64,000 nt of DNA, from positions 124,001 through 188,000 of the forward strand of contig QCPW01000001.1 of assembly GCA_003209655.1 (NCBI GenBank), written 5' to 3'. The notes under the pieces were generated by a model, which did not search any database, was not told where the DNA came from, and saw only the letters and a list, made by a program, of their open reading frames with translations. The DNA comes from Prochlorococcus sp. AG-442-M23 (lineage in GTDB: Bacteria > Cyanobacteriota > Cyanobacteriia > PCC-6307 > Cyanobiaceae). Of this stretch, positions 1 through 64,000 are shown in pieces; the first letter of the stretch is position 1, and each line of letters opens with the position of its first letter. The position numbers were made by a program, and so were the translations under genes.

Positions 1-11
1 GTTTTATTCAT
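1..11 (-). CDS. rplM: 50S ribosomal protein L13, first codons only (partial)
   Basis: Only ATG AAT AAA AC is inside the window, reading M-N-K-T, which is how picocyanobacterial L13 usually begins. Cyanobacterial clusters commonly continue truA-rplM-rpsI, and this start lies 118 bp downstream of truA on the same strand. Identification rests on position and four codons, so it is tentative. Confidence 0.45.
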
Positions 12-48
12 TTATAAAATTTATAAATACAAATTTACTTTGTATTAA

Positions 49-78
49 ATTCTACCTTATTGGAGGATGATTCAACAA
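49..78 (-). promoter_or_regulatory. possible promoter ahead of rplM
   Basis: On the minus strand TTGTTG (73-78) and TAGAAT (49-54) are separated by 18 bp, resembling a sigma-70 promoter. It sits about 40 bp before the putative L13 start and would allow L13 to be transcribed separately from the large upstream cluster. In AT-rich DNA such matches are common, so support is weak. Confidence 0.3.
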
Positions 79-128
79 TAATTTACGATTATCTAAACAT
101 ATAATTTGTATATGCAAAAATATCAAAG

Positions 129-935
129 TTAAGAATAGCCATTAATTAAAAATTTCGGGAAAAGATCTTTTTTGTTAACCTTTTTAAAAATAGATTCTTC
201 ATATACTGAGTTAACAAAACATAAGCCTTTGGCTGGAGCCGACTCACGAACATCATGTTTTTTTTTGGACTCCCATCTATCTTTAAAAATTTCTGGCGTT
301 ATTTTGTTTTCTCCCACTAAAACAAGCTGACCAACTATTGAACGGACCATTCCATAAAGGAAACCTTTAGCTTTTATATCTATCAAAATCAAATCCTCAG
401 TTCTTTTTAGTTCTATAGAATTTATTGTTGTCACAGAGTTTGATCTATTACTTCCACTCTTTTGAAAAGCAAAAAAATCATGTTCCCCTGACATGCCATC
501 TAAAGCACTCGACATCAAAAACTCATCAAGAGATTTTTGGTATCTATGCCATGTCCACTTATTTAAAAACAAATTTGGAATCTTACTATTATTAATTACA
601 TATCGATAATGTCTATAAACTGCAGAATAACAAGCATGCCAATTATTTTTCACCTCTACTGATTCTAAGATTCTAATTGTGTGAGGTAATCTCATATTTA
701 ATACATCTGCGAGACGATCACAAGGAATTACTGACTCAATATCAAAATGGACTACCTGACCTGATGCATGAACTCCTGTGTCTGTTCTGCCTGCAGCAAA
801 TGTTTTTATTCTCTGATTCGATACTTTGAAAATAGCATCCTCTACCAGCTCTTGAACACTTATTGCATTTTTCTGTCTTTGCCAACCATTAAAATAAGAA
901 CCATCATATTGGATTATTAAAGCTGCTCTTTTCAA
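129..935 (-). CDS. truA: tRNA pseudouridine synthase A
   Basis: TruA isomerises uridines 38-40 of the tRNA anticodon stem-loop to pseudouridine. At 268 aa the length is normal. The N-terminus has the family signature QYDGSYFNGWQRQ (about residues 9-21), and AAGRTDTGVHA (about 47-57) contains the catalytic aspartate. It is the last gene before L13 in the ribosomal cluster, 35 bp after rplQ, an arrangement usual in cyanobacteria, and is probably co-transcribed with rpoA-rplQ. Confidence 0.96.
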   Translation of the reverse strand: MKRAALIIQYDGSYFNGWQRQKNAISVQELVEDAIFKVSNQRIKTFAAGRTDTGVHASGQVVHFDIESVIPCDRLADVLNMRLPHTIRILESVEVKNNWHACYSAVYRHYRYVINNSKIPNLFLNKWTWHRYQKSLDEFLMSSALDGMSGEHDFFAFQKSGSNRSNSVTTINSIELKRTEDLILIDIKAKGFLYGMVRSIVGQLVLVGENKITPEIFKDRWESKKKHDVRESAPAKGLCFVNSVYEESIFKKVNKKDLFPKFLINGYS

Positions 936-970
936 AAGTTATCTTTATATTTTAAATATTTTTTGTGGCT

Positions 971-1321
971 TTAAACAAGTTCAATAATAGCCATCTGAGC
1001 ATTATCACCTTTTCTTGAAACAGTTCTAACTATTCGCGTATAACCGCCATTTCTATCACCATATCTTTCTTGAGCTTTTTCGAATAATGAATGAACTAAA
1101 TTTTTATCGTAAATATATCCAATAGCTCTTCTTCTGGCTGCTAAAGTTCCTTCTTTTGCTAGAGAAATCATTCTCTCAGTTTCGTTTCTTAAAGCCTTAG
1201 CTCTGGCTTTTGTAGTAGTTACTCTACCCTCCCTAATAAGTTGGGTAGTTAAGCCTCTAAGAAGAGCTTTTCTTTGATCAGCAGGTTTGCTTAAAAGAGG
1301 AATTCTAAGTTGATGTCTCAT
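971..1321 (-). CDS. rplQ: 50S ribosomal protein L17
   Basis: L17 is a large-subunit protein near the peptide exit tunnel. The 116-aa product has the characteristic N-terminus [23 protein letters not shown]-like block (first 18 residues clear) and the C-terminal RNGGYTRI motif. It follows rpoA by 14 bp, the standard bacterial alpha-operon order. Confidence 0.97.
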
Positions 1322-1335
1322 AATCTAAAAGTTTG

Positions 1336-2274
1336 TTAAACAGATGTCCTACTTTGTGGAATTGAAATACCAATGCGTTCAAGAGCTTCAATAACCTCAT
1401 CCGCAGATTTTGAGCCAAAGTTCTTAATTTCTAAAAGATCTTCATAACTAAAACCCATTAAATCTGAAACAGAATTAACTTGAGCTCTTTTTAAACAATT
1501 ATACGCTCTAACAGACAAGTTTAATTCTTCTAATGGAATTTGAGCTTCAGGAGATGGTTCTGGCTCTTCTGGTATTTCTTCGACCATTGTAACAGTTGCA
1601 AGTGGCTGAAAAAGTTCAATTAATTGGTTAGCAGCTTCTGCAATTGCATCATCAGGACTAGTTGAGCCATCAGTTACAACTTCCATTTTTAATCTTTCTC
1701 TACCAGTTCCTCCTTCTGCTACGGTAGTTTCATCTATTGAAAAATTAACCCTCTTTACAGGCATAAATACAGCATCAATTTGAAGTAAGTCAATAGATGT
1801 AGTTTCTTGATTTCTTCGATCCACAGGTCTATAACCTACACCTCTTTCAACATGAATTTCGAGTTCTAGGTTATGACCTTCTTGAATAGTTGCGATAGGC
1901 TTATCACCATCAACGACTTCTACCTGAGAAGAAAATTGAATATCATTAGCCTTTACCTCCATTGGGCCATTAACAACTAATCTTCCAATTTCAAGCTCTG
2001 GGTTCGAACTATTAATAGATAGTTGCTTACAATTTAGAAGTATGTCTAAAACATCTTCTCTAACACCTGGGATGGTTGCATATTCATGATTTATTCCAGC
2101 AATTCTTACAGCAGTAACAGCACTGCCTTCAAGTCCTCCCATAAGGACTCTTCTTAAAGAGTTGCCGAGTGTAGTAGCTTGACCTCTTTCTAAGGGGCCA
2201 ATTAGAAATGTCCCTGTTTGGGAGCGATCACTTGCTGTTTGATGATCAATTCTGTCAATCTGGTATTGCAACAC
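1336..2274 (-). CDS. rpoA: DNA-directed RNA polymerase subunit alpha
   Basis: The alpha subunit nucleates RNA polymerase assembly and contacts promoter UP elements and activators. The 312-aa protein has the N-terminal dimerisation domain ([18 protein letters not shown], about 27-44) and the C-terminal helix-hairpin-helix domain ([18 protein letters not shown], about 250-267). The start used is GTG at 2274, directly followed by TTG, which could also serve. The 51-bp spacer after rpsK holds a run of ten C on the coding strand, described separately. Located between rpsK and rplQ as in most bacteria. Confidence 0.97.
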
Positions 2275-2298
2275 GGAAAAAAAAGTTGAAAGTTTGTT

Positions 2299-2308
2299 GG
2301 GGGGGGGG
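2299..2308. repeat. homopolymer run of ten G (ten C on the transcript)
   Basis: A G10 run (C10 in the mRNA) lies between the rpsK stop and the rpoA start. It is conspicuous in so AT-rich a region. It is followed on the coding strand by an A/T-rich stretch leading to the GTG start of rpoA. It may be a slippage-prone tract or simply a hypervariable spacer. Confidence 0.9.
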
Positions 2309-2325
2309 TTGAGAATGGTTAAGTT

Positions 2326-2718
2326 CTAAACGCGTCTGCGTTTAGGCCTTCTACATCCATTATGAGGCAGAGGCGTTACATCTCTTATTAGAGTTATTTC
2401 TAAACCTGCAACTTGTAAAGCTCTTATGGCGGTTTCCCTACCTGAGCCAGGACCTCTAACTAATACTTCTATTTGTCTCATCCCTTGATCAAGAGCTCTT
2501 TTAGCTGCTGCTTCAGCAGCTGTTTGAGCAGCGAATGGAGTGCCTTTTCTAGCACCTTTAAATCCACTTGCTCCAGCAGAGGACCAAGAAATTACATGAC
2601 CGGAAGTATCACTAATGGATACGATAGTATTGTTAAAGGTACTTTGAATATGTACCACACCATTTGGTACATTCTTCTTAGATTTCTTTGACCCTGTTTT
2701 TTTTACTGGAGCTGCCAT
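2326..2718 (-). CDS. rpsK: 30S ribosomal protein S11
   Basis: S11 forms part of the 30S platform near the E site. The 130-aa product has the family core [16 protein letters not shown] (about 21-36) and the C-terminal [20 protein letters not shown] tail. It follows rpsM by 41 bp. Unlike E. coli, no rpsD (S4) gene lies between rpsK and rpoA, as expected for cyanobacteria. Confidence 0.98.
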
Positions 2719-2759
2719 AACAATTTAGATAAATAAGTTTCTTTTTTAAAATTGATTAA

Positions 2760-3125
2760 TTATTTTTTTCTTCCTGCAACTGTTTTTCGTGAACCTCGTC
2801 TGGTTCTAGCATTAGTTCTTGTTCTCTGTCCTCTTACAGGTAAACTCATTCTATGTCTTCTTCCACGAACACAACCTATATCTTGCAGCCGTTTTAAGGC
2901 CATCCCTTCTTGTCTTCGTAAATCTCCCTCGACAGTATAGTCTTCTGCAGCAACTCTCAATTTTTGAACATCTGCATCTGATAAATCTTTTACACGTATA
3001 TCAGGATTAACTCCTGTATTAGTAAGGATTAATTTTGATCTTGTCAGACCAATTCCATAGATGTATGTGAGTGCAATTTCAACTCGTTTTTCACGAGGTA
3101 TGTCAATTCCTGCAATCCTGGCCAC
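2760..3125 (-). CDS. rpsM: 30S ribosomal protein S13
   Basis: S13 sits at the head of the small subunit and contacts L5 and P-site tRNA. The 121-aa product begins [20 protein letters not shown] and has the helix-two-turn-helix and basic C-terminal region with [11 protein letters not shown] (about 101-111). It lies between rpmJ and rpsK in conserved order. Confidence 0.98.
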
Positions 3126-3170
3126 TTGTTTTGAATTAGTAAAAGTTTTTTAAATAAATGTTATCAAAGA

Positions 3171-3287
3171 TTAACCTTGACGTTGTTTGTGTCTAGGACT
3201 CGCGGTGCAAATAACCATGACCCTACCGTGTCTACGAATAACGCGACATTTGTCACACATTTTTTTAACTGAGGCTCTAACCTTCAT
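3171..3287 (-). CDS. rpmJ: 50S ribosomal protein L36
   Basis: This short gene encodes 38 residues starting [20 protein letters not shown] and ending SPRHKQRQG. The zinc-ribbon ligands are visible as C11, C14, C27 and H33, so this is the zinc-binding form. It sits between adk and rpsM. infA (IF-1), which separates these genes in some bacteria, is absent here. The length is exactly that of the family. Confidence 0.97.
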
Positions 3288-3329
3288 TAGGTTTTCTAAA
3301 AAACATTAAAGAATTATTCTACATCATCA

Positions 3330-3878
3330 TCAAGCCATTTTTTGTTTTATATCAGTAGAAATTGTTTTTAGATCTCTATCTGCATTTATGTACTTTAATA
3401 AAGAAATGCTTTCATAGTATTCAATTAATGGTTCTGTAGTTTCCTTATAAATTTTTAATCTAGTTTTAATAGTATCTTCATTATCATCTTTTCTTCCTCG
3501 CATAAGTAAACGCTTTATTAAAACTTCTTCTGGAATATCTAAATAAAAAACTATCTCTAAAGTTTGATTTAAATTTATCAATACACTATTTAAAGACTTG
3601 ACTTGAGACAAGTTTCTAGGATAACCATCTAAAATCCAGCCATTATTTTCTTTATCCAGATTTTTTTTAACAATTTCTAAAACTAGTTGATCACTTACAA
3701 GTTCTCCTTTATTTATAGTATCTTTAACTTGTTTTCCCAAAGAAGTACCTAAATCAATTTCTTTTCTCAATAATTCTCCTGTCGATAAATGTAAATAAGA
3801 ATTTGCTTCACTTAATAATGCAGCTTGAGTTCCTTTACCTGCTCCAGGTGGACCTAAAAAAAGTAAATGTTTTTTCAT
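3330..3878 (-). CDS. adk: adenylate kinase
   Basis: Adenylate kinase catalyses ATP + AMP = 2 ADP. The P-loop [11 protein letters not shown] is at residues 9-19, the AMP-binding segment STGELLR follows at about 32-38 and the DGYPRN motif near 84-89. At 182 aa it is the short-LID form, lacking the roughly 27-residue LID insert of E. coli Adk. Its ATG overlaps the secY stop by one base, so the two are translationally coupled. The secY-adk-rpmJ order is typical of cyanobacteria. Confidence 0.97.
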
Positions 3879-5197
3879 TAGTTATTAACTATTCCCTCAT
3901 ACCTCTGAGAAATAACGTAAGTCTGAATTTGTTTAGCAGTATCAATCGCAACTCCTACAAGAATTAATAAAGAAGTTGCTCCTAAACCTTGAAAAGTTTG
4001 AACGTTAGTTGCTCTTTCTACAGCTGCAGGAATTATCGCTACTGAACCTAAAAATAATCCCCCTAATAATGTCAACCTATTTTGAATACCTGATAAGTAA
4101 TTTGCTGTATTAGTACCAGGTCTAACTCCAGGGATAGCAACTCCACCCTTTTTTAAATTAGAAGCTACATCAACTGGATTGATGGTAAGTGAAGCATAAA
4201 AATATGAGAAGCCTAAAATTAAAGCAAAAAAAGTTAAAGCATAAGGCCATGGATTAGAAGAACCTGGATTCAAACTGCCAGCTAACTTGATCAGAACTGG
4301 ATTACCAGTAACGTTTGCTACTGTTATTGGCAAAAATATCAAGGCAGAGGCAAAGATTATTGGCATAACTCCCCCAGCATTTAACTTTAAAGGTAAATAA
4401 CTTTGTCTTGTTGGAAGTATTGAGGTATTTCCAATCTGTCTTTTAGCACTAACAATCGGGATGCGTCTGGCTCCTTCTTGAACAAAAATTATTCCTACAA
4501 TTGTTAGTAAAAACACTCCAAGTAAGACGACTATGCCTAAAACATCTCCTCTATCCCCAGTTTGCGCTTTTTCAATTGTTGAACTTAAAGCTTTTGGTAA
4601 TGTCGCAACAATATTTAAGAAGATTACTAATGAAGCGCCTTGACCTATACCTTTTTCCGTAATAATTTCGCTAAACCACATTACTATCATTGAACCTGTA
4701 ACTAGGGCGATAGATGTTTGCAAAACAAAAGCAGTTTCACTTATACCTTCGATTGCATACTGCCTGAGAATTAAAGAGAAAATGATACTTTGCAAAAATC
4801 CCCATCCTAACGAGACATATCTAGTTATCTGAGCAATCTTTCTTCTACCTGCTTCCCCTTCATTTTTTTGTAAATCTTCTAGAACAGGCAAAGAAGCAGT
4901 TAAAAGTTGAATAATAATTGAAGCATTAATAAATGGTAAAATCCCAAGTGCAAATATTCCTAAGGTAGAAATTCCTCCCCCAGTAAAAATGTCTAGAAAA
5001 CCTATTAATTGGCCACCTTGATCTATGAAACTTTTAAAAGCAACTCTATCTATCCCTGGCATTGGTATATAAATACCTAGTCTTACTAAAAGAAGAAGCC
5101 CTAAAGTAGTAAAAACTCGATTCCTTAATTCTTTATTCAAAAATAATTGTGTAATTATTTCTGAAGCACTAGGATTTCGACTTTTTTTAACTAACAT
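3878..5197 (-). CDS. secY: preprotein translocase subunit SecY
   Basis: SecY forms the channel of the Sec translocon in plasma and thylakoid membranes. From ATG at 5197 the protein has 439 aa with about ten hydrophobic segments. It contains the plug/TM2 region [20 protein letters not shown] and the C-terminal [18 protein letters not shown] motif. A TTG two codons upstream (5203) could extend it, but the ATG is preferred. It follows rplO and overlaps adk by one base. Confidence 0.97.
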
Positions 5198-5227
5198 AGG
5201 CAATTAAAATTAAATTTATAAAGTAAT

Positions 5228-5686
5228 TTATTTATTATTTATAACTTCGCATGATCCACCAGCTGCTTCTATCTTTTTTTGTGCAACTTTAGTGAATGCG
5301 TGAGCTTGAACTTTTAATTTTACTTTAACTTCACCATTACCCAAAACTTTCAAAGGAAATTTCGGCTTAAATATCAACTTCTTCTTTACAAGTGAATCTA
5401 TGTTCACAATTTCATTATCTTTAAATTCACTTAAGTTACTTAAATTCACTATTGAAAAGTTTTTTTGATTGATAATTTCAAAGTGCTTTAATTTAGGAAC
5501 TCTTCTGTAGAGTGGCATTTGACCACCCTCAAATCCTGGACGTGTAGGTCTACCTGATCGAGATTTCTGTCCTCTCATACCAAATCCACAAGAAGCTCCT
5601 TGCCCAGCTGCGATCCCTCTACCTTTTCTTAATTTTTTCTTTCTAGAACCAAAATTTGATTTTAATGTATTTAATGATGAAGTCAT
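5228..5686 (-). CDS. rplO: 50S ribosomal protein L15
   Basis: L15 is a 23S-binding assembly protein. From ATG at 5686 the product is 152 aa. It has the basic glycine-rich N-terminal block [16 protein letters not shown], then [20 protein letters not shown]. An alternative TTG at 5695 would overlap the rpsE stop but gives a less typical N-terminus. rpmD (L30), which separates rpsE and rplO in many bacteria, is missing, as is normal in cyanobacteria. Confidence 0.97.
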
Positions 5687-5691
5687 AATTT

Positions 5692-6312
5692 TCAAGAGTA
5701 AAGCTGTTCAAGAGAAATGCCTCTTTCTCTAGAAGTAGATTTGTGTGTTCTTAACTGGGAGAGGGCAACCATTGCAGCTCTTGCGTTATTTAAGGGAGTT
5801 TTACTCCCCAATCTTTTAGCTAAAACATTTTTTATTCCAGCTAATTCTAACACTGTCCTTATGGACCCACCTGCAATTACACCGGTACCGGGAGCAGCAG
5901 GTCTAATAAGTACATTTGCAGCTCCATCCCTACCTTTTGATAAAGTAGGTATTGAATTATTTGGGGTTAAAGGGACTCTTACAAGATTTTTCTTACCATC
6001 CGATACACCTTTTCTTACTGCTCCAATAACATCTCCTGCCTTACCTACTCCTACTCCGACTTGCCCTTTTTCATTACCAACAACAATAATTGCCCTAAAA
6101 CTCATTTTTTTACCACCTTTTACAGTTTTAGATACTCTTCTAATTTGAACAACTCTTTCTTGCCACTCTGAATCTCTCTCGCTTTTAGAATCTCCTCTTC
6201 GATTTCTTTTTCGATCATTATTACGATTACCTTTCCTCTGTTCATTAGGAATTGATGGTGTTATATTATCAGTCTTTGACTGATTTTCTTTTGTTGTTGG
6301 AGTGTCTGTCAT
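5692..6312 (-). CDS. rpsE: 30S ribosomal protein S5
   Basis: S5 helps maintain decoding accuracy. The 206-aa protein has a charged, apparently disordered N-terminal extension of about 50 residues rich in K, R and N. This is followed by the double-stranded RNA-binding domain ([20 protein letters not shown], about 52-71) and the C-terminal domain with [20 protein letters not shown]. The extension is longer than in E. coli S5 but common in cyanobacteria. Confidence 0.97.
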
Positions 6313-6327
6313 GATAAAAATAAATAT

Positions 6328-6696
6328 TTAGAAATTCAAGCCTTCTTCACGGGCTGCTTCAGCTAGAGCTTTAACTCTACCATGATATAAATTCCCACCT
6401 CGATCAAAAATAACTTGTTTAATACCTTTCTTGATTGCTCGTTTAGCTAATAACTTACCAACAATTGAGGAAGAACTACAGTTAGAAGAAAGTTTTCCTG
6501 AATTATCCTTAAGTTCTTTATCTATGGTTGATGCTGAACATATTGTTTGCTGTGAATCGTCATCAATAACTTGAGCATAAATATGATTATTAGAACGGAA
6601 AACAGCTAATCTTGGACGTAATTTATTACCGATTAAGTACCTTCTTAATCTTTTATGACGCTTTTGAGTTTGAAGTTTTCTTGAAATTTTAGCCAT
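6328..6696 (-). CDS. rplR: 50S ribosomal protein L18
   Basis: L18 binds 5S rRNA in the central protuberance. The 122-aa product shows [19 protein letters not shown] at the N-terminus, [20 protein letters not shown] in the middle and the C-terminal [20 protein letters not shown] motif. It lies 15 bp upstream of rpsE in transcription order. Confidence 0.98.
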
Positions 6697-6710
6697 GATT
6701 TTTGAAAAAA

Positions 6711-7250
6711 TTATTTTTTGCCGGATTTACCAGCTTTTCTAATGATTCGCTCACCTTGGTATTTAATACCTTTACCTTTATAGGGTTCTGGAGGTCTGAT
6801 TGATCTAATTTTTGCTGCTTCGTTTCCAACAATTTCTTTATCAATTCCAGATACAGTTACATTAGTATTACTTTCAACTTTGTATGTTATACCATCGGGG
6901 GGGTTCATTTCTACTGGATGACTATATCCAGCACTCACTACTAAAGTTTTTCCTTTCACTTGAGCCCTAGATCCAACACCTACTATCTCTAATTTCTTTG
7001 AGTAGCCATCAGTTACTCCCTGCACCATATTTGAAATCAACGTTCTACATAGACCGTGTCTTTCCCTGGAATATCTTTTTGCAGTTGACGGAGTAACAAT
7101 TATCTGATTTTCCTTCTGCACAAAATCTACACCTTCAGGCATTAGTCTTTTTAGTTCACCTTTCGGACCCTTAACGGTAATAGTTAATCCATTAATATCA
7201 ACTGATACCTTGTCTGGTATTTGTACTGGAGATTTTCCTATTCTTGACAT
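6711..7250 (-). CDS. rplF: 50S ribosomal protein L6
   Basis: L6 lies near the factor-binding site of the 50S subunit. The 179-aa product starts [20 protein letters not shown] and carries the C-terminal signature [20 protein letters not shown]. Length and position between rpsH and rplR are standard. Its start is preceded by a clear AGGAGG-like Shine-Dalgarno. Confidence 0.98.
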
Positions 7251-7262
7251 AATTAATCCTCC

Positions 7263-7664
7263 TTAATAAACATAACAAAGAACTTCGCCACCAATGCCTT
7301 GTTTTCTCGCATCACGGTCACTCATTACACCTTTGGAGGTTGATACTATAGCAACTCCAAGTCCTCCAAGAACTTTGGGCAACCCCCTTGTATTTTTATA
7401 AACTCTCAATCCAGGCTTACTTACTCTTTGCATTGATCTGATAGTAGGAAATCTATTTTTCCCACTATATTTAAGTCCTAATATTATTTTCGACTCATAG
7501 CCTTCTCCTTCCTCATTGATGTCCGATATGAAACCTTCTTTTTGAAGAACTTTAGCTATACTAAGAATCATTTTAGAAGCTGGGATTGAAGTTGAAGTAT
7601 GCTTTTTTTGACTTGCGTTTCTTATACGAGTAAGCATATCTGAAATAGGATCGTGATTTGACAT
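7263..7664 (-). CDS. rpsH: 30S ribosomal protein S8
   Basis: S8 binds the central domain of 16S rRNA. The 133-aa product begins [20 protein letters not shown] and ends with the family signature [20 protein letters not shown] followed by VLCYVY. It directly follows rplE. The rpsN (S14) gene found at this junction in E. coli is absent and must be elsewhere. Confidence 0.98.
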
Positions 7665-7674
7665 GTTTATAAAG

Positions 7675-8211
7675 TTAATTACTAAAAGGCATTCCTAGCT
7701 CCTTAAGGAGAGCTTTACCCTCTTGATCATTTGAAGCACTGGTGACAATAGTGATGTCCATTCCTCTAATGGAGTCAATCTTATCAAATGAGATTTCAGG
7801 GAAAATTAATTGTTCTTTAACACCTAAAGTATAATTACCCCTTCCATCAAAGCTTTTAGGATTAACACCTCTGAAGTCTCTTATTCTTGGTAATGCTAAA
7901 TTAATAAATCTTTCTAAAAAAGAATACATTCTGTCACCTCTTAAAGTAACGGTACAACCAATAGGCATTCCTTCCCTTATTTTAAATCCTGCAATTGCTT
8001 TTTTGGATCTTGTAACTAAAGCTTTTTGTCCGGTAATAGTTGCCATTTCATTTAAGGAAGCTTCTAAAGCCTTTGAATTGGAAGCTGCTTCTCCAAGACC
8101 TCTATTAACGTTAACTTTAATAACTTTGGGAACTTGATGAACATTTTTAAGACCAAGATCTTTTAAAAGCTTTGGTCTTATTGCTTCTTTGTAGCGAGTT
8201 TTGAGAGTCAT
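7675..8211 (-). CDS. rplE: 50S ribosomal protein L5
   Basis: L5 contacts 5S rRNA and P-site tRNA. The 178-aa product has [20 protein letters not shown] (about 30-49) and the family block [20 protein letters not shown], ending with [20 protein letters not shown] 75-bp gap separates it from rplX, the longest spacer inside this part of the cluster. Confidence 0.98.
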
Positions 8212-8286
8212 GATTTTTGAGAATAATTCTGGTCTTTGTCAGAATTGTGTGATAAGAAATTTGAGATCTCTTTTTGGATGAAAAAT

Positions 8287-8643
8287 TTAATCAATTAGTT
8301 CACCAGTTTTTTTCAATCTCCTTTTTTTTACTCCATCTTTATCAATAAAAAATTCTATTTTACTTACTAAATTTTTATCCTTAGAGAAAAACATTACATT
8401 TGAGGCATGCAATGATGCTTCTTCTGTCAATATCCTCCCATTTTCGCCCTCTTGCGTAGGTTTAACATGTTTTGTTCTAAGATTAATTCCCTTAACTACT
8501 ACTCTATTTTCTTGAGGAATTGTTTTTAATACTTCACCAGTCTTTCCCTTCTCTTTTCCATTAATAACTTTCACTAAGTCTCCTGTTTTGATTCTCATTT
8601 TTATTCGTTTGGAGTCTTTCTTTTGTTTAAGTGTATCCAACAT
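8287..8643 (-). CDS. rplX: 50S ribosomal protein L24
   Basis: L24 is an assembly initiator that binds the 5' region of 23S rRNA. The 118-aa product has the KOW motif [20 protein letters not shown] at about residues 19-38. A 15-residue basic N-terminal extension precedes it and may be absent if translation begins at the internal ATG encoding M16. Its stop is immediately followed by the first base beyond the rplN start region, so the genes abut. Confidence 0.96.
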
Positions 8644-9009
8644 TTAAATAACCTCCGGGGCTAAAGAAACAATCTTTGTAAAATTCTTATCGCGCAATTC
8701 TCTTGCTACAGGACCAAATACTCTAGTACCTTTTGGATTTTTGTCTTCATTAATCAGCACAGCTGCATTATCATCAAAACGTATTGAGTTACCTGTATTT
8801 CTTCTCAAAGTATGTCTTGTTCTAACGATAACAGCCTTAACTACATCTGATTTTTTAACTCCCATATTCGGTAATGCATCTTTTACTGATGCAACAACAA
8901 CATCTCCCACATGAGCATATCTTCTATTTGAACCTAAAACCCTTATACATTGAAGTCTTTTGGCCCCACTGTTATCAGCAACAGTTAAATAAGTTTCCTG
9001 TTGAATCAT
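8644..9009 (-). CDS. rplN: 50S ribosomal protein L14
   Basis: L14 forms part of intersubunit bridges with 16S rRNA. The 121-aa product starts [20 protein letters not shown] and has the [20 protein letters not shown] block and the C-terminal REKNFTKI-type ending (here [17 protein letters not shown]). It overlaps rpsQ by 4 bp. Confidence 0.98.
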
Positions 9010-9272
9010 TTTTTATCCTCCTTTTTCTTAATAGTTTTATTTAGTATTTCCTCTATTGCCCATCTTTTATGAGAACTTAGAGGCCTTGTTTCTTTAATTT
9101 TAACTCTATCACCTAGAACACATGTATTTTCTGGATCATGCGCTTTATAGCGTGTAGTTTTACTTACAATTTTTTTATAAGTTGGATGTGGGTATCTATT
9201 GATAACGGCAACAACAACTGTTTTGTCCATTTTGTCGCTTACAACAGTACCAATTCTTTCTTTAAGTGCCAT
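9006..9272 (-). CDS. rpsQ: 30S ribosomal protein S17
   Basis: S17 is a primary 16S rRNA-binding protein with an OB fold. The 88-aa product reads [20 protein letters not shown] at the start and carries [20 protein letters not shown], the family signature. It overlaps rplN by 4 bp and follows rpmC by 8 bp. Confidence 0.98.
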
Positions 9273-9280
9273 AGTAATAA

Positions 9281-9499
9281 TTAATCAGCGGTTTTTTGAG
9301 CAGTGGATTGACTTCTACTAAGAGTCAGTAATTGTGCAACTTGTTTCTTAATTATTTTAAATTGATGTGTCTCATTAAGCTGTCTTGTAGCTTGTTTAAA
9401 TCTTAAGTTGAAAAGATCCTTACGTAATTGATTAATTTTTTCATTAATTTCAGAAGAATTTAACTTTTTGAATTCTTTCATTGATTCTGAATTTTTCAT
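9281..9499 (-). CDS. rpmC: 50S ribosomal protein L29
   Basis: L29 sits at the polypeptide exit tunnel. The 72-aa product has the two-helix family pattern, with [20 protein letters not shown] in the centre. Its ATG overlaps the rplP stop by 4 bp. An internal ATG (M7) is an alternative start that would remove a few residues. Confidence 0.95.
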
Positions 9500-9978
9500 T
9501 TTTTAACCTCCTCTAAAGATACTTTGTCGTTCTTGCCTTCTACTGATGAGTCACTACTTAAATTTTTATTACTTGAAATAAATTTTGTTTTTACTGGTAA
9601 TTTGTATTGGGCTAGGCGCATAGCTTCTTTAGCAAGATCCTCTGTGATCTCTTCTCCGCCCATTTCAAATAATATTCTGCCAGGTTTTACAACAGCAACC
9701 CAAAACTCAGGATTTCCTTTTCCTGAACCCATTCTTGTTTCAGCGGGTCTCATGGTTACTGGTTTATCTGGAAAAATACGAATCCATATTTTTCCTCCAC
9801 GTTTGATATACCTGGTCATGGCTCTTCTGCTAGCTTCAATCTGACGAGCAGTTACCCATCCACAATCTTGAGCTTGAAGTGCAAATTGACCGAAGGCAAT
9901 GGTATTACCTTTGGAGGCAATCCCTTTCATCCTCCCTCTATGCTGTTTTCGGAATTTAGTACGTTTTGGACTAAGCAT
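9496..9978 (-). CDS. rplP: 50S ribosomal protein L16
   Basis: L16 contacts the A-site tRNA elbow. The 160-aa product begins [20 protein letters not shown] and has [20 protein letters not shown] and [20 protein letters not shown]. It is about 20 residues longer than most L16 proteins because of a charged C-terminal tail rich in S, K, D and E. A good Shine-Dalgarno (GGAGG) precedes the ATG. Confidence 0.97.
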
Positions 9979-9989
9979 TTTTTAACCTC

Positions 9990-10724
9990 CTAAGAATTCT
10001 CATTTGATGAACGATCCTCAAATTGCTGAGGTTTTCGACCACTCTTCCTTCTAGGAATTCCTCCAACAGGTATAGTTTGTTCTTCTTTAGGAAGGACTTC
10101 CCCTTTAAAAACCCAAACTTTTATACCCAAAACACCATAAGTGGTATTTGCTTCACGCAGTGCATAATCAACCTCAGCTCTTAAGGTGTGAAGAGGAACC
10201 CTTCCTTCTCTAGTCCACTCTGATCTAGCTATTTCAGCGCCATTAAGTCTACCACCTACTTGTACTTTTAAACCAAGAACTCCAGCTCTTTGAGCTCTTT
10301 GCAAAGCCATCCTTATAGTTCTTCTAAATGCAACTCTTTTTTCTAGTTGTTGAGCTATGTATTCAGCAAGTAAGTATGCATCAGCATCAACTCGCTCTAC
10401 TTCAACTACGTTAATTCTAACTTGTCTTGTTCTATCTCCAATAGTTTTTTGTATACCTGATCTCAATTCCTCAATCCCACTTCCTTGCCTTCCTACTATC
10501 ACCCCCGGTCTAGCTGTCTTCAATTCCAGTTCTAGCTGATCAGCTTTTCTCGCAATTAAAACATCACTAATACCGGCTGAACTATATTTCTTTTGTATAA
10601 AATTACGAATTTTATAGTCTTCTTGAAGAAGAATTGGATAAGTTTTTGAAGTAGCAAACCACTTTGAGCGATGTTCTTGAGTAATTCCCAATCTAAGACC
10701 GGTTGGATTAATTTTATTTCCCAT
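9990..10724 (-). CDS. rpsC: 30S ribosomal protein S3
   Basis: S3 lies at the mRNA entry pore and has helicase-supporting activity with S4 and S5. The 244-aa product begins [20 protein letters not shown]. It has the KH domain with [20 protein letters not shown] and the C-terminal [17 protein letters not shown] block, plus a short polar C-terminal tail. Its first base overlaps the rplV stop. Confidence 0.98.
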
Positions 10725-11110
10725 TAGTTTTGAGCCTCCGTAATAGTTTGAGTAGAAGCAGATTTAACAGAAATACTAATATGGCAAGTCTGTTTTTTGA
10801 TAGAGAAAGCCCTGCCTTGAGCTCTTGGTCTGTATCTTTTCATAACTGGTCCATTATCAGCCGAAGCAGAAGAAATAAACAAAGAAGATGGATCCATTCC
10901 TAAATTATGTTCTGCATTTGCTACGGCAGACCTTAATACTTTCGTAATAGGATCCGTGGATCTATAAGGCATGAATTCCAACATGATCAGTGCATCTCTG
11001 TAAGATTTACCTCTAATTTGATCGAGAACTCTTCTTACTTTTGATGCAGAACCACGAATATATTTACCGTGAGCAGTAGCAATTTTTGTTATGTCAGGTG
11101 TTTTTGTCAT
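10724..11110 (-). CDS. rplV: 50S ribosomal protein L22
   Basis: L22 lines the exit tunnel. Its beta-hairpin is the [20 protein letters not shown] region here (about 94-113), the site associated with macrolide interaction. The 128-aa product has the N-terminal [20 protein letters not shown] block. It abuts rpsS with no spacer and overlaps rpsC by one base. Confidence 0.98.
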
Positions 11111-11386
11111 TTATCTTGCCCCCTTCTTATCTCTTAAGTGACCACGATAAGTTCTGGTGGGAGCAAATTCACCTAACTTATGACCAATCATTTGTTCCGT
11201 AATGAATACTGGTATGTGGGCCTTGCCGTTATGTACAGCAATAGTGTGACCAATCATTACAGGAAGGATAGTCGAAGCTCTGGACCATGTTTTTATGACT
11301 GATTTATCATTATCAGTATTTTGTTTTTCTACCTTTTTAAGCAAACTATCTGCTATAAAAGGTCCTTTTTTTAATGAACGTCCCAT
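11111..11386 (-). CDS. rpsS: 30S ribosomal protein S19
   Basis: S19 is in the 30S head with S13. The 91-aa product begins [20 protein letters not shown] and carries the family signature [20 protein letters not shown] followed by [12 protein letters not shown]. It lies 38 bp after rplB. Confidence 0.98.
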
Positions 11387-11424
11387 AATTTAAAAAATAG
11401 AAATAGAAATAAAAATAGTAGTAA

Positions 11425-12288
11425 TCAAGAATCTCTTCCTCCTCTACTTCTCTTAGAAATACGACGACGTTTTCGAACAACTAATTTATTACTTTGCTTG
11501 TTCTTCTTTCGCGTCTTTAATCCAAGCGCTGCTTTACCCCAAGGAGTTACAGGGCCTGGTCGGCCAATCGGAGCCTTTCCCTCTCCTCCTCCATGTGGAT
11601 GATCACATGGGTTCATAACACTACCTCTTACCTGAGGTCTTCTTCCTAGCCATCTTCTTCTACCTGCTTTTCCTAAGCTGGTATTACGTATTTCCGAATT
11701 ACCAACTTCACCTAAAGTGGCATAACATTCCTTACGTACAAGTCGAACTTCAGTAGAAGGGAGTTTTAAGGCAACATAATCTCCTTCTTTTGCCATCAAT
11801 TGTGCGCTAGCTCCTGCGGATCTAACCATTTGAGCGCCTCTACCAGCATATAGCTCTACACAATGGACACTTGATCCTAAAGGGATTAAAGATAATGGCA
11901 TCGCATTACCTTCTTCAATTGGAACACCTTCACCAGAAATTACGTTTTGACCAACCTTTACACCTGCAGGAGCGATTATATATCTTTTCTCTCCATCTTC
12001 ATAAAATAAAAGTGCAAGCCTTGCATTTCTATGTGGGTCATAATGAATAGCTGCAACCTTAGCATTGATATTTCTTTTATCTCTTCTGAAATCTATAATT
12101 CTATATTGCCTTTTATGTCCTCCCCCTCTGTGACGACAGGTTATAACTCCTCTATTATTTCTTCCTTTATTTCTATGCTTGGAAACGATTAACGATCTTT
12201 CTGGTTTCGAACTTGTAATCTCACTAAAGTCAGTAACAACTCTTTGTCTTGTTCCAGGTGTGTAGGGTTTAAATTTACGAATAGCCAT
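11425..12288 (-). CDS. rplB: 50S ribosomal protein L2
   Basis: L2 supports the peptidyl transferase centre and subunit joining. From ATG at 12288 the protein has 287 aa and begins [20 protein letters not shown]. The essential C-terminal segment contains [20 protein letters not shown], including the conserved histidine. An open frame runs 20 codons further upstream but overlaps rplW and lacks family similarity, so this start is chosen. Confidence 0.97.
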
Positions 12289-12298
12289 AATGAATTCC

Positions 12299-12601
12299 TT
12301 ATGATTCTGGGAATAGTTGAATTTTGTCTCCTTCAGCAAGACGTACAATTGCCTTTTTGACTTGAGAACGTTTCCCGGAGAATTTACCGACTCTTCTTGT
12401 TCTCCTTGGAGGATTCATAGTGTTTATTCCTATCACTTTAACATTAAACAAGTCCTCAATTGCTTTTTTTATCTGAGGTTTTGCCGCTCTATGATCCACC
12501 TCAAAAGTATATTGGTTTAGTTCGAGTGCATTTGTCGCCTTTTCTGTAATTACAGGTTTTCGAATTAAATCTGCTAAACGAGAATCAAATAATTTATTCA
12601 T
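12299..12601 (-). CDS. rplW: 50S ribosomal protein L23
   Basis: L23 is the exit-tunnel docking site for trigger factor and SRP. The 100-aa product has [20 protein letters not shown] at the N-terminus and the C-terminal half with [20 protein letters not shown]. The ATG overlaps the rplD stop by 4 bp. Confidence 0.97.
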
Positions 12602-13230
12602 GATGCATAAACCTCCTGAATTTTATTAATTGCTGACTCACCTATAATTAGTTTATTAGCATTGAGAATATCAAAAACATTTAATTGATCAGCGGCAATT
12701 AATTTTACCTTCTCAATATTGTTGATAGATTTTTTGATAACTTCAGACGGACTATCCAGAATAACCAAAACTTTTTCCGTTTTTTCTATTCCTAGTCGCA
12801 AAAGACCATTAATTATCTCACTAGTTTTTGGTTTATCTAATGTAGAACCAAAATCTTCCACTGCTTTGATATCGGTAAGTCTTGACATGAGAGCTGTTCT
12901 AAGAGCAAGTCTTCTTTCTTTTCGATTCATATCAAGATTGTAAGAACGTGGCTTAGGACCAAAAATTACTCCTCCTCCCGGTCTCAATGGAGTTCTAATT
13001 GATCCCTGTCTAGCTCTACCTGTACCCTTTTGCTTATATGGTTTTCTCCCACCTCCACGAACTTCAGACCTTGTCAAAGTAGATGCAGTGCCTTGTCTTT
13101 TGTTAGCTAATTGTCTAAGCACGGCTCTATGAACTAAGTCTCTGGAAGAAGTATCTTTAGCAACTTTCAAATCAAGTGAAACCTTACCAGCTTTTTTACC
13201 ATCCCATTTTAGGGTTTCTATAGTTGTCAT
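12598..13230 (-). CDS. rplD: 50S ribosomal protein L4
   Basis: L4 is an assembly initiator with an extended loop reaching into the exit tunnel. The 210-aa product shows that loop as [20 protein letters not shown] (about 60-79) followed by [19 protein letters not shown]. In E. coli L4 also autoregulates the S10 operon; nothing here shows that directly. It overlaps rplC and rplW by 4 bp each. Confidence 0.97.
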
Positions 13231-13880
13231 TTTTTAGCTCCTCCTTTGTGACCTACAATATTATTAGGCTTGATATTGACTATCGATCCTGGTTTCCCTG
13301 GAACAGAACCTTTAACAACAAGTAAATTTTTCTGATCATCAATTTTAACCACTAACAAACCCTTAGTAGTAATTTTCTTTCCTCCATATCTCCCTGCCAT
13401 TCTTTTCCCAGGATAAATCCTACCTGGTGTTGTGCCTGCACCAGTAGAACCTGGAGCTCTATGATTTTTTGAACCATGGCTCATGGGTCCTCTACTGAAT
13501 CCATGTCTTTTCTGATATCCAGAAAAACCTCTGCCCATTGATTTACCACTTATATCAACTTTCTGACCGACTTCAAAATTTTTAACTGTAATTTTTTTGC
13601 CTACCTCATAAGAAGAAGTTTCTTCCACTCTATATTCCTTAAGATGTTTTAATAGTTCCTCTCCTGATTTTAATAAATGTCCTTTCTCAGGCTTACTTAA
13701 ACACTTATCTTTCGACAAACCGTATCCTATTTGGATAGCTGTATAGCCATCCGAAGATTTGCTTTTTAATTGTGTAATACGACATGGTCCTGCCTCGATA
13801 AGAGTGACTGGCACTGCATTCCCATCGTCATCAAATAATTGGGACATGCCCAGTTTTTTTCCTAAAATTCCTATAGACAT
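13227..13880 (-). CDS. rplC: 50S ribosomal protein L3
   Basis: L3 initiates 50S assembly and reaches the peptidyl transferase centre. The 217-aa product begins [20 protein letters not shown] and has SKGRGFSG-type core (here [20 protein letters not shown]) and [20 protein letters not shown]. It is the first gene of the cluster. rpsJ (S10), which begins the E. coli operon, is absent here, as in cyanobacteria, where it lies with the str operon. Confidence 0.97.
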
Positions 13881-14167
13881 AAGACATGGTTAGGCTAGCT
13901 CGTAATTAATTTTTAATTATTAAATCCTTTTAAAATACAAAAAGGGAGTTTAATTAAAATCAAACTTCATAGAGGGGGTAAGACTTTTCAAAAAAATATG
14001 AAAGTTTCTCATTGGGTTAAACCCATCCCAAATTTTTAACGAAACGCTAAAAATGTGAATCTTTTCAGAGGCTCGGCTAGCTTGCGAGCTTAAAAAATTC
14101 ACCAGATATAAATTGTACATCATCAAGTACCATAAAATGAAATAATATATAAATAAAGGAAATTTTT
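13881..14167. promoter_or_regulatory. divergent control region between rplC and ndhN
   Basis: This 287-bp non-coding region must hold promoters for the whole ribosomal cluster (leftward) and for ndhN-ldpA (rightward). It contains a 13-bp palindrome TGGGTTAAACCCA (14013-14025) and a stem-loop at 14069-14091 (AGGCTCG paired with CGAGCTT, 9-nt loop). The stem-loop has no T tract on the correct side for a terminator on either strand. A GA-rich Shine-Dalgarno (aaagga) precedes ndhN. No specific regulator site is recognised. Confidence 0.6.
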
Positions 14168-14638
14168 ATGCCATTACTTCTGACAGGAAAAAAGTTTCAT
14201 AACGATTTACATAAAAATAAATGCCTAGCAATATTTACTCCTCTCGAAGGGGGATATGAAACTCGTCTTTTAAGAAGAATGCGAGCTAAAGGATTTAAAA
14301 CTTACATAACTTCAGCTAGAGGATTAGGAGATCCTGAAGTTTTTTTACTAAATTTACATGGGATAAGGCCTCCTCATCTTGGTCATCAAAGTATTGGAAG
14401 GAATGGGGCTCTCGGAGAAGTACAGCAAGTGATTCCCCAAGCATCGGAACTTTTTAATGAAAATGACAAAAATAAATTATTGTGGCTTTTGGAAGGTCAA
14501 GTCTTATCTCAGTCAGAATTAGAAAGCCTTATTAAAATCTGTACTACAGATAACAAACTTAAAATTGTTGTTGAAATGGGTGGTTCAAGAAAACTTGAAT
14601 GGCAATCTTTAGATGCTTATATTTTGAATGAATTCTGA
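14168..14638 (+). CDS. ndhN: NAD(P)H-quinone oxidoreductase subunit N
   Basis: NdhN is an oxygenic-photosynthesis-specific subunit of the cyanobacterial NDH-1 complex, which runs cyclic electron flow and respiration at the thylakoid membrane. The 156-aa soluble protein matches the family through [18 protein letters not shown] (about 26-43) and [20 protein letters not shown]. Its last 11 bases overlap ldpA, indicating an operon. Another NDH-1 subunit, ndhS, lies near the right end of the window. Confidence 0.94.
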
Positions 14639-15638
14639 AATTAACTTAGTTGAAAAAAATAAAATAGGAGCAGATAAATGGGTTAAATTAATTTGCGGGG
14701 CGAGTAATGAAGATATTGTCTCTATAGAAGATTTATGTGCTATTTATTCCGTTGCTGGAGTTGACTACATAGATGTTGCTGCTGAGCAATCTATTGTTCT
14801 AGCTGCAAGAGCTGGTATCACATGGGCAAAAGAAGTCTGTGGTGCATCGCCTGGATTAATGATAAGTATTAGTGATGGTAAGGATATACATTTTCGTAAA
14901 GCCAAATTTGATCCATTGAAATGTCCCTCCAATTGCTCAAGACCATGTGAAAAAATTTGCCCAACATCTGCTATTGATTTTTCTGGAGTCAGAGAGAAAA
15001 AATGCTATGGATGTGGAAGATGTATAAATAGTTGCCCTCTAAATTTAATTTCAGAATATGATTACAATTTATCTAATAATGATTTGCCAGAAACACTCAA
15101 AAAAATTAAGCCTGATGCAGTAGAAATTCATACCGAGATTAATCGAATAGATTCTTTTATAAAAGTCGCTAATCTAATTAAAAATTCAGATATAAAACTA
15201 AAAAAAATATCTGTGAGTTGTGGATTAAATCAATCCCAAAAAAAACCAATTGATCTTTCAAAAGCACTATGGGAGAGATATGAAATTCTCCTTGAACATA
15301 ATGTACCACTTGTTTGGCAACTAGATGGGAGACCAATGTCTGGTGATATAGGAGCAACAACAGGAAAGGATACAGTTAAATTATGGAAAAATATAGGATC
15401 TCAACTTCCTCCAGGTTTAATTCAACTAGCAGGCGGTACCAATGGAAAAACTCATGAGTTTTTAGAACTAAATAATTTTCCTGATGGAATTGCTTTTGGG
15501 AGTTATGCGAGAAAAATAATTCAACCACTAATTGAATATGCCAATCAAAATAATAAAAAATTATATGAATATCCAGAAAAAATGGCTTTAGCAATCAAAA
15601 AAGCGAAAAATTTACTAAAGCCATGGAAAATAAGCTAA
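14628..15638 (+). CDS. ldpA: light-dependent period protein LdpA, Fe-S protein
   Basis: LdpA was described in Synechococcus elongatus as an iron-sulfur protein that feeds redox (light-intensity) information into the circadian clock. The 336-aa product has two clusters of four cysteines: C99, C103, C107, C111 and the ferredoxin-like [12 protein letters not shown] (C126, C129, C132, C136). This fits two Fe-S centres. The C-terminal half includes [20 protein letters not shown]. Translational overlap with ndhN suggests a shared redox theme. Function is by homology only. Confidence 0.88.
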
Positions 15639-15747
15639 ATTTAGTAAATTTTTTAAAAAGAAGTAAAATTGGATCAATTATAAGATTAGAAAATTTATAT
15701 TTTTTTGATAGAAAAAGATCTATCGATGTATTAAAATAAAGATTCAT

Positions 15748-15819
15748 TGGGCCGTCGCCAAGTGGTAAGGCATCGGGTTTTGGTCTCGACATTCCTAGGT
15801 TCGAATCCTAGCGGCCCAG
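15748..15819 (+). tRNA. tRNA-Gln (TTG)
   Basis: A 72-nt cloverleaf: acceptor TGGGCCG paired with CGGCCCA, D-arm GCCAAGTGGTAAGGC, anticodon loop TTTTGGT giving anticodon UUG, and T-arm CTAGG-TTCGAAT-CCTAG. The discriminator base is G. CCA is not encoded. It lies between ldpA and the HAD hydrolase. Confidence 0.97.
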
Positions 15820-15836
15820 TTCTAAAATTTACTTGA

Positions 15837-16613
15837 GTGTACTCTAAGAAATTATTTCTCTTTGATTTTGATGGGGTTGTTGTAGATGGAATGAATGAAT
15901 ACTGGCATAGTGCGTTGTTCGCTCTTGAAAAATTTTTAAATTCCCCAGATATCGTAATTGACCAAAATCTATATAAACAGGTTTCAAATACTTTCATAGA
16001 AATGAGACCCTGGGTTAAATATGGGTGGGAGATGTTAATAATTGTCCACGAAATTATTAAAAGCGAAAATCCATTAAACAGTAATAATAAAAGCCATTTT
16101 CAACAAAAATATCATCAAAACTGTCAGAAAATTCTATTAGACAAACATTGGGTTTCTGAAGACTTACAAAAATGTCTGGATAAATCAAGAAAGTATCAAA
16201 TTGATAAAGATTTTGATAATTGGGTGAACTTACATAAACCCTTTTATGAAGTTATTGATTTTATAGAAAAAATAAAGAAAGAAAAAATAAAGACCGGTAT
16301 CATAACAACCAAAGGTAAAGTATTTGCAGAAAAAATTCTTGAAAAATTAAATATTTTTCCAGAGTTTATTTTTGGTTATGAATCCGGCACAAAAGTTGAA
16401 ATAGCCTCTAGACTCTCAAATGAATACGAGATTATTGGGTTTATCGAAGATAGAAAAAAAACACTCTTTGATATCAAACAAAATGATGATACGAAACATA
16501 TACCTTGTTATTTAGCTGAATGGGGTTATTTGAAAAAGACGGATAAAAATAATCTACCTAATGAAATTAAATTATTGAATCTAAAAAATTTGGAACAATT
16601 ACTTGCAATTTAG
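15837..16613 (+). CDS. HAD-superfamily hydrolase
   Basis: The 258-aa protein begins with motif I DFDGVVVDG (nucleophile D10, D12 of D-x-D), typical of haloacid-dehalogenase phosphatases. GIITTKGKVFAEKIL is the motif II/III region and IGFIEDRKKTL (about 200-210) the motif IV acidic site. The only start that keeps motif I is GTG at 15837, immediately after an in-frame TGA and 17 bp after tRNA-Gln. The substrate is unknown. Annotated relatives in marine picocyanobacteria are generic phosphatases. Confidence 0.82.
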   Translation: MYSKKLFLFDFDGVVVDGMNEYWHSALFALEKFLNSPDIVIDQNLYKQVSNTFIEMRPWVKYGWEMLIIVHEIIKSENPLNSNNKSHFQQKYHQNCQKILLDKHWVSEDLQKCLDKSRKYQIDKDFDNWVNLHKPFYEVIDFIEKIKKEKIKTGIITTKGKVFAEKILEKLNIFPEFIFGYESGTKVEIASRLSNEYEIIGFIEDRKKTLFDIKQNDDTKHIPCYLAEWGYLKKTDKNNLPNEIKLLNLKNLEQLLAI

Positions 16614-16627
16614 ATATCTTCAGCTAG

Positions 16628-16641
16628 AGTACGAATGTACT
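16628..16641 (+). promoter_or_regulatory. LexA (SOS) box upstream of recA
   Basis: AGTACGAATGTACT fits the cyanobacterial LexA consensus RGTAC-NNN-D-GTWC-B at every position. It lies 82 bp before the recA ATG, so recA is probably under LexA-dependent SOS control. lexA itself is not in the window. Confidence 0.8.
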
Positions 16642-16723
16642 ATTAATTGTAATTATTAAAATTGAATTTAAATATTAATTCTATATTTAAAATAATTATA
16701 AGAACTTCTTGAGAAAATGAAAA

Positions 16724-17836
16724 ATGAGTTTTGAAGAAAGAAAAAAAAAGGAGTCGCCAGAATCATCATCTAAGGAGAAAGACAAGGCATTAAGCCTTGT
16801 CTTAGGTCAAATAGAAAGAAACTTTGGAAGAGGATCAATAATGAGACTTGGAGATGCTTCCAGAATGAAAGTCGAAACAATATCTACAGGAGCCTTGACA
16901 TTAGATTTAGCATTGGGAGGAGGCTATCCAAAGGGGAGAGTAGTTGAAGTGTATGGCCCTGAAAGTTCAGGAAAAACGACACTAACACTTCACGCGATAG
17001 CAGAGGTTCAAAAAAATGGTGGTATAGCTGCATTTGTAGATGCTGAACATGCTTTGGATCCAGTGTATGCAGCATCTCTAGGAGTTGATGTAGAAAATTT
17101 ATTAGTTTCACAACCAGATACAGGTGAAATGGCTTTAGAAATAGTTGATCAACTCATCAGATCAACTGCTGTAGACCTTGTCGTTGTTGACTCAGTAGCG
17201 GCACTAACTCCAAGAGCAGAAATTGAAGGAGAAATGGGAGATCACGTAATTGGAAGCCAAGCAAGACTAATGAGTCAAGCAATGAGAAAAATAACTGGTA
17301 ATATTGGAAAATCAGGATGTACAGTGATATTCCTCAATCAATTGCGATTAAAAATCGGTGTAACGTACGGCAATCCAGAGACAACTACAGGAGGTAATGC
17401 CTTAAAGTTTTATGCCTCCGTAAGACTTGATATTAGAAGAATCCAAACTCTAAAAAGAGGTACAGACGAATATGGAATAAGAGCAAAAGTTAAAGTAGCA
17501 AAAAATAAAGTCGCTCCTCCATTTAGAATTGCAGAGTTTGATATTCTATTCGGAAAAGGAATTAGTACAACAGGCTGTTTATTAGATTTGGCAGAAGAGA
17601 CTAACATTATAATTAGAAGAGGCGCTTGGTATAGTTATGAAGGGGAAAACATTGGGCAAGGAAGAGATAACACAATTATCTGGTTAGATCAGAACTTAGA
17701 AATAAAGAATAAAGTAGAATCTATTGTCAAAAATAAGCTAACAGAAGGAACGGAAGTAAGCTCTAATTCTATGAAGTCATTAAATAGTAAACTAGAAAAT
17801 CCAATCATTGCTAATAACATTAAGACAGTAGCCTAG
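16724..17836 (+). CDS. recA: recombinase RecA
   Basis: RecA drives strand exchange and LexA self-cleavage. The 370-aa protein has Walker [10 protein letters not shown] (78-86), Walker [11 protein letters not shown] and the L2-adjacent [20 protein letters not shown] segment, ahead of a C-terminal polar tail. In most RecA proteins the equivalent of LRLKIGV is IRMKIGV, a conservative change. An SOS box lies upstream. The gene stands alone in its transcription direction. Confidence 0.98.
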
Positions 17837-17838
17837 AT

Positions 17839-18084
17839 TCATAATGAATCAGCAGGAGTCCACCATCCTGCAGCAGGACCAATAAATCTAACAACTAGCC
17901 ATAAGATCACTAAGGCTCCAATTCCAAACCAACTAGCTTTAATACTAAGTTTGATGAAATTATCTTTCTGATTAACTGTTATGGGAAGCCAATTAAAAAT
18001 TCTAGATGATTGATCATCTGTGTTTTTAATAATATTTTTTTTTGGAGGTAAACCTAATGTTTTTCTCCTTTTAGCTTCTCCCAT
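17839..18084 (-). CDS. DUF2839 small membrane protein
   Basis: The 81-aa protein starts MGEAKRRKTLGLPPKK, the hallmark of the cyanobacterial DUF2839 family, and has one transmembrane helix at about residues 55-70 (ALVILWLVVRFIGPAAGW). Function is unknown. It ends 2 bp from the end of convergent recA and lies 27 bp after the helicase-like gene on the same strand. Confidence 0.85.
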   Translation of the reverse strand: MGEAKRRKTLGLPPKKNIIKNTDDQSSRIFNWLPITVNQKDNFIKLSIKASWFGIGALVILWLVVRFIGPAAGWWTPADSL

Positions 18085-18111
18085 ATTTATAAATATTTTC
18101 TGAATAATAAC

Positions 18112-19560
18112 CTAATCGAAAGGTAACATGTAGTTTATTTGTTTTGAGGGCTCAATACTTTTCAAAATTGATCTGCCCCATGTTCTTTTATTTACACGGC
18201 CATCAAGAATAATAAGCTTCCCTGAATTTTTTCTTAAAGGTGAGACAGACTTTTCTAGTTTCTCAATTGCTTCAGGAAGTAAAAATTCTCGAAACCAATC
18301 TTTGGAATGTTTTTTATGATTAGAAATATTAAATCCGTTAATAGGCTTATTAAGATCAGGTATTGGTAATAATGGGACAATTATTTGTTCAGGAGTTTCT
18401 ACTAAATAAGAATTTTTAATCCACCAATTATAACAAGCGCACAATATTTGATTATTTTCAGAGGGTATCTTCTCTAATAGAACTCGCTTTCCATACTTAG
18501 ATGCTAATTCTGTAGCAAGTTTAATCTTCAAATCAACATCATCACACAAAACCAAGGTAAGTCCCTTGTTAAAAATAACTAGCTTTTTGCACCTTTCTAA
18601 AATTATTTGAGTAAAAAGTGGATTATTAGGAAGCATTTGTCGAGGTGGAACATATAACAAAATCTTTTTTTCATTGAAATTACTTTTAAAGTTAATTACT
18701 AAGTCTATTTCTATACTTTTATTTTTCAAATATTTTTGGAAAAAATTATCTTTTCTTAAAGCCGATAAAAAAACAAACTTATTATTGCTCAGTAGTTTTT
18801 TAATCAGAGAAAGTTCATCTAATGGTTCTAGATAAAACTTCCACTCGAAATTGATATTATCTAGTTTTACCCAGCAAGCCCAATCACTATATAAAGCTTG
18901 ACTTACACTTTGAAATTGATCAGAGAAGGAAGAATATTTGTTAAAAAACTTGGCAAGAAGATTAACTTCTTTAGGATCTAAAAATATATAATCATTTTGC
19001 GAACTTTTCCTCAAAAAAAATTTTTTCTTAAGTGAATTGTATTTTCTGATGAGCGTTTGATTTAAGGTTAATTTTTTATCACTATGTTGAAACCAATGTT
19101 TTTTTAATAACACAATTCTGAAATGACTTTTAAGATCTTCTTTTATATTTTCAATACCAGAAAAAACTATTCGATGATTATGAAATTTAACAATATATGG
19201 ATCACTTAATAATTCTTCAAGTGTAACAAAACAAACTCGATGATTAGAAAAATTTATTTGATTATTTTCTAAAACAAATTTAAATCCAAGACTTTTTAAA
19301 TCATCTAAATGATTTTCTTTGATCTGTGCAATTTTTTCTTTAGTTAAAACAAAAGTTGAATTCTCTTCGAATAAAAATAAAGAAATCAACAAAGGAAATA
19401 TCCAACAATTTGAAAAAAAAATTTCTGAGTTTATTAGATAAGTGTCATTTGATTGAAGACACTTTGAAATAATTCGTCCGAAAGAATAAATATGACTCCA
19501 ATCTGTTTGATGGGCTTTAATAAATTTTTTTAAGTATTGATGACTTACAATTTCAAGCAT
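18112..19560 (-). CDS. degenerate DinG/Rad3-like helicase
   Basis: The 482-aa protein has a C-terminal block KLIILDGRVNKRTWGRSIL close to the end of DinG-type ATP-dependent helicases (LDGR then YGR). The N-terminal region where a Walker A GKT would be expected reads LINSEIFFSNCWIFPLLISL, with no P-loop, and no DEAH box is evident. Much of the middle is K/N/F-rich and poorly recognisable. It may be a non-catalytic descendant of a DinG helicase kept in marine picocyanobacteria. The assignment rests mainly on the C-terminus. Confidence 0.55.
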   Translation of the reverse strand: MLEIVSHQYLKKFIKAHQTDWSHIYSFGRIISKCLQSNDTYLINSEIFFSNCWIFPLLISLFLFEENSTFVLTKEKIAQIKENHLDDLKSLGFKFVLENNQINFSNHRVCFVTLEELLSDPYIVKFHNHRIVFSGIENIKEDLKSHFRIVLLKKHWFQHSDKKLTLNQTLIRKYNSLKKKFFLRKSSQNDYIFLDPKEVNLLAKFFNKYSSFSDQFQSVSQALYSDWACWVKLDNINFEWKFYLEPLDELSLIKKLLSNNKFVFLSALRKDNFFQKYLKNKSIEIDLVINFKSNFNEKKILLYVPPRQMLPNNPLFTQIILERCKKLVIFNKGLTLVLCDDVDLKIKLATELASKYGKRVLLEKIPSENNQILCACYNWWIKNSYLVETPEQIIVPLLPIPDLNKPINGFNISNHKKHSKDWFREFLLPEAIEKLEKSVSPLRKNSGKLIILDGRVNKRTWGRSILKSIEPSKQINYMLPFD

Positions 19561-19649
19561 TTATAATCCACTTAATACCAAATAAGAAAACATGATACTA
19601 ATATACAAAAATTTGGTATGAATATAAGAAAGCCTTGAATTAAGAATCA

Positions 19650-20489
19650 ATGAATATAGGAATTGTAGGCTTAGGACTTATTGGTGGATCAATAGGTTTA
19701 AAGCTTCAAAGATTAAACCACACCATTTATGGAGTCACAAATAATAATTTAAATAAGGAAAAAGCAATAGAAAGAAAACTTGCAAATTTTGTTAGCTGCG
19801 ATTTTGGCATCTTAAAAGAATGTTCTTTAATTATATTGGCTTTGCCCATTAGAGATTTAATCCATCCTTCCAATAAATTAATCAATGTAATTCCAAAAGA
19901 GGCAATCGTAACAGATGTTGGTTCTATTAAAGAACCAATAATTAATACTTGGGAAAAGATACATCCATTATTTATTGGATCACATCCCATGGCAGGTACT
20001 GAACAAAAAGGGGTTGATTCAGGTTTTGAAAGTTTGTTAGATGATGCAAGATGGATTATTACCCCTACTCCCAAAACAAGTTTAGATGCAATTAATGTAC
20101 TTAGTAATCTAATAACTTCTATGAAATGTGAAATCTTTAAAGCATCGCCTAAAGAACATGATGAAGCAGTTTCATTGGTATCTCATTTACCTATATTTAT
20201 TGCTTCTTCATTAATTAAAACAGCTAATACACAAAAAAATGAAGAGTTTTTAGATTTCACTAAAAAAATAGCAGCATCGGGATTTTCGGACACAACTAGA
20301 GTTGGAGGAGGTAATCCAAATCTTGGTTTGGATTTAGCAGCAAATAATCAGATAAATATCTTGAATGCGATAAAAGAATTTAAAAATAATATTAATGAAA
20401 TTGAAACTCTCATCAAAAACAAAAATTGGAAATTACTTTCTGAAAACCTCACAAAATCAATGGAGGCAAGATCAAATTTTATAAATTAA
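19650..20489 (+). CDS. tyrA: prephenate/arogenate dehydrogenase
   Basis: TyrA carries out the NAD(P)-dependent oxidative decarboxylation in tyrosine synthesis; cyanobacterial enzymes usually act on arogenate. The 279-aa protein starts with the dinucleotide-binding fold MNIGIVGLGLIGGSIG (GxGxxG at 7-12). It has GSHPMAGTEQKGVDSG (about 112-127) with the catalytic histidine, and AASGFSDTTRVGGGNPNL. Its last 11 bases overlap the end of the convergent CrtD-like gene. Confidence 0.94.
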   Translation: MNIGIVGLGLIGGSIGLKLQRLNHTIYGVTNNNLNKEKAIERKLANFVSCDFGILKECSLIILALPIRDLIHPSNKLINVIPKEAIVTDVGSIKEPIINTWEKIHPLFIGSHPMAGTEQKGVDSGFESLLDDARWIITPTPKTSLDAINVLSNLITSMKCEIFKASPKEHDEAVSLVSHLPIFIASSLIKTANTQKNEEFLDFTKKIAASGFSDTTRVGGGNPNLGLDLAANNQINILNAIKEFKNNINEIETLIKNKNWKLLSENLTKSMEARSNFIN

Positions 20490-21984
20490 AGTCGTAAATA
20501 CCTTTGGAAGCTAAAACTTGCCTTGAAACCATTAGCGCAGACTGACTAACTCCTGCAGTGCCTTCCCCAGGATAGATTGAATCACCACATAACCACAAAC
20601 CTTGGAAAGGAGTCCTGCTGGATAATCCAAATAACCCAAAAACATCAGGATTCTGACCTAGCCCACCTACTATTCCATTTGGCCTATTAGTCCACCTTTC
20701 AAATCCCAAAGGGGTTGCTAATTCCTTATGAAGCCAATTTTCAGAAGCAATATCAAATTGACTTTCTAGAGCATTCGATATTTTTTGGAGATAGTCTCTT
20801 TTTTTTTCTATGTAATCCCTTTGATCTAAATCAATCCATTCGTTTGTTTTAGTAAAAAGGCTAGCAATTAATGTAATCTCGCCTTTTGGAGCTCTCCCAT
20901 CGCCCTCTTCACTAATGGAAATAAAAAGTGAACCTAATTCATCAGAAACGACTTGATAATGATAGGAAGTAATTTCTTTAATATGTTCTTTTTTTAAGGC
21001 CGAATAAAAAACCAAAGCTCCACTTGGTTTGGGAAGACTTTTTATTCTTTTTCGATAATTATGATTATGATCTAAAGAATTTTCTAGATGTTTTAACAGA
21101 GATTGAGGAGGTGGAGTATAAATTACATCATCTGCATAATAATCAAAGTTTTTTTTATTGGATATTGCAGAAACTTTCCAACTTTTTTTTACATCATCAA
21201 AATTTATCGAATTTATCTTTTGCCCAAAAATAACTTTAACTCCTGTTTTTTTTAATGAGTCTTCTAAGGCATTGCTTAAAACTTGCATTGATTTTTTTAA
21301 ATGCCATAGACCATGGGGTTGTTGACTCATTTGCAGTACTGTTGAACCATATAAAGCTGCTGTATTATGAATATCTTCTTGAGAATAAAGCTTTAATTGC
21401 AAATTAAGAAACTGTATTAATCTCTCATCATTAGATAATCCACAAATACGTAAAAGATCAAAAATAGTAGATTTAAGCAATATTCCTGTGATTAGATTCG
21501 TTGGAACTAATGCCTTCAAAAACTGTGACACATCCCACAAATTCTTAACTGGTAAAACAGGGTTTTTATTAGCAAAAGTCCAATTGCTCTTATGAATTAA
21601 AGTACATAGTTGCCAAAACTTACTACTACCTGGAAACTGGATTTCCCTTTCTCTAATCCATTCATTTTTATCATACCAAATAGGTATTGGTTTACTTCCA
21701 TCATTTAGATCAACAATACAAGCTGGATTTAAAATAGAGGCTTCAGGAACAGGAATATCTAGAAATTTAAAAATTTTAGAGTGTATTCCTCCTTCTTCCA
21801 AACCTGCTACTTGTGTTGCCCCAACATCAAAAATATATTTTTTTCTTCTAAAAGTTCCTGCGCATCCACCTGATTGTGTATGTGATTCAAGCAAAGTCAC
21901 TGAAAGACCTAGTTTTGATAAGATTGCTGCAGAAGTTAGTCCTGCTATACCAGCACCTACTACGACAATTTCATTCTTAGACAT
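20479..21984 (-). CDS. crtD: FAD-dependent oxidoreductase of the CrtD carotenoid desaturase family
   Basis: The 501-aa protein (ATG at 21984) begins IVVVGAGIAGLTSAAILSKL, the FAD-binding Rossmann motif. Its signature segments include GGCAGTFRRKKYIFDVGATQ, QMSQQPHGLWHLKKSM and the C-terminal LWLCGDSIYPGEGTAGVSQS. These match cyanobacterial CrtD (C-3',4' desaturase) more closely than CrtH. In other cyanobacteria CrtD serves myxol glycoside synthesis, which Prochlorococcus is not known to make, so the substrate here is uncertain. A longer open frame adds 16 non-homologous residues and is rejected. Its ATG lies 3 bp from the divergent kinase ATG. Confidence 0.8.
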   Translation of the reverse strand: MSKNEIVVVGAGIAGLTSAAILSKLGLSVTLLESHTQSGGCAGTFRRKKYIFDVGATQVAGLEEGGIHSKIFKFLDIPVPEASILNPACIVDLNDGSKPIPIWYDKNEWIREREIQFPGSSKFWQLCTLIHKSNWTFANKNPVLPVKNLWDVSQFLKALVPTNLITGILLKSTIFDLLRICGLSNDERLIQFLNLQLKLYSQEDIHNTAALYGSTVLQMSQQPHGLWHLKKSMQVLSNALEDSLKKTGVKVIFGQKINSINFDDVKKSWKVSAISNKKNFDYYADDVIYTPPPQSLLKHLENSLDHNHNYRKRIKSLPKPSGALVFYSALKKEHIKEITSYHYQVVSDELGSLFISISEEGDGRAPKGEITLIASLFTKTNEWIDLDQRDYIEKKRDYLQKISNALESQFDIASENWLHKELATPLGFERWTNRPNGIVGGLGQNPDVFGLFGLSSRTPFQGLWLCGDSIYPGEGTAGVSQSALMVSRQVLASKGIYDFNL

Positions 21985-21987
21985 TAA

Positions 21988-22866
21988 ATGAAAAAAATAC
22001 CATATATCGAAGTTAACGAAATTTGTAATCAATTAGGTGAAGGATTGCCAAAAAGTATCAAACAAGTATTTGGAGGAGATATTCATACATCTTGGAAAAT
22101 AGAATTTCAAAATACTAATTACTTTCTTAAAAGAAATGAGAGAAAAATAAGATTTCTCAAGTTTGAAGAGTCATGTCTGAATAATCTACAAAAATATATC
22201 AATTATGAAAACTTAGTTATTCCTCAAATCATATTATATCTAGAAGTTAATAATGTAGAACTTTTATTAATGGAATGGATAGATATGAACAATAGTGATC
22301 AACAAAAACTAGGTAGGGGTTTAGGAGAAATGCATATCGAATCTAATAAATTTAATCCAAAAAGTTTTGGCTATTCAACACAAGGCTTTATAGGAACGAC
22401 AAATCAAATAAAAGGATGGGAAAAAAATTGGGCCAAATGTTTTATTAATTTAAGAATTGAGCCTCAATTAAATTTATTAGGTAAAAACTTTTTAAATCAT
22501 GATATTAAAAATAAAATAAAGTCCAAAATCGAATCAGAACTATGTGACCATATCGCTCATAACTCTCTAGTTCATGGTGATTTATGGGCAGGCAATATAG
22601 GAGTAACTGAATTAAATAAAGGTGTAATATTTGACCCTGCAAGTTGGTGGGCAGATTGTGAAGTGGATATTGCAATGACCAGATTATTTGGTAATTTTCA
22701 AAATGAATTTTACGAAAATTACTATAAAATAATTCCTATTAAAAAAGGTTATAAAAAAAGAACTACTATTTATAATTTTTATCACATATTAAACCATGCC
22801 AATATGTTTGGGGGTTCATATCGTAATCAAGTAAAAAATTATATCCAGAATATATTGAGTATGTAA
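21988..22866 (+). CDS. fructosamine/ketosamine-3-kinase family protein
   Basis: Members phosphorylate ketosamines on glycated proteins, leading to deglycation. The 292-aa protein has the aminoglycoside-kinase-like catalytic loop HGDLWAGN (196-203) and the metal-binding DPASWWADCEVDIAM (216-230), both diagnostic of the family. Its ATG is 3 bp from the ATG of the divergent crtD, so each translation start region lies within the other gene. The bacterial substrate is unknown. Confidence 0.87.
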   Translation: MKKIPYIEVNEICNQLGEGLPKSIKQVFGGDIHTSWKIEFQNTNYFLKRNERKIRFLKFEESCLNNLQKYINYENLVIPQIILYLEVNNVELLLMEWIDMNNSDQQKLGRGLGEMHIESNKFNPKSFGYSTQGFIGTTNQIKGWEKNWAKCFINLRIEPQLNLLGKNFLNHDIKNKIKSKIESELCDHIAHNSLVHGDLWAGNIGVTELNKGVIFDPASWWADCEVDIAMTRLFGNFQNEFYENYYKIIPIKKGYKKRTTIYNFYHILNHANMFGGSYRNQVKNYIQNILSM

Positions 22867-22873
22867 ACTAAAT

Positions 22874-23239
22874 TTATCCTAGGTATGTTTTTTTAAGATT
22901 TTGTACTTTTTCTAAAACTGCTTCACGATTTTCACTTGTACGCAGATTTTGCCAACTCCACTGTCCTACAACTATTACCCCAAGAAGTTCAAGTAAGCCA
23001 GGTAGAATTGGGAAAAAATTAATCGTGTCAATAACAACTTTAATTATTATTTGAGCGATAACAACAACAGCTATTATTCCTGCTGCTTTACCATATTTTC
23101 CCATTTGGGTCCAATCAATAGTTCCAAGTGTTTCATTGATTTTTCCCATTACATCAGAATACTTCTCTGCAAAGCTTTTTGTTTCTGAGTTTGTATCGGA
23201 GCCGGAGTCTTGATTTGACTCAGGAGTGTTATCACTCAT
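22874..23239 (-). CDS. CAAD/CURT1-domain thylakoid membrane protein
   Basis: The 121-aa protein has a polar N-terminus of about 45 residues and two transmembrane helices (about 54-72 and 76-94). An amphipathic C-terminus, WSWQNLRTSENREAVLEKVQ, follows. This is the arrangement of the CAAD domain found in CURT1 thylakoid-curvature proteins and appended to some cyanobacterial aminoacyl-tRNA synthetases. It probably acts in thylakoid membranes. It ends 7 bp from the convergent kinase gene. Confidence 0.8.
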   Translation of the reverse strand: MSDNTPESNQDSGSDTNSETKSFAEKYSDVMGKINETLGTIDWTQMGKYGKAAGIIAVVVIAQIIIKVVIDTINFFPILPGLLELLGVIVVGQWSWQNLRTSENREAVLEKVQNLKKTYLG

Positions 23240-23503
23240 GAATTCAGTGAACTTAATATATGAACCAGACAGTATCGGAAAAATTGTCTGTTGACTACCT
23301 TTTTGTTATGCATAATTTCGAACCGAAACATTTTATATTCTGCGAGAACTATTGTCAACATTACAGTTTTGAGATATTTCGTCTCATATTTGGTTTACAA
23401 AAACTTCACAATATCATCTTGTTCTAACAATAAACACCCAAAACTTAATCAATAGAAAAAATTAAAAACGATAAAATTATTATTTAATTATTATGTTTAT
23501 AGA

Positions 23504-24667
23504 TTGTTTATTTTTGGAAAAAGGGTGAAAATATCAAAAAATCCAAACTCTGATTTTTTATCTTTAGATGAAGAAGAAAGATACAAAAAACATTTAACAC
23601 TTAAAGAAATAGGTCTTAAAGGACAATTAAGGCTGAGGGATTCTTCAGTGATTTGCATTGGGGCTGGAGGTCTGGGATCGTCAGTTTTGCTTTATCTCGC
23701 AGCTGCAGGCATTGGAAGAATTGGAATAGTTGATAATGATCAAGTTGAGAAATCTAATCTACAAAGGCAAATAATTCATGATACGAATAAACTTGGAAAT
23801 TTAAAAATTAATTCTGCCCAAGAAAGAATTAAAAATTTTAATCCTAATATTGAAGTAGTAACATTTAATAAAAGAATTAAGCCAGATAATATTTTAGAAA
23901 TCATTAAAGAGTTCGATATTGTATGTGATTGTTCAGATAACTTTGGCACTCGTTATTTAATTAACGATGCTTGCTTAATACTTAAAAAGACTTTAGTTTT
24001 TGGCAGTGTTCAAGGGTTTGAAGGGCAAATAAGTGTTTTTAATCTAAATAAAAACAGTCCTAATTTAAGAGACTTACTACCAGAGTCGCCCATAAAAAAT
24101 AATATTCCAAGCTGTGCAGAATTTGGGGTTGTAGGAGTCTCAACTGGTCTTATAGGAGTTTTACAAGTAAATGAAATAATAAAAATAATTTTAAAAAAAG
24201 GAGAAATTCTCGATGGAAAGATTATGATTTTTGATTTACTAAATATGAAAATAAAAACATTAAATTTGAAGGCTGATAAGTTAAATAAAAAAATTAAAAA
24301 CCTTTCTCAGTATGCAGATTTTTATCAAGATTCAATATGCCCAGATACTATTAAGGTCATGAAAATAAATGCCAAGGAATTTGATAATTTATACAAAGAA
24401 AAATTTAATAAAATACTTTTAATTGATGTAAGAGAAAATGAAGAATTTAATAAATCATCCATTAAAGGTTCTATATCTATACCCCTCAATAAACTTGATC
24501 AAAAATCTCAAGTAGAATTTCTTCAACGAGAAAGTTTGGGTAAAGAAATTTTTACATTATGTCAATTGGGAATTCGTTCAGAAAAAGCTTCAAAAATTCT
24601 AATGAAATATAAAATTTCATCAAAATCAATAGAAGGTGGAATTAATAAAATTAATCAATACTATTAA
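23504..24667 (+). CDS. moeB: ThiF/MoeB-type adenylyltransferase with C-terminal rhodanese domain
   Basis: Such proteins adenylate the C-terminus of MoaD/ThiS-like sulfur carriers and pass sulfur via the rhodanese domain. The nucleotide motif IGAGGLGSS is at about 52-60, RSNLQRQ-type KSNLQRQ at 83-89, a conserved NIPSCAEFGVVG cysteine at 204, and a rhodanese loop CQLGIRS with C353. Both CxxC zinc pairs of canonical MoeB are missing. The start is uncertain: TTG at 23504 or GTG at 23525, the latter with a better GGAAAAAGG upstream. Whether it serves molybdopterin, thiamine or tRNA thiolation cannot be told. Confidence 0.82.
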   Translation: MFIFGKRVKISKNPNSDFLSLDEEERYKKHLTLKEIGLKGQLRLRDSSVICIGAGGLGSSVLLYLAAAGIGRIGIVDNDQVEKSNLQRQIIHDTNKLGNLKINSAQERIKNFNPNIEVVTFNKRIKPDNILEIIKEFDIVCDCSDNFGTRYLINDACLILKKTLVFGSVQGFEGQISVFNLNKNSPNLRDLLPESPIKNNIPSCAEFGVVGVSTGLIGVLQVNEIIKIILKKGEILDGKIMIFDLLNMKIKTLNLKADKLNKKIKNLSQYADFYQDSICPDTIKVMKINAKEFDNLYKEKFNKILLIDVRENEEFNKSSIKGSISIPLNKLDQKSQVEFLQRESLGKEIFTLCQLGIRSEKASKILMKYKISSKSIEGGINKINQYY

Positions 24668-24687
24668 GTTAAATATTTTAAGAAAGT

Positions 24688-25848
24688 TTAATAATCCACC
24701 CCTCTTTTTAAATCAACTCCAACATTCGCATAATGCTTATGACAAACCATTTCAGAATATACATTTGCCAGTTCGAAGTATGCAGGTTCATTTTTACATC
24801 GCCCAGTTATAACAACTTCTGTATCTGCAGGTTTTTTTAGGAGAGTTTGATATATAGATTCAACGGGTAAAAGTTCTAAATCAACTGTTGGATTTAGTTC
24901 ATCCAAAATAATAGTTTTATATAAACCACTAAGAATAGCCGCTTTAGCAATTTCCCATGCTCTTTCAGCTTCAACATAATCAACTGGTTGTTGTTGGCCC
25001 CTCCATACTATGGCATCTCTTCCAGAACGTAAGTGATCCACTAAATGCGGATAACTCTCTCTCAAAGCTCCAATTGCAGCATCTTCGGTATAACCATTTC
25101 CCCCTTTTAGCCATTGCAATATTAAAACTCTATGACTCTTATCTTGAGATATTCCTTTACCAATAGCTTGAAGAGCTTTGCCAAGTGCACTTGTGGATTT
25201 ACCTTTACCCTCACCAGTATAAACTTCAATTCCACCACAAAAATTCATTTCCCTATTAGATTCATGAGAATCTCCTCTTTGGCGTGGTCTCATTTCTGAA
25301 TGAAGTTGAGATATTCGTATCAATTCAGAAGGCGCTGCCCTTCCTGTAATAATTATTTCTAAACCATCAGGTCGATTTTGAAGAGAGTTTACTACTTCTT
25401 CAATGCTAAGCATCCCTAAATCTAAAACCGGATTCAATTCATCAAGAACAACTACTGAATACAGAGAACTTGCAATTGCTCCCTTGGCAATATTCCAACC
25501 TCTCTCAGCCTCAGTAATATCAGATTTTGTAACTTGGTCAGCATTAAAAAATTCAGATCTACCTGTCCTGACATGATCAATTAAATGTGGGAACCCTCTC
25601 TGTAATGCTTCTATTGCTGAGTCTTCATCGTATGACCTTTCCGGGCCTTTTAAGAATCTAAGCAATAAAACTCTAGACTGTTTTTTTTCGCATATCCCTA
25701 AACCTATTGTCCTTAGTACAACTCCCAAGGCAGCCTGACTTTTACCTTTTCCTTCCCCGTCATAAATGTGTAATTGACCTTTAGATCTTTCTTGACTGTC
25801 ACTTGCAGTGACAATTCCAATACCTCTATTTTTACTAGTATTTGTCAA
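24688..25848 (-). CDS. cobO: cob(I)alamin adenosyltransferase, tandem-duplicated
   Basis: CobO-type enzymes adenosylate corrinoids in B12 synthesis. This 386-aa protein is two complete copies in tandem. Copy one has P-loop GEGKGKSQAALG (31-42) and VVVLDELNPVLDLG (132-145). Copy two has GEGKGKSTSALG (212-223) and TIILDELNPTVDLE (312-325). Usual single-domain enzymes are about 200 aa. Both P-loops look intact, so both halves may bind ATP. Marine cyanobacteria make pseudocobalamin, so that is the likely substrate. Confidence 0.9.
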   Translation of the reverse strand: MTNTSKNRGIGIVTASDSQERSKGQLHIYDGEGKGKSQAALGVVLRTIGLGICEKKQSRVLLLRFLKGPERSYDEDSAIEALQRGFPHLIDHVRTGRSEFFNADQVTKSDITEAERGWNIAKGAIASSLYSVVVLDELNPVLDLGMLSIEEVVNSLQNRPDGLEIIITGRAAPSELIRISQLHSEMRPRQRGDSHESNREMNFCGGIEVYTGEGKGKSTSALGKALQAIGKGISQDKSHRVLILQWLKGGNGYTEDAAIGALRESYPHLVDHLRSGRDAIVWRGQQQPVDYVEAERAWEIAKAAILSGLYKTIILDELNPTVDLELLPVESIYQTLLKKPADTEVVITGRCKNEPAYFELANVYSEMVCHKHYANVGVDLKRGVDY

Positions 25849-25956
25849 TTGAAAAAAGGTAAGTAAATTTAATTTAGGATATAGTTAATAATATTATTAG
25901 AAATTTAATAATAAATAAACCTATCAATATCTTACTTAAATTTTAAAAACTTTAAT

Positions 25957-26790
25957 ATGTTCTATCAACTTGAAATTCTCTCTGATGAACAAAAGGAAAA
26001 ACTCCAAATAATAAGAAGTTTTTTCAAAAATCTGAATAGCGTTTGCATAGCCTATTCAGGAGGAGTAGATAGTACATTGGTAGCCTCTTTAGCATTTGAG
26101 CAGCTAGGGAGCAAAGCTGTAGCAATTACAGGTGTTTCTCCTGCATTAGCTAAAACATTACTCGACGAAGCAAAAAGCCAGGCAAGATGGATAGGCATAC
26201 AACATTTAGAAATACAGACATCAGAATTAGATGAACCAAGTTATAGTAAAAATCCTAATAACAGATGTTTTGCATGCAAAAAAGAATTACACAAACATAC
26301 TACATCTTTATCTAAAAGACTTAACTATAAAACTATCTGTGATGGAGTAAATCTTGATGATCTCAAGGATTATAGACCTGGAATTAAAGCAGCCAAAGAA
26401 GCAGGGGTCATATCTCCCTTAGCAAAATTTAAGTTTACCAAAAAGGATATAAGAGACATCTCAAGAGCATTAGGCTTCCCTTGGTGGGATAAACCTGCAC
26501 AACCTTGTTTATCTTCTAGATTTCCTTATGGCTATCAAATAACATATGAAAGACTAAAGATGGTAGAACAAGCTGAAGAATATATAAAAAGAGGAAACAT
26601 CTCAGAAGTTAGAGTTAGATGTCATGGCTCAACAGCGAGAATAGAAATACCTCAAAATGAATTACAAATATTTTTTAATGAGTTTGATTTTAATGAATTA
26701 GTTTACTATTTTTCAAAGCTAGGTTTTAGTAGCACAACCCTTGATCTTGAAGGGTTAATCAGCGGCAAGCTAAATCGACAAAACTCATAA
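25957..26790 (+). CDS. larE: LarE-type ATP-dependent sulfur transferase
   Basis: LarE donates sulfur from its own cysteine to the nickel-pincer cofactor in Lactobacillus. The 277-aa protein has the PP-loop AYSGGVDSTLVA (32-43), a CFACK motif (104-108) and WDKPAQPCLSSRFPYG, where C184 corresponds to the sacrificial cysteine. larB, larC and larA are not nearby, so a lactate racemase role is not supported locally and another sulfur-transfer target is possible. Confidence 0.85.
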   Translation: MFYQLEILSDEQKEKLQIIRSFFKNLNSVCIAYSGGVDSTLVASLAFEQLGSKAVAITGVSPALAKTLLDEAKSQARWIGIQHLEIQTSELDEPSYSKNPNNRCFACKKELHKHTTSLSKRLNYKTICDGVNLDDLKDYRPGIKAAKEAGVISPLAKFKFTKKDIRDISRALGFPWWDKPAQPCLSSRFPYGYQITYERLKMVEQAEEYIKRGNISEVRVRCHGSTARIEIPQNELQIFFNEFDFNELVYYFSKLGFSSTTLDLEGLISGKLNRQNS

Positions 26791-26791
26791 T

Positions 26792-27226
26792 TTAATTTAT
26801 TGTTCTTATTTGATGATGAACTTTTAAAGGAGGATTTCTGTTGATTACTCGTAAGAGATGTTCTTTAGCCATCAAAGCTTGAATTAAGTACTTGCATGAT
26901 ATGTCTGGCTTCATATTTTGGCCACATGTAAAAATATCAACTGCAGAATAATGAGCCTCAGGCCATGTATGTATTGAAAGATGAGATTCAGCGAGTAAAG
27001 CTATTGCTGTAACTCCCTGAGGTTCAAATTTATTACTAATAAGATTCAAAACTGTTGCATTAGCAAGTTTGGCAGCATTATTTAATGTACAACGCAAAAA
27101 AGATTCATCATTTAATTTTTCGTAATTACAGTTATAAAGCTCTAACAAAAAATGCTTACTTTGATAAAGTAATTTGTCCCCATCACTTAATGCTTGAAAA
27201 GTTTGATTTTTTTTTGGAACTTTCAT
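26792..27226 (-). CDS. speD: S-adenosylmethionine decarboxylase proenzyme
   Basis: SpeD makes decarboxylated AdoMet for spermidine synthesis and self-cleaves to create a pyruvoyl group. The 144-aa proenzyme has the class I motif LLAESHLSIHTWPEAHYSAV. Cleavage is expected between E80 and S81, with catalytic histidines and C101 following. It ends 1 bp from the end of convergent larE and lies 48 bp after recF on the same strand. speE is not in the window. Confidence 0.94.
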   Translation of the reverse strand: MKVPKKNQTFQALSDGDKLLYQSKHFLLELYNCNYEKLNDESFLRCTLNNAAKLANATVLNLISNKFEPQGVTAIALLAESHLSIHTWPEAHYSAVDIFTCGQNMKPDISCKYLIQALMAKEHLLRVINRNPPLKVHHQIRTIN

Positions 27227-27274
27227 TAACGTACTTTATATAAATTTTAGATTTTAAAAATTACAATATTCCAA

Positions 27275-28366
27275 TTATAAGTGAATCATTTGAGAAGAGC
27301 TTAAAAAAGATTGATTGAATTTATCTAAATGCGTCGCACTTATAAAACATTGGCTATCTTTCCCTACCGAATTCAATAACAAATTTTGCCTAGTAATATC
27401 AAGCTCAGCCAAAACATCATCCAATATAAGAAGCGGAGGTAAATTTATGATATTACGCACTAAATCAAGTTCAGCCATTTTTAGAGCTAAAATAAAAGTT
27501 CTTTGTTGACCAGATGAACCATATTTTCTTATAGAAATATCATTAATAAGAAACTCCATATCATCACGATGAGGACCAAAGTTACATTTTCCAGTTAACG
27601 CCTCTATTGACCTTTGTTTTTGTAATTGTTCCAATATTTTTTTACATATAAGACCTTCTTCTTCTTCTTCTTGACTAATATTTTCTACACCAGAAAGATA
27701 ATTTATACCGACTTGCTCTTTGGATTTACTTAAATGATTATGCCAATATTCAACATACGGTCTAATTTTTGCTAATGCTCTCCTCCTACGTCTAAAAATT
27801 CTTGTACTTATTAATGACATTTGAATATCAAAACTTTCAATAACTTCTATTGATTGATTTTTTTGGTAGCTTTCTGAACGCCAAAAATGACTTCTTTGTT
27901 TTAAAAGTCTTTGAAATCTATGAATCAATTCTAAATATACCGGTTCAAGCTGAGACACAACTTTATCAATCCATATTCTTCTATAACTAGGTTCACTTTT
28001 TACAATATTGATATCATTCGAACAGAAACATACACTCCTAATATAGTTTTTTATTTCACTCTGCTTTTTCAATAACGAGTTATTAACATAAATTTTTTTA
28101 GCTCCCTTCCTAAATAAATTTACTTTTAATTCATCGGTAAAATCTATTTGACCAACAATAGCTGCCATCTCACTATTATTGTCAATTAAATCTTTATCAC
28201 TTAATGCTCTACTAGACCTTAATTGACTTAGGAATTCAACTGATTCCAGCAAATTCGACTTACCAATACCATTACAACCAAGAACAATAGCTCTTTGTTC
28301 ATGAAGGTCAATCTCAAAACTTTTATGGTTTCGAAAATTATTTATTTTTAAGTTATTTAAAAAAAT
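27275..28366 (-). CDS. recF: DNA repair protein RecF, apparently with an ATT start codon
   Basis: RecF is an SMC-like ATPase that loads RecA at gaps. The frame is open from 28387 downward and reads FLNNLKINNFRNHKSFEI, then Walker A GCNGIGKS. Later come QQRTFILALKMAELDL and the Walker B LLILDDVLAELD. No ATG, GTG or TTG occurs in frame before Walker A; the first is TTG at 28252, which would remove it. The ATT at 28366 sits exactly where RecF proteins begin and gives 363 aa, a normal length. It is flanked by A8/T7 runs. AUU starts are known for infC, so this may be real; a sequencing or assembly error upstream is the alternative. Confidence 0.85.
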   Translation of the reverse strand: MFLNNLKINNFRNHKSFEIDLHEQRAIVLGCNGIGKSNLLESVEFLSQLRSSRALSDKDLIDNNSEMAAIVGQIDFTDELKVNLFRKGAKKIYVNNSLLKKQSEIKNYIRSVCFCSNDINIVKSEPSYRRIWIDKVVSQLEPVYLELIHRFQRLLKQRSHFWRSESYQKNQSIEVIESFDIQMSLISTRIFRRRRRALAKIRPYVEYWHNHLSKSKEQVGINYLSGVENISQEEEEEGLICKKILEQLQKQRSIEALTGKCNFGPHRDDMEFLINDISIRKYGSSGQQRTFILALKMAELDLVRNIINLPPLLILDDVLAELDITRQNLLLNSVGKDSQCFISATHLDKFNQSFLSSSQMIHL

Positions 28367-28444
28367 TTTTTTTGATGCGTTCCTTAGTTAAATTAGCTAA
28401 GTTTAGAATATTTAGAATTTCTTTAAAGAAATTGAAAAAATTAA

Positions 28445-28518
28445 GGGCATGTAGCTCAGTTGGATAGAGCATCAGATTCCGGTTCTGAGTGTCGGGGGTT
28501 CGACTCCCTCCATGCTCG
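28445..28518 (+). tRNA. tRNA-Arg (CCG)
   Basis: A 74-nt cloverleaf with acceptor GGGCATG/CATGCTC, D-arm GCTCAGTTGGATAGAGC, anticodon loop TTCCGGT (anticodon CCG) and T-arm GGGGG-TTCGACT-CCCTC. Discriminator G; CCA is not encoded. It lies between divergent recF and the end of the GNAT gene. Confidence 0.97.
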
Positions 28519-28529
28519 TAATCAAAAAT

Positions 28530-28976
28530 TCAAAGTTTGAAACTCATTACCCTTATTCCATTTGGATCTAATATAAAACCGCATTCTTCTAGACTTTGAA
28601 ATGAAGATACTGGGGCTTGTACAGAAATACTACATCCTGGCATTTCTCTATTAATTTTTTCAAGAGTTGCTCGAAGTAATACTGAGTAAAAAATATTTTG
28701 GTTACTTCCTTTCTCAGCGCTTAGATTCCATAAATTGGCATTCAGTCCTCTGTCCGATGTGACCCTTACAAAACCACAGAGCTTATTTTTAGATTTGCTT
28801 TGGATAGTAAAGAAGAAATTACTATTTTTTATAGCCAGAGATATCTTTTGAATTGGAAATGATTCACAACCGCAATTTACCAAAAGTTTATTTAACTCCT
28901 TAGCAGTTGGAACTTGAGAAGAATTAACAAAATAACCGTCTGGAAGAACTAGTTTTTTAGAAGAAAAATATTGCAA
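28530..28976 (-). CDS. GNAT-family N-acetyltransferase-like protein
   Basis: The 148-aa protein has a GNAT-like layout: SKNKLCGFVRVTSDRGLNAN (beta-strand region, about 61-80), then an acetyl-CoA-loop region that is only weakly Q/RxxGxG-like, and a C-terminal FQSLEECGFILDPNGIRVMS strand pair typical of the fold. The start is TTG at 28976, just 3 bp after the ppc stop; no in-frame ATG gives a full-length product. The substrate is unknown. Confidence 0.65.
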   Translation of the reverse strand: MQYFSSKKLVLPDGYFVNSSQVPTAKELNKLLVNCGCESFPIQKISLAIKNSNFFFTIQSKSKNKLCGFVRVTSDRGLNANLWNLSAEKGSNQNIFYSVLLRATLEKINREMPGCSISVQAPVSSFQSLEECGFILDPNGIRVMSFKL

Positions 28977-28979
28977 AGA

Positions 28980-31949
28980 TTATCCTGTATTTCTCATCCC
29001 TGCTGCGATTCCGTTAATTGTTAAAAGTGCTCCTCTTAATAATTCACTACGACTATAGGCTCTTTGAGATTCATTCCCATCATTTACAAACTCACTTATT
29101 GGAGGTTGTCTTGTTTGATCTCTCAATCTTCTTAAAAGTGAAACTTGCAAAAATCCCAAAGGAATTATCGTTTTGTTTCTCAAATTAACTGATGATCTCA
29201 AGTCTCTATCAGATTCTAAAAGTTTATTTTTACCTGTTATTTCAAGGACTAAAGATTTAGTAAGACTATATTCTTTAGAGATAACATCAAAAATCTCCTC
29301 AAAAGAATTTGAATGTTCTTTACTCCCCAGAGTATTAACATAATACTGCGCAACTTCTAAATCAACTTTAGATAAGGTCATTTCTACCTTTGATATGAGC
29401 ATTCTAAAAAAAGGCCATCTCTGGTGAAGTACTCTGAGTAATTCAATTTGTTCAGGATCTGATTTCAATTCAACTGATAACGCTGTACCAACTCCAAACC
29501 AACTTGGTAAAAGAAACCTACTCTGCGTCCATCCAAAAACCCAGGGGATTGCTCTTAAACTTGATAAATCCTTAGTACCTGTTTTTCTTCTTGCAGGTCT
29601 ACTAGATATTTGTAACTTACTAATTTCCTCTATTGGTGTTACCTCTTGAAAAAAAGTAAGCAAATTTGGATTCTCATGTACTAATTTTCTATATTGAATT
29701 CTCGAGGTCTCTGCCAACCTAGTCATCAAATCATTCCATTCAGGCATTGCATCAAGTCTATTATTTACTAAGCTATTCTGAATAACTGCTGTTGTAACGG
29801 TCTCTAAATTGTATAAAGCCAACTCAGGAAGACTATATTTGGAAGCTAAAACTTCTCCTTGTTCTGTAATTTTGATCCTACCTTTAAGTGTACCGCTTGG
29901 TTGAGCTAATATCGCCTGATAAGCAGGACCTCCTCCTCTGCCTACTGAACCTCCCCTACCGTGGAAAAGCCTTAAAAGTATATTATATTGACTTGATAGA
30001 TTTTGAAGAGCAATTTGAGCTCTGTGAATTTCCCAATTACTAGATAAGAATCCTGAATCTTTATTACTATCAGAATAACCTAACATTAACTCTTGAATCG
30101 GTTTAAAACTTTCTCCAACTTTTGGCAATAATAATCTATAAAAATCTAATTTAAATAATTGCTCCATTACTTCAGGAGCTCTTTGTAGATCCTCAACAGT
30201 TTCAAAAAGAGGGACAACTAGCAATTTCGATTTTTGAGAACCTTGATCAATAAGTCCCATCTCTTTTGCTAGAAGAATGACTTCAAGTAAATCAGATGCA
30301 CTATGACTCATAGAAATTATATATGAATGACAAATACGGCTACCAAATTCTTCTTGCAATCTTTTGACCATTTTAAACACTGAAAAAGTTTCTTCAGTAC
30401 TTTTAGTCCAGCTAATTTCAGTTGGAATTAAAGGCCTTTTAGTATTTAATTCATCTATGAGCCATTTTATTCTCTCTGGCTCAGACATTTGATCATATTG
30501 TTTAGACAAGTCAAGGTACTTAGTTAATTCTTGTATTGCGTCGCTATGCCTAGTACTCTCTTGACGTATGTCCAAACTTGCTAAAGAAAAACCAAAAATA
30601 TGTACCTGAGTTAATAATTTATCTACTGCCTCACAAGTTAAATCAGTACTATTAAGACTATTTTTAATTAATTCAAGATCATGAGTAAATTCATCAATAG
30701 AGTTGTAATGCAATTTTTCAATGAAATCTGAATTTTTAGTATCTGATTCCCTTTCTAAAGATAATTTCCAACCGCCTTCTGCTAATAAATTATTACGTTC
30801 TTGCGTTAATCTTAATTTTTCCAAAATATAACTCAGTTTCAGTCTATAAGGCTCAGATCTGTACCTTGTTGCCCTAGCTTCATAAATCTCAGGAAACTTA
30901 ACTCTATCTGTTTCTAGCGATTCCAAAAGAGATGAGCTAACTTGGCTCCATTGCATTGATACACTTAACTGATCTCTAAGATTTGAAGTCGCATTAATAT
31001 ATCTTTCTAACATTAATTTCCGTTGATAACAGGCAGTACGCCATGTAATTTCAGGAGTAACTGATGGATTCCCATCCCTATCAGAGCCCACCCAAGATCC
31101 AAAAGTACAGAACGATTCAATTGGCATCTGAACGTCTGGATAATTTTCACTAAGGGCTGATGAAATTCTCCCTCTCAACTGAGGCATAGCATTAAATAGA
31201 ACTTGTTGAAAATAATGCAAAGAATAATCTACTTCATCTATTACTGATGGTTTGAATTGATGCAACTCATCAGTTCTCCACCAAAGTCTTATCTCTTCTT
31301 TTAAGTTTATTTTGAGTGATTTAACATCCTCAGCTGTTAAAAATTTTTCAACTTGTATTTTTTTAAGCAAGTTAGCTACTCTAGTTTGCTTATGTCGAAT
31401 TGTATGTCTAACTATCTCTGTAGGATGTGCAGTAAAAACTAAGCGAATATCCATTTCTTGCAATAATTCCTCTAATTTACCTGGAGGAACATTCAATCTT
31501 CTAAGCCTATAAAATAATTCTTTAAATGTTACTGGAGCATTTTGCCGAGCTAAAGCGGGCGCAAATGGATCAAGATTATCATATGATTTTTGAACATTCT
31601 GATTAGTAAAGCTTTGAATATATCTGTCTTCCTCAACTCTTTGTTCCAAAATATTAACTAATTGGAAATATAATGAAAAAGCTCTAGCTGCAGAAATTGA
31701 TTCAGCTAAATCCATAGAATTAACAATATCAACTATTTCGTTTTTGAAATTATTCGAACTATCTTTCTCAACTTGGTTGGAATTACTTAATTCCTTCAGC
31801 TGAATCAAACGATTTGCTTGGTCATCTGGACATTCCTCCCTTAATACAGACTCCCACAAATCTTCTATCAATGCACGATTTTTATCCAAAGGATCATTAT
31901 TACTTATAAGATCCACATTATTATTTTTAAAATGTTTCATAGATTCCAT
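28980..31949 (-). CDS. ppc: phosphoenolpyruvate carboxylase
   Basis: PEP carboxylase makes oxaloacetate from PEP and bicarbonate to replenish the TCA intermediates. The 989-aa protein has the catalytic [16 protein letters not shown] block (about 169-184), [17 protein letters not shown] and the mobile loop [15 protein letters not shown], and ends with the conserved RNTG. Length and motifs are normal for cyanobacteria. It lies 37 bp after gshA. Confidence 0.98.
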
Positions 31950-31986
31950 ATAGTTATTATGTCATAAGTAAATATATTGAGATTAA

Positions 31987-33120
31987 TTATTTGTTTAAAT
32001 TATTAAATTTTTTCTCTTCACTTCTAATCATGTCTTGGACAGCATTTCTCATAATATCCTCGATAGATAATCCATTTTTATATTGTTTTATCCATTTCAT
32101 AGATTGATTTCCCTCCTCAAGAACTGTATAAATAGGTTTCAAAAGATGATTCATGTTTAACTTTTCTGCAGTAGAAGATAAATCCGCTAATATTTTTTTT
32201 ATCCATTCTCTACAAATCACTTTCTTACCATCTCTCCAATGAAGTAATTCAGCATCTAAACTATTTTTTGCAGCTTCTATTTCATTTTGATCACATATTT
32301 TTATTAATTGATCCGCAGAAAACTTACTAATAATTAAGGGATCTAAATTCTCTAAATTTTCAAATAGATAAATGACTCTTAGTTCAAGAAAAGCTGTAAT
32401 TGCCAATAATAAATCAATATCAGAGACATAATCACAAATTCTTAATTCCAAACGGTCTAAAACTTGCGGCCTTTTCGGCCCATTTGGACGAATAGAAGAC
32501 CAAAAATGTCTTATATTTTGCATATTCCCATTCTGAATATTATACTCAATCCACTTTATATAACTATCATGGTTCTGAAAAAATGGCACTTTACTTGGTG
32601 TTTTAGGAAATTGGATCCATCTTTGTGAATGATTCTTGGTAAGTTTATTATTTAAAAAAGGAGAGCTTGCACTTATTGCTAGATATAGAGAAGCCTCACA
32701 CCTAACAAGTCGAATAGCGGCAAAAAGCTTATCTAAATTATCAATCCCTAAATTTATATGAACACTGGAAGTAGCAATTGATATGCCGTAGTTCTCTTCG
32801 ATAAATTGATGATAAACATTATTTTTATCAGAGCGTTGAAATTTATTTTCATGCTTGAAACATAATGTAGATGAAGGAATTATTGTTAATTCTCTTTTTT
32901 TTAACCATTGCCTTAAATTTATTCTAGGTTCTAATAAATTCTTAGAACTCACAATATAATCTTTTTCTGGAGTTGTAATATATTCAACATTTCTGTTATC
33001 CGGTTCTTTTACAAAATTCGAAAATGTTTTTTCTACATCGTCAGAGACTCCAACATGATTATTTTGAGAACCAGTAAAAAGTTCTACTTCAAAACCTTTA
33101 TATAAATTTTCACTATGCAT
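31987..33120 (-). CDS. gshA: glutamate--cysteine ligase, cyanobacterial type
   Basis: GshA catalyses the first step of glutathione synthesis. The 377-aa protein matches the cyanobacterial gshA family (plant-like relatives), with HINLGIDNLDKLFAAIRLVR (about 136-155), SASSPFLNN and RLELRICDYVSDIDLLLAIT. Its ATG begins immediately next to the trpE stop, so the two genes are likely co-transcribed. Confidence 0.9.
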   Translation of the reverse strand: MHSENLYKGFEVELFTGSQNNHVGVSDDVEKTFSNFVKEPDNRNVEYITTPEKDYIVSSKNLLEPRINLRQWLKKRELTIIPSSTLCFKHENKFQRSDKNNVYHQFIEENYGISIATSSVHINLGIDNLDKLFAAIRLVRCEASLYLAISASSPFLNNKLTKNHSQRWIQFPKTPSKVPFFQNHDSYIKWIEYNIQNGNMQNIRHFWSSIRPNGPKRPQVLDRLELRICDYVSDIDLLLAITAFLELRVIYLFENLENLDPLIISKFSADQLIKICDQNEIEAAKNSLDAELLHWRDGKKVICREWIKKILADLSSTAEKLNMNHLLKPIYTVLEEGNQSMKWIKQYKNGLSIEDIMRNAVQDMIRSEEKKFNNLNK

Positions 33121-34641
33121 TTAATTATCCAAACAAGCCAATGCCATCAATATTCCTTTTGCTTTATTGATAGTTTCTTGATATTCATTTTCAGGAGATG
33201 AATCTGCGACTATGCCAGCCCCAGCCTGAACAGAGACGGTATATTCGCCATGATTTGATGGCTGAACAATCATAGTTCGTATTGTTATAGCAGTATTTAA
33301 TGCGCCATTTATATCTATGGAACCATAAACTCCAGCATACGGTCCTCTAGCATCTTTTTCAAAATTATTAATTAGTTGCATAGCTCTTATTTTTGGTGCC
33401 CCAGTTACTGTACCAGCAGGGAAACAGGCTTTAAGTAAATCCCATACTCCAGTATTACTTTTTAAAATCCCTTCAACCTCACTAACTATATGCATTACGT
33501 GAGAATATTTTTCAATTATCATCAAATCCTTAACCTCTACTGTGCCTGTTTCACATACTCTTCCTAAATCATTTCTCCCAAGATCAATAAGCATTACATG
33601 TTCTGATATCTCTTTAGGATCTTTTAACAAATCTTTCTCATATTTCAAATCTTGTTGAGCATCTTTACCTCTTGGCCTAGTTCCAGCTATCGGTCTTAAA
33701 CTCGCAACAATTTGATTATTTTTATTTTTTTCTGCCTTAACCATTACTTCAGGACTAGAGCCTATTAGATACCATGATCCAAAATTAAAGAATGCCATAT
33801 AAGGTGAAGGATTAACTATCCTTAAACTCCTATATAAATTAAAGGGATCACTTTTAACTTTCGATTTAAATTTTTGGCTAATAACGATTTGAAAGATATC
33901 ACCTTTTTTTATATATTCTTTTGCAGAAACAACAGCATCTTCAAACTCTTTTTTATTCCAATTACTTGAAAAATCAATATTCAAATCTGTTTTATCATTC
34001 CAATTAAGTACCTCTTTTTCTACAATTGGAGTTCTCATTAAATCTTTAATTTTTTTAATTTTGGCTATAGCATTTTGAAAAATTACTTCAATATTAGATT
34101 CTTCTGTACTGGAGGTGTCTGCATATACAACTACAGTTATACATCTCTTCATTTGATCAAATATTACTAATTGATCAAAAAACATCCAAGAACCATAGGG
34201 TATCTCATTCTCTTTTAGACAATTAATTGGAACATTGGGTTCAATGCGATTAATTAATTCATAACCCCAAGAACCATATAATTGACCAAGATAAGGTAAA
34301 TTATCGAGACTACATGACTTATAGCACTCTGTCCAAGTTCTTAATAAATTAAAAGGATCTCCTTTATGAATTTCACTTTTTCCATTACTCCAAGTCTTAA
34401 TAGTTTCTTCTCCATGACAAACTGCTTCCCATAGAGGATCAGTAGCAACAATACTCCATCTCCCTAAGTTTTCTCCACCTTCAACAGATTCAAGAAAGAC
34501 GCCATGTGAATCTTTTTTTGATACTTTTAGCCATGTTGAAAGAGGAGTTTCTAAATCTGCAGGCCATGTTTTTAGGACAGGTATGAAATTTTTACCTTCT
34601 TTATATGCATTAATAAAACTATCTTTTTGGGAACTGATCAT
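33121..34641 (-). CDS. trpE: anthranilate synthase component I
   Basis: TrpE converts chorismate to anthranilate using ammonia from TrpG, starting tryptophan synthesis. The 506-aa protein has the chorismate-binding C-terminal domain with IVASLRPIAGTRPRGKDAQQ, HVMLIDLGRNDLGRVCETG and CFPAGTVTGAPKIRAMQLI, and the TrpE-type N-terminal domain. No fused TrpG and no leader-peptide attenuator is apparent. gshA follows without a gap. Confidence 0.95.
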   Translation of the reverse strand: MISSQKDSFINAYKEGKNFIPVLKTWPADLETPLSTWLKVSKKDSHGVFLESVEGGENLGRWSIVATDPLWEAVCHGEETIKTWSNGKSEIHKGDPFNLLRTWTECYKSCSLDNLPYLGQLYGSWGYELINRIEPNVPINCLKENEIPYGSWMFFDQLVIFDQMKRCITVVVYADTSSTEESNIEVIFQNAIAKIKKIKDLMRTPIVEKEVLNWNDKTDLNIDFSSNWNKKEFEDAVVSAKEYIKKGDIFQIVISQKFKSKVKSDPFNLYRSLRIVNPSPYMAFFNFGSWYLIGSSPEVMVKAEKNKNNQIVASLRPIAGTRPRGKDAQQDLKYEKDLLKDPKEISEHVMLIDLGRNDLGRVCETGTVEVKDLMIIEKYSHVMHIVSEVEGILKSNTGVWDLLKACFPAGTVTGAPKIRAMQLINNFEKDARGPYAGVYGSIDINGALNTAITIRTMIVQPSNHGEYTVSVQAGAGIVADSSPENEYQETINKAKGILMALACLDN

Positions 34642-34700
34642 ACTAGTAATTTCAGTTCAAATTATAATTATATTTATCTTTTATATCAACTTTAGAAATT

Positions 34701-35123
34701 TTATTCAAAAGTTTCTTTGGTTGTAAATTTTAAACCTGCAGGATTAGGATTCTCTCCAATTCTTCTTGGATTATGCCCAACTTTTTCTCTACCCTCATTA
34801 ACTTTTTCAGGGAATACACCATCTTTAGGATGTAAGTATTCAATATCTCCGCCAGGGAAAATTCTATAAATTTTAAAATTTTCAATCCTAGGTTTAAACC
34901 CTCTCAACTGGGTACCCAGGGCAAGACATTGTTCCTTTCTAGCAAAGTACAATAAATTATCTCCCTCGTTCATAACGGCAGCTCCACCAGTTGGCATTTC
35001 AAAGGCTTGCTCCTTGGAGCTGTTCCATGAAATGGCATATTTTTCTTCAGTTTCCGCAGAGTTTAATAACCCGCCAGTACTGCCTATATACTTTGGAAAT
35101 TGACCAACTAAAGTTTCAGTCAT
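34701..35123 (-). CDS. psaD: photosystem I subunit II PsaD
   Basis: PsaD is the stromal (cytoplasmic-side) photosystem I subunit that docks ferredoxin and stabilises PsaC. The 140-aa product begins [20 protein letters not shown] and has [20 protein letters not shown] and [20 protein letters not shown], followed by [20 protein letters not shown]. It lies alone between the kinase gene (111 bp upstream) and trpE (59 bp downstream). Confidence 0.98.
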
Positions 35124-35234
35124 CCTAATTTTTAAAATATTTATAATAAGAAACTAGCATTCATGTTTTACAAATTTATTAAATATTAAAAAAGTTTCTA
35201 CATTATTTAATAAATTTACAAAAGAAATTATGAC

Positions 35235-36605
35235 TTAAATATAATTTCTATCTGAAATAGGAAAAAACACTGTTAGTCCAGTATCCTTTCTCTTAGTGAC
35301 ATGGCCTCCTAAACTAGCTAACAATTTTTGAGTTGCAATCTGACTTAATTGTAAACTTCCTGTTTGAGGATTCCAATTTAGTACTGGCCCGATATCTGAA
35401 CCATTTTCTTTATTAGATATTTCTTTTTTACCTTTCTCAAATTTTTGTACCTTTAGTTGTAGTTTTAATTTTTGTCCTGCAGGTCGTAATTCTAATATTA
35501 AACTACTTCCTTCTCTTAATCCTCTAGTATTTTTATCAATTAATCCTCTTAACATCAATTCTAGTTTTTCAGAATCACTCAATATTTCTGGAAGTTGTTT
35601 AGGTATATCAATCTTTAATGTAATTCCGCGTCGTTTTAATTGTTTACTCCAAACAGGATATAAATCATATAAAATTTCTCCTAAATTTATTCTCGCAAGT
35701 TGATTCGAGGGAGATTTATCATTACTTACAAGTTCTGCTGCATTGAAAATAAGACCAAATCTATCAATTTGCTCATTACACTCATTATCAATCTGAATTA
35801 AACGATTTCTCATTGATTCGTCCATATGATATTTCCTTAGAGTCGAACTTATTAGAGTCCTTATAGTTGCTAAAGGAGTTCTTACTTCATGAGAAATTGC
35901 TTGTAATAACTTTGCCTCCGTTAATTGATCATTTTTATCAGCGTTTTGAATGGCATTCTGAACACTTAATTTAGGAATTAAGTTTGCCAATTCAGTTGAT
36001 AAACTAGGCCAAAAATTATTTCCAAATTCATCATTTATATTGAGATCTCCTAAATTTCTCATTGCTTTACGAAAATTAAGTGCTTCCTCATAATTTTCTT
36101 GATTCAATTTTGCATCAATTAATTCAATCGCAATTTTTAAGCTCTTTTCATCGCATCTCATCAATAAAGTTCTCTTGTCTTTATCTCCTGCAATTGTTAA
36201 CAAACATTGAAAATTTGTAGTAATGATTATTAAAAAAGGTTCATAACCATCTTTAGCATTTAAATTTAAAACTTTATAATTCCGTAAAAAATTACTATCT
36301 TCTTTAATTTTGATAGAATCATCTGCAGGCAAGAAACCTGCATTATCACTATGAAAATATGGGAATCCCTCTGGAGACCATAACCAACCTTTCATTTTAT
36401 TTAGATATTTTTTATCTGTAAGTGCTGGCAAAGGAGAGGCCACCCATAGTCCTCCCTCATTAGAGATATTAGAAAGGAACTCTTTTTGAACAACCTCTAA
36501 AGAGGCCCACCACATTCTCCTTGAAGTTTCATCATCAACATATTGAGTATTTAATCCTTGCAGAAGTAAATCTTGAATTTTTTTTATAGTTATTAGAGAT
36601 TTCAT
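35235..36605 (-). CDS. histidine-kinase-like protein with degenerate ATPase domain
   Basis: The 456-aa protein has an N-terminal sensory-like region of about 220 residues, not membrane-spanning, and a clear H-box LQAISHEVRTPLATIRTLIS with phospho-acceptor H239. The ATP-binding half is poorly conserved. The N-box region reads KLELMLRGLIDKNTRGLREG and no DxGxG box is visible before GSLQLSQIATQKLLASLGGH. It overlaps rodA by 4 bp, so it is cotranscribed with mrp-rodA. It could be a kinase with a divergent domain or a non-catalytic phosphotransfer protein. Confidence 0.75.
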   Translation of the reverse strand: MKSLITIKKIQDLLLQGLNTQYVDDETSRRMWWASLEVVQKEFLSNISNEGGLWVASPLPALTDKKYLNKMKGWLWSPEGFPYFHSDNAGFLPADDSIKIKEDSNFLRNYKVLNLNAKDGYEPFLIIITTNFQCLLTIAGDKDKRTLLMRCDEKSLKIAIELIDAKLNQENYEEALNFRKAMRNLGDLNINDEFGNNFWPSLSTELANLIPKLSVQNAIQNADKNDQLTEAKLLQAISHEVRTPLATIRTLISSTLRKYHMDESMRNRLIQIDNECNEQIDRFGLIFNAAELVSNDKSPSNQLARINLGEILYDLYPVWSKQLKRRGITLKIDIPKQLPEILSDSEKLELMLRGLIDKNTRGLREGSSLILELRPAGQKLKLQLKVQKFEKGKKEISNKENGSDIGPVLNWNPQTGSLQLSQIATQKLLASLGGHVTKRKDTGLTVFFPISDRNYI

Positions 36606-37873
36606 TGATTTCTTAATGATCTAGAGCGATTTAATGTGGATAATGCCAGACCAATGCATACAAAATTAACCAATAAAGAAGTCCTTCCATAACTCATAAA
36701 AGGTAGTGGGATACCTGTCACTGGACCTAATCCAATAGTCATGAATAAATTAATAATAATCTGAAATAAGAATATTGAAGCTATTCCAATAACTATCAAT
36801 GACTCTAAATTAGTTCTGGCATTTTTTGATACTTTTATGAGTTTAGTAATCAAAATAAAAAACATAAAGAGAACAAGAATACATCCAAAGAAACCTAATT
36901 CCTCCCCTAAAGCACTAAATATGAAATCGGTATGTTGTTCTGGTATAAATTGTAAATTTGTAAGTTTCCCATTTAATAAACCAGTACCAAAAAGGCCCCC
37001 AGAACCAATTGCTATTTTACTTTGCAGTAAATGATATCCTCCACCTAAAGGATCCCTACTAGGATCTAAAAACAAAATTAATCTATCTTTTTGATAATCT
37101 TTTAAACCAAAGTCCCACAAAATAGGTGTCAACTTAATAACCAATAAATGAAGAGATAATGTCAAAAGAATGAAGATTATTTTTTTTGGGGAGGCTCTAA
37201 AAGATAAGTAACCCATAAAAGGAATCCAAAAAAAAAGCAATTTTGGCGACACCAAATATATTATTGCTGTAAAGAGACAAAAGGCTAAAATGAGTATCCA
37301 TTCGATAGGCATTTGGGACCAATAAAGCATTACAAAAGTCAACACTATTAAAACTAAAGAAGTTCCTAAGTCAGGTTGGAAAAATATCAATAACCATGGA
37401 ACTGTTACTATTAAAAAAGGAAATAGTAGATCTTTTATTGAAGAAATAGATTTTCTTTCTAGCACTAACGCAAGAGTTAAAATCGTACTCAATTTAGCTA
37501 CTTCTGAAGGTTGAAAAGAAAAAATACCTAAGCTCAGCCATCTTTGAGCTCCATAAATTGATATCCCAAAAAAATAGATTAACAGTAATGAAATTAAAGA
37601 ACAAAAATAAAACGGAACAACATATTTTCTAATTCTTTCTATAGGTATATAAGAAATTAGAATCGCTAAACAATAACCAAATAACCCTGTAAAAAGATGA
37701 TTTAAGAAATCTAATTGTGAAAATTCTCTTTGTACACTTTTTATTAAAATACTTGAAATGACAACTAATACTAAAGGTATTACTAGTAAGGGTGAAAAAA
37801 TAATTTGTCGGTTAATATTATCTTTCTTTTGAAAAAATCTCTTTTTCTTTAGTAGAGAAATTCCGTGAATCAT
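36602..37873 (-). CDS. rodA: rod-shape peptidoglycan polymerase RodA
   Basis: RodA is a SEDS-family glycan polymerase acting in cell elongation. The 423-aa protein has about ten transmembrane segments. Family motifs include the QRWLSLGIFSFQPSEVAKLS segment, KIAIGSGGLFGTGLLNGKLT with QFIPEQHTDFIFSALGEELG, and the C-terminal TGIPLPFMSYGRTSL. It sits 6 bp after mrp and overlaps the histidine-kinase-like gene by 4 bp. Confidence 0.94.
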   Translation of the reverse strand: MIHGISLLKKKRFFQKKDNINRQIIFSPLLVIPLVLVVISSILIKSVQREFSQLDFLNHLFTGLFGYCLAILISYIPIERIRKYVVPFYFCSLISLLLIYFFGISIYGAQRWLSLGIFSFQPSEVAKLSTILTLALVLERKSISSIKDLLFPFLIVTVPWLLIFFQPDLGTSLVLIVLTFVMLYWSQMPIEWILILAFCLFTAIIYLVSPKLLFFWIPFMGYLSFRASPKKIIFILLTLSLHLLVIKLTPILWDFGLKDYQKDRLILFLDPSRDPLGGGYHLLQSKIAIGSGGLFGTGLLNGKLTNLQFIPEQHTDFIFSALGEELGFFGCILVLFMFFILITKLIKVSKNARTNLESLIVIGIASIFLFQIIINLFMTIGLGPVTGIPLPFMSYGRTSLLVNFVCIGLALSTLNRSRSLRNQ

Positions 37874-37879
37874 ATATTC

Positions 37880-38947
37880 CTAATTAATAAACATTTTTCT
37901 TATTATTTGAGCTAATTCTGTAAATCTAATAGAACTTTCTTTGTCTGGTTGACTAACTGAAATTGGAATACCTTTATTACTCTCATTAACAAGTGAAATC
38001 TCAATAGGAATTTGAGCAAGTAATGGTAAATCATTTTCTTTAGCTAAGATTTTTCCACCACCTTTACCAAAAATTTCATATTTTTTATCAGGCATATCAG
38101 GTGGAATAAATACAGACATGTTTTCTACGACACCCAATAATGGAACTCCAAGTTGCTTAAACATTGCTAAACCTCTTCTTGCATCTTGCAAAGATACTTG
38201 TTGAGGTGTTGTTACAACAATCGCACCAGAAATAGGTACAGATTGAGATAAAGATATCTGAGCATCTCCTGTACCTGGAGGTAAATCAATAACCAAGAAA
38301 TCAAGATAATTCCATTCAACTTGATAAAGAAATTGCTTAATTATGCTATTCAGCATTGGTCCCCGCCAAATAACAGGTTGTCCTTCTTCTATCAAAAACC
38401 CCATTGAGACCAATGAGATACCGAACTTTTTAATTGGTATTAATCTTTGATCATTACCGCTACCATCTGTAACTTTTGGATTTTCTTCCGTAACTCCTAG
38501 CAGTGAAGGAGTATTTGGCCCATATATATCAGCATCTAATAAACCAGTTTTTAATCCTAATTTAGCTAATGAGCATGCAATATTAACGGCAATAGTACTT
38601 TTCCCTACGCCTCCTTTACCACTACTTACAGCAATAATGTGTTTTATTCCTTTTATGTTCTTTAACTCCTGGAAATTATTTTCACCTTTCTCATTTGATT
38701 GAGACACGTTATGGTCTATTTCAATTTGTACATCGTTAATATCCTCGAATTTAAGAAGTTTATTTCTAACTTCTTGTACTATTCTATCTCTTTGAGAATT
38801 GGCAAATGAAGGTAATGAGAGAGTAATTATTACTCTTGGTAGAATTACTCTAACATTTTTAATCCAAGCCAACTCGATAAGATTTTTCTTCGATCCAGAA
38901 TCTAGAATCTTTGATAAAACATTTTTCGCATCTTCGACTGTAGTCAT
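37880..38947 (-). CDS. mrp: Mrp/NBP35-family P-loop ATPase (Fe-S carrier)
   Basis: Mrp/ApbC proteins act as ATP-dependent Fe-S cluster carriers. The 355-aa protein has an N-terminal DUF59/MIP18-like domain and the deviant Walker A IAVSSGKGGVGKSTIAVN (about 105-122), then LLDADIYGPNTPSLLG and DFLVIDLPPGTGDAQISLSQ. The CxxC usual near the C-terminus of many Mrp proteins is not seen. It is the first gene of the mrp-rodA-kinase operon. Confidence 0.92.
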   Translation of the reverse strand: MTTVEDAKNVLSKILDSGSKKNLIELAWIKNVRVILPRVIITLSLPSFANSQRDRIVQEVRNKLLKFEDINDVQIEIDHNVSQSNEKGENNFQELKNIKGIKHIIAVSSGKGGVGKSTIAVNIACSLAKLGLKTGLLDADIYGPNTPSLLGVTEENPKVTDGSGNDQRLIPIKKFGISLVSMGFLIEEGQPVIWRGPMLNSIIKQFLYQVEWNYLDFLVIDLPPGTGDAQISLSQSVPISGAIVVTTPQQVSLQDARRGLAMFKQLGVPLLGVVENMSVFIPPDMPDKKYEIFGKGGGKILAKENDLPLLAQIPIEISLVNESNKGIPISVSQPDKESSIRFTELAQIIRKMFIN

Positions 38948-39105
38948 TAAAATTTTTAATTTTTTTGTAGGTTATTCGACACGTCAAAAGATTAAGAACT
39001 ATGTCGAACTATCAAATAATAAGAAATTCCTACCCCTTTAAGGAAATTATAAAGGGAAACTACTAATTAACCAAAAATTTAGTATTTCAATATCAAGTCA
39101 AATAA

Positions 39106-40134
39106 ATGTTTAAAGAACCGCCAAAAAATTCAAGAGAAAAAACTAAAAATCTCTTATTAAACTTACAAGATAATATTTGCAGAGGACTCGAAAATGTTGA
39201 TGGGAAAGCAAAATTTGCTGAAGAATCTTGGCTTAGAGAAGAAGGTGGAGGGGGAAGATCAAGAGTTTTAAAAAATGGCTCAGTTTTTGAGCAGGCTGGA
39301 GTCAATTTTTCAGAGGTTTACGGTAAAGAACTTCCTCAGTCAATTATTTCACAAAGACCCGAAGCAAAAGGGCACGAATGGTTTGCCACAGGCACATCTA
39401 TGGTCTTGCATCCTAAAAATCCCTTTATACCTACAGTTCATCTTAATTATCGTTATTTCGAAGCAGGTCCAGTTTGGTGGTTTGGTGGAGGGGCAGATTT
39501 AACACCATATTACCCTTATTTAACTGATGTAAGGAATTTTCATAAAGAACATAGTATTGCCTGTGAAAAAGTACATAAAAGTATTCACAAGATATTCAAA
39601 CCTTGGTGTGATGAATATTTCTTTTTAAAACACAGAAATGAATCTAGAGGTATTGGAGGGATCTTTTATGACTATCAGGATGGTACTGGAAGCATTTATA
39701 AGGGTAATAAAAAAGATGGTGAAGCCTATAAAGAGTCTAATAAGATTGGAGAAATAAGTTTAGATTGGAATGATCTTTTTTCATTAGCAGAAAATTGTGG
39801 AGAAGCTTTTCTGAAGTCATATCAACCAATCATTGAAAAAAGAGTTACCCAAAATTACACAAAAGAAGAGAGGGAATTCCAACTCTACAGAAGAGGAAGA
39901 TACGTTGAATTTAATTTAGTTTGGGACAGAGGAACAATTTTTGGATTACAAACAAATGGTAGAACTGAATCTATACTAATGTCATTACCACCCTTAGCTA
40001 GATGGGAATATGGGTACAAAGCAAAAACAGGTTCGAGAGAAGACTGGCTAACTAAAATTTTTACAAAACCTCAAGACTGGCAAAATGACAAAAATTTAGA
40101 AGAATTTTGTTTAAAAAATAATATTTTTGATTAA
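39106..40134 (+). CDS. hemF: oxygen-dependent coproporphyrinogen III oxidase
   Basis: HemF converts coproporphyrinogen III to protoporphyrinogen IX, feeding heme and chlorophyll synthesis. The 342-aa protein has [20 protein letters not shown] (about 92-111), [15 protein letters not shown] and [10 protein letters not shown], and ends with the [20 protein letters not shown] block. Length and motifs are typical. It is divergent from mrp. Confidence 0.97.
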
Positions 40135-40164
40135 ATAACCTTAAGCTTTTTACAAAAAATTTAA

Positions 40165-40725
40165 CTAAATAGGTGTTTTGAACAAAGAACCATCACTTTT
40201 CAATTGGAGCTTATCACTTAATTCATTTTCTAGCGATATTAATTCATCTCTATGAGCCCTTAACCTCATAGAAGTCATTGTTTCATTATCACCATTATTT
40301 ATCAATCTCAATTCAAATTTTTCTTCCCTCGCTGATTTCTTAAAATAAATCATTCCCGATATAGGACCTCCAATTAAACCTAAAAGAATAGGCCACCATC
40401 CTAAATTTGGATAAAGTTGAATGATCACTAACCCTAAAGCACAAGATCCAAAACCTCCAAGCAAACTTAAAAAAATTGCAAACAATTTGCTAGATACAAC
40501 TTGACCTTTGAATGTTAAAGTTCTTTTATCAAAATCTCCACCTGTCTGTTTCCAGCCTCTTAAGTTTAGCCATTCATACATAACATTTAAAACCTCTACT
40601 GGTTTTTGAGAAGAAGTTATTTCAACCACCGTTGTTCTGTCTTTGCTTGAAGCCCTCAGAAAAAAGAATAATCCTATTGCAAGAAGAACAGTAAGAAATA
40701 GTGTTGAATTAAGAGAGTAAGTCAT
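40165..40725 (-). CDS. CCB2/CCB4-type cytochrome b6 cofactor assembly protein
   Basis: The 186-aa protein (ATG at 40725) has an N-terminal transmembrane helix, a soluble stretch with EVLNVMYEWLNLRGWKQTGG, and two further helices around IFLSLLGGFGSCALGLVIIQ and WWPILLGLIGGPISGMIYF. The pattern fits the family (formerly DUF2930) related to plastid CCB2/CCB4, needed to attach heme ci to cytochrome b6. A longer frame adds nine residues without support. Assigned from overall pattern only. Confidence 0.6.
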   Translation of the reverse strand: MTYSLNSTLFLTVLLAIGLFFFLRASSKDRTTVVEITSSQKPVEVLNVMYEWLNLRGWKQTGGDFDKRTLTFKGQVVSSKLFAIFLSLLGGFGSCALGLVIIQLYPNLGWWPILLGLIGGPISGMIYFKKSAREEKFELRLINNGDNETMTSMRLRAHRDELISLENELSDKLQLKSDGSLFKTPI

Positions 40726-40892
40726 TATTAAATATCTAATAATTATAAACAACTTTTTATATTTGGAATAATCATAATATAAATTAAGATTTACTATGAT
40801 TGAAAATTAACTTTAAATCACAAGAAAAACTTTAATCATAAACTTATAAAATAATGTAAAGTAAAAATTGAAATATATTATCGTAAATACTT

Positions 40893-41534
40893 ATGAATAA
40901 TGGTGAAAAAAATAAAGAAATAACTTTTGCTCATAATGATATAAATACTGATTTATATAATCTCTATAAAAACTCATCTTTTTTAGCTGTAGATACTGAG
41001 GCAATGGGATTAATACACGGAAGAGATAGGCTTTGTTTGATACAAATATGTAATGAATTAAATTTGACTTCATGCATTAAGATAGAACGTAATAACTCAG
41101 ATTCGCCCAATATAAAAAAATTATTTGAAAACAACAAAATAATGAAAATATTTCATTATGCAAGATTTGATGTAGCAGCTCTCCAATGTAATCTTGATAT
41201 AAATACAAGAAATATTTTTTGTACAAAAATCGCTAGTAAATTGGCTAGAACGTACACAAATAAACATGGATTAAAAGATTTAATCCATGAATTAATAGGA
41301 ATAGAATTAGATAAAAGCTCACAAAGTAGTGATTGGGGGAGTTCGGAAAATTTAACTAATACTCAAATTAATTATGCTGCTAATGACGTTAAATATTTAA
41401 TTGAGGCAATGCATAAATTAAGGGTGATTCTTGAGAGAGAGGGGAGATATGAGTTAGCCAAAAAATGTTTTAATACTATTCCCGTTCATTCTGAATTAGA
41501 TATTTTAAAATTTGTAAATGTATTTGACCACTAA
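40893..41534 (+). CDS. rnd: ribonuclease D-like 3'-5' exonuclease
   Basis: The 213-aa protein is a stand-alone DEDDy exonuclease domain. Exo I is FLAVDTEAMGL (D34, E36), Exo II is HYARFDVAAL and Exo III is YAANDVKYLIEAM. The HRDC domains of E. coli RNase D are absent, as is usual for the short cyanobacterial form. It is likely to trim structured RNA 3' ends. Confidence 0.88.
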   Translation: MNNGEKNKEITFAHNDINTDLYNLYKNSSFLAVDTEAMGLIHGRDRLCLIQICNELNLTSCIKIERNNSDSPNIKKLFENNKIMKIFHYARFDVAALQCNLDINTRNIFCTKIASKLARTYTNKHGLKDLIHELIGIELDKSSQSSDWGSSENLTNTQINYAANDVKYLIEAMHKLRVILEREGRYELAKKCFNTIPVHSELDILKFVNVFDH

Positions 41535-41535
41535 A

Positions 41536-41802
41536 TTAATCTTCGGTTATAAAATTATCTTCATTTTCCAGAGTCGACATAAGTTTATCTAGTATTTGGG
41601 AAGAATTTAATTGGTTTTCGTTTTCCTTCTCACATTTTTTCAAGAGATTTTTTGCAACTTGTCTTTTTTCTTCAATAGTTTTTGAACCTTTTTTTGCAAT
41701 TTGAATTTCTACTTTCTTCTTTGCGGAGGACAAACTTATACTCATTAACCTAGCTATTTCTGAGCAAGTTGATATATATTCCCGATCATTAATAGGATAC
41801 AT
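41536..41802 (-). CDS. conserved small hypothetical protein
   Basis: An 88-aa charged protein with a lysine-rich, probably helical middle section (SAKKKVEIQIAKKGSKTIEE) and an acidic C-terminus (STLENEDNFITED). No known domain is recognised. It ends 1 bp from the convergent RNase D gene and lies 36 bp after the LpxB-like gene on the same strand. Confidence 0.6.
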   Translation of the reverse strand: MYPINDREYISTCSEIARLMSISLSSAKKKVEIQIAKKGSKTIEEKRQVAKNLLKKCEKENENQLNSSQILDKLMSTLENEDNFITED

Positions 41803-41838
41803 AAAAAAATTTATAAAACCTTTTTAAATAATACTTGA

Positions 41839-43101
41839 TCAACTTAACAATTTTAAGTTTATATAGTCCACTATTTTTTTGCTTGCTCCACCTTTACCCA
41901 TTCTTTGCATTCCAATTTTTACTTGTTTTAATCTATAGTCTTTTTGATTCAGTAGATTCTCTAAATTATTTAAAAGAGCTTTTTTATTATCACAAACTAA
42001 TACGCTTCCTCCTAATAATCTAGACTGCCTTTTTGCAAATGATTTTGTGAATTGAGGACCAGCCCCAGGGAAAGAAAGAGAGGGTATGCCAAGCCCTGTT
42101 ATTTGTTCTGTAGCAGTGCCTGCATTTGACAAGCCAACACAAGCCATATTAGCCCACTGATTAAAAGTATTTTCACCTAACAAAATATATCTATGTTTAT
42201 TTTGCCAAACTGAATTTTCACCAATCAAAAACTTTAAATTATTTGCTTGCAAATAACCATGCTTTAGTAAATGACTTTTGATTGTAAAAACATTTGCATT
42301 AAGACTTAAAGGCAAAAGAATAATCAAATCGTTCGATATTTTGAGATCTTCCAAACATTTTAAAAAAATATCAAGATTATTTAGTGCTTCAGGAAATCGA
42401 CTTCCTATTATTAAAATTAATCTCTTAAACATAATAATATTAGAAATTTTTTCATTTTTTTTATCTACAAAATCCATCATTGGATTACCCAAATATTTCG
42501 CACTTATCATTTTTTTATTTAGATTATTTGCTGTAATTTCATCTCTCATTATTATACTTTTACATCTATTAGACCTCATTAGAAAGATTTCCCAAGGATC
42601 CCATTCAGAGCCTTTAAATTTATGATACAAATCACTCAATTTCCATCCTGGTCCATTACTCCAGGTATGATCACTCTTGGGCGTACCTATAAAACAAAAT
42701 TTACATTTTGAACTCCATGCAAAAAATAAAGGCAACAAATCACCAACTGCAATAATTGTATAATTATCTTTAAACTTGCTTCTAGCTATAAAAAAGTTTT
42801 TAAAAGTATCAACTAAAAATCCTGCAAAAAAATCAAGGAAAAATCCTTTTAAGCTTTGATTACTAAAACCACCGCTTGGTAATTCCTTGAGATAACCAAT
42901 TTTGCTGAATTTCTTTGATTTTATAGAATCAAAAACTTTACCATTTCCGACCAATGGCATGACTTCAATTTTTTTAATTTTAATTTTTTTTAAGAATCTT
43001 TTTATTATTTCTAATGCAATAACATCTTCCCCATGTCCATTACATATAATTAATAGAGAATGAGACGCGTAACTGGTAGGATCATTGAGTGATTCAATCA
43101 T
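41839..43101 (-). CDS. lipid-A-disaccharide synthase-related glycosyltransferase
   Basis: The 420-aa protein begins SLLIICNGHGEDVIALEIIK, and near the C-terminus has GLSNAGTATEQITGLGIPSL followed by FPGAGPQFTKSFAKRQSRLL. This matches the LpxB-related family of cyanobacteria, a GT-B nucleotide-sugar transferase, rather than true LpxB. An open frame extends 50 codons upstream but runs through the antisense of tRNA-Cys and is rejected; ATG at 43101 is 9 bp from the tRNA 5' end. Its acceptor lipid is unknown. Confidence 0.83.
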   Translation of the reverse strand: MIESLNDPTSYASHSLLIICNGHGEDVIALEIIKRFLKKIKIKKIEVMPLVGNGKVFDSIKSKKFSKIGYLKELPSGGFSNQSLKGFFLDFFAGFLVDTFKNFFIARSKFKDNYTIIAVGDLLPLFFAWSSKCKFCFIGTPKSDHTWSNGPGWKLSDLYHKFKGSEWDPWEIFLMRSNRCKSIIMRDEITANNLNKKMISAKYLGNPMMDFVDKKNEKISNIIMFKRLILIIGSRFPEALNNLDIFLKCLEDLKISNDLIILLPLSLNANVFTIKSHLLKHGYLQANNLKFLIGENSVWQNKHRYILLGENTFNQWANMACVGLSNAGTATEQITGLGIPSLSFPGAGPQFTKSFAKRQSRLLGGSVLVCDNKKALLNNLENLLNQKDYRLKQVKIGMQRMGKGGASKKIVDYINLKLLS

Positions 43102-43110
43102 ATCTCTTTC

Positions 43111-43181
43111 GGCGGCATGGCCAAGTGGTAAGGCAGAGGATTGCAAATCCTTTATCCCCAGTTCGAATCTGGGTGCCGCCT
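43111..43181 (+). tRNA. tRNA-Cys (GCA)
   Basis: A 71-nt cloverleaf with acceptor GGCGGCA/TGCCGCC, D-arm GCCAAGTGGTAAGGC, anticodon loop TTGCAAA (GCA) and T-arm CCCAG-TTCGAAT-CTGGG; discriminator U. Its 3' 24 nt plus one downstream base are repeated at 44857-44881, marking it as an integration site. The intact gene is at the left end of the element. Confidence 0.97.
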
Positions 43182-43182
43182 T
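43158..43182 (+). repeat. left att-like direct repeat (tRNA-Cys 3' end)
   Basis: The 25 bp from CCAGTTCGAATC to GTGCCGCCTT are identical to 44857-44881. They cover the 3' part of the T-arm 5' strand, the T-loop, the acceptor 3' strand, the discriminator base and one more T. Identity stops at position 43183 (C versus T). Confidence 0.93.
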
Positions 43183-43279
43183 CTTTAAATTAGACACTAA
43201 ATTCCCTATAAACCCTTCTAAACACTTAAGTTTTGTATACTTGTTATACATTTCTTAGGGGAAATTTAGTTAAATTCTT

Positions 43280-43300
43280 GGTCGGCAAGTGGTCGGCAAG
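43280..43300 (+). repeat. GGTCGGCAAGT tandem pair, left end
   Basis: GGTCGGCAAGTGGTCGGCAA is an 11-bp unit repeated twice, 97 bp inside the left att-like repeat. The identical 20 bp recur at 44781-44800. The second unit also forms a 6-bp stem GTGGTC/GACCAC (43289-43294 with 43303-43308). A mismatched inverted copy (GTCAGCAAG) lies at 43349-43357. Confidence 0.9.
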
Positions 43301-43345
43301 TTGACCACATTTTTATTCCAAAATATTTGTAATAATTTTATTATC

Positions 43346-43825
43346 TCACTTGCTGACTACAGGAGAAAAAACTATATCTTCTTTGTTTATTGGTCCCGTT
43401 GTAAAAGTATCAAAAACTCTGTCATAATCTTCAGAAAAAATATTTAAAACTTCATATTTGTTTTTTCCTGCTGTACATGACCATTTCCCCTTCCACATAT
43501 ATTGCTGACCTAGATAACTTGCATTGTAAGAATGATAAAAACAATTTATAGCGCCAACTTTAAAACTTCTAGTTTTATTTTTACCATCAGTTCCAACAAT
43601 GGTATCTCCAATATTTAGCGATTTAAATGGTTTCTTTGGAGACCACCTTGAAGTTGTCATGAATCCATTATTCATCATAGTTTTTGGTTGATATCTTTGA
43701 TACGCTTCATCTGGAATAATTATCCGCTCTACCCACTTTCCTTCTGTATCATCTGCGCGAGCATCAAAAAAAATAGAAATAGGAATTAAACCTAATAAAC
43801 ATGATAAGAATATTAAACGTTTCAT
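43346..43825 (-). CDS. exported hypothetical protein, element cargo
   Basis: The 159-aa protein starts with a Sec signal peptide (MKRLIFLSCLLGLIPISIFF, probable cleavage after ARA at residue 24). The mature part has two cysteines (C95, C117) that could form a disulfide and aromatic-rich segments such as CFYHSYNASYLGQQYMWKGK. No domain is recognised. It overlaps the preceding gene by one base and ends the three-gene operon. Confidence 0.7.
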   Translation of the reverse strand: MKRLIFLSCLLGLIPISIFFDARADDTEGKWVERIIIPDEAYQRYQPKTMMNNGFMTTSRWSPKKPFKSLNIGDTIVGTDGKNKTRSFKVGAINCFYHSYNASYLGQQYMWKGKWSCTAGKNKYEVLNIFSEDYDRVFDTFTTGPINKEDIVFSPVVSK

Positions 43826-44193
43826 TATCTATTAATTTCTCCGAATCTATAACTATCTTGATATTTTAATTTTGTTGTTTTTTTACAAATATCAACATCT
43901 ATCCATTCCATAGTGACTGTATGAGAAGACATATCCTCTTTTGCTCCGACTGAATATTTACACTCTCCCTTTTTGTAAACCCAATACCAAGGATACTTAT
44001 AATGTTTATTTTCCTTGATTCTCTCTGAAAGAGTCTCCCAATAAGTGTCGTTAACTAATTTAATTGCTGCTCTTTCTCCCATAGAACATTCACCTTGCGA
44101 TTCTGGGCAGGTATATTTGTGCCTTTGATATTGTTCCGCACTTAGAGGGGAAAATAAAGAACAAAATAAACTCAAAAATAATATTTTTTTCAT
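43825..44193 (-). CDS. exported cysteine-containing hypothetical protein, element cargo
   Basis: The 122-aa protein has a signal peptide ending LSA (residue 19). The mature domain has four cysteines (C29, C36, C78, C103), consistent with two disulfides, and is aromatic-rich with charged patches, for example KHYKYPWYWVYKKGECKYSV. No known family is recognised. It overlaps the upstream membrane-protein gene by 4 bp and the downstream exported-protein gene by 1 bp. Confidence 0.7.
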   Translation of the reverse strand: MKKILFLSLFCSLFSPLSAEQYQRHKYTCPESQGECSMGERAAIKLVNDTYWETLSERIKENKHYKYPWYWVYKKGECKYSVGAKEDMSSHTVTMEWIDVDICKKTTKLKYQDSYRFGEINR

Positions 44194-44639
44194 TCCTTGG
44201 GTAGGTTACCTGTTTTGCTTAGTTTCAAAACATCATTTTTTTCATCTTTAATTAGATAAATCAAAACTCCAATAGGAGTAAAAGCATCAATTATTATTTT
44301 TATAGGTGTTGAATATGGAGGATTTGGCAAAGCACTCATAAAGACGAATGCATTAAAACCAAGAAGAACTGACCATGTGAGTATGAAGTATTTGGATTTT
44401 AAAAACTTAGGTTTTACATAGATAGAAGCAAGGAAACAAACAATATAAAATATCAATGTTTGCCAGAGATGAGTTCCCCAACTATCCATCTTTAAACCAA
44501 ACATTGATTCTTGTATCCTCGCTAAAAAAAACAAGGGAAATTTGACTATCGTTCCTGCCAAAAAACCTGCAGGAATAAAAACTATTAATCTTAAAATTTC
44601 TAGAAATTGATTTCGAATTTGTTTATAAGTCTCTTTCAA
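44190..44639 (-). CDS. multi-pass membrane hypothetical protein, element cargo
   Basis: The 149-aa protein has about four hydrophobic segments (roughly 12-40, 57-75, 84-103 and 112-130) and a charged C-terminus. No family is recognised. It is the first gene of the cargo operon, overlapping the next by 4 bp. Its promoter must lie in the 44640-44856 stretch that also holds the right-end motif copies. Confidence 0.65.
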   Translation of the reverse strand: MKETYKQIRNQFLEILRLIVFIPAGFLAGTIVKFPLFFLARIQESMFGLKMDSWGTHLWQTLIFYIVCFLASIYVKPKFLKSKYFILTWSVLLGFNAFVFMSALPNPPYSTPIKIIIDAFTPIGVLIYLIKDEKNDVLKLSKTGNLPKE

Positions 44640-44710
44640 AATTTCAATTATTTATTTAATTTTAAGCGTCTTGTCAACAGCAAAATTTAACACCAACATT
44701 TCCCCCAGAA

Positions 44711-44719
44711 CTTGCCGAC
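44711..44719 (-). repeat. inverted GTCGGCAAG copy, right end
   Basis: CTTGCCGAC here is the reverse complement of GTCGGCAAG, 62 bp from the direct pair at 44781-44800. With the left-end set it gives a similar arrangement at both ends: a direct pair plus an inverted copy (one mismatch on the left). Confidence 0.75.
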
Positions 44720-44780
44720 TAAGAAGCAAAATTAAGTATTAGTTAGTGGGTTAATTTTCTAAGTAGATATTAATAACTCT

Positions 44781-44800
44781 GGTCGGCAAGTGGTCGGCAA
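44781..44800 (+). repeat. GGTCGGCAAGT tandem pair, right end
   Basis: Twenty bases identical to 43280-43299, lying 56 bp before the right att-like repeat. They could be recombinase arm-type sites or binding sites for an element-encoded or host DNA-bending protein. The sequence is far more GC-rich than its surroundings. Confidence 0.9.
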
Positions 44801-44856
44801 CTTAATAATTTACCCCCAAAAACCCCCTGTATATGGTGCTTTTGCCATGTATATGT

Positions 44857-44881
44857 CCAGTTCGAATCTGGGTGCCGCCTT
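44857..44881 (+). repeat. right att-like direct repeat (partial tRNA-Cys)
   Basis: An exact 25-bp copy of the tRNA-Cys 3' end without the rest of the tRNA. The upstream bases (atatgt) do not continue the tRNA sequence. This is a tRNA fragment and not a functional gene. Confidence 0.93.
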
Positions 44882-45248
44882 TTTAAAATAAGTGAAAATA
44901 TAGGCTGTAAAGGATTCCAGAAACTGAATTTTATGGTAGCGATTTTTGTATTTCAAGTAGTTCAGATTAGGCTTTAAGTTAGGGTTAAGTTACGTGAAAA
45001 TTTATCAGGTTTTTTTGAACCTATTTTTATTATCTCATCAACTGCAACTTGAGAAAGTTTTATAATCCTCACAAAATGACGCTTGCAGTTATCAGCAGAA
45101 TAAAAATATAGTTTCTTGGATAATCGTTTAAAAAAAAGAATTGAAAAATTCAATCAATCAAAAAAGATCTATTTTTAGTATTTTTGCTCATGGATAAAGA
45201 TAAATTCTCTCGATAAATTGGAATAAATTTATAAATTTGGGGAAATTT
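44882..45248. other. gene-poor stretch with an ORF fragment on the minus strand
   Basis: No confident gene is seen in these 367 bp. On the minus strand a frame running from before 45140 to the stop at 44974-44976 reads RLSKKLYFYSADNCKRHF and, further on, LSQVAVDEIIKIGSKKPDKF. It looks protein-like but has no ATG; GTG at 45072 would give 33 residues. It may be the remains of a gene broken when an element inserted or was lost, or a small gene with an unusual start. Confidence 0.35.
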
Positions 45249-45383
45249 ATGAGTGGAGATTACGAAACTCTTGAGATTAATCAACCAAAGATTTCATATT
45301 ATCAGAAGAAAGTAAAAAATAATGAAAAATGGTTAGAAGAAATGATCAATCAAATTGAAGATATGAAAAACAAAATAAAGTAA
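45249..45383 (+). CDS. small hypothetical protein, 44 aa
   Basis: ATG at 45249 follows GGGGAAATTT, a reasonable Shine-Dalgarno. The product starts MSGDYETLEINQPKISYYQK and ends in a lysine-rich predicted helix (EEMINQIEDMKNKIK). No domain is recognised. It resembles the short charged proteins common in Prochlorococcus accessory regions. Confidence 0.5.
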   Translation: MSGDYETLEINQPKISYYQKKVKNNEKWLEEMINQIEDMKNKIK

Positions 45384-45405
45384 ATTGTTTACTCTTTAGA
45401 GGATT

Positions 45406-45486
45406 ATGGAGAGCGCTGAACACAAAGTCGATGAAGTGCTTTTGATTCCGTTATTCTTGATAAACCTACATATTAGAGAAATTTAG
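45406..45486 (+). CDS. possible very small ORF, 26 aa
   Basis: ATG at 45406 is preceded by AGAGGATT. The product starts MESAEHKVDEVLLIPLFLIN and ends LHIREI, with a hydrophobic centre. It could be a peptide or chance; support is only the Shine-Dalgarno and its position between two other small ORFs. Confidence 0.25.
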   Translation: MESAEHKVDEVLLIPLFLINLHIREI

Positions 45487-45547
45487 TGATGTAAAACATA
45501 AAGGTCTTTTACTCAGGTAAATATACTATATGAATTTTTGGTTAATT

Positions 45548-45553
45548 AGGAGG
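45548..45553 (+). promoter_or_regulatory. strong Shine-Dalgarno deciding an ATA start
   Basis: AGGAGG lies 5 bp before ATA at 45559. It is among the strongest ribosome-binding sites in the window, yet the codon at the right distance is ATA, not ATG. Confidence 0.7.
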
Positions 45554-45558
45554 ATAAT

Positions 45559-45756
45559 ATAAGCATAGATCTAGGAGATCTTAAGAAAATATTCAATATC
45601 TTTCCAAAATACTTAACAGCATTTAACTATCCTGGTTTAAATCTGAATGAAACCCCAACAGAAATTGAGCAATTCCATCTAGAGTTTGAAAACTTCTGGA
45701 ATAAAGACTGTAAGGATAATCCAGCTAATAAAAATTATTTAATTTATTGTGATTAA
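45559..45756 (+). CDS. small hypothetical protein, 65 aa, with ATA start
   Basis: An open frame of 65 codons starts with ATA AGC ATA GAT (S-I-D after the initiator), directly behind AGGAGG. It reads LGDLKKIFNIFPKYLTAFNY early on and FHLEFENFWNKDCKDNPANK later. The frame contains no ATG, GTG or TTG at all, so it must start at ATA or be a pseudogene that lost its ATG by one base change. The composition is ordinary for a soluble protein. No domain is recognised. Confidence 0.5.
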   Translation: MSIDLGDLKKIFNIFPKYLTAFNYPGLNLNETPTEIEQFHLEFENFWNKDCKDNPANKNYLIYCD

Positions 45757-45810
45757 ACCATATTTTTTCAGAGAGGATTATCTATTATTCATTTTTAAAA
45801 ATTAATTTTT

Positions 45811-45972
45811 TTAATAGTCGCTATCAGCAACACATATACCCAAACAACGTATACCATTAGAAGCAGTCCTTTTACAGTGATTACATAAAATCTTTTCTTT
45901 ATCTAAAGAAACTCTAGATTCTTTATTAGTTTTGTGACTTATCAAATTAAGGTTATGATCATAAGGTTTCAT
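45811..45972 (-). CDS. small putative zinc-ribbon protein, 53 aa
   Basis: From ATG at 45972 the product is 53 aa and has C30-x2-C33 and C43-x3-C47 (CNHCK and CLGIC), plausible zinc or disulfide pairs. A longer frame adds 11 residues within the upstream gene. It overlaps the end of the 214-aa hypothetical gene by 14 bp, so the two are probably co-transcribed. Function unknown. Confidence 0.55.
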   Translation of the reverse strand: MKPYDHNLNLISHKTNKESRVSLDKEKILCNHCKRTASNGIRCLGICVADSDY

Positions 45973-46603
45973 TATTATTGTTATTGTCTGAATCGATACT
46001 AACAACTAGAGAAGGATTAGCGTTAGAAGAAGGTATATCCATAATCTTTACAGTTTCTTTGGGTTCATCAATAACTGTATTTTCTTTAGGATTCTCATCT
46101 ACAGCACAAGCCTCAAGAGCTTCTCTTAAAAGCGAATCAAAAGTTGCCCCAGGCAATCTATGTCTTGCAACCTCAAGAAAAGTTCTTGGTAATGATTCAG
46201 AGGCGGCATTTCTTAACGCAGGATTATTCTTTCGATGATCTTGTTCTTCTTCTATTGATTTGATAAACCTCAAAGTTACATCTCTTTTAGTAGATGCTTT
46301 TATCAAAGTATCATTCTCAGGATTTCTAGAATTTGGTTCATTCTCAAGATCACTTAGCCTTTTATCTAGACTATTTAAAACTTCATTAGCTTCTTTGCTT
46401 ATATGTGATAATTGTCCATCAGATAAATTTGGTAAATCAGCAACAAAAACCTTTCCATGATCTCTTAAACTTAAAAAAGTTGGGCGAGGACCTTGATTTT
46501 GGCGACCATTAAAATCTGCATTATTACCTAATATTCTTTTAGGAGGAGTAGGTCCTGCTGAACTACGTCTACGTGTAATTCTTTGATTATTTTCAAAGGG
46601 CAT
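45959..46603 (-). CDS. hypothetical protein, polar/disordered, 214 aa
   Basis: The 214-aa protein has a basic proline- and glycine-rich N-terminus (RRRSSAGPTPPKRILGNN) and a central helical region with charged residues (LSHISKEANEVLNSLDKRLS). A conserved-looking block LPRTFLEVARHRLPGATFDS follows, then an asparagine-rich tail. No domain or signal peptide is recognised. It may be a picocyanobacterial-specific protein; its role is unknown. Confidence 0.6.
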   Translation of the reverse strand: MPFENNQRITRRRSSAGPTPPKRILGNNADFNGRQNQGPRPTFLSLRDHGKVFVADLPNLSDGQLSHISKEANEVLNSLDKRLSDLENEPNSRNPENDTLIKASTKRDVTLRFIKSIEEEQDHRKNNPALRNAASESLPRTFLEVARHRLPGATFDSLLREALEACAVDENPKENTVIDEPKETVKIMDIPSSNANPSLVVSIDSDNNNNNETL

Positions 46604-46736
46604 TGAATTAAAGTTAAATCTACTTACTTAAATTTCCGATATAATTCGGCAGTAATCTTATTATATTACACTTAACATTTTCATTTGTGTAGATAATTTA
46701 ATTTGTAATTTCTCAATAACAGTTTGTTTAAGAATC

Positions 46737-47780
46737 TTATATTAAAATTTCAGGCAAAAATTTATTCACTTTTGAAGTATCTTTCTTAAGCACCTTTCCT
46801 AAGACCCAACTTGATATATCATAGGCATCACAAATATTAAATATTTCATTCTTAAATTTCTTATCAATTATCAAACAAAATCCGACACCTAGATTAAAAG
46901 TATTCCAGAAATCTTTTTCAGGAATCTTACCTATATCCTTTAAAAATTCAAATAATATAGGAATATCCCAAGATTTCTTATCTATATAAGGAATAAAATC
47001 AGAAGGCATACATCTTGGTAAATTTTCTGGAATTCCTCCTCCAGTAATATGAGACATTGCTTTGATTTCAATATTTTCAGATAACATTTGGTTAACCACA
47101 TTATTGTAAATTTTTGTAGGTTTCAATAACTCATCATAAAAATTTAAGTGAAAAACTTTTTCAAATTCTTTATCAATTTGTTTATTGTTTTGAATAATTT
47201 TTCTTACTAAACTAAAGCCATTACTATGCACTCCATTACTTTTTAAAGCAATTATTAAGTCATTTTCAGATACTTTTTTACCATTAATAAGCTTATCCTC
47301 ATCAACTATTCCAACACAAAATCCTGCAAGATCATACTTATTTTTTGAATAAAATCCAGGCATTTCAGCAGTTTCTCCACCGAGTAATGAACAATTATTT
47401 TCTCCGCAGCCATGTGAAATTCCCTGAACAACCCTCAATAATTGTTTCTTATCAAGCTTACCAGTAGCAATATAATCCAGAAAAAATAAAGGTTTTGCCC
47501 CACTAGTAATGATATCGTTCATGCACATAGCAACTAAATCAATACCAACCTCAAAGTGAAAGTTTTTACTTTGGGCTAATTCTAATTTTGTTCCAACACC
47601 ATCAGTTCCTGAAACAAGAACTGGTTTTTTAAAACTATCGACAGGAATTCTAAATAAACCTCCGAACCCACCAATACCCTCAATCACATTCGATGAATGA
47701 GTTCCTTCAACTGCCTGTTTAATTTCCGAAACAAATTCTCGCCCAGCTTCTATATCAACACCTGATGTTTTGTAATCCAT
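46737..47780 (-). CDS. purM: phosphoribosylformylglycinamidine cyclo-ligase
   Basis: PurM (AIR synthetase) closes the imidazole ring in purine synthesis. The 347-aa protein has VSGTDGVGTKLELAQ (about 57-71), the LLGGETAEMPGFY motif and the HITGGGIPENLPRCMPSDF segment. Length and motifs are standard. It is divergent from panC/cmk with a 98-bp spacer. Confidence 0.97.
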   Translation of the reverse strand: MDYKTSGVDIEAGREFVSEIKQAVEGTHSSNVIEGIGGFGGLFRIPVDSFKKPVLVSGTDGVGTKLELAQSKNFHFEVGIDLVAMCMNDIITSGAKPLFFLDYIATGKLDKKQLLRVVQGISHGCGENNCSLLGGETAEMPGFYSKNKYDLAGFCVGIVDEDKLINGKKVSENDLIIALKSNGVHSNGFSLVRKIIQNNKQIDKEFEKVFHLNFYDELLKPTKIYNNVVNQMLSENIEIKAMSHITGGGIPENLPRCMPSDFIPYIDKKSWDIPILFEFLKDIGKIPEKDFWNTFNLGVGFCLIIDKKFKNEIFNICDAYDISSWVLGKVLKKDTSKVNKFLPEILI

Positions 47781-47878
47781 GAAATAAAAATGATAGACTT
47801 TCCCTATATAGATATTCCTCCTAAGATTGCTTTTGTCCAGTAATTATTTATCAAATAGATTTATTTTTTAAAAACAAA

Positions 47879-49411
47879 GTGAAGAAAGTAATCATAAGGA
47901 AAACTGAAGAAATAGAACATTGGAGGAGAAATATAAATAGTGAAATTAACTTCATTCCAACAATGGGTAATCTTCATAATGGACATATCAAACTAATATC
48001 AACAGCAAAAAATGACAATTCTAATGTTAATTTAGTAAGTATTTTTATTAATCCACTTCAATTTGATAACAAGCTAGATTTAGAGAATTACCCTAAAACA
48101 ATTGATAATGATATAAAAATCGCCTTTTCAAATGGCGCAGATGCCATCTTCATCCCAAGCCATGAAGATATATATCCTCCGAATAATAAAAATATTAAAT
48201 TCCTAAAAGCTCCAATAGAATTGTCTTCTGCATTATGCGGATTAAATCGAATTGGACATTTTGATGGTGTTTGTACAGTAGTTTATAGATTACTTAATCT
48301 CATCAAGCCAAAAAATCTTTACTTAGGAGAAAAAGATTGGCAACAACTTTTAATTTTAAAAAATCTTGTCCTAAGAGAGAAATTAAATGTTGCTATTAAA
48401 TCTATTCCTACACAAAGAGATTTTGATGGAATACCTTTAAGTTCACGAAATGTACATTTATCAAAAAAAGAAAGGAAATTGATTAGGTTTTTTTCAAGTG
48501 AGTTATTAGAAGTAAAAAAAATTTTTCAACAAGAAAAAAAGATCAATTTAAACCAAATAATTAAGAAGCTATCAGCAAAAAAGATTTCAATTGAATATTT
48601 AGAACATTTACACCCTCATACACTCCAAAAAGCAAGACTTGAAGATAATATTTCGTTACTGGCTGGTGCGATAAGATGTGGAGAGACAAGATTAATTGAT
48701 CACGTTTTTCTAATGAAAAGAAGGCCGATTATTGCAATTGATGGTCCTGCAGGGTCAGGTAAAAGTACGGTAACAAAATTAATAGCAAAGAAACTTAAAC
48801 TTTTATATTTAGATACTGGAGCAATGTATAGGGCATTAAGTTGGCTTCTAATAAAAGAAAGTATTGATTATAAAAAAGAAAAAAAATTACAGAATATTCT
48901 TAAAGATATATCTATTGTTTTCAAGTCTAATACAAATTCAACACAGGATGTTTATGTGAATAACTACTGTGTTACTGAAGAAATTAGGTCGCAAAAGATA
49001 AGTTCCATTGTTTCTAAAATTTCCTCAATAAAAGAAGTAAGAAAATTCTTAGTAGAAGAACAAAGAAAAATTGGAGAATCAGGCGGACTTGTAGCTGAGG
49101 GAAGAGATATAGGAACTACTGTTTTTCCTAATGCAGAACTTAAAATATTTTTAACTGCTAGCATTGATGAAAGAGCAAAAAGAAGAAAATCTGATAAAAA
49201 TAGTAAAGACTCACAAGATATAGATCTTCTTACATTAAAAGAACTCATAAAGAAAAGAGATTTTGAAGATTCCAATAGGAAAATTTCACCTCTAATAAAG
49301 GCGAATGACGCAATAGAAATTATTACTGATGGATATTCAATTAATAAGGTAGTGGATAAAATTATTGATCTTTATAATGACAAGATTCCTAAGGAGACTG
49401 AAATCAAATAA
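47879..49411 (+). CDS. panC/cmk: bifunctional pantothenate synthetase / cytidylate kinase
   Basis: A fused protein of 510 aa. The PanC half (about 1-277) has the HIGH-like PTMGNLHNGH (27-36), GEKDWQQL (150-157) and SSRN (188-191), joining pantoate and beta-alanine. The Cmk half (about 282-510) has P-loop DGPAGSGKST (288-297), LDTGAMYRAL and EGRDIGTTVFPNAELKIF, phosphorylating CMP. This fusion is typical of cyanobacteria. The start is GTG at 47879. Confidence 0.95.
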   Translation: MKKVIIRKTEEIEHWRRNINSEINFIPTMGNLHNGHIKLISTAKNDNSNVNLVSIFINPLQFDNKLDLENYPKTIDNDIKIAFSNGADAIFIPSHEDIYPPNNKNIKFLKAPIELSSALCGLNRIGHFDGVCTVVYRLLNLIKPKNLYLGEKDWQQLLILKNLVLREKLNVAIKSIPTQRDFDGIPLSSRNVHLSKKERKLIRFFSSELLEVKKIFQQEKKINLNQIIKKLSAKKISIEYLEHLHPHTLQKARLEDNISLLAGAIRCGETRLIDHVFLMKRRPIIAIDGPAGSGKSTVTKLIAKKLKLLYLDTGAMYRALSWLLIKESIDYKKEKKLQNILKDISIVFKSNTNSTQDVYVNNYCVTEEIRSQKISSIVSKISSIKEVRKFLVEEQRKIGESGGLVAEGRDIGTTVFPNAELKIFLTASIDERAKRRKSDKNSKDSQDIDLLTLKELIKKRDFEDSNRKISPLIKANDAIEIITDGYSINKVVDKIIDLYNDKIPKETEIK

Positions 49412-49413
49412 AT

Positions 49414-49887
49414 TCAAGAAATACTTTCCAAAAAACCGTTCACAGAGTCTTCTAAAATATCAAGAACATAATCGAAGCCCTCATCACCTCCAAAATATGG
49501 GTCAGGAACTTCTTGTTCATTAAAAACTGATCTAAAATCTTGTATTTTTTTAATTGATGCAAAATCAGTTGAAGCAGTTCTATTTTTAAGATCTTGAATA
49601 TTTCTAAAATTAGAGTCGTCCATCGCAAGAATATAGTTAAAATCATCAAAATCTTTGCTAGTAATTTGACGAGCCCTGCTTAAGATATTTATATCTCTTC
49701 TTTCTGCCGAAATCCTCATTCTAGAGTCAGCTTTTTTCCCAATATGCCAACTCCCAGTTCCAGCAGAATCTACAATAAAGCCATCGGTTAATCCCTTGTT
49801 TTCAAGTAGACTTATAAAGATAGCTTCTGCTGCAGGAGACCTACAAATATTTCCCAAACATACAAAAAGAACAGAAATTTTTTTCAT
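49414..49887 (-). CDS. low-molecular-weight protein tyrosine phosphatase
   Basis: The 157-aa protein has the phosphate loop FVCLGNICRSPAAEAIF with C10 and R16 (C-x5-R-S) and the general-acid loop VPDPYFGGDEGFDYVLDI near the C-terminus, all intact. It may dephosphorylate tyrosine on regulatory proteins. Some family members act on arsenate, but nothing nearby suggests that. It ends 2 bp from convergent panC/cmk. Confidence 0.92.
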   Translation of the reverse strand: MKKISVLFVCLGNICRSPAAEAIFISLLENKGLTDGFIVDSAGTGSWHIGKKADSRMRISAERRDINILSRARQITSKDFDDFNYILAMDDSNFRNIQDLKNRTASTDFASIKKIQDFRSVFNEQEVPDPYFGGDEGFDYVLDILEDSVNGFLESIS

Positions 49888-49919
49888 ATGATTTCAAATT
49901 TCAATAAATTATAAGCCTT

Positions 49920-50681
49920 TTACGTAGTAAATAAAACTTCTTTAATTAAAGATTCAGTAAATTCTTTACCAAACAAACTCGACAACATTGGCCTTGCTGG
50001 ATCGTTATCTCTTCTATATCTCAAATAATTATTTTGACCATTTATTAATTCTTTTTGCATTTCCATATTGGCTTCTTTGCTTTTGAAAAGAATTTCCAAA
50101 TACAAATCAAGATATTCCTTAAATGAGTTATAAAGCTGATTAGCAATTAAAAAATCACTTCTTTCTTCTTTAGGTAATTTTGACCAGATTACTCCTGGAG
50201 AAAAAAAACTAGCTACATCTGCAGACATTTTTTCAGCTAATGGGAGTGATGAATGACAATTATTTTTGAGTTTTATAATTTTTTCTAATAACTCATTGTT
50301 GTATTGATTTTGTATTTTTAATGAAGGCTGAAAATCTAATACTAATAAATGACTATTAGGTAGAGAAACAAAATCTACTCCAAAAAATGGGACGTTATAA
50401 ATAGTATTAGGAATAATTAAAAAATTTAAAACAGAATAATTTGGACTATTAATACACACTGCTCTTGCAAATTGAATTCTTTTTTTATGCGTAACACCCC
50501 AAGTTGAGAGATTCACATTTTTTTTTGATTTTTTTGAACCATAAGTTGAATCTTTATAAGAATATTCCAAGGGAATTATTTTTTCTAAACAGTTATATTT
50601 AAATAAATTATTAGTTAAATATTTTAGAAAATTATGCCATCTCCAATCTGGCCTGTAAAAAATAGTATCTTGTATTAACAT
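49920..50681 (-). CDS. pebB: phycoerythrobilin:ferredoxin oxidoreductase
   Basis: PebB reduces 15,16-dihydrobiliverdin to phycoerythrobilin, using ferredoxin. The 253-aa protein belongs to the ferredoxin-dependent bilin reductases, with [20 protein letters not shown] and [16 protein letters not shown], and ends [20 protein letters not shown]. It abuts pebA with no spacer and follows ho1-pebA, forming the complete pathway from heme to phycoerythrobilin. Confidence 0.93.
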
Positions 50682-51392
50682 TCAGTGTACAATCTCATTA
50701 TTTAATGTAAAAAGAAATTTATTGATAAATTTTTTTGTCCATTTTTCTCCAAAAAAAGATTTAAACAATTTATCTGCAGGGTCTTTTTCAAAACTATACT
50801 TATCGTATTTAATTTGATTAATCTTTATTTGTTCTAAGTTTAAAAATTGATTAACAGGGTTCGATTTGTAAATATTCAAATAATTATTCACAAATGAATG
50901 GAATATATTATTTAAATCTCTATCAAGATTTAATTTATTTCCTCTACATATAATCACCCATGGGGAAAAATACTTTTTTGAATCATATATATTCTTCATT
51001 TTATTATTATCAAATTCAGAATATTTTTTCTTAATACTACCTAAACTTGAACAATATTTTTCAAGATACTTGCCTTCTTGAATTAAAGGTTGATAATCAA
51101 GTATTGCCAGTAACTTTTGAGAAGTTCCAAACCATAAAATATCAGCTCCTAAAATAGGCATTTCACTATCAAAATTTGGATATGCGACCGTATTAAAAAC
51201 TTGCAGTTTTTTGCCGCCATCTAATCTTGTTATTCGCCACTTTCTATATTCGGGAGATGAAAAAAGCCAATTTTTAATAATATATTTTGAGTCTTCATTG
51301 TGATGTTCTTTGAATTCGCTAGATATTTGTACTTCATGACCATTTAATTCATCAATATTGGTTTTAAGGAAATCAACTAATGAATCAAACAT
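50682..51392 (-). CDS. pebA: 15,16-dihydrobiliverdin:ferredoxin oxidoreductase
   Basis: PebA reduces biliverdin IX-alpha to 15,16-dihydrobiliverdin. The 236-aa protein has [40 protein letters not shown] and [13 protein letters not shown], and ends [20 protein letters not shown]. Placed between ho1 (6 bp) and pebB (0 bp), it is clearly part of one operon with substrate channelling to PebB described for the family. Confidence 0.93.
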
Positions 51393-51398
51393 AAATTA

Positions 51399-52109
51399 CT
51401 AGGTCTCTGTGCTTCCTTTCCTTACTTTTTTTGTAATGTAATTAAATACAATCTTGCCTAAAACAGCAATCAAGTTACCTTCAAGCTCCTTAAACATTTT
51501 CATATTGTAAGTAAAAGCTTGATTAGCTTCATCAATAATTTGATCAGCAGTCTTTTGATTTATTGGAAGTTGATTCAAAGTAAGAGAATATTCTTCCTTG
51601 AATTTCTTTTCATCAGCAATTAATTCAAACTCATAAAAATTTAAACCATCATTTCCCTTTAAATTTAATGCTTTTTTAGCAATCCTTTTCAAAATTTGCC
51701 CACCAGATAAATCTCCTATATAGCGAGTGTAATGGTGACCAACCAATAGCTCTGGTGAATTTTTTGCGACCTCTCGGATTCTTTCAACGTATTCTTTTGC
51801 TGAGTGAGAAATATTAATTTCATTCTTCCAGTTTTCACCAAAATAAAATTTAAGATCATTTACAAGAGTTTCTTTCCTGAATAATGATTTAAAACCTATA
51901 GGTTTTATTACGGGATGCTCCTCATTGACCAGTCTTTCAATTTCTTCTTCCATAGCTTCATAAACAAAATATAAATCACTAATTAATTTTCTATAAGATT
52001 TTTTTTCAACAACTCCTTTTAAAAAACAAGCCACAAAGCCAGTATTTTCTGCCATAGTGTGGGATTTTTTTGTCCCTTCTCTTAATTGTCCTGCAAGAGC
52101 GACTGCCAT
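51399..52109 (-). CDS. ho1: heme oxygenase
   Basis: Heme oxygenase opens heme to biliverdin IX-alpha, CO and Fe2+. The 236-aa protein has the proximal histidine in the GTKKSHTMAENTGFVACFLK segment (H17) and the distal helix in HHYTRYIGDLSGGQILKRIA. It heads the ho1-pebA-pebB operon. The product also supplies chromophores for bilin-containing regulators. Confidence 0.95.
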   Translation of the reverse strand: MAVALAGQLREGTKKSHTMAENTGFVACFLKGVVEKKSYRKLISDLYFVYEAMEEEIERLVNEEHPVIKPIGFKSLFRKETLVNDLKFYFGENWKNEINISHSAKEYVERIREVAKNSPELLVGHHYTRYIGDLSGGQILKRIAKKALNLKGNDGLNFYEFELIADEKKFKEEYSLTLNQLPINQKTADQIIDEANQAFTYNMKMFKELEGNLIAVLGKIVFNYITKKVRKGSTET

Positions 52110-52166
52110 ATATTTTGAATTATTTTTGTCAGTGTATTTAATCTACAAGGAAAATACATAAAACAG

Positions 52167-52598
52167 CTAATTTTTGTTACCAGCGGCTGTTGTAGAGAAT
52201 AGCTTATAAAGTTCTTTACAAACTAAAAAAAGGTTATCTTTTTGTTCCTTTTGCGGTAGATGAGTGCCAGTCATTTCCCAATCACCGATGGTAGCCACTC
52301 TCCATCTCTCGGAAGGAACAATCATACCTCGCATTATTATCCCCAACAATTTCGGGACTCTGTCGTTATTATAATTTTCAATTCTCAATTGTAAGAGTAT
52401 TGCTCTACATTCAATAAGAGGACTCCAACCAGGGAAATGAAACGCAAAATCAATAGTATCTTGCATGGATTCATTATTTAAATTGTCCCAAGGACTGAAG
52501 TTTACACTGGCATCCGGAAAATATTTCCGAAACAAAGCAGCAGTAGAAGCAATTTTATTCGCTATTTCAACATTACTTACATTTGAACTCGCATTCAT
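52167..52598 (-). CDS. conserved hypothetical protein upstream of ho1
   Basis: A soluble 143-aa protein with VNFSPWDNLNNESMQDTIDF, AFHFPGWSPLIECRAILLQL and GIIMRGMIVPSERWRVATIG. No domain is recognised. The same-strand position 57 bp before ho1 makes it a candidate first gene of the bilin operon, but that alone is weak evidence. Confidence 0.65.
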   Translation of the reverse strand: MNASSNVSNVEIANKIASTAALFRKYFPDASVNFSPWDNLNNESMQDTIDFAFHFPGWSPLIECRAILLQLRIENYNNDRVPKLLGIIMRGMIVPSERWRVATIGDWEMTGTHLPQKEQKDNLFLVCKELYKLFSTTAAGNKN

Positions 52599-52808
52599 AA
52601 GTAGCTGAGTATTTTTTAGAAAATGACATAATTTGCTTTAACTTGCTTATTAACTACTTTTTCTTTTAATAAAGATGTTGAAATGCTGATCAATAAAGTA
52701 TTCTCTATTCACATTTGAACAATAAATTTCTAGGTTTTAAAGAAAATAACTCATCGCAAATTACAATACGAGGAACTTCAATGAGTTATCTTTTATTATT
52801 TCAATGCT

Positions 52809-54233
52809 ATGCCAAATTTTGAAAAATTAACTTTACCTAATGAAGGCGACATAATAACTTTTAATCAAGGAAAACCTAATGTTCCTAATAATCCAATTGT
52901 CCCATATATTAGGGGTGATGGTACTGGAGTTGATATTTGGCCTGCTACTCAAATCGTTCTTGATTCAGCGATTAAAAAAAGCTATGGAGATGAAAGAAAA
53001 ATTAATTGGTTTAAAGTCTATGCAGGAGATGAAGCTTGTGAACTTTATGGAACATATAACTATCTACCTCAAGATACTATTGAAGCAATCAGACACTTTG
53101 GTGTAGCCATTAAAGGTCCTTTAACGACTCCCATAGGTGGAGGTATTAGATCTCTTAATGTTGCATTAAGGCAAATCTTTGATTTATATAGCTGTGTTAG
53201 ACCATGCAAATATTATTCAGGAACTCCAAGCCCTCACAAAAATCCCCAAAATTTAGACGTTATTGTTTATAGAGAAAATACTGAGGATATCTACATGGGA
53301 ATTGAATGGGAAGCAGAGGATAATAATTGTCTTGAATTAATTAATCACTTAAATAAAGTTGTCATACCAAAAAGTAAAAATTTAAAAAATAGATCCATAC
53401 CAAACGGATCAGGTATTGGAATAAAACCTGTGAGTAAATCTGGTAGCCAAAGGCATATTAGAAAAGCTATAGAACACGCTAAAAGATTATCAGGAGATAA
53501 AAGGCATGTGACTCTTGTACATAAAGGGAATATTATGAAATATACAGAAGGTGCATTTAGAGATTGGGGATATGAATTAGCAGTAAATGAATTTAGAGAA
53601 GATTGCATTACAGAAAGAGAAAGCTGGATTTTAGATAATATTCAGAAAAATCCAGAAATTACAATTGAAAATAATGCTCGAAAAATTGAACCAGGTTTTG
53701 ACAAGCTTACAAATAACAAAAAAGCATTCATTTGCGAAGAAATTAAAGAAGTTATTGCATCAATATCAAATTCTCACGGAGATGGAAAATGGAGAGAGCT
53801 TATTCTTGTTGATGATCGGATAGCTGATAGTATATTTCAACAAATTCAAACTAGACCTCAAGAATATTCAATTCTTGCAACATTAAACCTTAATGGAGAC
53901 TATGTTTCTGATGCAGCTGCAGCAATAGTTGGAGGCCTAGGTATGGCGCCTGGTGCAAATATTGGAGATAATGCAGCAATTTTCGAAGCTACGCATGGTA
54001 CCGCTCCAAAACATGCAGGCTTAAACAAGATTAATCCAGGCTCAGTGATTCTTAGCGGTGTAATGATGCTTGAATATTTTGGTTGGGATGAAGCAGCCAA
54101 CTTAATTACTAATGGTTTAAGTAAGGCAATAGAGCAAAAGAAAGTCACCTATGATCTAGCACGCTTAATGGAACCAAAAGTAGAACCATTGTCCTGCAGC
54201 AGTTTTGCTGAAGAAATTATCTCAAATTTCTAA
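52809..54233 (+). CDS. icd: isocitrate dehydrogenase (NADP+)
   Basis: Icd makes 2-oxoglutarate, the carbon skeleton for ammonium assimilation. The 474-aa protein has the substrate site TPIGGGIRSLNVALRQIFDL (about 106-125), IVYRENTEDIYMGIEWE and NLNGDYVSDAAAAIVGGLGM, then ATHGTAPKHAGLNKINPGS. It is longer than E. coli Icd (about 416 aa), as in other cyanobacteria. NtcA often controls icd in cyanobacteria; no perfect GTA-N8-TAC site was seen upstream. Confidence 0.97.
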   Translation: MPNFEKLTLPNEGDIITFNQGKPNVPNNPIVPYIRGDGTGVDIWPATQIVLDSAIKKSYGDERKINWFKVYAGDEACELYGTYNYLPQDTIEAIRHFGVAIKGPLTTPIGGGIRSLNVALRQIFDLYSCVRPCKYYSGTPSPHKNPQNLDVIVYRENTEDIYMGIEWEAEDNNCLELINHLNKVVIPKSKNLKNRSIPNGSGIGIKPVSKSGSQRHIRKAIEHAKRLSGDKRHVTLVHKGNIMKYTEGAFRDWGYELAVNEFREDCITERESWILDNIQKNPEITIENNARKIEPGFDKLTNNKKAFICEEIKEVIASISNSHGDGKWRELILVDDRIADSIFQQIQTRPQEYSILATLNLNGDYVSDAAAAIVGGLGMAPGANIGDNAAIFEATHGTAPKHAGLNKINPGSVILSGVMMLEYFGWDEAANLITNGLSKAIEQKKVTYDLARLMEPKVEPLSCSSFAEEIISNF

Positions 54234-54235
54234 TT

Positions 54236-55585
54236 TTAAAAATTATTTTTATTTTCAAAAAGTTTCCAAATATTAACAAGTGAATCTTTAGTGCCAATGT
54301 TTCCAGGATGAGTAACAATAGGAAGTTTTTCGTCATTTTTTAGGTTATGAGTAACCACTGAAATGCCTTTTAAAATTTGTCCCTCAAGATAAACATAATC
54401 TGCATTAAGTCCATTACTAAGAATCAAATTCGTTGTTATTCCACCTTTTGAAATCAAATATCCTATTTCATGCTTCAAATCCGCGACTAATTCGGCAATA
54501 AAACAAGCAAGTAAATTATAAAAATTAAATAGTTCAGAAGAATCTAAGGACATAAATTTTCTTGAAGTAAACAAAACAGGAGTTTTTCCTTTCTCAAAAG
54601 AAAATCTAATTTCTTTCAAAAATTTATTTTTAAATAAATTCCTTCGCTTCTGACTATTATCTGATGAAGTAATTTTAAAGAATTCAAAAACATCTAATTC
54701 AACTGGATTGCAATTACTTATCTCTAATAAATTATTCAATTGTATTGTTGAAAGTTCCACATAAGATCCAACAATTATCAATCCTGGAAGAAAAATCTTT
54801 TCTTTATTTCTTACTCTTAAATTAGAGAAAAATATTTCACTCTGAGTGACACTTTTTTTCTCAGAAATTGAGCTTATAAAACTTGCTGCAGTTCGAAAAA
54901 GAAATTTTTTTTGTTTAATTAGTTTTTTAATTACTAAAGAAATTTTTTTTAGTTGAGAATAATTTTCTATATCTACAATTACATGTTTATTATTCTTCAA
55001 GTTCTTTAATGTTTTAAAAACAATATTATTTTCTTCATCATTTAGCATTTCGATATCTGACAAAAAAAGATTTTGAATATCTTCAAAATTTATTTGCGAT
55101 TTACTCTGCTGAAATAAAAGATTCTTGACATTACTTGTCTCATATCCAAAAATTTTATCTGTTGCAAAAATTGTTTGACTAACAGGGGTTTTATCAACAA
55201 AATGTGATCCATTAATTGTTAATCTTTTACCTTCTATGAAAGCTGGAATATGAAAAGTAGCATCAAAAGGACCTAAGCAACTATTTAGGGTACTTGGCTC
55301 TAAAAAGTTATGCCCTCGAAGAGTAGAGTCTCCTCTACTTATAAAAATAATTTCTTCTTTATAAGCTTGAGATGCTATAACGGTCTTAAGATTTTTGCAA
55401 ATTTCCTTTATTGTTAATTTCGCATCATTTTCAGATAGTGACCTTGTATTAGCCAAAATAAAAAATAAATTAGATTTAGATTCAAAACCTTTGACTAAAG
55501 TTGAGCAGTCCCACTTAAGCAGTAATAAGCAATCGTCAACAGTTTGAGAGCCTGTGGGATCATCATCAATAACGACAAATTTCAT
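54236..55585 (-). CDS. four-carbon acid sugar kinase family protein
   Basis: The 449-aa protein starts MKFVVIDDDPTGSQTVDDCL, the N-terminal signature of the DUF1537/OtnK family, and has ISRGDSTLRGHNFLEPSTL. The nucleotide-binding domain follows, with ISKGGITTNLILSNGL and VTHPGNIGTKDSLVN. Characterised members phosphorylate threonate, erythronate or denovel acids; the substrate here is unknown. It lies 13 bp after the mutarotase-like gene, on the same strand. Confidence 0.85.
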   Translation of the reverse strand: MKFVVIDDDPTGSQTVDDCLLLLKWDCSTLVKGFESKSNLFFILANTRSLSENDAKLTIKEICKNLKTVIASQAYKEEIIFISRGDSTLRGHNFLEPSTLNSCLGPFDATFHIPAFIEGKRLTINGSHFVDKTPVSQTIFATDKIFGYETSNVKNLLFQQSKSQINFEDIQNLFLSDIEMLNDEENNIVFKTLKNLKNNKHVIVDIENYSQLKKISLVIKKLIKQKKFLFRTAASFISSISEKKSVTQSEIFFSNLRVRNKEKIFLPGLIIVGSYVELSTIQLNNLLEISNCNPVELDVFEFFKITSSDNSQKRRNLFKNKFLKEIRFSFEKGKTPVLFTSRKFMSLDSSELFNFYNLLACFIAELVADLKHEIGYLISKGGITTNLILSNGLNADYVYLEGQILKGISVVTHNLKNDEKLPIVTHPGNIGTKDSLVNIWKLFENKNNF

Positions 55586-55598
55586 AAGTATTGCATTA

Positions 55599-56453
55599 TT
55601 ACTTAATAGATTTTATTTGTATTGAGGCATTTAACCTTTTACTTTCATTTGAAGGAATCATAATATTTCTAAATCCATCAACAAAAGAATTTCTTGGGCT
55701 AGTCCAAGGTTCGAGACATATCATTCTTCTTGGAGGATCACTCCAAATAACTCCTAAATCAAAAGGATATGGATGATTTAAAGTTACCTCTCTTTTAAAG
55801 ATTTTATCTCTAAAAGAGCTTCTGCCGGAAGTATACATAAGTAGATCAACTCCTAAATTAATTTTGTTTAATTTATCCAAAGTATTACTTATAGTGTTTC
55901 TTTCTTGATCCTGACAATTAAGTGGATTGTCAATAAACTCTAAATTTTTGAAATCCGAAATATTAAAATAAGGATGCAAACCAAAATTTATAGGCATAGC
56001 AAAGTTTGTTTTGTTATGGATTGTAATTTCAAATTCTAAACAATTAATTTTTAAGTTAACTTCAATTCTTAATTCGAAATCGAAAGGATAATATTTTTTA
56101 GTTTTTTTAGATTCATTTAAAAATAAGCATAAAGATTTTTCATTTTTATTAAAAGAGTGTTGCCATTTCAAATCCCTAGCGAAACCATGTTGTGTTAGTT
56201 GTAAATACTCTTTCCCAAACACTGAACTAGAGGTATTGAGAGTTCCACAAATGGGGAACAAGATAGGAATGCCTCCCCTAATACTTTTTGTCTTATCCAT
56301 AAATCTTTTTTCATCGAAATAAAGTATCTCTTTACCATCCGAAATCCAATTTGTAATAACACCCCCTCTTTCAGGACAAAATTTAATGTAGTTATTTTGA
56401 TCTAATTGAAAGACAAAAATTCTTTGGTCTTTATTAGATAATTTAAATTGCAC
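55599..56453 (-). CDS. galactose mutarotase-like (aldose 1-epimerase / hexose-6-phosphate mutarotase)
   Basis: The 284-aa protein has CPERGGVITNWISDGKEILY (about 27-46), GGIPILFPICGTLN, HGFARDLKWQHSF and the catalytic-site GLHPYFNI, all mutarotase-family hallmarks, including the histidine residues expected for catalysis. It probably interconverts anomers of a hexose or hexose-6-phosphate. It sits between the sugar-acid kinase and an alpha/beta hydrolase on one strand. Confidence 0.87.
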   Translation of the reverse strand: MQFKLSNKDQRIFVFQLDQNNYIKFCPERGGVITNWISDGKEILYFDEKRFMDKTKSIRGGIPILFPICGTLNTSSSVFGKEYLQLTQHGFARDLKWQHSFNKNEKSLCLFLNESKKTKKYYPFDFELRIEVNLKINCLEFEITIHNKTNFAMPINFGLHPYFNISDFKNLEFIDNPLNCQDQERNTISNTLDKLNKINLGVDLLMYTSGRSSFRDKIFKREVTLNHPYPFDLGVIWSDPPRRMICLEPWTSPRNSFVDGFRNIMIPSNESKRLNASIQIKSIK

Positions 56454-56462
56454 AATTGTTAC

Positions 56463-57362
56463 TTAAAGAGAATCAACCCAATCCAAAATATGCTGATTAA
56501 CTAATTCAGGTATTTCATCATGTGGACAATGTCCAGCTTCAAGAATGATTTCTTTTGTATTCTTTGGTGTAAATTTTTTATAAAGATTTCTTTTTTTTGG
56601 AGTGTTCATCCAAGGATCTTTTCCTCCCCAGAGCAGTAATAAGGGTGAATCAAGTTTTGCGAATAACTTATCCAACGGCAATCCCTGGGGACCTGATGGG
56701 TTAAATACACTTCTAAAAACATTAAAAGCTCCGATATCTAGAGAAGGCTTTCTTATTGACTCAACTAAAAAATCGTCAACATTTTTTTTATCAACATAAA
56801 CTTGATTCAAAGTTTTTTTAATATTTTTTGGATTCCTCATATTTTCAAAAATCAAACGTTGAAGAATAATATTTTTCAAAAATATGCCAGCAACTGTTTC
56901 AATAGAGGTTTGCAACATATTCTTTTTAATAGTTTTTTCTTCACTAAAGTATCCTGCAGCATTTAGTAATATCACTCCTGCGTTTAGTTCATTTAATTCT
57001 GAACCAGCTGCTAATGCGGCATAACCACCTAATGAATTTCCAACAACAATTGTAGGTTTTTTTATTTTCTCTTTTACATAAGCTACAACTTGATCTTTCC
57101 ATAAAGACCCTGAGTATTCAACATCTTTAGGCTTAGGACTTTTCCCAAAACCCAATAGATCCATAGCATGAACTTCGTATTTGTTACTCAATATAGGGAT
57201 ATTAAACCTCCAATGATCAGTAGAGGCTCCAAAACCATGAATTAATAAAATTGCACATTCTTTTGAGGTATGTTCTGGCTTGGCTGAAACAGTATGTATT
57301 GGGTAATTTAAAAAATTCCAGGAATAATTTACTTCACTATCTATTGGAACTGTTTTTTCCAT
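56463..57362 (-). CDS. alpha/beta-fold hydrolase
   Basis: The 299-aa protein has the oxyanion HGFG (42-45), the nucleophile elbow VVGNSLGGYAAL (S110), a GGKDPWM acid region and the histidine in EAGHCPHDEIPELV. Pigment-related hydrolases of cyanobacteria look similar, but the substrate cannot be assigned from sequence. It lies 9 bp upstream of the mutarotase in transcription order. Confidence 0.88.
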   Translation of the reverse strand: MEKTVPIDSEVNYSWNFLNYPIHTVSAKPEHTSKECAILLIHGFGASTDHWRFNIPILSNKYEVHAMDLLGFGKSPKPKDVEYSGSLWKDQVVAYVKEKIKKPTIVVGNSLGGYAALAAGSELNELNAGVILLNAAGYFSEEKTIKKNMLQTSIETVAGIFLKNIILQRLIFENMRNPKNIKKTLNQVYVDKKNVDDFLVESIRKPSLDIGAFNVFRSVFNPSGPQGLPLDKLFAKLDSPLLLLWGGKDPWMNTPKKRNLYKKFTPKNTKEIILEAGHCPHDEIPELVNQHILDWVDSL

Positions 57363-57404
57363 TTATCAAATTTTTATTTTGGATAATTCTAATAAAATTA
57401 TTAC

Positions 57405-58772
57405 CTAAAGAAGACCTACAGGATCAGCCGCAACATCATCTGAAATTTTATTATCACCTCCAGGGGGCTTATCTTTCAGAACAATCCTTAATAGAACAGG
57501 TGCAAGGAATGTGGTACCAATAACCATTAATAAAATCGCAGCCTCCAAGGAGGGGGTTAATAGCTTAGCGCTTGTTCCTAGGCCAAGAAAAATCAAACCA
57601 ACTTCTCCTCTGGGCATCATACCTAAACCTACAACTAATCTATTTGTAGGCTTATCACTTGAGAAAACCCAACCAGCAGCAATTTTTCCAATGATGGCAA
57701 CAACCAATAAAAAACCTGCAACTATTAGAGCAGATCTACTAGCAGGATCTAAAGGATTAATAACTGATAAATCCATACCGGCTCCAACAAGAACGAAAAA
57801 GATAGTTGCGAATAATGAAACTAATGGTAAGACTGATTGTTGAATAGCATGGTTATTTTTAGAACTACTTAGGATCAATCCAGCTGCAAAAGCCCCTAAA
57901 GCTGCCTCAAGTCCTATTGCAGTTGCTACAAAGCAACATAAAACAAGTATCACAAAAGACGCAACCACTACTGCCCCAGGTGCTTTTAACCTATCGAGAA
58001 GCCAATCAAATCCAGGAGCAGCTGTTCGACTCAATGCTATAGCAGCTATTACAAATACCACAGCCGCAGCAACTAATTTAACTATAGGAGCGATTTCTAA
58101 AGAACCTCCGGCAGCTAAAGCTACTACAACCGCAAGAATAACAATACCTAAAATATCGTCTAAAACGGCTGCACCAATAACAATTTGACCTTCCCTAGTT
58201 TTCAAATATCCTAGTTCTCCAAATACACTTGCTGTAATACCGATACTCGTAGCAGTCATTGATGCCCCTGCAAAAACTGCAGGAATTAGATCCACCTGGA
58301 AAATAAACATCAGTCCAAGAGTGCCAAACGCAAAAGGCAAAATTACACCTGCCATAGCAACAGTAAAAGCTTGCGCACCAACTGCAACTAATTCCTCCAG
58401 TTCACTTTCTAATCCGGTCAAGAAGAGAAGTGCATACAATCCAAGTGTGGCAACAGCTTGCAGAGAAGGGAAACTCTCAAAATAAACATCTGGAACAGCT
58501 TCAGGTGGTATTGATGCTAAAGAGCTTATTACATTAACTAATCCTTGATTTAGTTCAGTATGTGCTGAAGGTGGTATTAGCAAATGAAAACCAGAAGCTC
58601 CAATAACAACCCCTGCCAACAGCTCACCGACAATAGTCGGCAGACTAAGTCTTACTAAAACCTCTGCTAATGCTCTAGCAGCTAAAAATATCAATAGAAA
58701 TCTAATAACTCCTATGAGCGTCTCAGCAACTTCTAAATCGTGTGCACTAAGTTCAGCAAATAAAGGATACAT
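57405..58772 (-). CDS. cation:proton antiporter (CPA2/NapA-like)
   Basis: The 455-aa membrane protein has about twelve hydrophobic segments. It has the fold-typical VGELLAGVVIGASGFH near the N-terminus, FAGASMTATSIGITASVFGE with VLDDILGIVIL (the acidic pair region), and MMPRGEVGLIFLGLGTS near the end. It probably exchanges Na+ or K+ for H+ across the plasma or thylakoid membrane. It starts the antiporter-hydrolase-mutarotase-kinase run on the minus strand. Confidence 0.88.
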   Translation of the reverse strand: MYPLFAELSAHDLEVAETLIGVIRFLLIFLAARALAEVLVRLSLPTIVGELLAGVVIGASGFHLLIPPSAHTELNQGLVNVISSLASIPPEAVPDVYFESFPSLQAVATLGLYALLFLTGLESELEELVAVGAQAFTVAMAGVILPFAFGTLGLMFIFQVDLIPAVFAGASMTATSIGITASVFGELGYLKTREGQIVIGAAVLDDILGIVILAVVVALAAGGSLEIAPIVKLVAAAVVFVIAAIALSRTAAPGFDWLLDRLKAPGAVVVASFVILVLCCFVATAIGLEAALGAFAAGLILSSSKNNHAIQQSVLPLVSLFATIFFVLVGAGMDLSVINPLDPASRSALIVAGFLLVVAIIGKIAAGWVFSSDKPTNRLVVGLGMMPRGEVGLIFLGLGTSAKLLTPSLEAAILLMVIGTTFLAPVLLRIVLKDKPPGGDNKISDDVAADPVGLL

Positions 58773-58936
58773 TTCAAATGCGAAGGTAATAAACTATATA
58801 AATGGAAGATAGTTTATTAAGGGCCCACTTTACTAAGTATGTAAAAAAAAGCAAAATTACTCAACAAGTGTGGATCTGAAGTTACAACAAAGAATTTTTC
58901 AAAAAAATGGCTATTGTCATATATATGTTAAACCAA

Positions 58937-61471
58937 ATGAATTCCAACGAACCCTTTGATCTACGCTTGCCTACACCTGGCTGTTATCTAGATCCTGAGA
59001 AAGCTGGCATGGATTCAGATGCGCTTTTCAAAGGAATGACAGCGCATCTCTTTTTTACTATTGGAAAACTGGCTACTTCGGCAAGTGCGCATGATCTGTA
59101 TATGGCTCTTAGCTATGCAGTGAAAGATAGATTAATGACAAGATATTTGGCGAGTCAAGAAGTAATACGAAAAAAACCTCAAAAAACAGTTGCTTACTTA
59201 TCCGCAGAATTTTTAATAGGCCCACAATTAAGCAACAACTTGTTGAATCTTGGCATAACACGAGAAGCAGAAGATGCTTTAAAAAGGTTTGGAATTGATT
59301 CATTGTCAACAATTCTTGAAGTCGAAGAAGAACCAGGGTTAGGTAATGGTGGACTGGGTAGACTTGCTGCTTGTTATATGGAATCTTTAGCATCCTTACA
59401 AGTTCCTGCTGTTGGTTACGGTATTAGATACGAATTCGGAATATTTAACCAGTTAATTAGAGATGGTTGGCAAGTAGAAGTTACTGATAAATGGCTTAAA
59501 GGTGGCTGGCCCTGGGAATTACCTCAACCTGATGAATCTTGCTTCGTTGGTTTTGGAGGAAGAACTGAAAGTTATAGGGACGACAAAGGCAATTACAGAT
59601 CAAGATGGGTACCTTCTGAACACGCAATAGGAGTTCCTCATGATGTTCCGGTATTAGGTTATAGAGTTAATACTTGTGACAGATTAAGATTATGGAGAGC
59701 TGATGCAACAGAAAGTTTTGATTTTTATGCTTTCAATATTGGTGATTATTATGGTGCGGTAGAAGAAAAAGTTGCATCTGAAACTTTATCAAAAGTTCTA
59801 TATCCAAATGATGGAACTGATGAAGGTAGAAGATTAAGACTCAAACAACAACATTTTTTTGTTAGTTGTTCTCTGCAAGATATGTTGAGAAGTCTTGAAA
59901 AAAGATCTATACCAATAACAGAATTCGCGCAACATTGGACTGTTCAGTTAAATGACACTCATCCTGCTATTGCAGTAGCTGAATTAATGCGTCTCTTAAT
60001 AGATCAATATCAAGTAAGTTGGGATAAGGCGTGGAATATAACCACTTCATCAGTAGCATATACAAACCATACACTACTTCCTGAGGCATTAGAAAAGTGG
60101 GATTTAAATCTTTTTAGTGATTTACTCCCTCGTCATTTAGAAATTATTTATGAAGTGAACTGGAGATTTTTGCAGCAATTAAGACTTCGTTATCCAGGAG
60201 ATGACAAGATCTTACAAAAATTATCCATTATTGATGAAGAAGGCTCTAAGTCAGTAAGAATGGCTCATTTAGCTACTATTGGTGCTCATCATATTAATGG
60301 TGTTGCAGCATTACACTCTGATCTTATTAAAAGACAACTACTTCCAGAATTCGCAGAACTCTGGCCAGAAAAATTTACTAATGTAACAAATGGAGTAACT
60401 CCTCGAAGATGGGTTGCATTAGCAAATCCCTCTTTATCTAACTTATTAGATAAAGAAATTGGTCCAAATTGGATAACCAATATGGAACTTTTGAAAAACT
60501 TAGAAAAGAAAATAAATAATCCGAATTTCCTACAAAAATTTGAGGAAACCAAATTAATTGGGAAACGTAAACTTGCTAGCTTTATCCATTCTAAAACGGG
60601 AATACTTGTTGACCCGACAAGTATGTTTGATGTTCAAGTAAAAAGAATCCATCAATATAAAAGACAACATTTAAATGCTTTGCAAATTATTGCTCAATAT
60701 TTAAAAATAAAGAATGGAACAAGCCATTATAAAGCTCCTCGCACAGTAATTTTTGGTGGTAAAGCTGCTCCAGGTTACTTTATGGCTAAATTAATGATCA
60801 GATTTATTAATGGAATTGCAGATGTAGTTAATTCAGATCCAGATATGGAAGGTCTTTTAAGGGTTGTTTTCTTACCAGATTATAATGTAAAGCTTGGTGA
60901 AATAGTTTATCCTGCAACAGATCTATCTGAACAGATTTCAACTGCTGGTAAAGAAGCATCAGGCACAGGAAACATGAAATTTGCTATGAATGGAGCACTA
61001 ACTATAGGGACACTTGATGGAGCTAATGTGGAATTAAGAGATTTAGTAAAAAAAGAAAATTTCTTTCTTTTCGGAAAAACTGAAAGCGAAATAATGAACT
61101 TAAAAAATAAAGGCTACAATCCAAAGTCTTTCATTGATGAGTGTCCTGAGTTACAAGAAGTGATTCGTCTAATAGAAATAGGTCATTTCAGCAATGGAGA
61201 TAAAGAATTATTCAAACCTCTATTAAATAGTTTGACAGGACATGATCCATTTTTTGTAATGGCTGATTTCGAAGATTTCTTGAATAAACAAGATGAAGTA
61301 AGCAAATGTTGGAATAACAAAAAAGCATGGAATAAAATGGCTCTTTTGAATACTGCAAGATCTGGCTATTTTTCTTCAGACAGATCAATTAGAGAATATT
61401 GCGAATCTATTTGGAAAGTATCACCAATGCCTGTTGAAATTACATGTGATATTGAAGAAGCAACTACTTAA
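58937..61471 (+). CDS. glgP: glycogen phosphorylase
   Basis: GlgP releases glucose-1-phosphate from glycogen with PLP as cofactor. From ATG at 58937 the protein has 844 aa; an in-frame ATG ten codons earlier (58907) is possible. It has EEEPGLGNGGLGRLAACYME, the catalytic NDTHPAIAVAELMR and the PLP site EASGTGNMKFAMNGALTIGT, with the lysine present. It is the only carbohydrate-storage gene in the window and is divergent from the antiporter. Confidence 0.95.
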   Translation: MNSNEPFDLRLPTPGCYLDPEKAGMDSDALFKGMTAHLFFTIGKLATSASAHDLYMALSYAVKDRLMTRYLASQEVIRKKPQKTVAYLSAEFLIGPQLSNNLLNLGITREAEDALKRFGIDSLSTILEVEEEPGLGNGGLGRLAACYMESLASLQVPAVGYGIRYEFGIFNQLIRDGWQVEVTDKWLKGGWPWELPQPDESCFVGFGGRTESYRDDKGNYRSRWVPSEHAIGVPHDVPVLGYRVNTCDRLRLWRADATESFDFYAFNIGDYYGAVEEKVASETLSKVLYPNDGTDEGRRLRLKQQHFFVSCSLQDMLRSLEKRSIPITEFAQHWTVQLNDTHPAIAVAELMRLLIDQYQVSWDKAWNITTSSVAYTNHTLLPEALEKWDLNLFSDLLPRHLEIIYEVNWRFLQQLRLRYPGDDKILQKLSIIDEEGSKSVRMAHLATIGAHHINGVAALHSDLIKRQLLPEFAELWPEKFTNVTNGVTPRRWVALANPSLSNLLDKEIGPNWITNMELLKNLEKKINNPNFLQKFEETKLIGKRKLASFIHSKTGILVDPTSMFDVQVKRIHQYKRQHLNALQIIAQYLKIKNGTSHYKAPRTVIFGGKAAPGYFMAKLMIRFINGIADVVNSDPDMEGLLRVVFLPDYNVKLGEIVYPATDLSEQISTAGKEASGTGNMKFAMNGALTIGTLDGANVELRDLVKKENFFLFGKTESEIMNLKNKGYNPKSFIDECPELQEVIRLIEIGHFSNGDKELFKPLLNSLTGHDPFFVMADFEDFLNKQDEVSKCWNNKKAWNKMALLNTARSGYFSSDRSIREYCESIWKVSPMPVEITCDIEEATT

Positions 61472-61588
61472 AAATATTCCTACGTAGTGAATTTTGTGTT
61501 TAAGGAGCTAACTTTTTATGAATTTTGGAAATTTTAATTCAAAATTTAAAAATTTTCTGATCAAAAGAAACTTTTTTATATAAATGCA

Positions 61589-61921
61589 CTATTTAGGCAA
61601 AATTGTAGGTCCATCAAATAATTCATCATTTTCATCAAGAGAGTCTGGACTATCAGGTAAAGGTATTTCAATACTAGTAACCAAAGAAATCACATCTCTT
61701 AATCTCATTGAGTCAGCAAACCATCCCATAGCTTGTTCAGCATCCCCTCTCTTTTCGGCATCATTTGCTTGATCTTCATGAGCCTCAGCTAATAAAGAAA
61801 GCCAACAAAGACACCTTGCTTGAACTATAGAAAGGTCTAAATCATTAGGTTGAGATTTAGAAATACGTTCATGCTCTTGTTGAATTAAGAGTTTTAAACG
61901 CATATCATGCAGCTTAGCCAT
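61589..61921 (-). CDS. conserved small hypothetical protein
   Basis: A 110-aa soluble protein, mostly helical by composition (ARCLCWLSLLAEAHEDQAND), with an acidic C-terminus (SPDSLDENDELFDGPTILPK). It is likely conserved among marine picocyanobacteria. No domain or function is recognised. It is transcribed opposite to glgP and toward it. Confidence 0.65.
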   Translation of the reverse strand: MAKLHDMRLKLLIQQEHERISKSQPNDLDLSIVQARCLCWLSLLAEAHEDQANDAEKRGDAEQAMGWFADSMRLRDVISLVTSIEIPLPDSPDSLDENDELFDGPTILPK

Positions 61922-62000
61922 AAAGGGTTTATTACTATATACACGCTAGCTAGAGAGTTGTTAATTTGCACGCATACTACATATAGTTTATTAAATTAAA

Positions 62001-62074
<74 letters not shown>

Positions 62075-62110
62075 AAGGGATGTTTTTTGAGGTAATAAGC
62101 ATTATCCTAA

Positions 62111-62487
62111 ATGAAAGCAGGAGAGGCAATCGCAAAAAAGTTTTATTTCGTTTTGAAAATAAAACTTTTTTGAGGAAAGTCCGGGCTCCCAAATGGTCAG
62201 GCTTGCTGGGTAACTCCCAGTGCGGGTAACCGTGAGGATAGTGCCACAGAAACATACCGCCGAATACATTAAGTATGGCAAGGGTGCAAGGGTGCGGTAA
62301 GAGCGCACCAGCAACATTGAGAAGTGTTGGCTAGGTAAACCCCGGCTGGGAGCAAGGCTAAGTAGATTTATGACCATTAAATATCTACTTTTAAGCGCCG
62401 CTTGAGGCTGTGAAGTAATTCCAGTCCTAGATAGATGATTGCCCATCTTTGAGATGAACAGAACCCGGCTTATGACCTGCTTTCTAA
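62111..62487 (+). ncRNA. rnpB: RNase P RNA (type A)
   Basis: The catalytic RNA that matures tRNA 5' ends. Universal regions are visible: GAGGAAAGTCCGGGCTCC (CR I), ACAGAAACATACCGCC (CR II/III region), GGTAAACCCCGGCTGGGAGC (CR IV) and TAGATAGATGATTGCC (CR V), and the 3' AACCCGGCTTATGACCTGCT. GAAAGCAGG at 62113-62121 pairs with CCTGCTTTC (62476-62484) as helix P1. The P3 hairpin is AT-rich (AAAAAGTTTTATTTCG then AAAATAAAACTTTTT). Ends are estimated from P1. Confidence 0.95.
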
Positions 62488-62509
62488 ATTAATAAAAAAT
62501 CTGTTCTAG

Positions 62510-63259
62510 ATGGAAAACTTAATTGATGACAAAAGAATTGTACAGATTATTAAGTTTTTAAATTCTCTAAATATAAACTCGAAAAGATTTACTGAAATTA
62601 TAAATAAAAAAGACAAATTTATAATTCATACTTTTCATGAAGCCTTGACTCACTCATCGGCAAATAAGAGTATTAATTATGAAAAATTAGAATTCTTTGG
62701 TGATGCTGTTCTCAGATTATCAGCGTCAGAATTCATAGAGAGAACATTTAATAATATGAGTGTAGGTAAAAGATCAGAACTAAGATCTCATATAGTCAGT
62801 GATGAATGGTTAACTGAATTAGGTAAAAAAATCTTTATTGAGGAATTAATAATCAAAGGGCCAAAAGCTATGGGTGATGAGAATGCAAAAGATACCATAA
62901 TTGCCGAAAGTAGTGAAGCATTAATAGGAGCAATTTATAAGTGTTTTAATTCAATGTTAGAAGTAAATATATGGTTAGATAATTTTTGGAAAAAAGATGC
63001 CGAATTATATTTGAAATCACCATATAAATATAATGCAAAGTCAGCATTACAAGAATGGTGTCAAAGCAAAGGGTTTGATTTACCTATTTATAAAATTTAT
63101 GAAAAATCACAAAATCACGGAGACCCAAAGAGATTCTCTTGTGAAATATACATAAATGGATCCAAAGAGGCAGATAGTTTCGGACATTCTCATAAAAAAG
63201 CAGAAAAAAACGCAGCTAGTGTTTTAATAGAAAAGATTTATCAGAGGGGGGAAAGTTAA
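62510..63259 (+). CDS. rnc: ribonuclease III
   Basis: RNase III cleaves double-stranded RNA, including rRNA precursors. The 249-aa protein has the signature EKLEFFGDAVLRL (58-70) with E61 and D65, a second catalytic segment DTIIAESSEALIGAIYKCF, and a C-terminal dsRBD (about 175-247) with SCEIYINGSKEADSFGHSHK. It starts 22 bp after rnpB on the same strand, so two RNA-processing genes are adjacent. Confidence 0.95.
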   Translation: MENLIDDKRIVQIIKFLNSLNINSKRFTEIINKKDKFIIHTFHEALTHSSANKSINYEKLEFFGDAVLRLSASEFIERTFNNMSVGKRSELRSHIVSDEWLTELGKKIFIEELIIKGPKAMGDENAKDTIIAESSEALIGAIYKCFNSMLEVNIWLDNFWKKDAELYLKSPYKYNAKSALQEWCQSKGFDLPIYKIYEKSQNHGDPKRFSCEIYINGSKEADSFGHSHKKAEKNAASVLIEKIYQRGES

Positions 63260-63263
63260 TTTT

Positions 63264-63449
63264 TCAAATTATTTCTAAATTATTTAATTTAAAAGTTACC
63301 AGTTTGTCCCAATTACCTCCTTCAAAAAGAACTGCTGCTGTTTTCTTAGTTACTCTTTGTACAAATCCCCTATATCCTCTATAAATAGAATTAACATCTT
63401 TAACAACTACTATAGAACCTGGAAGTATTGGTTTATTCGATAATTCCAT
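63264..63449 (-). CDS. ndhS: NAD(P)H-quinone oxidoreductase subunit S
   Basis: NdhS forms the ferredoxin-binding site of the photosynthetic NDH-1 complex. The 61-aa product has the SH3-like fold sequence [20 protein letters not shown] and the signature [20 protein letters not shown]. It ends 4 bp from convergent rnc and is divergent from rimM by 22 bp. Confidence 0.88.
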
Positions 63450-63471
63450 AGAAATAATTTACCTTCTTACT

Positions 63472-64000
63472 ATGATAAATCATAATGATTGGTTAATTGT
63501 TGGATTAATAACATCTCCTAAAGGAATTAAAGGGGAAATTAAGGTTAAGTCTCTTAGTGATTTTCAAGAAAGGTTTACAAAACCTGGTTCAAGATGGATA
63601 CAAAAAGAAGACGAGAAACCTAGAAAATTAGAACTTATCTCTGGTTTTAAAAATCCAGGTAAAGAATCTTTCATAGTTTCTTTTAGAGAAATAACCAACA
63701 GAACTCAAGCAGAAAACCTAAAGGGACATAAATTACTTGTTCAAGCAAGTGAAATCCCACAATTAAATAAAGATGAGTTTCACTTGACCGAACTTATAAA
63801 TTTAAAAGTTCAAATGTTAGAAAAAAATAAACTTAACATAATAGGAAAAATTATTAATTTAGAAAACGAAAAAAATAATTTACTTGTGATTCAACTTTTT
63901 AAAAATAAAAAAAAAGTTCTCATACCATTTGTCAAGGAAATAGTTTCAGTGGTAGATATTAAAAATAGATTCATAATAATAACCCCTCCTCCAGGGCTAT
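63472..64000 (+). CDS. rimM: ribosome maturation factor RimM (partial, runs off the window)
   Basis: RimM binds S19 and helps 30S head maturation. The frame begins [20 protein letters not shown], with the conserved G-x-I-x-x-x-x-G-x-x-G-E motif, and includes [20 protein letters not shown] at the window end, close to the usual C-terminus. About 176 codons are present and the last few are missing. Confidence 0.92.

Follow-up and report, generated by a model that had tools for sequence, protein, structure and literature searches.

Prochlorococcus is very abundant and combines a small genome with a huge flexible gene pool, and how this pool moves is an open question. Hackl et al. reportedly described tycheposons from this genus in 2023. 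Tycheposons are dispersed in vesicles or phage particles. Integrases of the lambda and Tn916 type use arm-type sites, which are short direct repeats that flank the core on both arms at a fixed distance. The gene cassettes of integrons and CALINs are small and integrase-less, some of them stand in tandem, and they share an insertion point. As excerpted, the literature on islands next to RNA genes quotes a size of 4-200 kb for tycheposons and describes, in Methylophilaceae, additive flexible genomic islands in which tRNA-Lys 3' ends are repeated (PMC10872708). At the ssrA gene of Dehalococcoides, att-flanked islands without an integration module lie beside others with such a module, in tandem at one RNA gene, and 15 module-less islands were suggested as possible CIMEs (excerpt of PMC3146451). 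The excerpted background also includes a Prochlorococcus siphovirus with tRNA-linked islands (PMC2784084) and PMC11389934.

Here we analysed a window of 64,000 nucleotides from Prochlorococcus sp. AG-442-M23 in which 1,699 bp at tRNA-Cys lie between two copies of the tRNA end (Table 1). Based on this att duplication, the arms described below and recombinase-bearing elements at the same site in other genomes, we consider it likely that this stretch is a non-autonomous, cargo-only integrative element with arm-like ends which is moved by an integrase in trans. An earlier note on the same DNA had suggested that it may be a minimal cargo-only tycheposon. As a working label this is fair with regard to the insertion at a tRNA with a duplicated 3' end, and the host genus, the cargo genes and the probable tyrosine recombinase of larger relatives at the same site are likewise shared with tycheposons. 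However, recombinase and size do not fit the label, as neither a tyrosine recombinase of its own (three genes and tblastn) nor another hallmark gene was found, and 1.7 kb is below the size quoted in the excerpt. With lambda- and Tn916-type systems the element shares direct repeats on both arms at a fixed distance from the core, whereas here the arm sequence varies from element to element at a constant core and most copies lack an integrase. Small integrase-less cassettes at a common insertion point, some in tandem, resemble those of integrons and CALINs, but the ends of the window element consist of the tRNA core and direct repeats, and neither attC nor IntI came to notice. The features of phage satellites (PICI/PICMI), an integrase of their own together with packaging or capsid-interference genes, were not found, and the three genes had no PHROGs match.

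Similar to a CIME, the element has attL and attR flanks and, according to family searches of its three genes, contains neither integrase nor transfer genes. With regard to accretion, by which a CIME moves together with an adjacent related element, the neighbour of the window element is an older integrase-less remnant, and stacks occur in G062, G079 and G119. As far as the excerpt describes them, the Dehalococcoides ssrA islands and CIMEs are comparable in that att-flanked, module-less islands lie in tandem at one RNA gene; they differ in their serine recombinase, whereas here the recombinase is probably of the tyrosine type, the arm pairs are matched and the window contains no neighbouring element with an integrase. 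The Methylophilaceae islands are comparable through tRNA ends of 20 bp that recur next to variable islands with mostly unknown genes; they belong to another host and another tRNA, and the excerpted text mentions no arm-type motifs for them (PMC10872708). The integrase-less islands of Dehalococcoides and the repeated tRNA ends of Methylophilaceae indicate that the general kind of element is already known. What we regard as new are the element-specific paired arms, the occurrence at one site of forms with a recombinase and forms with cargo only, and the sharing of cargo across addresses. At the level of titles and abstract openings, in a search with the primary tycheposon paper outside its scope, no description of matched arm motifs or of cargo-only tRNA-Cys elements was found.

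The attachment site and the ends of the element

The two copies of the direct repeat (CCAGTTCGAATCTGGGTGCCGCCTT) are identical at 25 of 25 positions and lie 1,699 bp apart, exactly as the earlier note had stated. No third copy at up to two mismatches was found in the 1.63-Mb genome (reversed-pattern control: 0), and the 25-mer is thus not scattered over unrelated places in this genome. Identity and uniqueness together rule out a chance repeat. The description of the repeat as the 3' end of tRNA-Cys is correct for 24 nucleotides, the last one lying outside the tRNA. ARAGORN recovered the intact tRNA at the first copy, and the second copy is a mere fragment as had been claimed. For the other three tRNAs of the window, the last 20 bases had no second copy within the window at up to three mismatches. 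A minus-strand ORF of 470 aa (41839-43251) crosses the tRNA solely through the choice of its first possible start; by inspection, its true start is probably on the near side of the tRNA.

Repeat analysis revealed a feature that the earlier note does not mention: an 11-bp direct-repeat pair lies inside each end of the element, with single inverted copies further inward. At up to two mismatches, TGGTCGGCAAGT matched nine times in the window, and six of these matches fall inside the element, compared with 1.3 expected in the whole window. In the alignment of 10 elements, conservation of the left arm extends over the tandem pair and, in most elements, as far as the inverted copy; beyond it the sequences diverge. 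The pair sequence of this motif form is also given as TGGTCGGCAAG. We propose the paired repeats and the inverted copies as candidate arm-type sites of an integrase and perhaps of an excisionase, as a core, paired repeats on two sides and a matched form are what an arm-binding integrase would require. Iterons, too, are typically tandem repeats of this size, and the pairs could be replication iterons or operator boxes that stand at both ends by chance. We regard this as very unlikely in view of the narrow core distance and the matched sequence at both ends; moreover, pairs are present in elements of 190-197 bp, which are too small for a Rep gene, and the layout of core and tandem pair recurs at tRNA-Asn, tRNA-Phe and guaA.

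Table 1. Features of the tRNA-Cys element and its surroundings (positions in the window; distances from the core start TTCGAATCTGGGTGCCGCC)
Feature	Position	Strand	Basis
tRNA-Cys(GCA), intact; 3' half is the left attachment site	43111..43181	+	ARAGORN
Left core/att, copy 1 of the 25-bp direct repeat	43158..43182 (G000:C1:167158)	+	exact match
Left arm	43183..43360	+	alignment of 10 elements (window's included)
Left tandem pair of the 11-bp motif, TGGTCGGCAAGTGGTCGGCAAGT, at +117; proposed integrase arm-type site	43279..43301	+	
Cargo gene 1, 159 aa, signal-peptide-like hydrophobic N terminus	43346..43825	-	hydropathy rule
Single inverted motif copy, 2 mismatches	43348..43359	-	
Cargo gene 2, 122 aa, secreted-looking by eye; not flagged by the simple hydropathy rule	43825..44193	-	
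Cargo gene 3, 149 aa, hydrophobic, membrane-like	44190..44639	-	hydropathy rule
Single inverted motif copy in the right arm, 1 mismatch	44710..44721	-	
Right tandem pair, TGGTCGGCAAGTGGTCGGCAACT, at -81; one change from the left pair	44780..44802	+	
Right core/att, copy 2 of the 25-bp repeat; tRNA-Cys fragment (T-arm half and acceptor strand)	44857..44881 (G000:C1:168857)	+	exact match
Older material right of the element	44882..45958	.	alignment
Conserved 214-aa gene, right-hand anchor of the survey, outside the element	45959..46603	-	

The block to the right of the element can be aligned over its whole length with the DNA that directly follows the intact tRNA-Cys in G103 and G181 (72% over ~1.1 kb). 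These two genomes show the pre-insertion junction. The first ~180 bp of the block are similar to the left arm found in the G133 element (80%, 182 bp), its part at 45365-45770 is similar to a region with cargo in a guaA array (74%, 419 bp), and it looks as if it holds a decayed cargo gene. From the junction and the relic-like block, the window element seems to have been placed between the tRNA and an older relic. Compared with G109, its left and right arms are 98.3% and 95.2% identical, whereas the flanking genes reach 84.4% and 76.1%. Ends that are more alike than the flanking genes show that the ends moved horizontally. In G115 the flanks are at 89-90% and the left arm only at 85%, and the identities to both genomes speak against the locus as a whole having been inherited vertically. 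Less clear cases are G119, G006 and G075, in which the right arm (70-79%) is no closer than the flanks. Site-specific integration into the tRNA gene, as claimed before, is supported by the att duplication, the pre-insertion junction, the arm-like sites at two ends and the recombinase-bearing elements of like layout at the same site.

tRNA-Cys loci and arm motifs across the genus

Our survey covered 266 genomes of the genus, the window's own included, and the 25-mer occurred at up to two mismatches in 205 of them. Loci from the genomes among the matches listed, together with seven (G006, G031, G193, G260, G264, G275 and G280) added for a motif or integrase match, amounted to 138. In two of these (G260 and G280) tRNA-Cys could not be recognised, and in six the anchor gene was missing from the stretch covered, so that 130 remained. 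In 70 short loci the anchor follows the core within 460 bp, and we read these as empty sites; the other 60 are longer, up to 10.8 kb (70 versus 55 without five loci added for a match). A second core at up to three mismatches was found in 26 of the 60 long but in none of the 70 short loci. Likewise, a left tandem pair with a score of at least 15.5, searched 85-150 bp after the core start, was present in 40/60 long versus 2/70 short loci, while none of 2,252 random 65-bp windows of the same loci scored at least 15.5 (highest score 14.0). Second core or left arm was seen in 44 of the long sites, and the 16 with neither may be decayed or something else. A genus-wide pattern search detected the pair in 24 of 266 genomes (reversed control: 0); of the 23 that were assigned to a site, all but G280, 21 have it at tRNA-Cys and two, G157 and G260, at tRNA-Asn. 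Stacked elements at tRNA-Cys carry different motif forms in G062 and G079 and the same form in G119.

By our reading the motif exists in the forms TCGGCAAG, TAGGAAAG, GCGGTAAG, ATGGTAAG, ACAGCAAG and TAGGTGAG. Out of 30 core-to-core intervals from 28 genomes, 12 were set aside for an arm score under 15.5 or an interval of at most 250 bp, and 18 were used. Left and right arms of one element differed on average at 2.44 of 23 positions. When the right arms were shuffled, the mean was 7.07 and the lowest value 4.22, so that none of 20,000 shuffles reached 2.44, elements being treated as unrelated. The motif differs between elements and agrees at both ends of one element. Arms with a score of at least 15.5 lay at +106 to +117 on the left and at -80 to -83 on the right of the respective core start.

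Elements of different motif forms occur at the same core, and their arms look unlike in one mixed alignment. This speaks against a replacement island, in which the cargo would be swapped by homologous recombination between arms or flanks and an integrase would now be unneeded. The smallest elements do fit such exchanges: G109 contains a 197-bp element with one tandem pair and no cargo, whose left arm continues as right-arm sequence beyond the pair, and in G062 the second element measures 190 bp and has one pair of another motif form. Both look like products of a deletion between left and right pairs, as recombination between the left and right repeats would give. Empty sites and stacks (G062, G079, G119) exist as well, however, and the G109 arms are more similar than the flanks. 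We therefore judge the replacement island to be quite unlikely and prefer an integrative element that may be served by a recombinase encoded elsewhere.

Candidate recombinases and proposed mobilisation in trans

Three larger elements, in G133 (Prochlorococcus sp. AG-436-O11; 7.1 kb), G193 and G264 (9.5 kb each), have the same core and the same pair positions and encode a protein of 459-462 aa at their right end. G133 further carries genes for a serine resolvase and a GIY-YIG protein. Compared with six Prochlorococcus integrases recognised by PF00589, the profile of the 459-462-aa family aligned over 356 columns (hhalign E 6.6e-5, probability 64%) with R (LR), RH and Y in register, and this suggests that the protein is probably a divergent tyrosine recombinase. 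It had no Pfam match in the three copies scanned, none in NCBIfam (P0001, L138) and no relevant one in PHROGs (P0001, L143). Against PDB profiles the recombinase-family alignment gave nothing up to E 5, and the single-sequence structure model had a mean pLDDT of 36. Routine annotation would therefore probably miss such a helper.

The P0001 family was found in 9/266 genus genomes and in 1/87 near-complete ones, and some members lie near tRNA-Phe with 11-bp tandem pairs close by (G021, G176 and G178). The window's own genome has no integrase of this family, and in none of the nine genomes with a member was the TCGGCAAG form found beside the gene. PF00589 matches in the own genome are located at C1:115623, in an element at tRNA-Ser(GCT), and at C3:123743; the integrase at C1:115623 was rejected as helper because no tRNA-Cys-type pair was found around its gene. 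Outside the genus, the window's motif form was matched in 4 of 76 family genomes, including the window's own as well as G340, G337 and G292, with a reversed control that matched in 2 genomes. In G340 the motif (TGGTCGGTAAGTGGTCGGTAA) lies 114 bp after the tRNA-Cys core, and no relative of nine integrase queries was detected within 20 kb. No helper for the window's motif form was found beside the P0001-family genes of the nine genus genomes, around C1:115623 or at the G340 locus. A phage origin was considered and rejected from searches of IMG/VR: the degenerate arm pattern occurred in 15 stretches, which we treated as chance among 2.9 million contigs, and 10 stretches fitted recombinase peptide patterns without any being a relative. 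The exact 21-nt core is absent from IMG/VR.

That no helper was found in the own genome or for this motif form fits a frozen remnant, namely an autonomous element in which, once it had inserted, an internal deletion removed the integrase and which is now immobile. Degenerate ends and leftovers are also common at the tRNA-Cys site, including the block adjoining the window element. Nevertheless, the ends of the window element are nearly perfect, with zero or one mismatch in each 12-bp arm unit and identical cores, and such intact ends favour an element that may still be a recombination substrate over a frozen one. Like ends occur in other species with other cargo, the identity to G109 exceeds that of the flanks, and the interval holds no trace of a recombinase. 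Moreover, 44 of 60 long sites have a second core or a left arm, and an integrase was seen in 3 (in 1 of 55 when the five match-selected loci are set aside). A frozen remnant is hence unlikely in our view.

For the cargo-only element that we prefer, we infer from sequence comparison that it is mobilised in trans, that the protein of the large elements is a recombinase, that the motif binds this recombinase, that one of the window's motif form exists and that excision persists. An autonomous element with the same arm motif would supply the integrase in trans. The integrase would then recombine the two cores and release a circle, which could reinsert at tRNA-Cys and restore the tRNA. Neither a circle nor an excision junction is visible in the sequence. 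Each motif form would represent the arm site of one recombinase lineage, and a cassette without the gene could be moved by any cell-mate that carries it.

Cargo genes and insertion addresses

The three cargo genes of the window element overlap by one to four bases and are oriented toward the tRNA. A simple hydropathy rule marked a hydrophobic N terminus in genes 1 and 3, and all three probably encode secreted or membrane proteins. None of them had a Pfam, PHROG or NCBIfam match above the curated cut-off, and tblastn with two recombinases of the P0001 family gave no match between the cores. The view that no integrase lies between the repeats was therefore confirmed for the three genes (Pfam, PHROG) and by tblastn.

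Outside the own genome, genes 1 and 3 each had a single relative among the 266 genus genomes: gene 1 in a tRNA-Asn element of G021 (42%) and gene 3 in G069 (84%), beside gene 2 at tRNA-Asn. Neither is at tRNA-Cys, and the same three genes are thus not a general property of this locus in relatives. Gene 2 was detected at E<1e-20 in 22 genomes, the own included, and a further 56 had only weaker, mostly partial matches up to E 0.001. We inspected 18 gene-2 loci from 17 of the 21 other genomes (G120, G146, G249 and G254 were left out), and ARAGORN found no tRNA-Cys in any of them. Instead, they lie at tRNA-Ser(CGA) (5), tRNA-Asn (3), tRNA-Pro (1) and the 3' end of guaA (8, recognised by its GTIEW end), and one is on a short contig with a guaA-like core. 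In G069, gene 3 stands next to gene 2 behind tRNA-Asn, and 2.2 kb further on the tRNA end recurs with 4 mismatches. In G021, genes 2 and 1 and an integrase are flanked by tRNA-Asn and a similar copy of its end at a distance of 10.3 kb, and tandem pairs are found at +120 and +10157. By homology, cargo is common to different insertion addresses, and it also varies among elements with the window's motif form.

Several of the eight guaA loci are stacks of three or more cores. Behind the cores of the guaA loci, 11-bp pairs are frequent at ~+52 and ~+114, and the elements often close with a pair at -95. Wherever a pair was found at each end, the two share the motif form, and L297 has one pair only. 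Among five proteins scanned, the cargo of the guaA loci includes restriction-modification and Mokosh-like genes. Our integrase queries detected no integrase in the eight loci.

As a tentative proposal, to which we give somewhat less than even credence, Prochlorococcus may possess a distributed cassette system in which the core (tRNA-Cys, tRNA-Asn, tRNA-Phe or guaA) serves as address and the element-specific 11-bp tandem arm motif as key for rare divergent tyrosine recombinases, while the small double-ended cassettes are mostly recombinase-less, can stack, exchange cargo between addresses and include defence genes. The matched arm motif offers a sequence signature by which integrase-less cassettes can be found directly. 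It also predicts which cassette could be moved by which helper, a pairing that is amenable to simple binding and recombination assays. If the proposal is true, the islands would act like an integron whose integrase resides elsewhere in the population.

A probable recombinase family and a small cassette

The protein family encoded in larger tRNA-Cys elements was not recognised by any of the profile libraries scanned (Pfam, PHROGs and NCBIfam). Its members at four loci are probable tyrosine recombinases (see table). Besides, a small cassette with tandem arms was observed at L141:8080-9330. Next to it lie an element that bears a recombinase and some tRNA-like fragments, which on inspection look like tRNA-Phe.

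Members of the probable tyrosine-recombinase family
Locus	Position
L081	6224-7612
L138	14046-15425
L139	10318-11703
L143	8330-9775

Cargo of the tRNA-Cys elements

Two elements, that of L078 (genome G109) and the second element of L147 (G062), measure 190-197 bp and carry one tandem pair of the 11-bp motif and no cargo at all. They look as if they had arisen by recombination between a left and a right pair. The interval from the tRNA to the anchor gene extends to 6.8 kb in L255 (G187) and 10.8 kb in L214 (G142), and by inspection its genes look like those of surface-sugar synthesis. Both loci possess a left arm, that of G142 scoring just below the threshold of 15.5, and neither a second core nor a recombinase was found in these intervals. 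Moreover, eight tRNA-Cys loci (L171, L251, L077, L185, L192, L198, L169 and L166) share a protein family of 385-577 aa, most members of which have a secretion-like N terminus; the arms at these loci are mostly of the ACAGCAAG type.

A cargo gene of about 60 aa has an open reading frame in six tRNA-Cys loci and one guaA locus, and window positions 45365-45770 apparently represent a decayed copy of it. Elsewhere in the window, an Rfam match to SNORD36 at 24494-24565 (score 30.3 versus a gathering score of 30, E 0.85) is most likely due to chance.

guaA arrays and another genus

In L294, L296, L297, L298, L300, L303, L304 and L305 the guaA 3' end is followed by elements, several of them stacked, with 11-bp tandem pairs close to the element ends. 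Among the cargo genes are restriction-modification genes of types III and IIG and one for a Mokosh-like protein. In one genome from another genus of the same family (L315, G340:C7, 9822-10009) tRNA-Cys is followed by a perfect tandem pair, which lies 114 bp downstream of the core start and is close in sequence to the motif form of the window.
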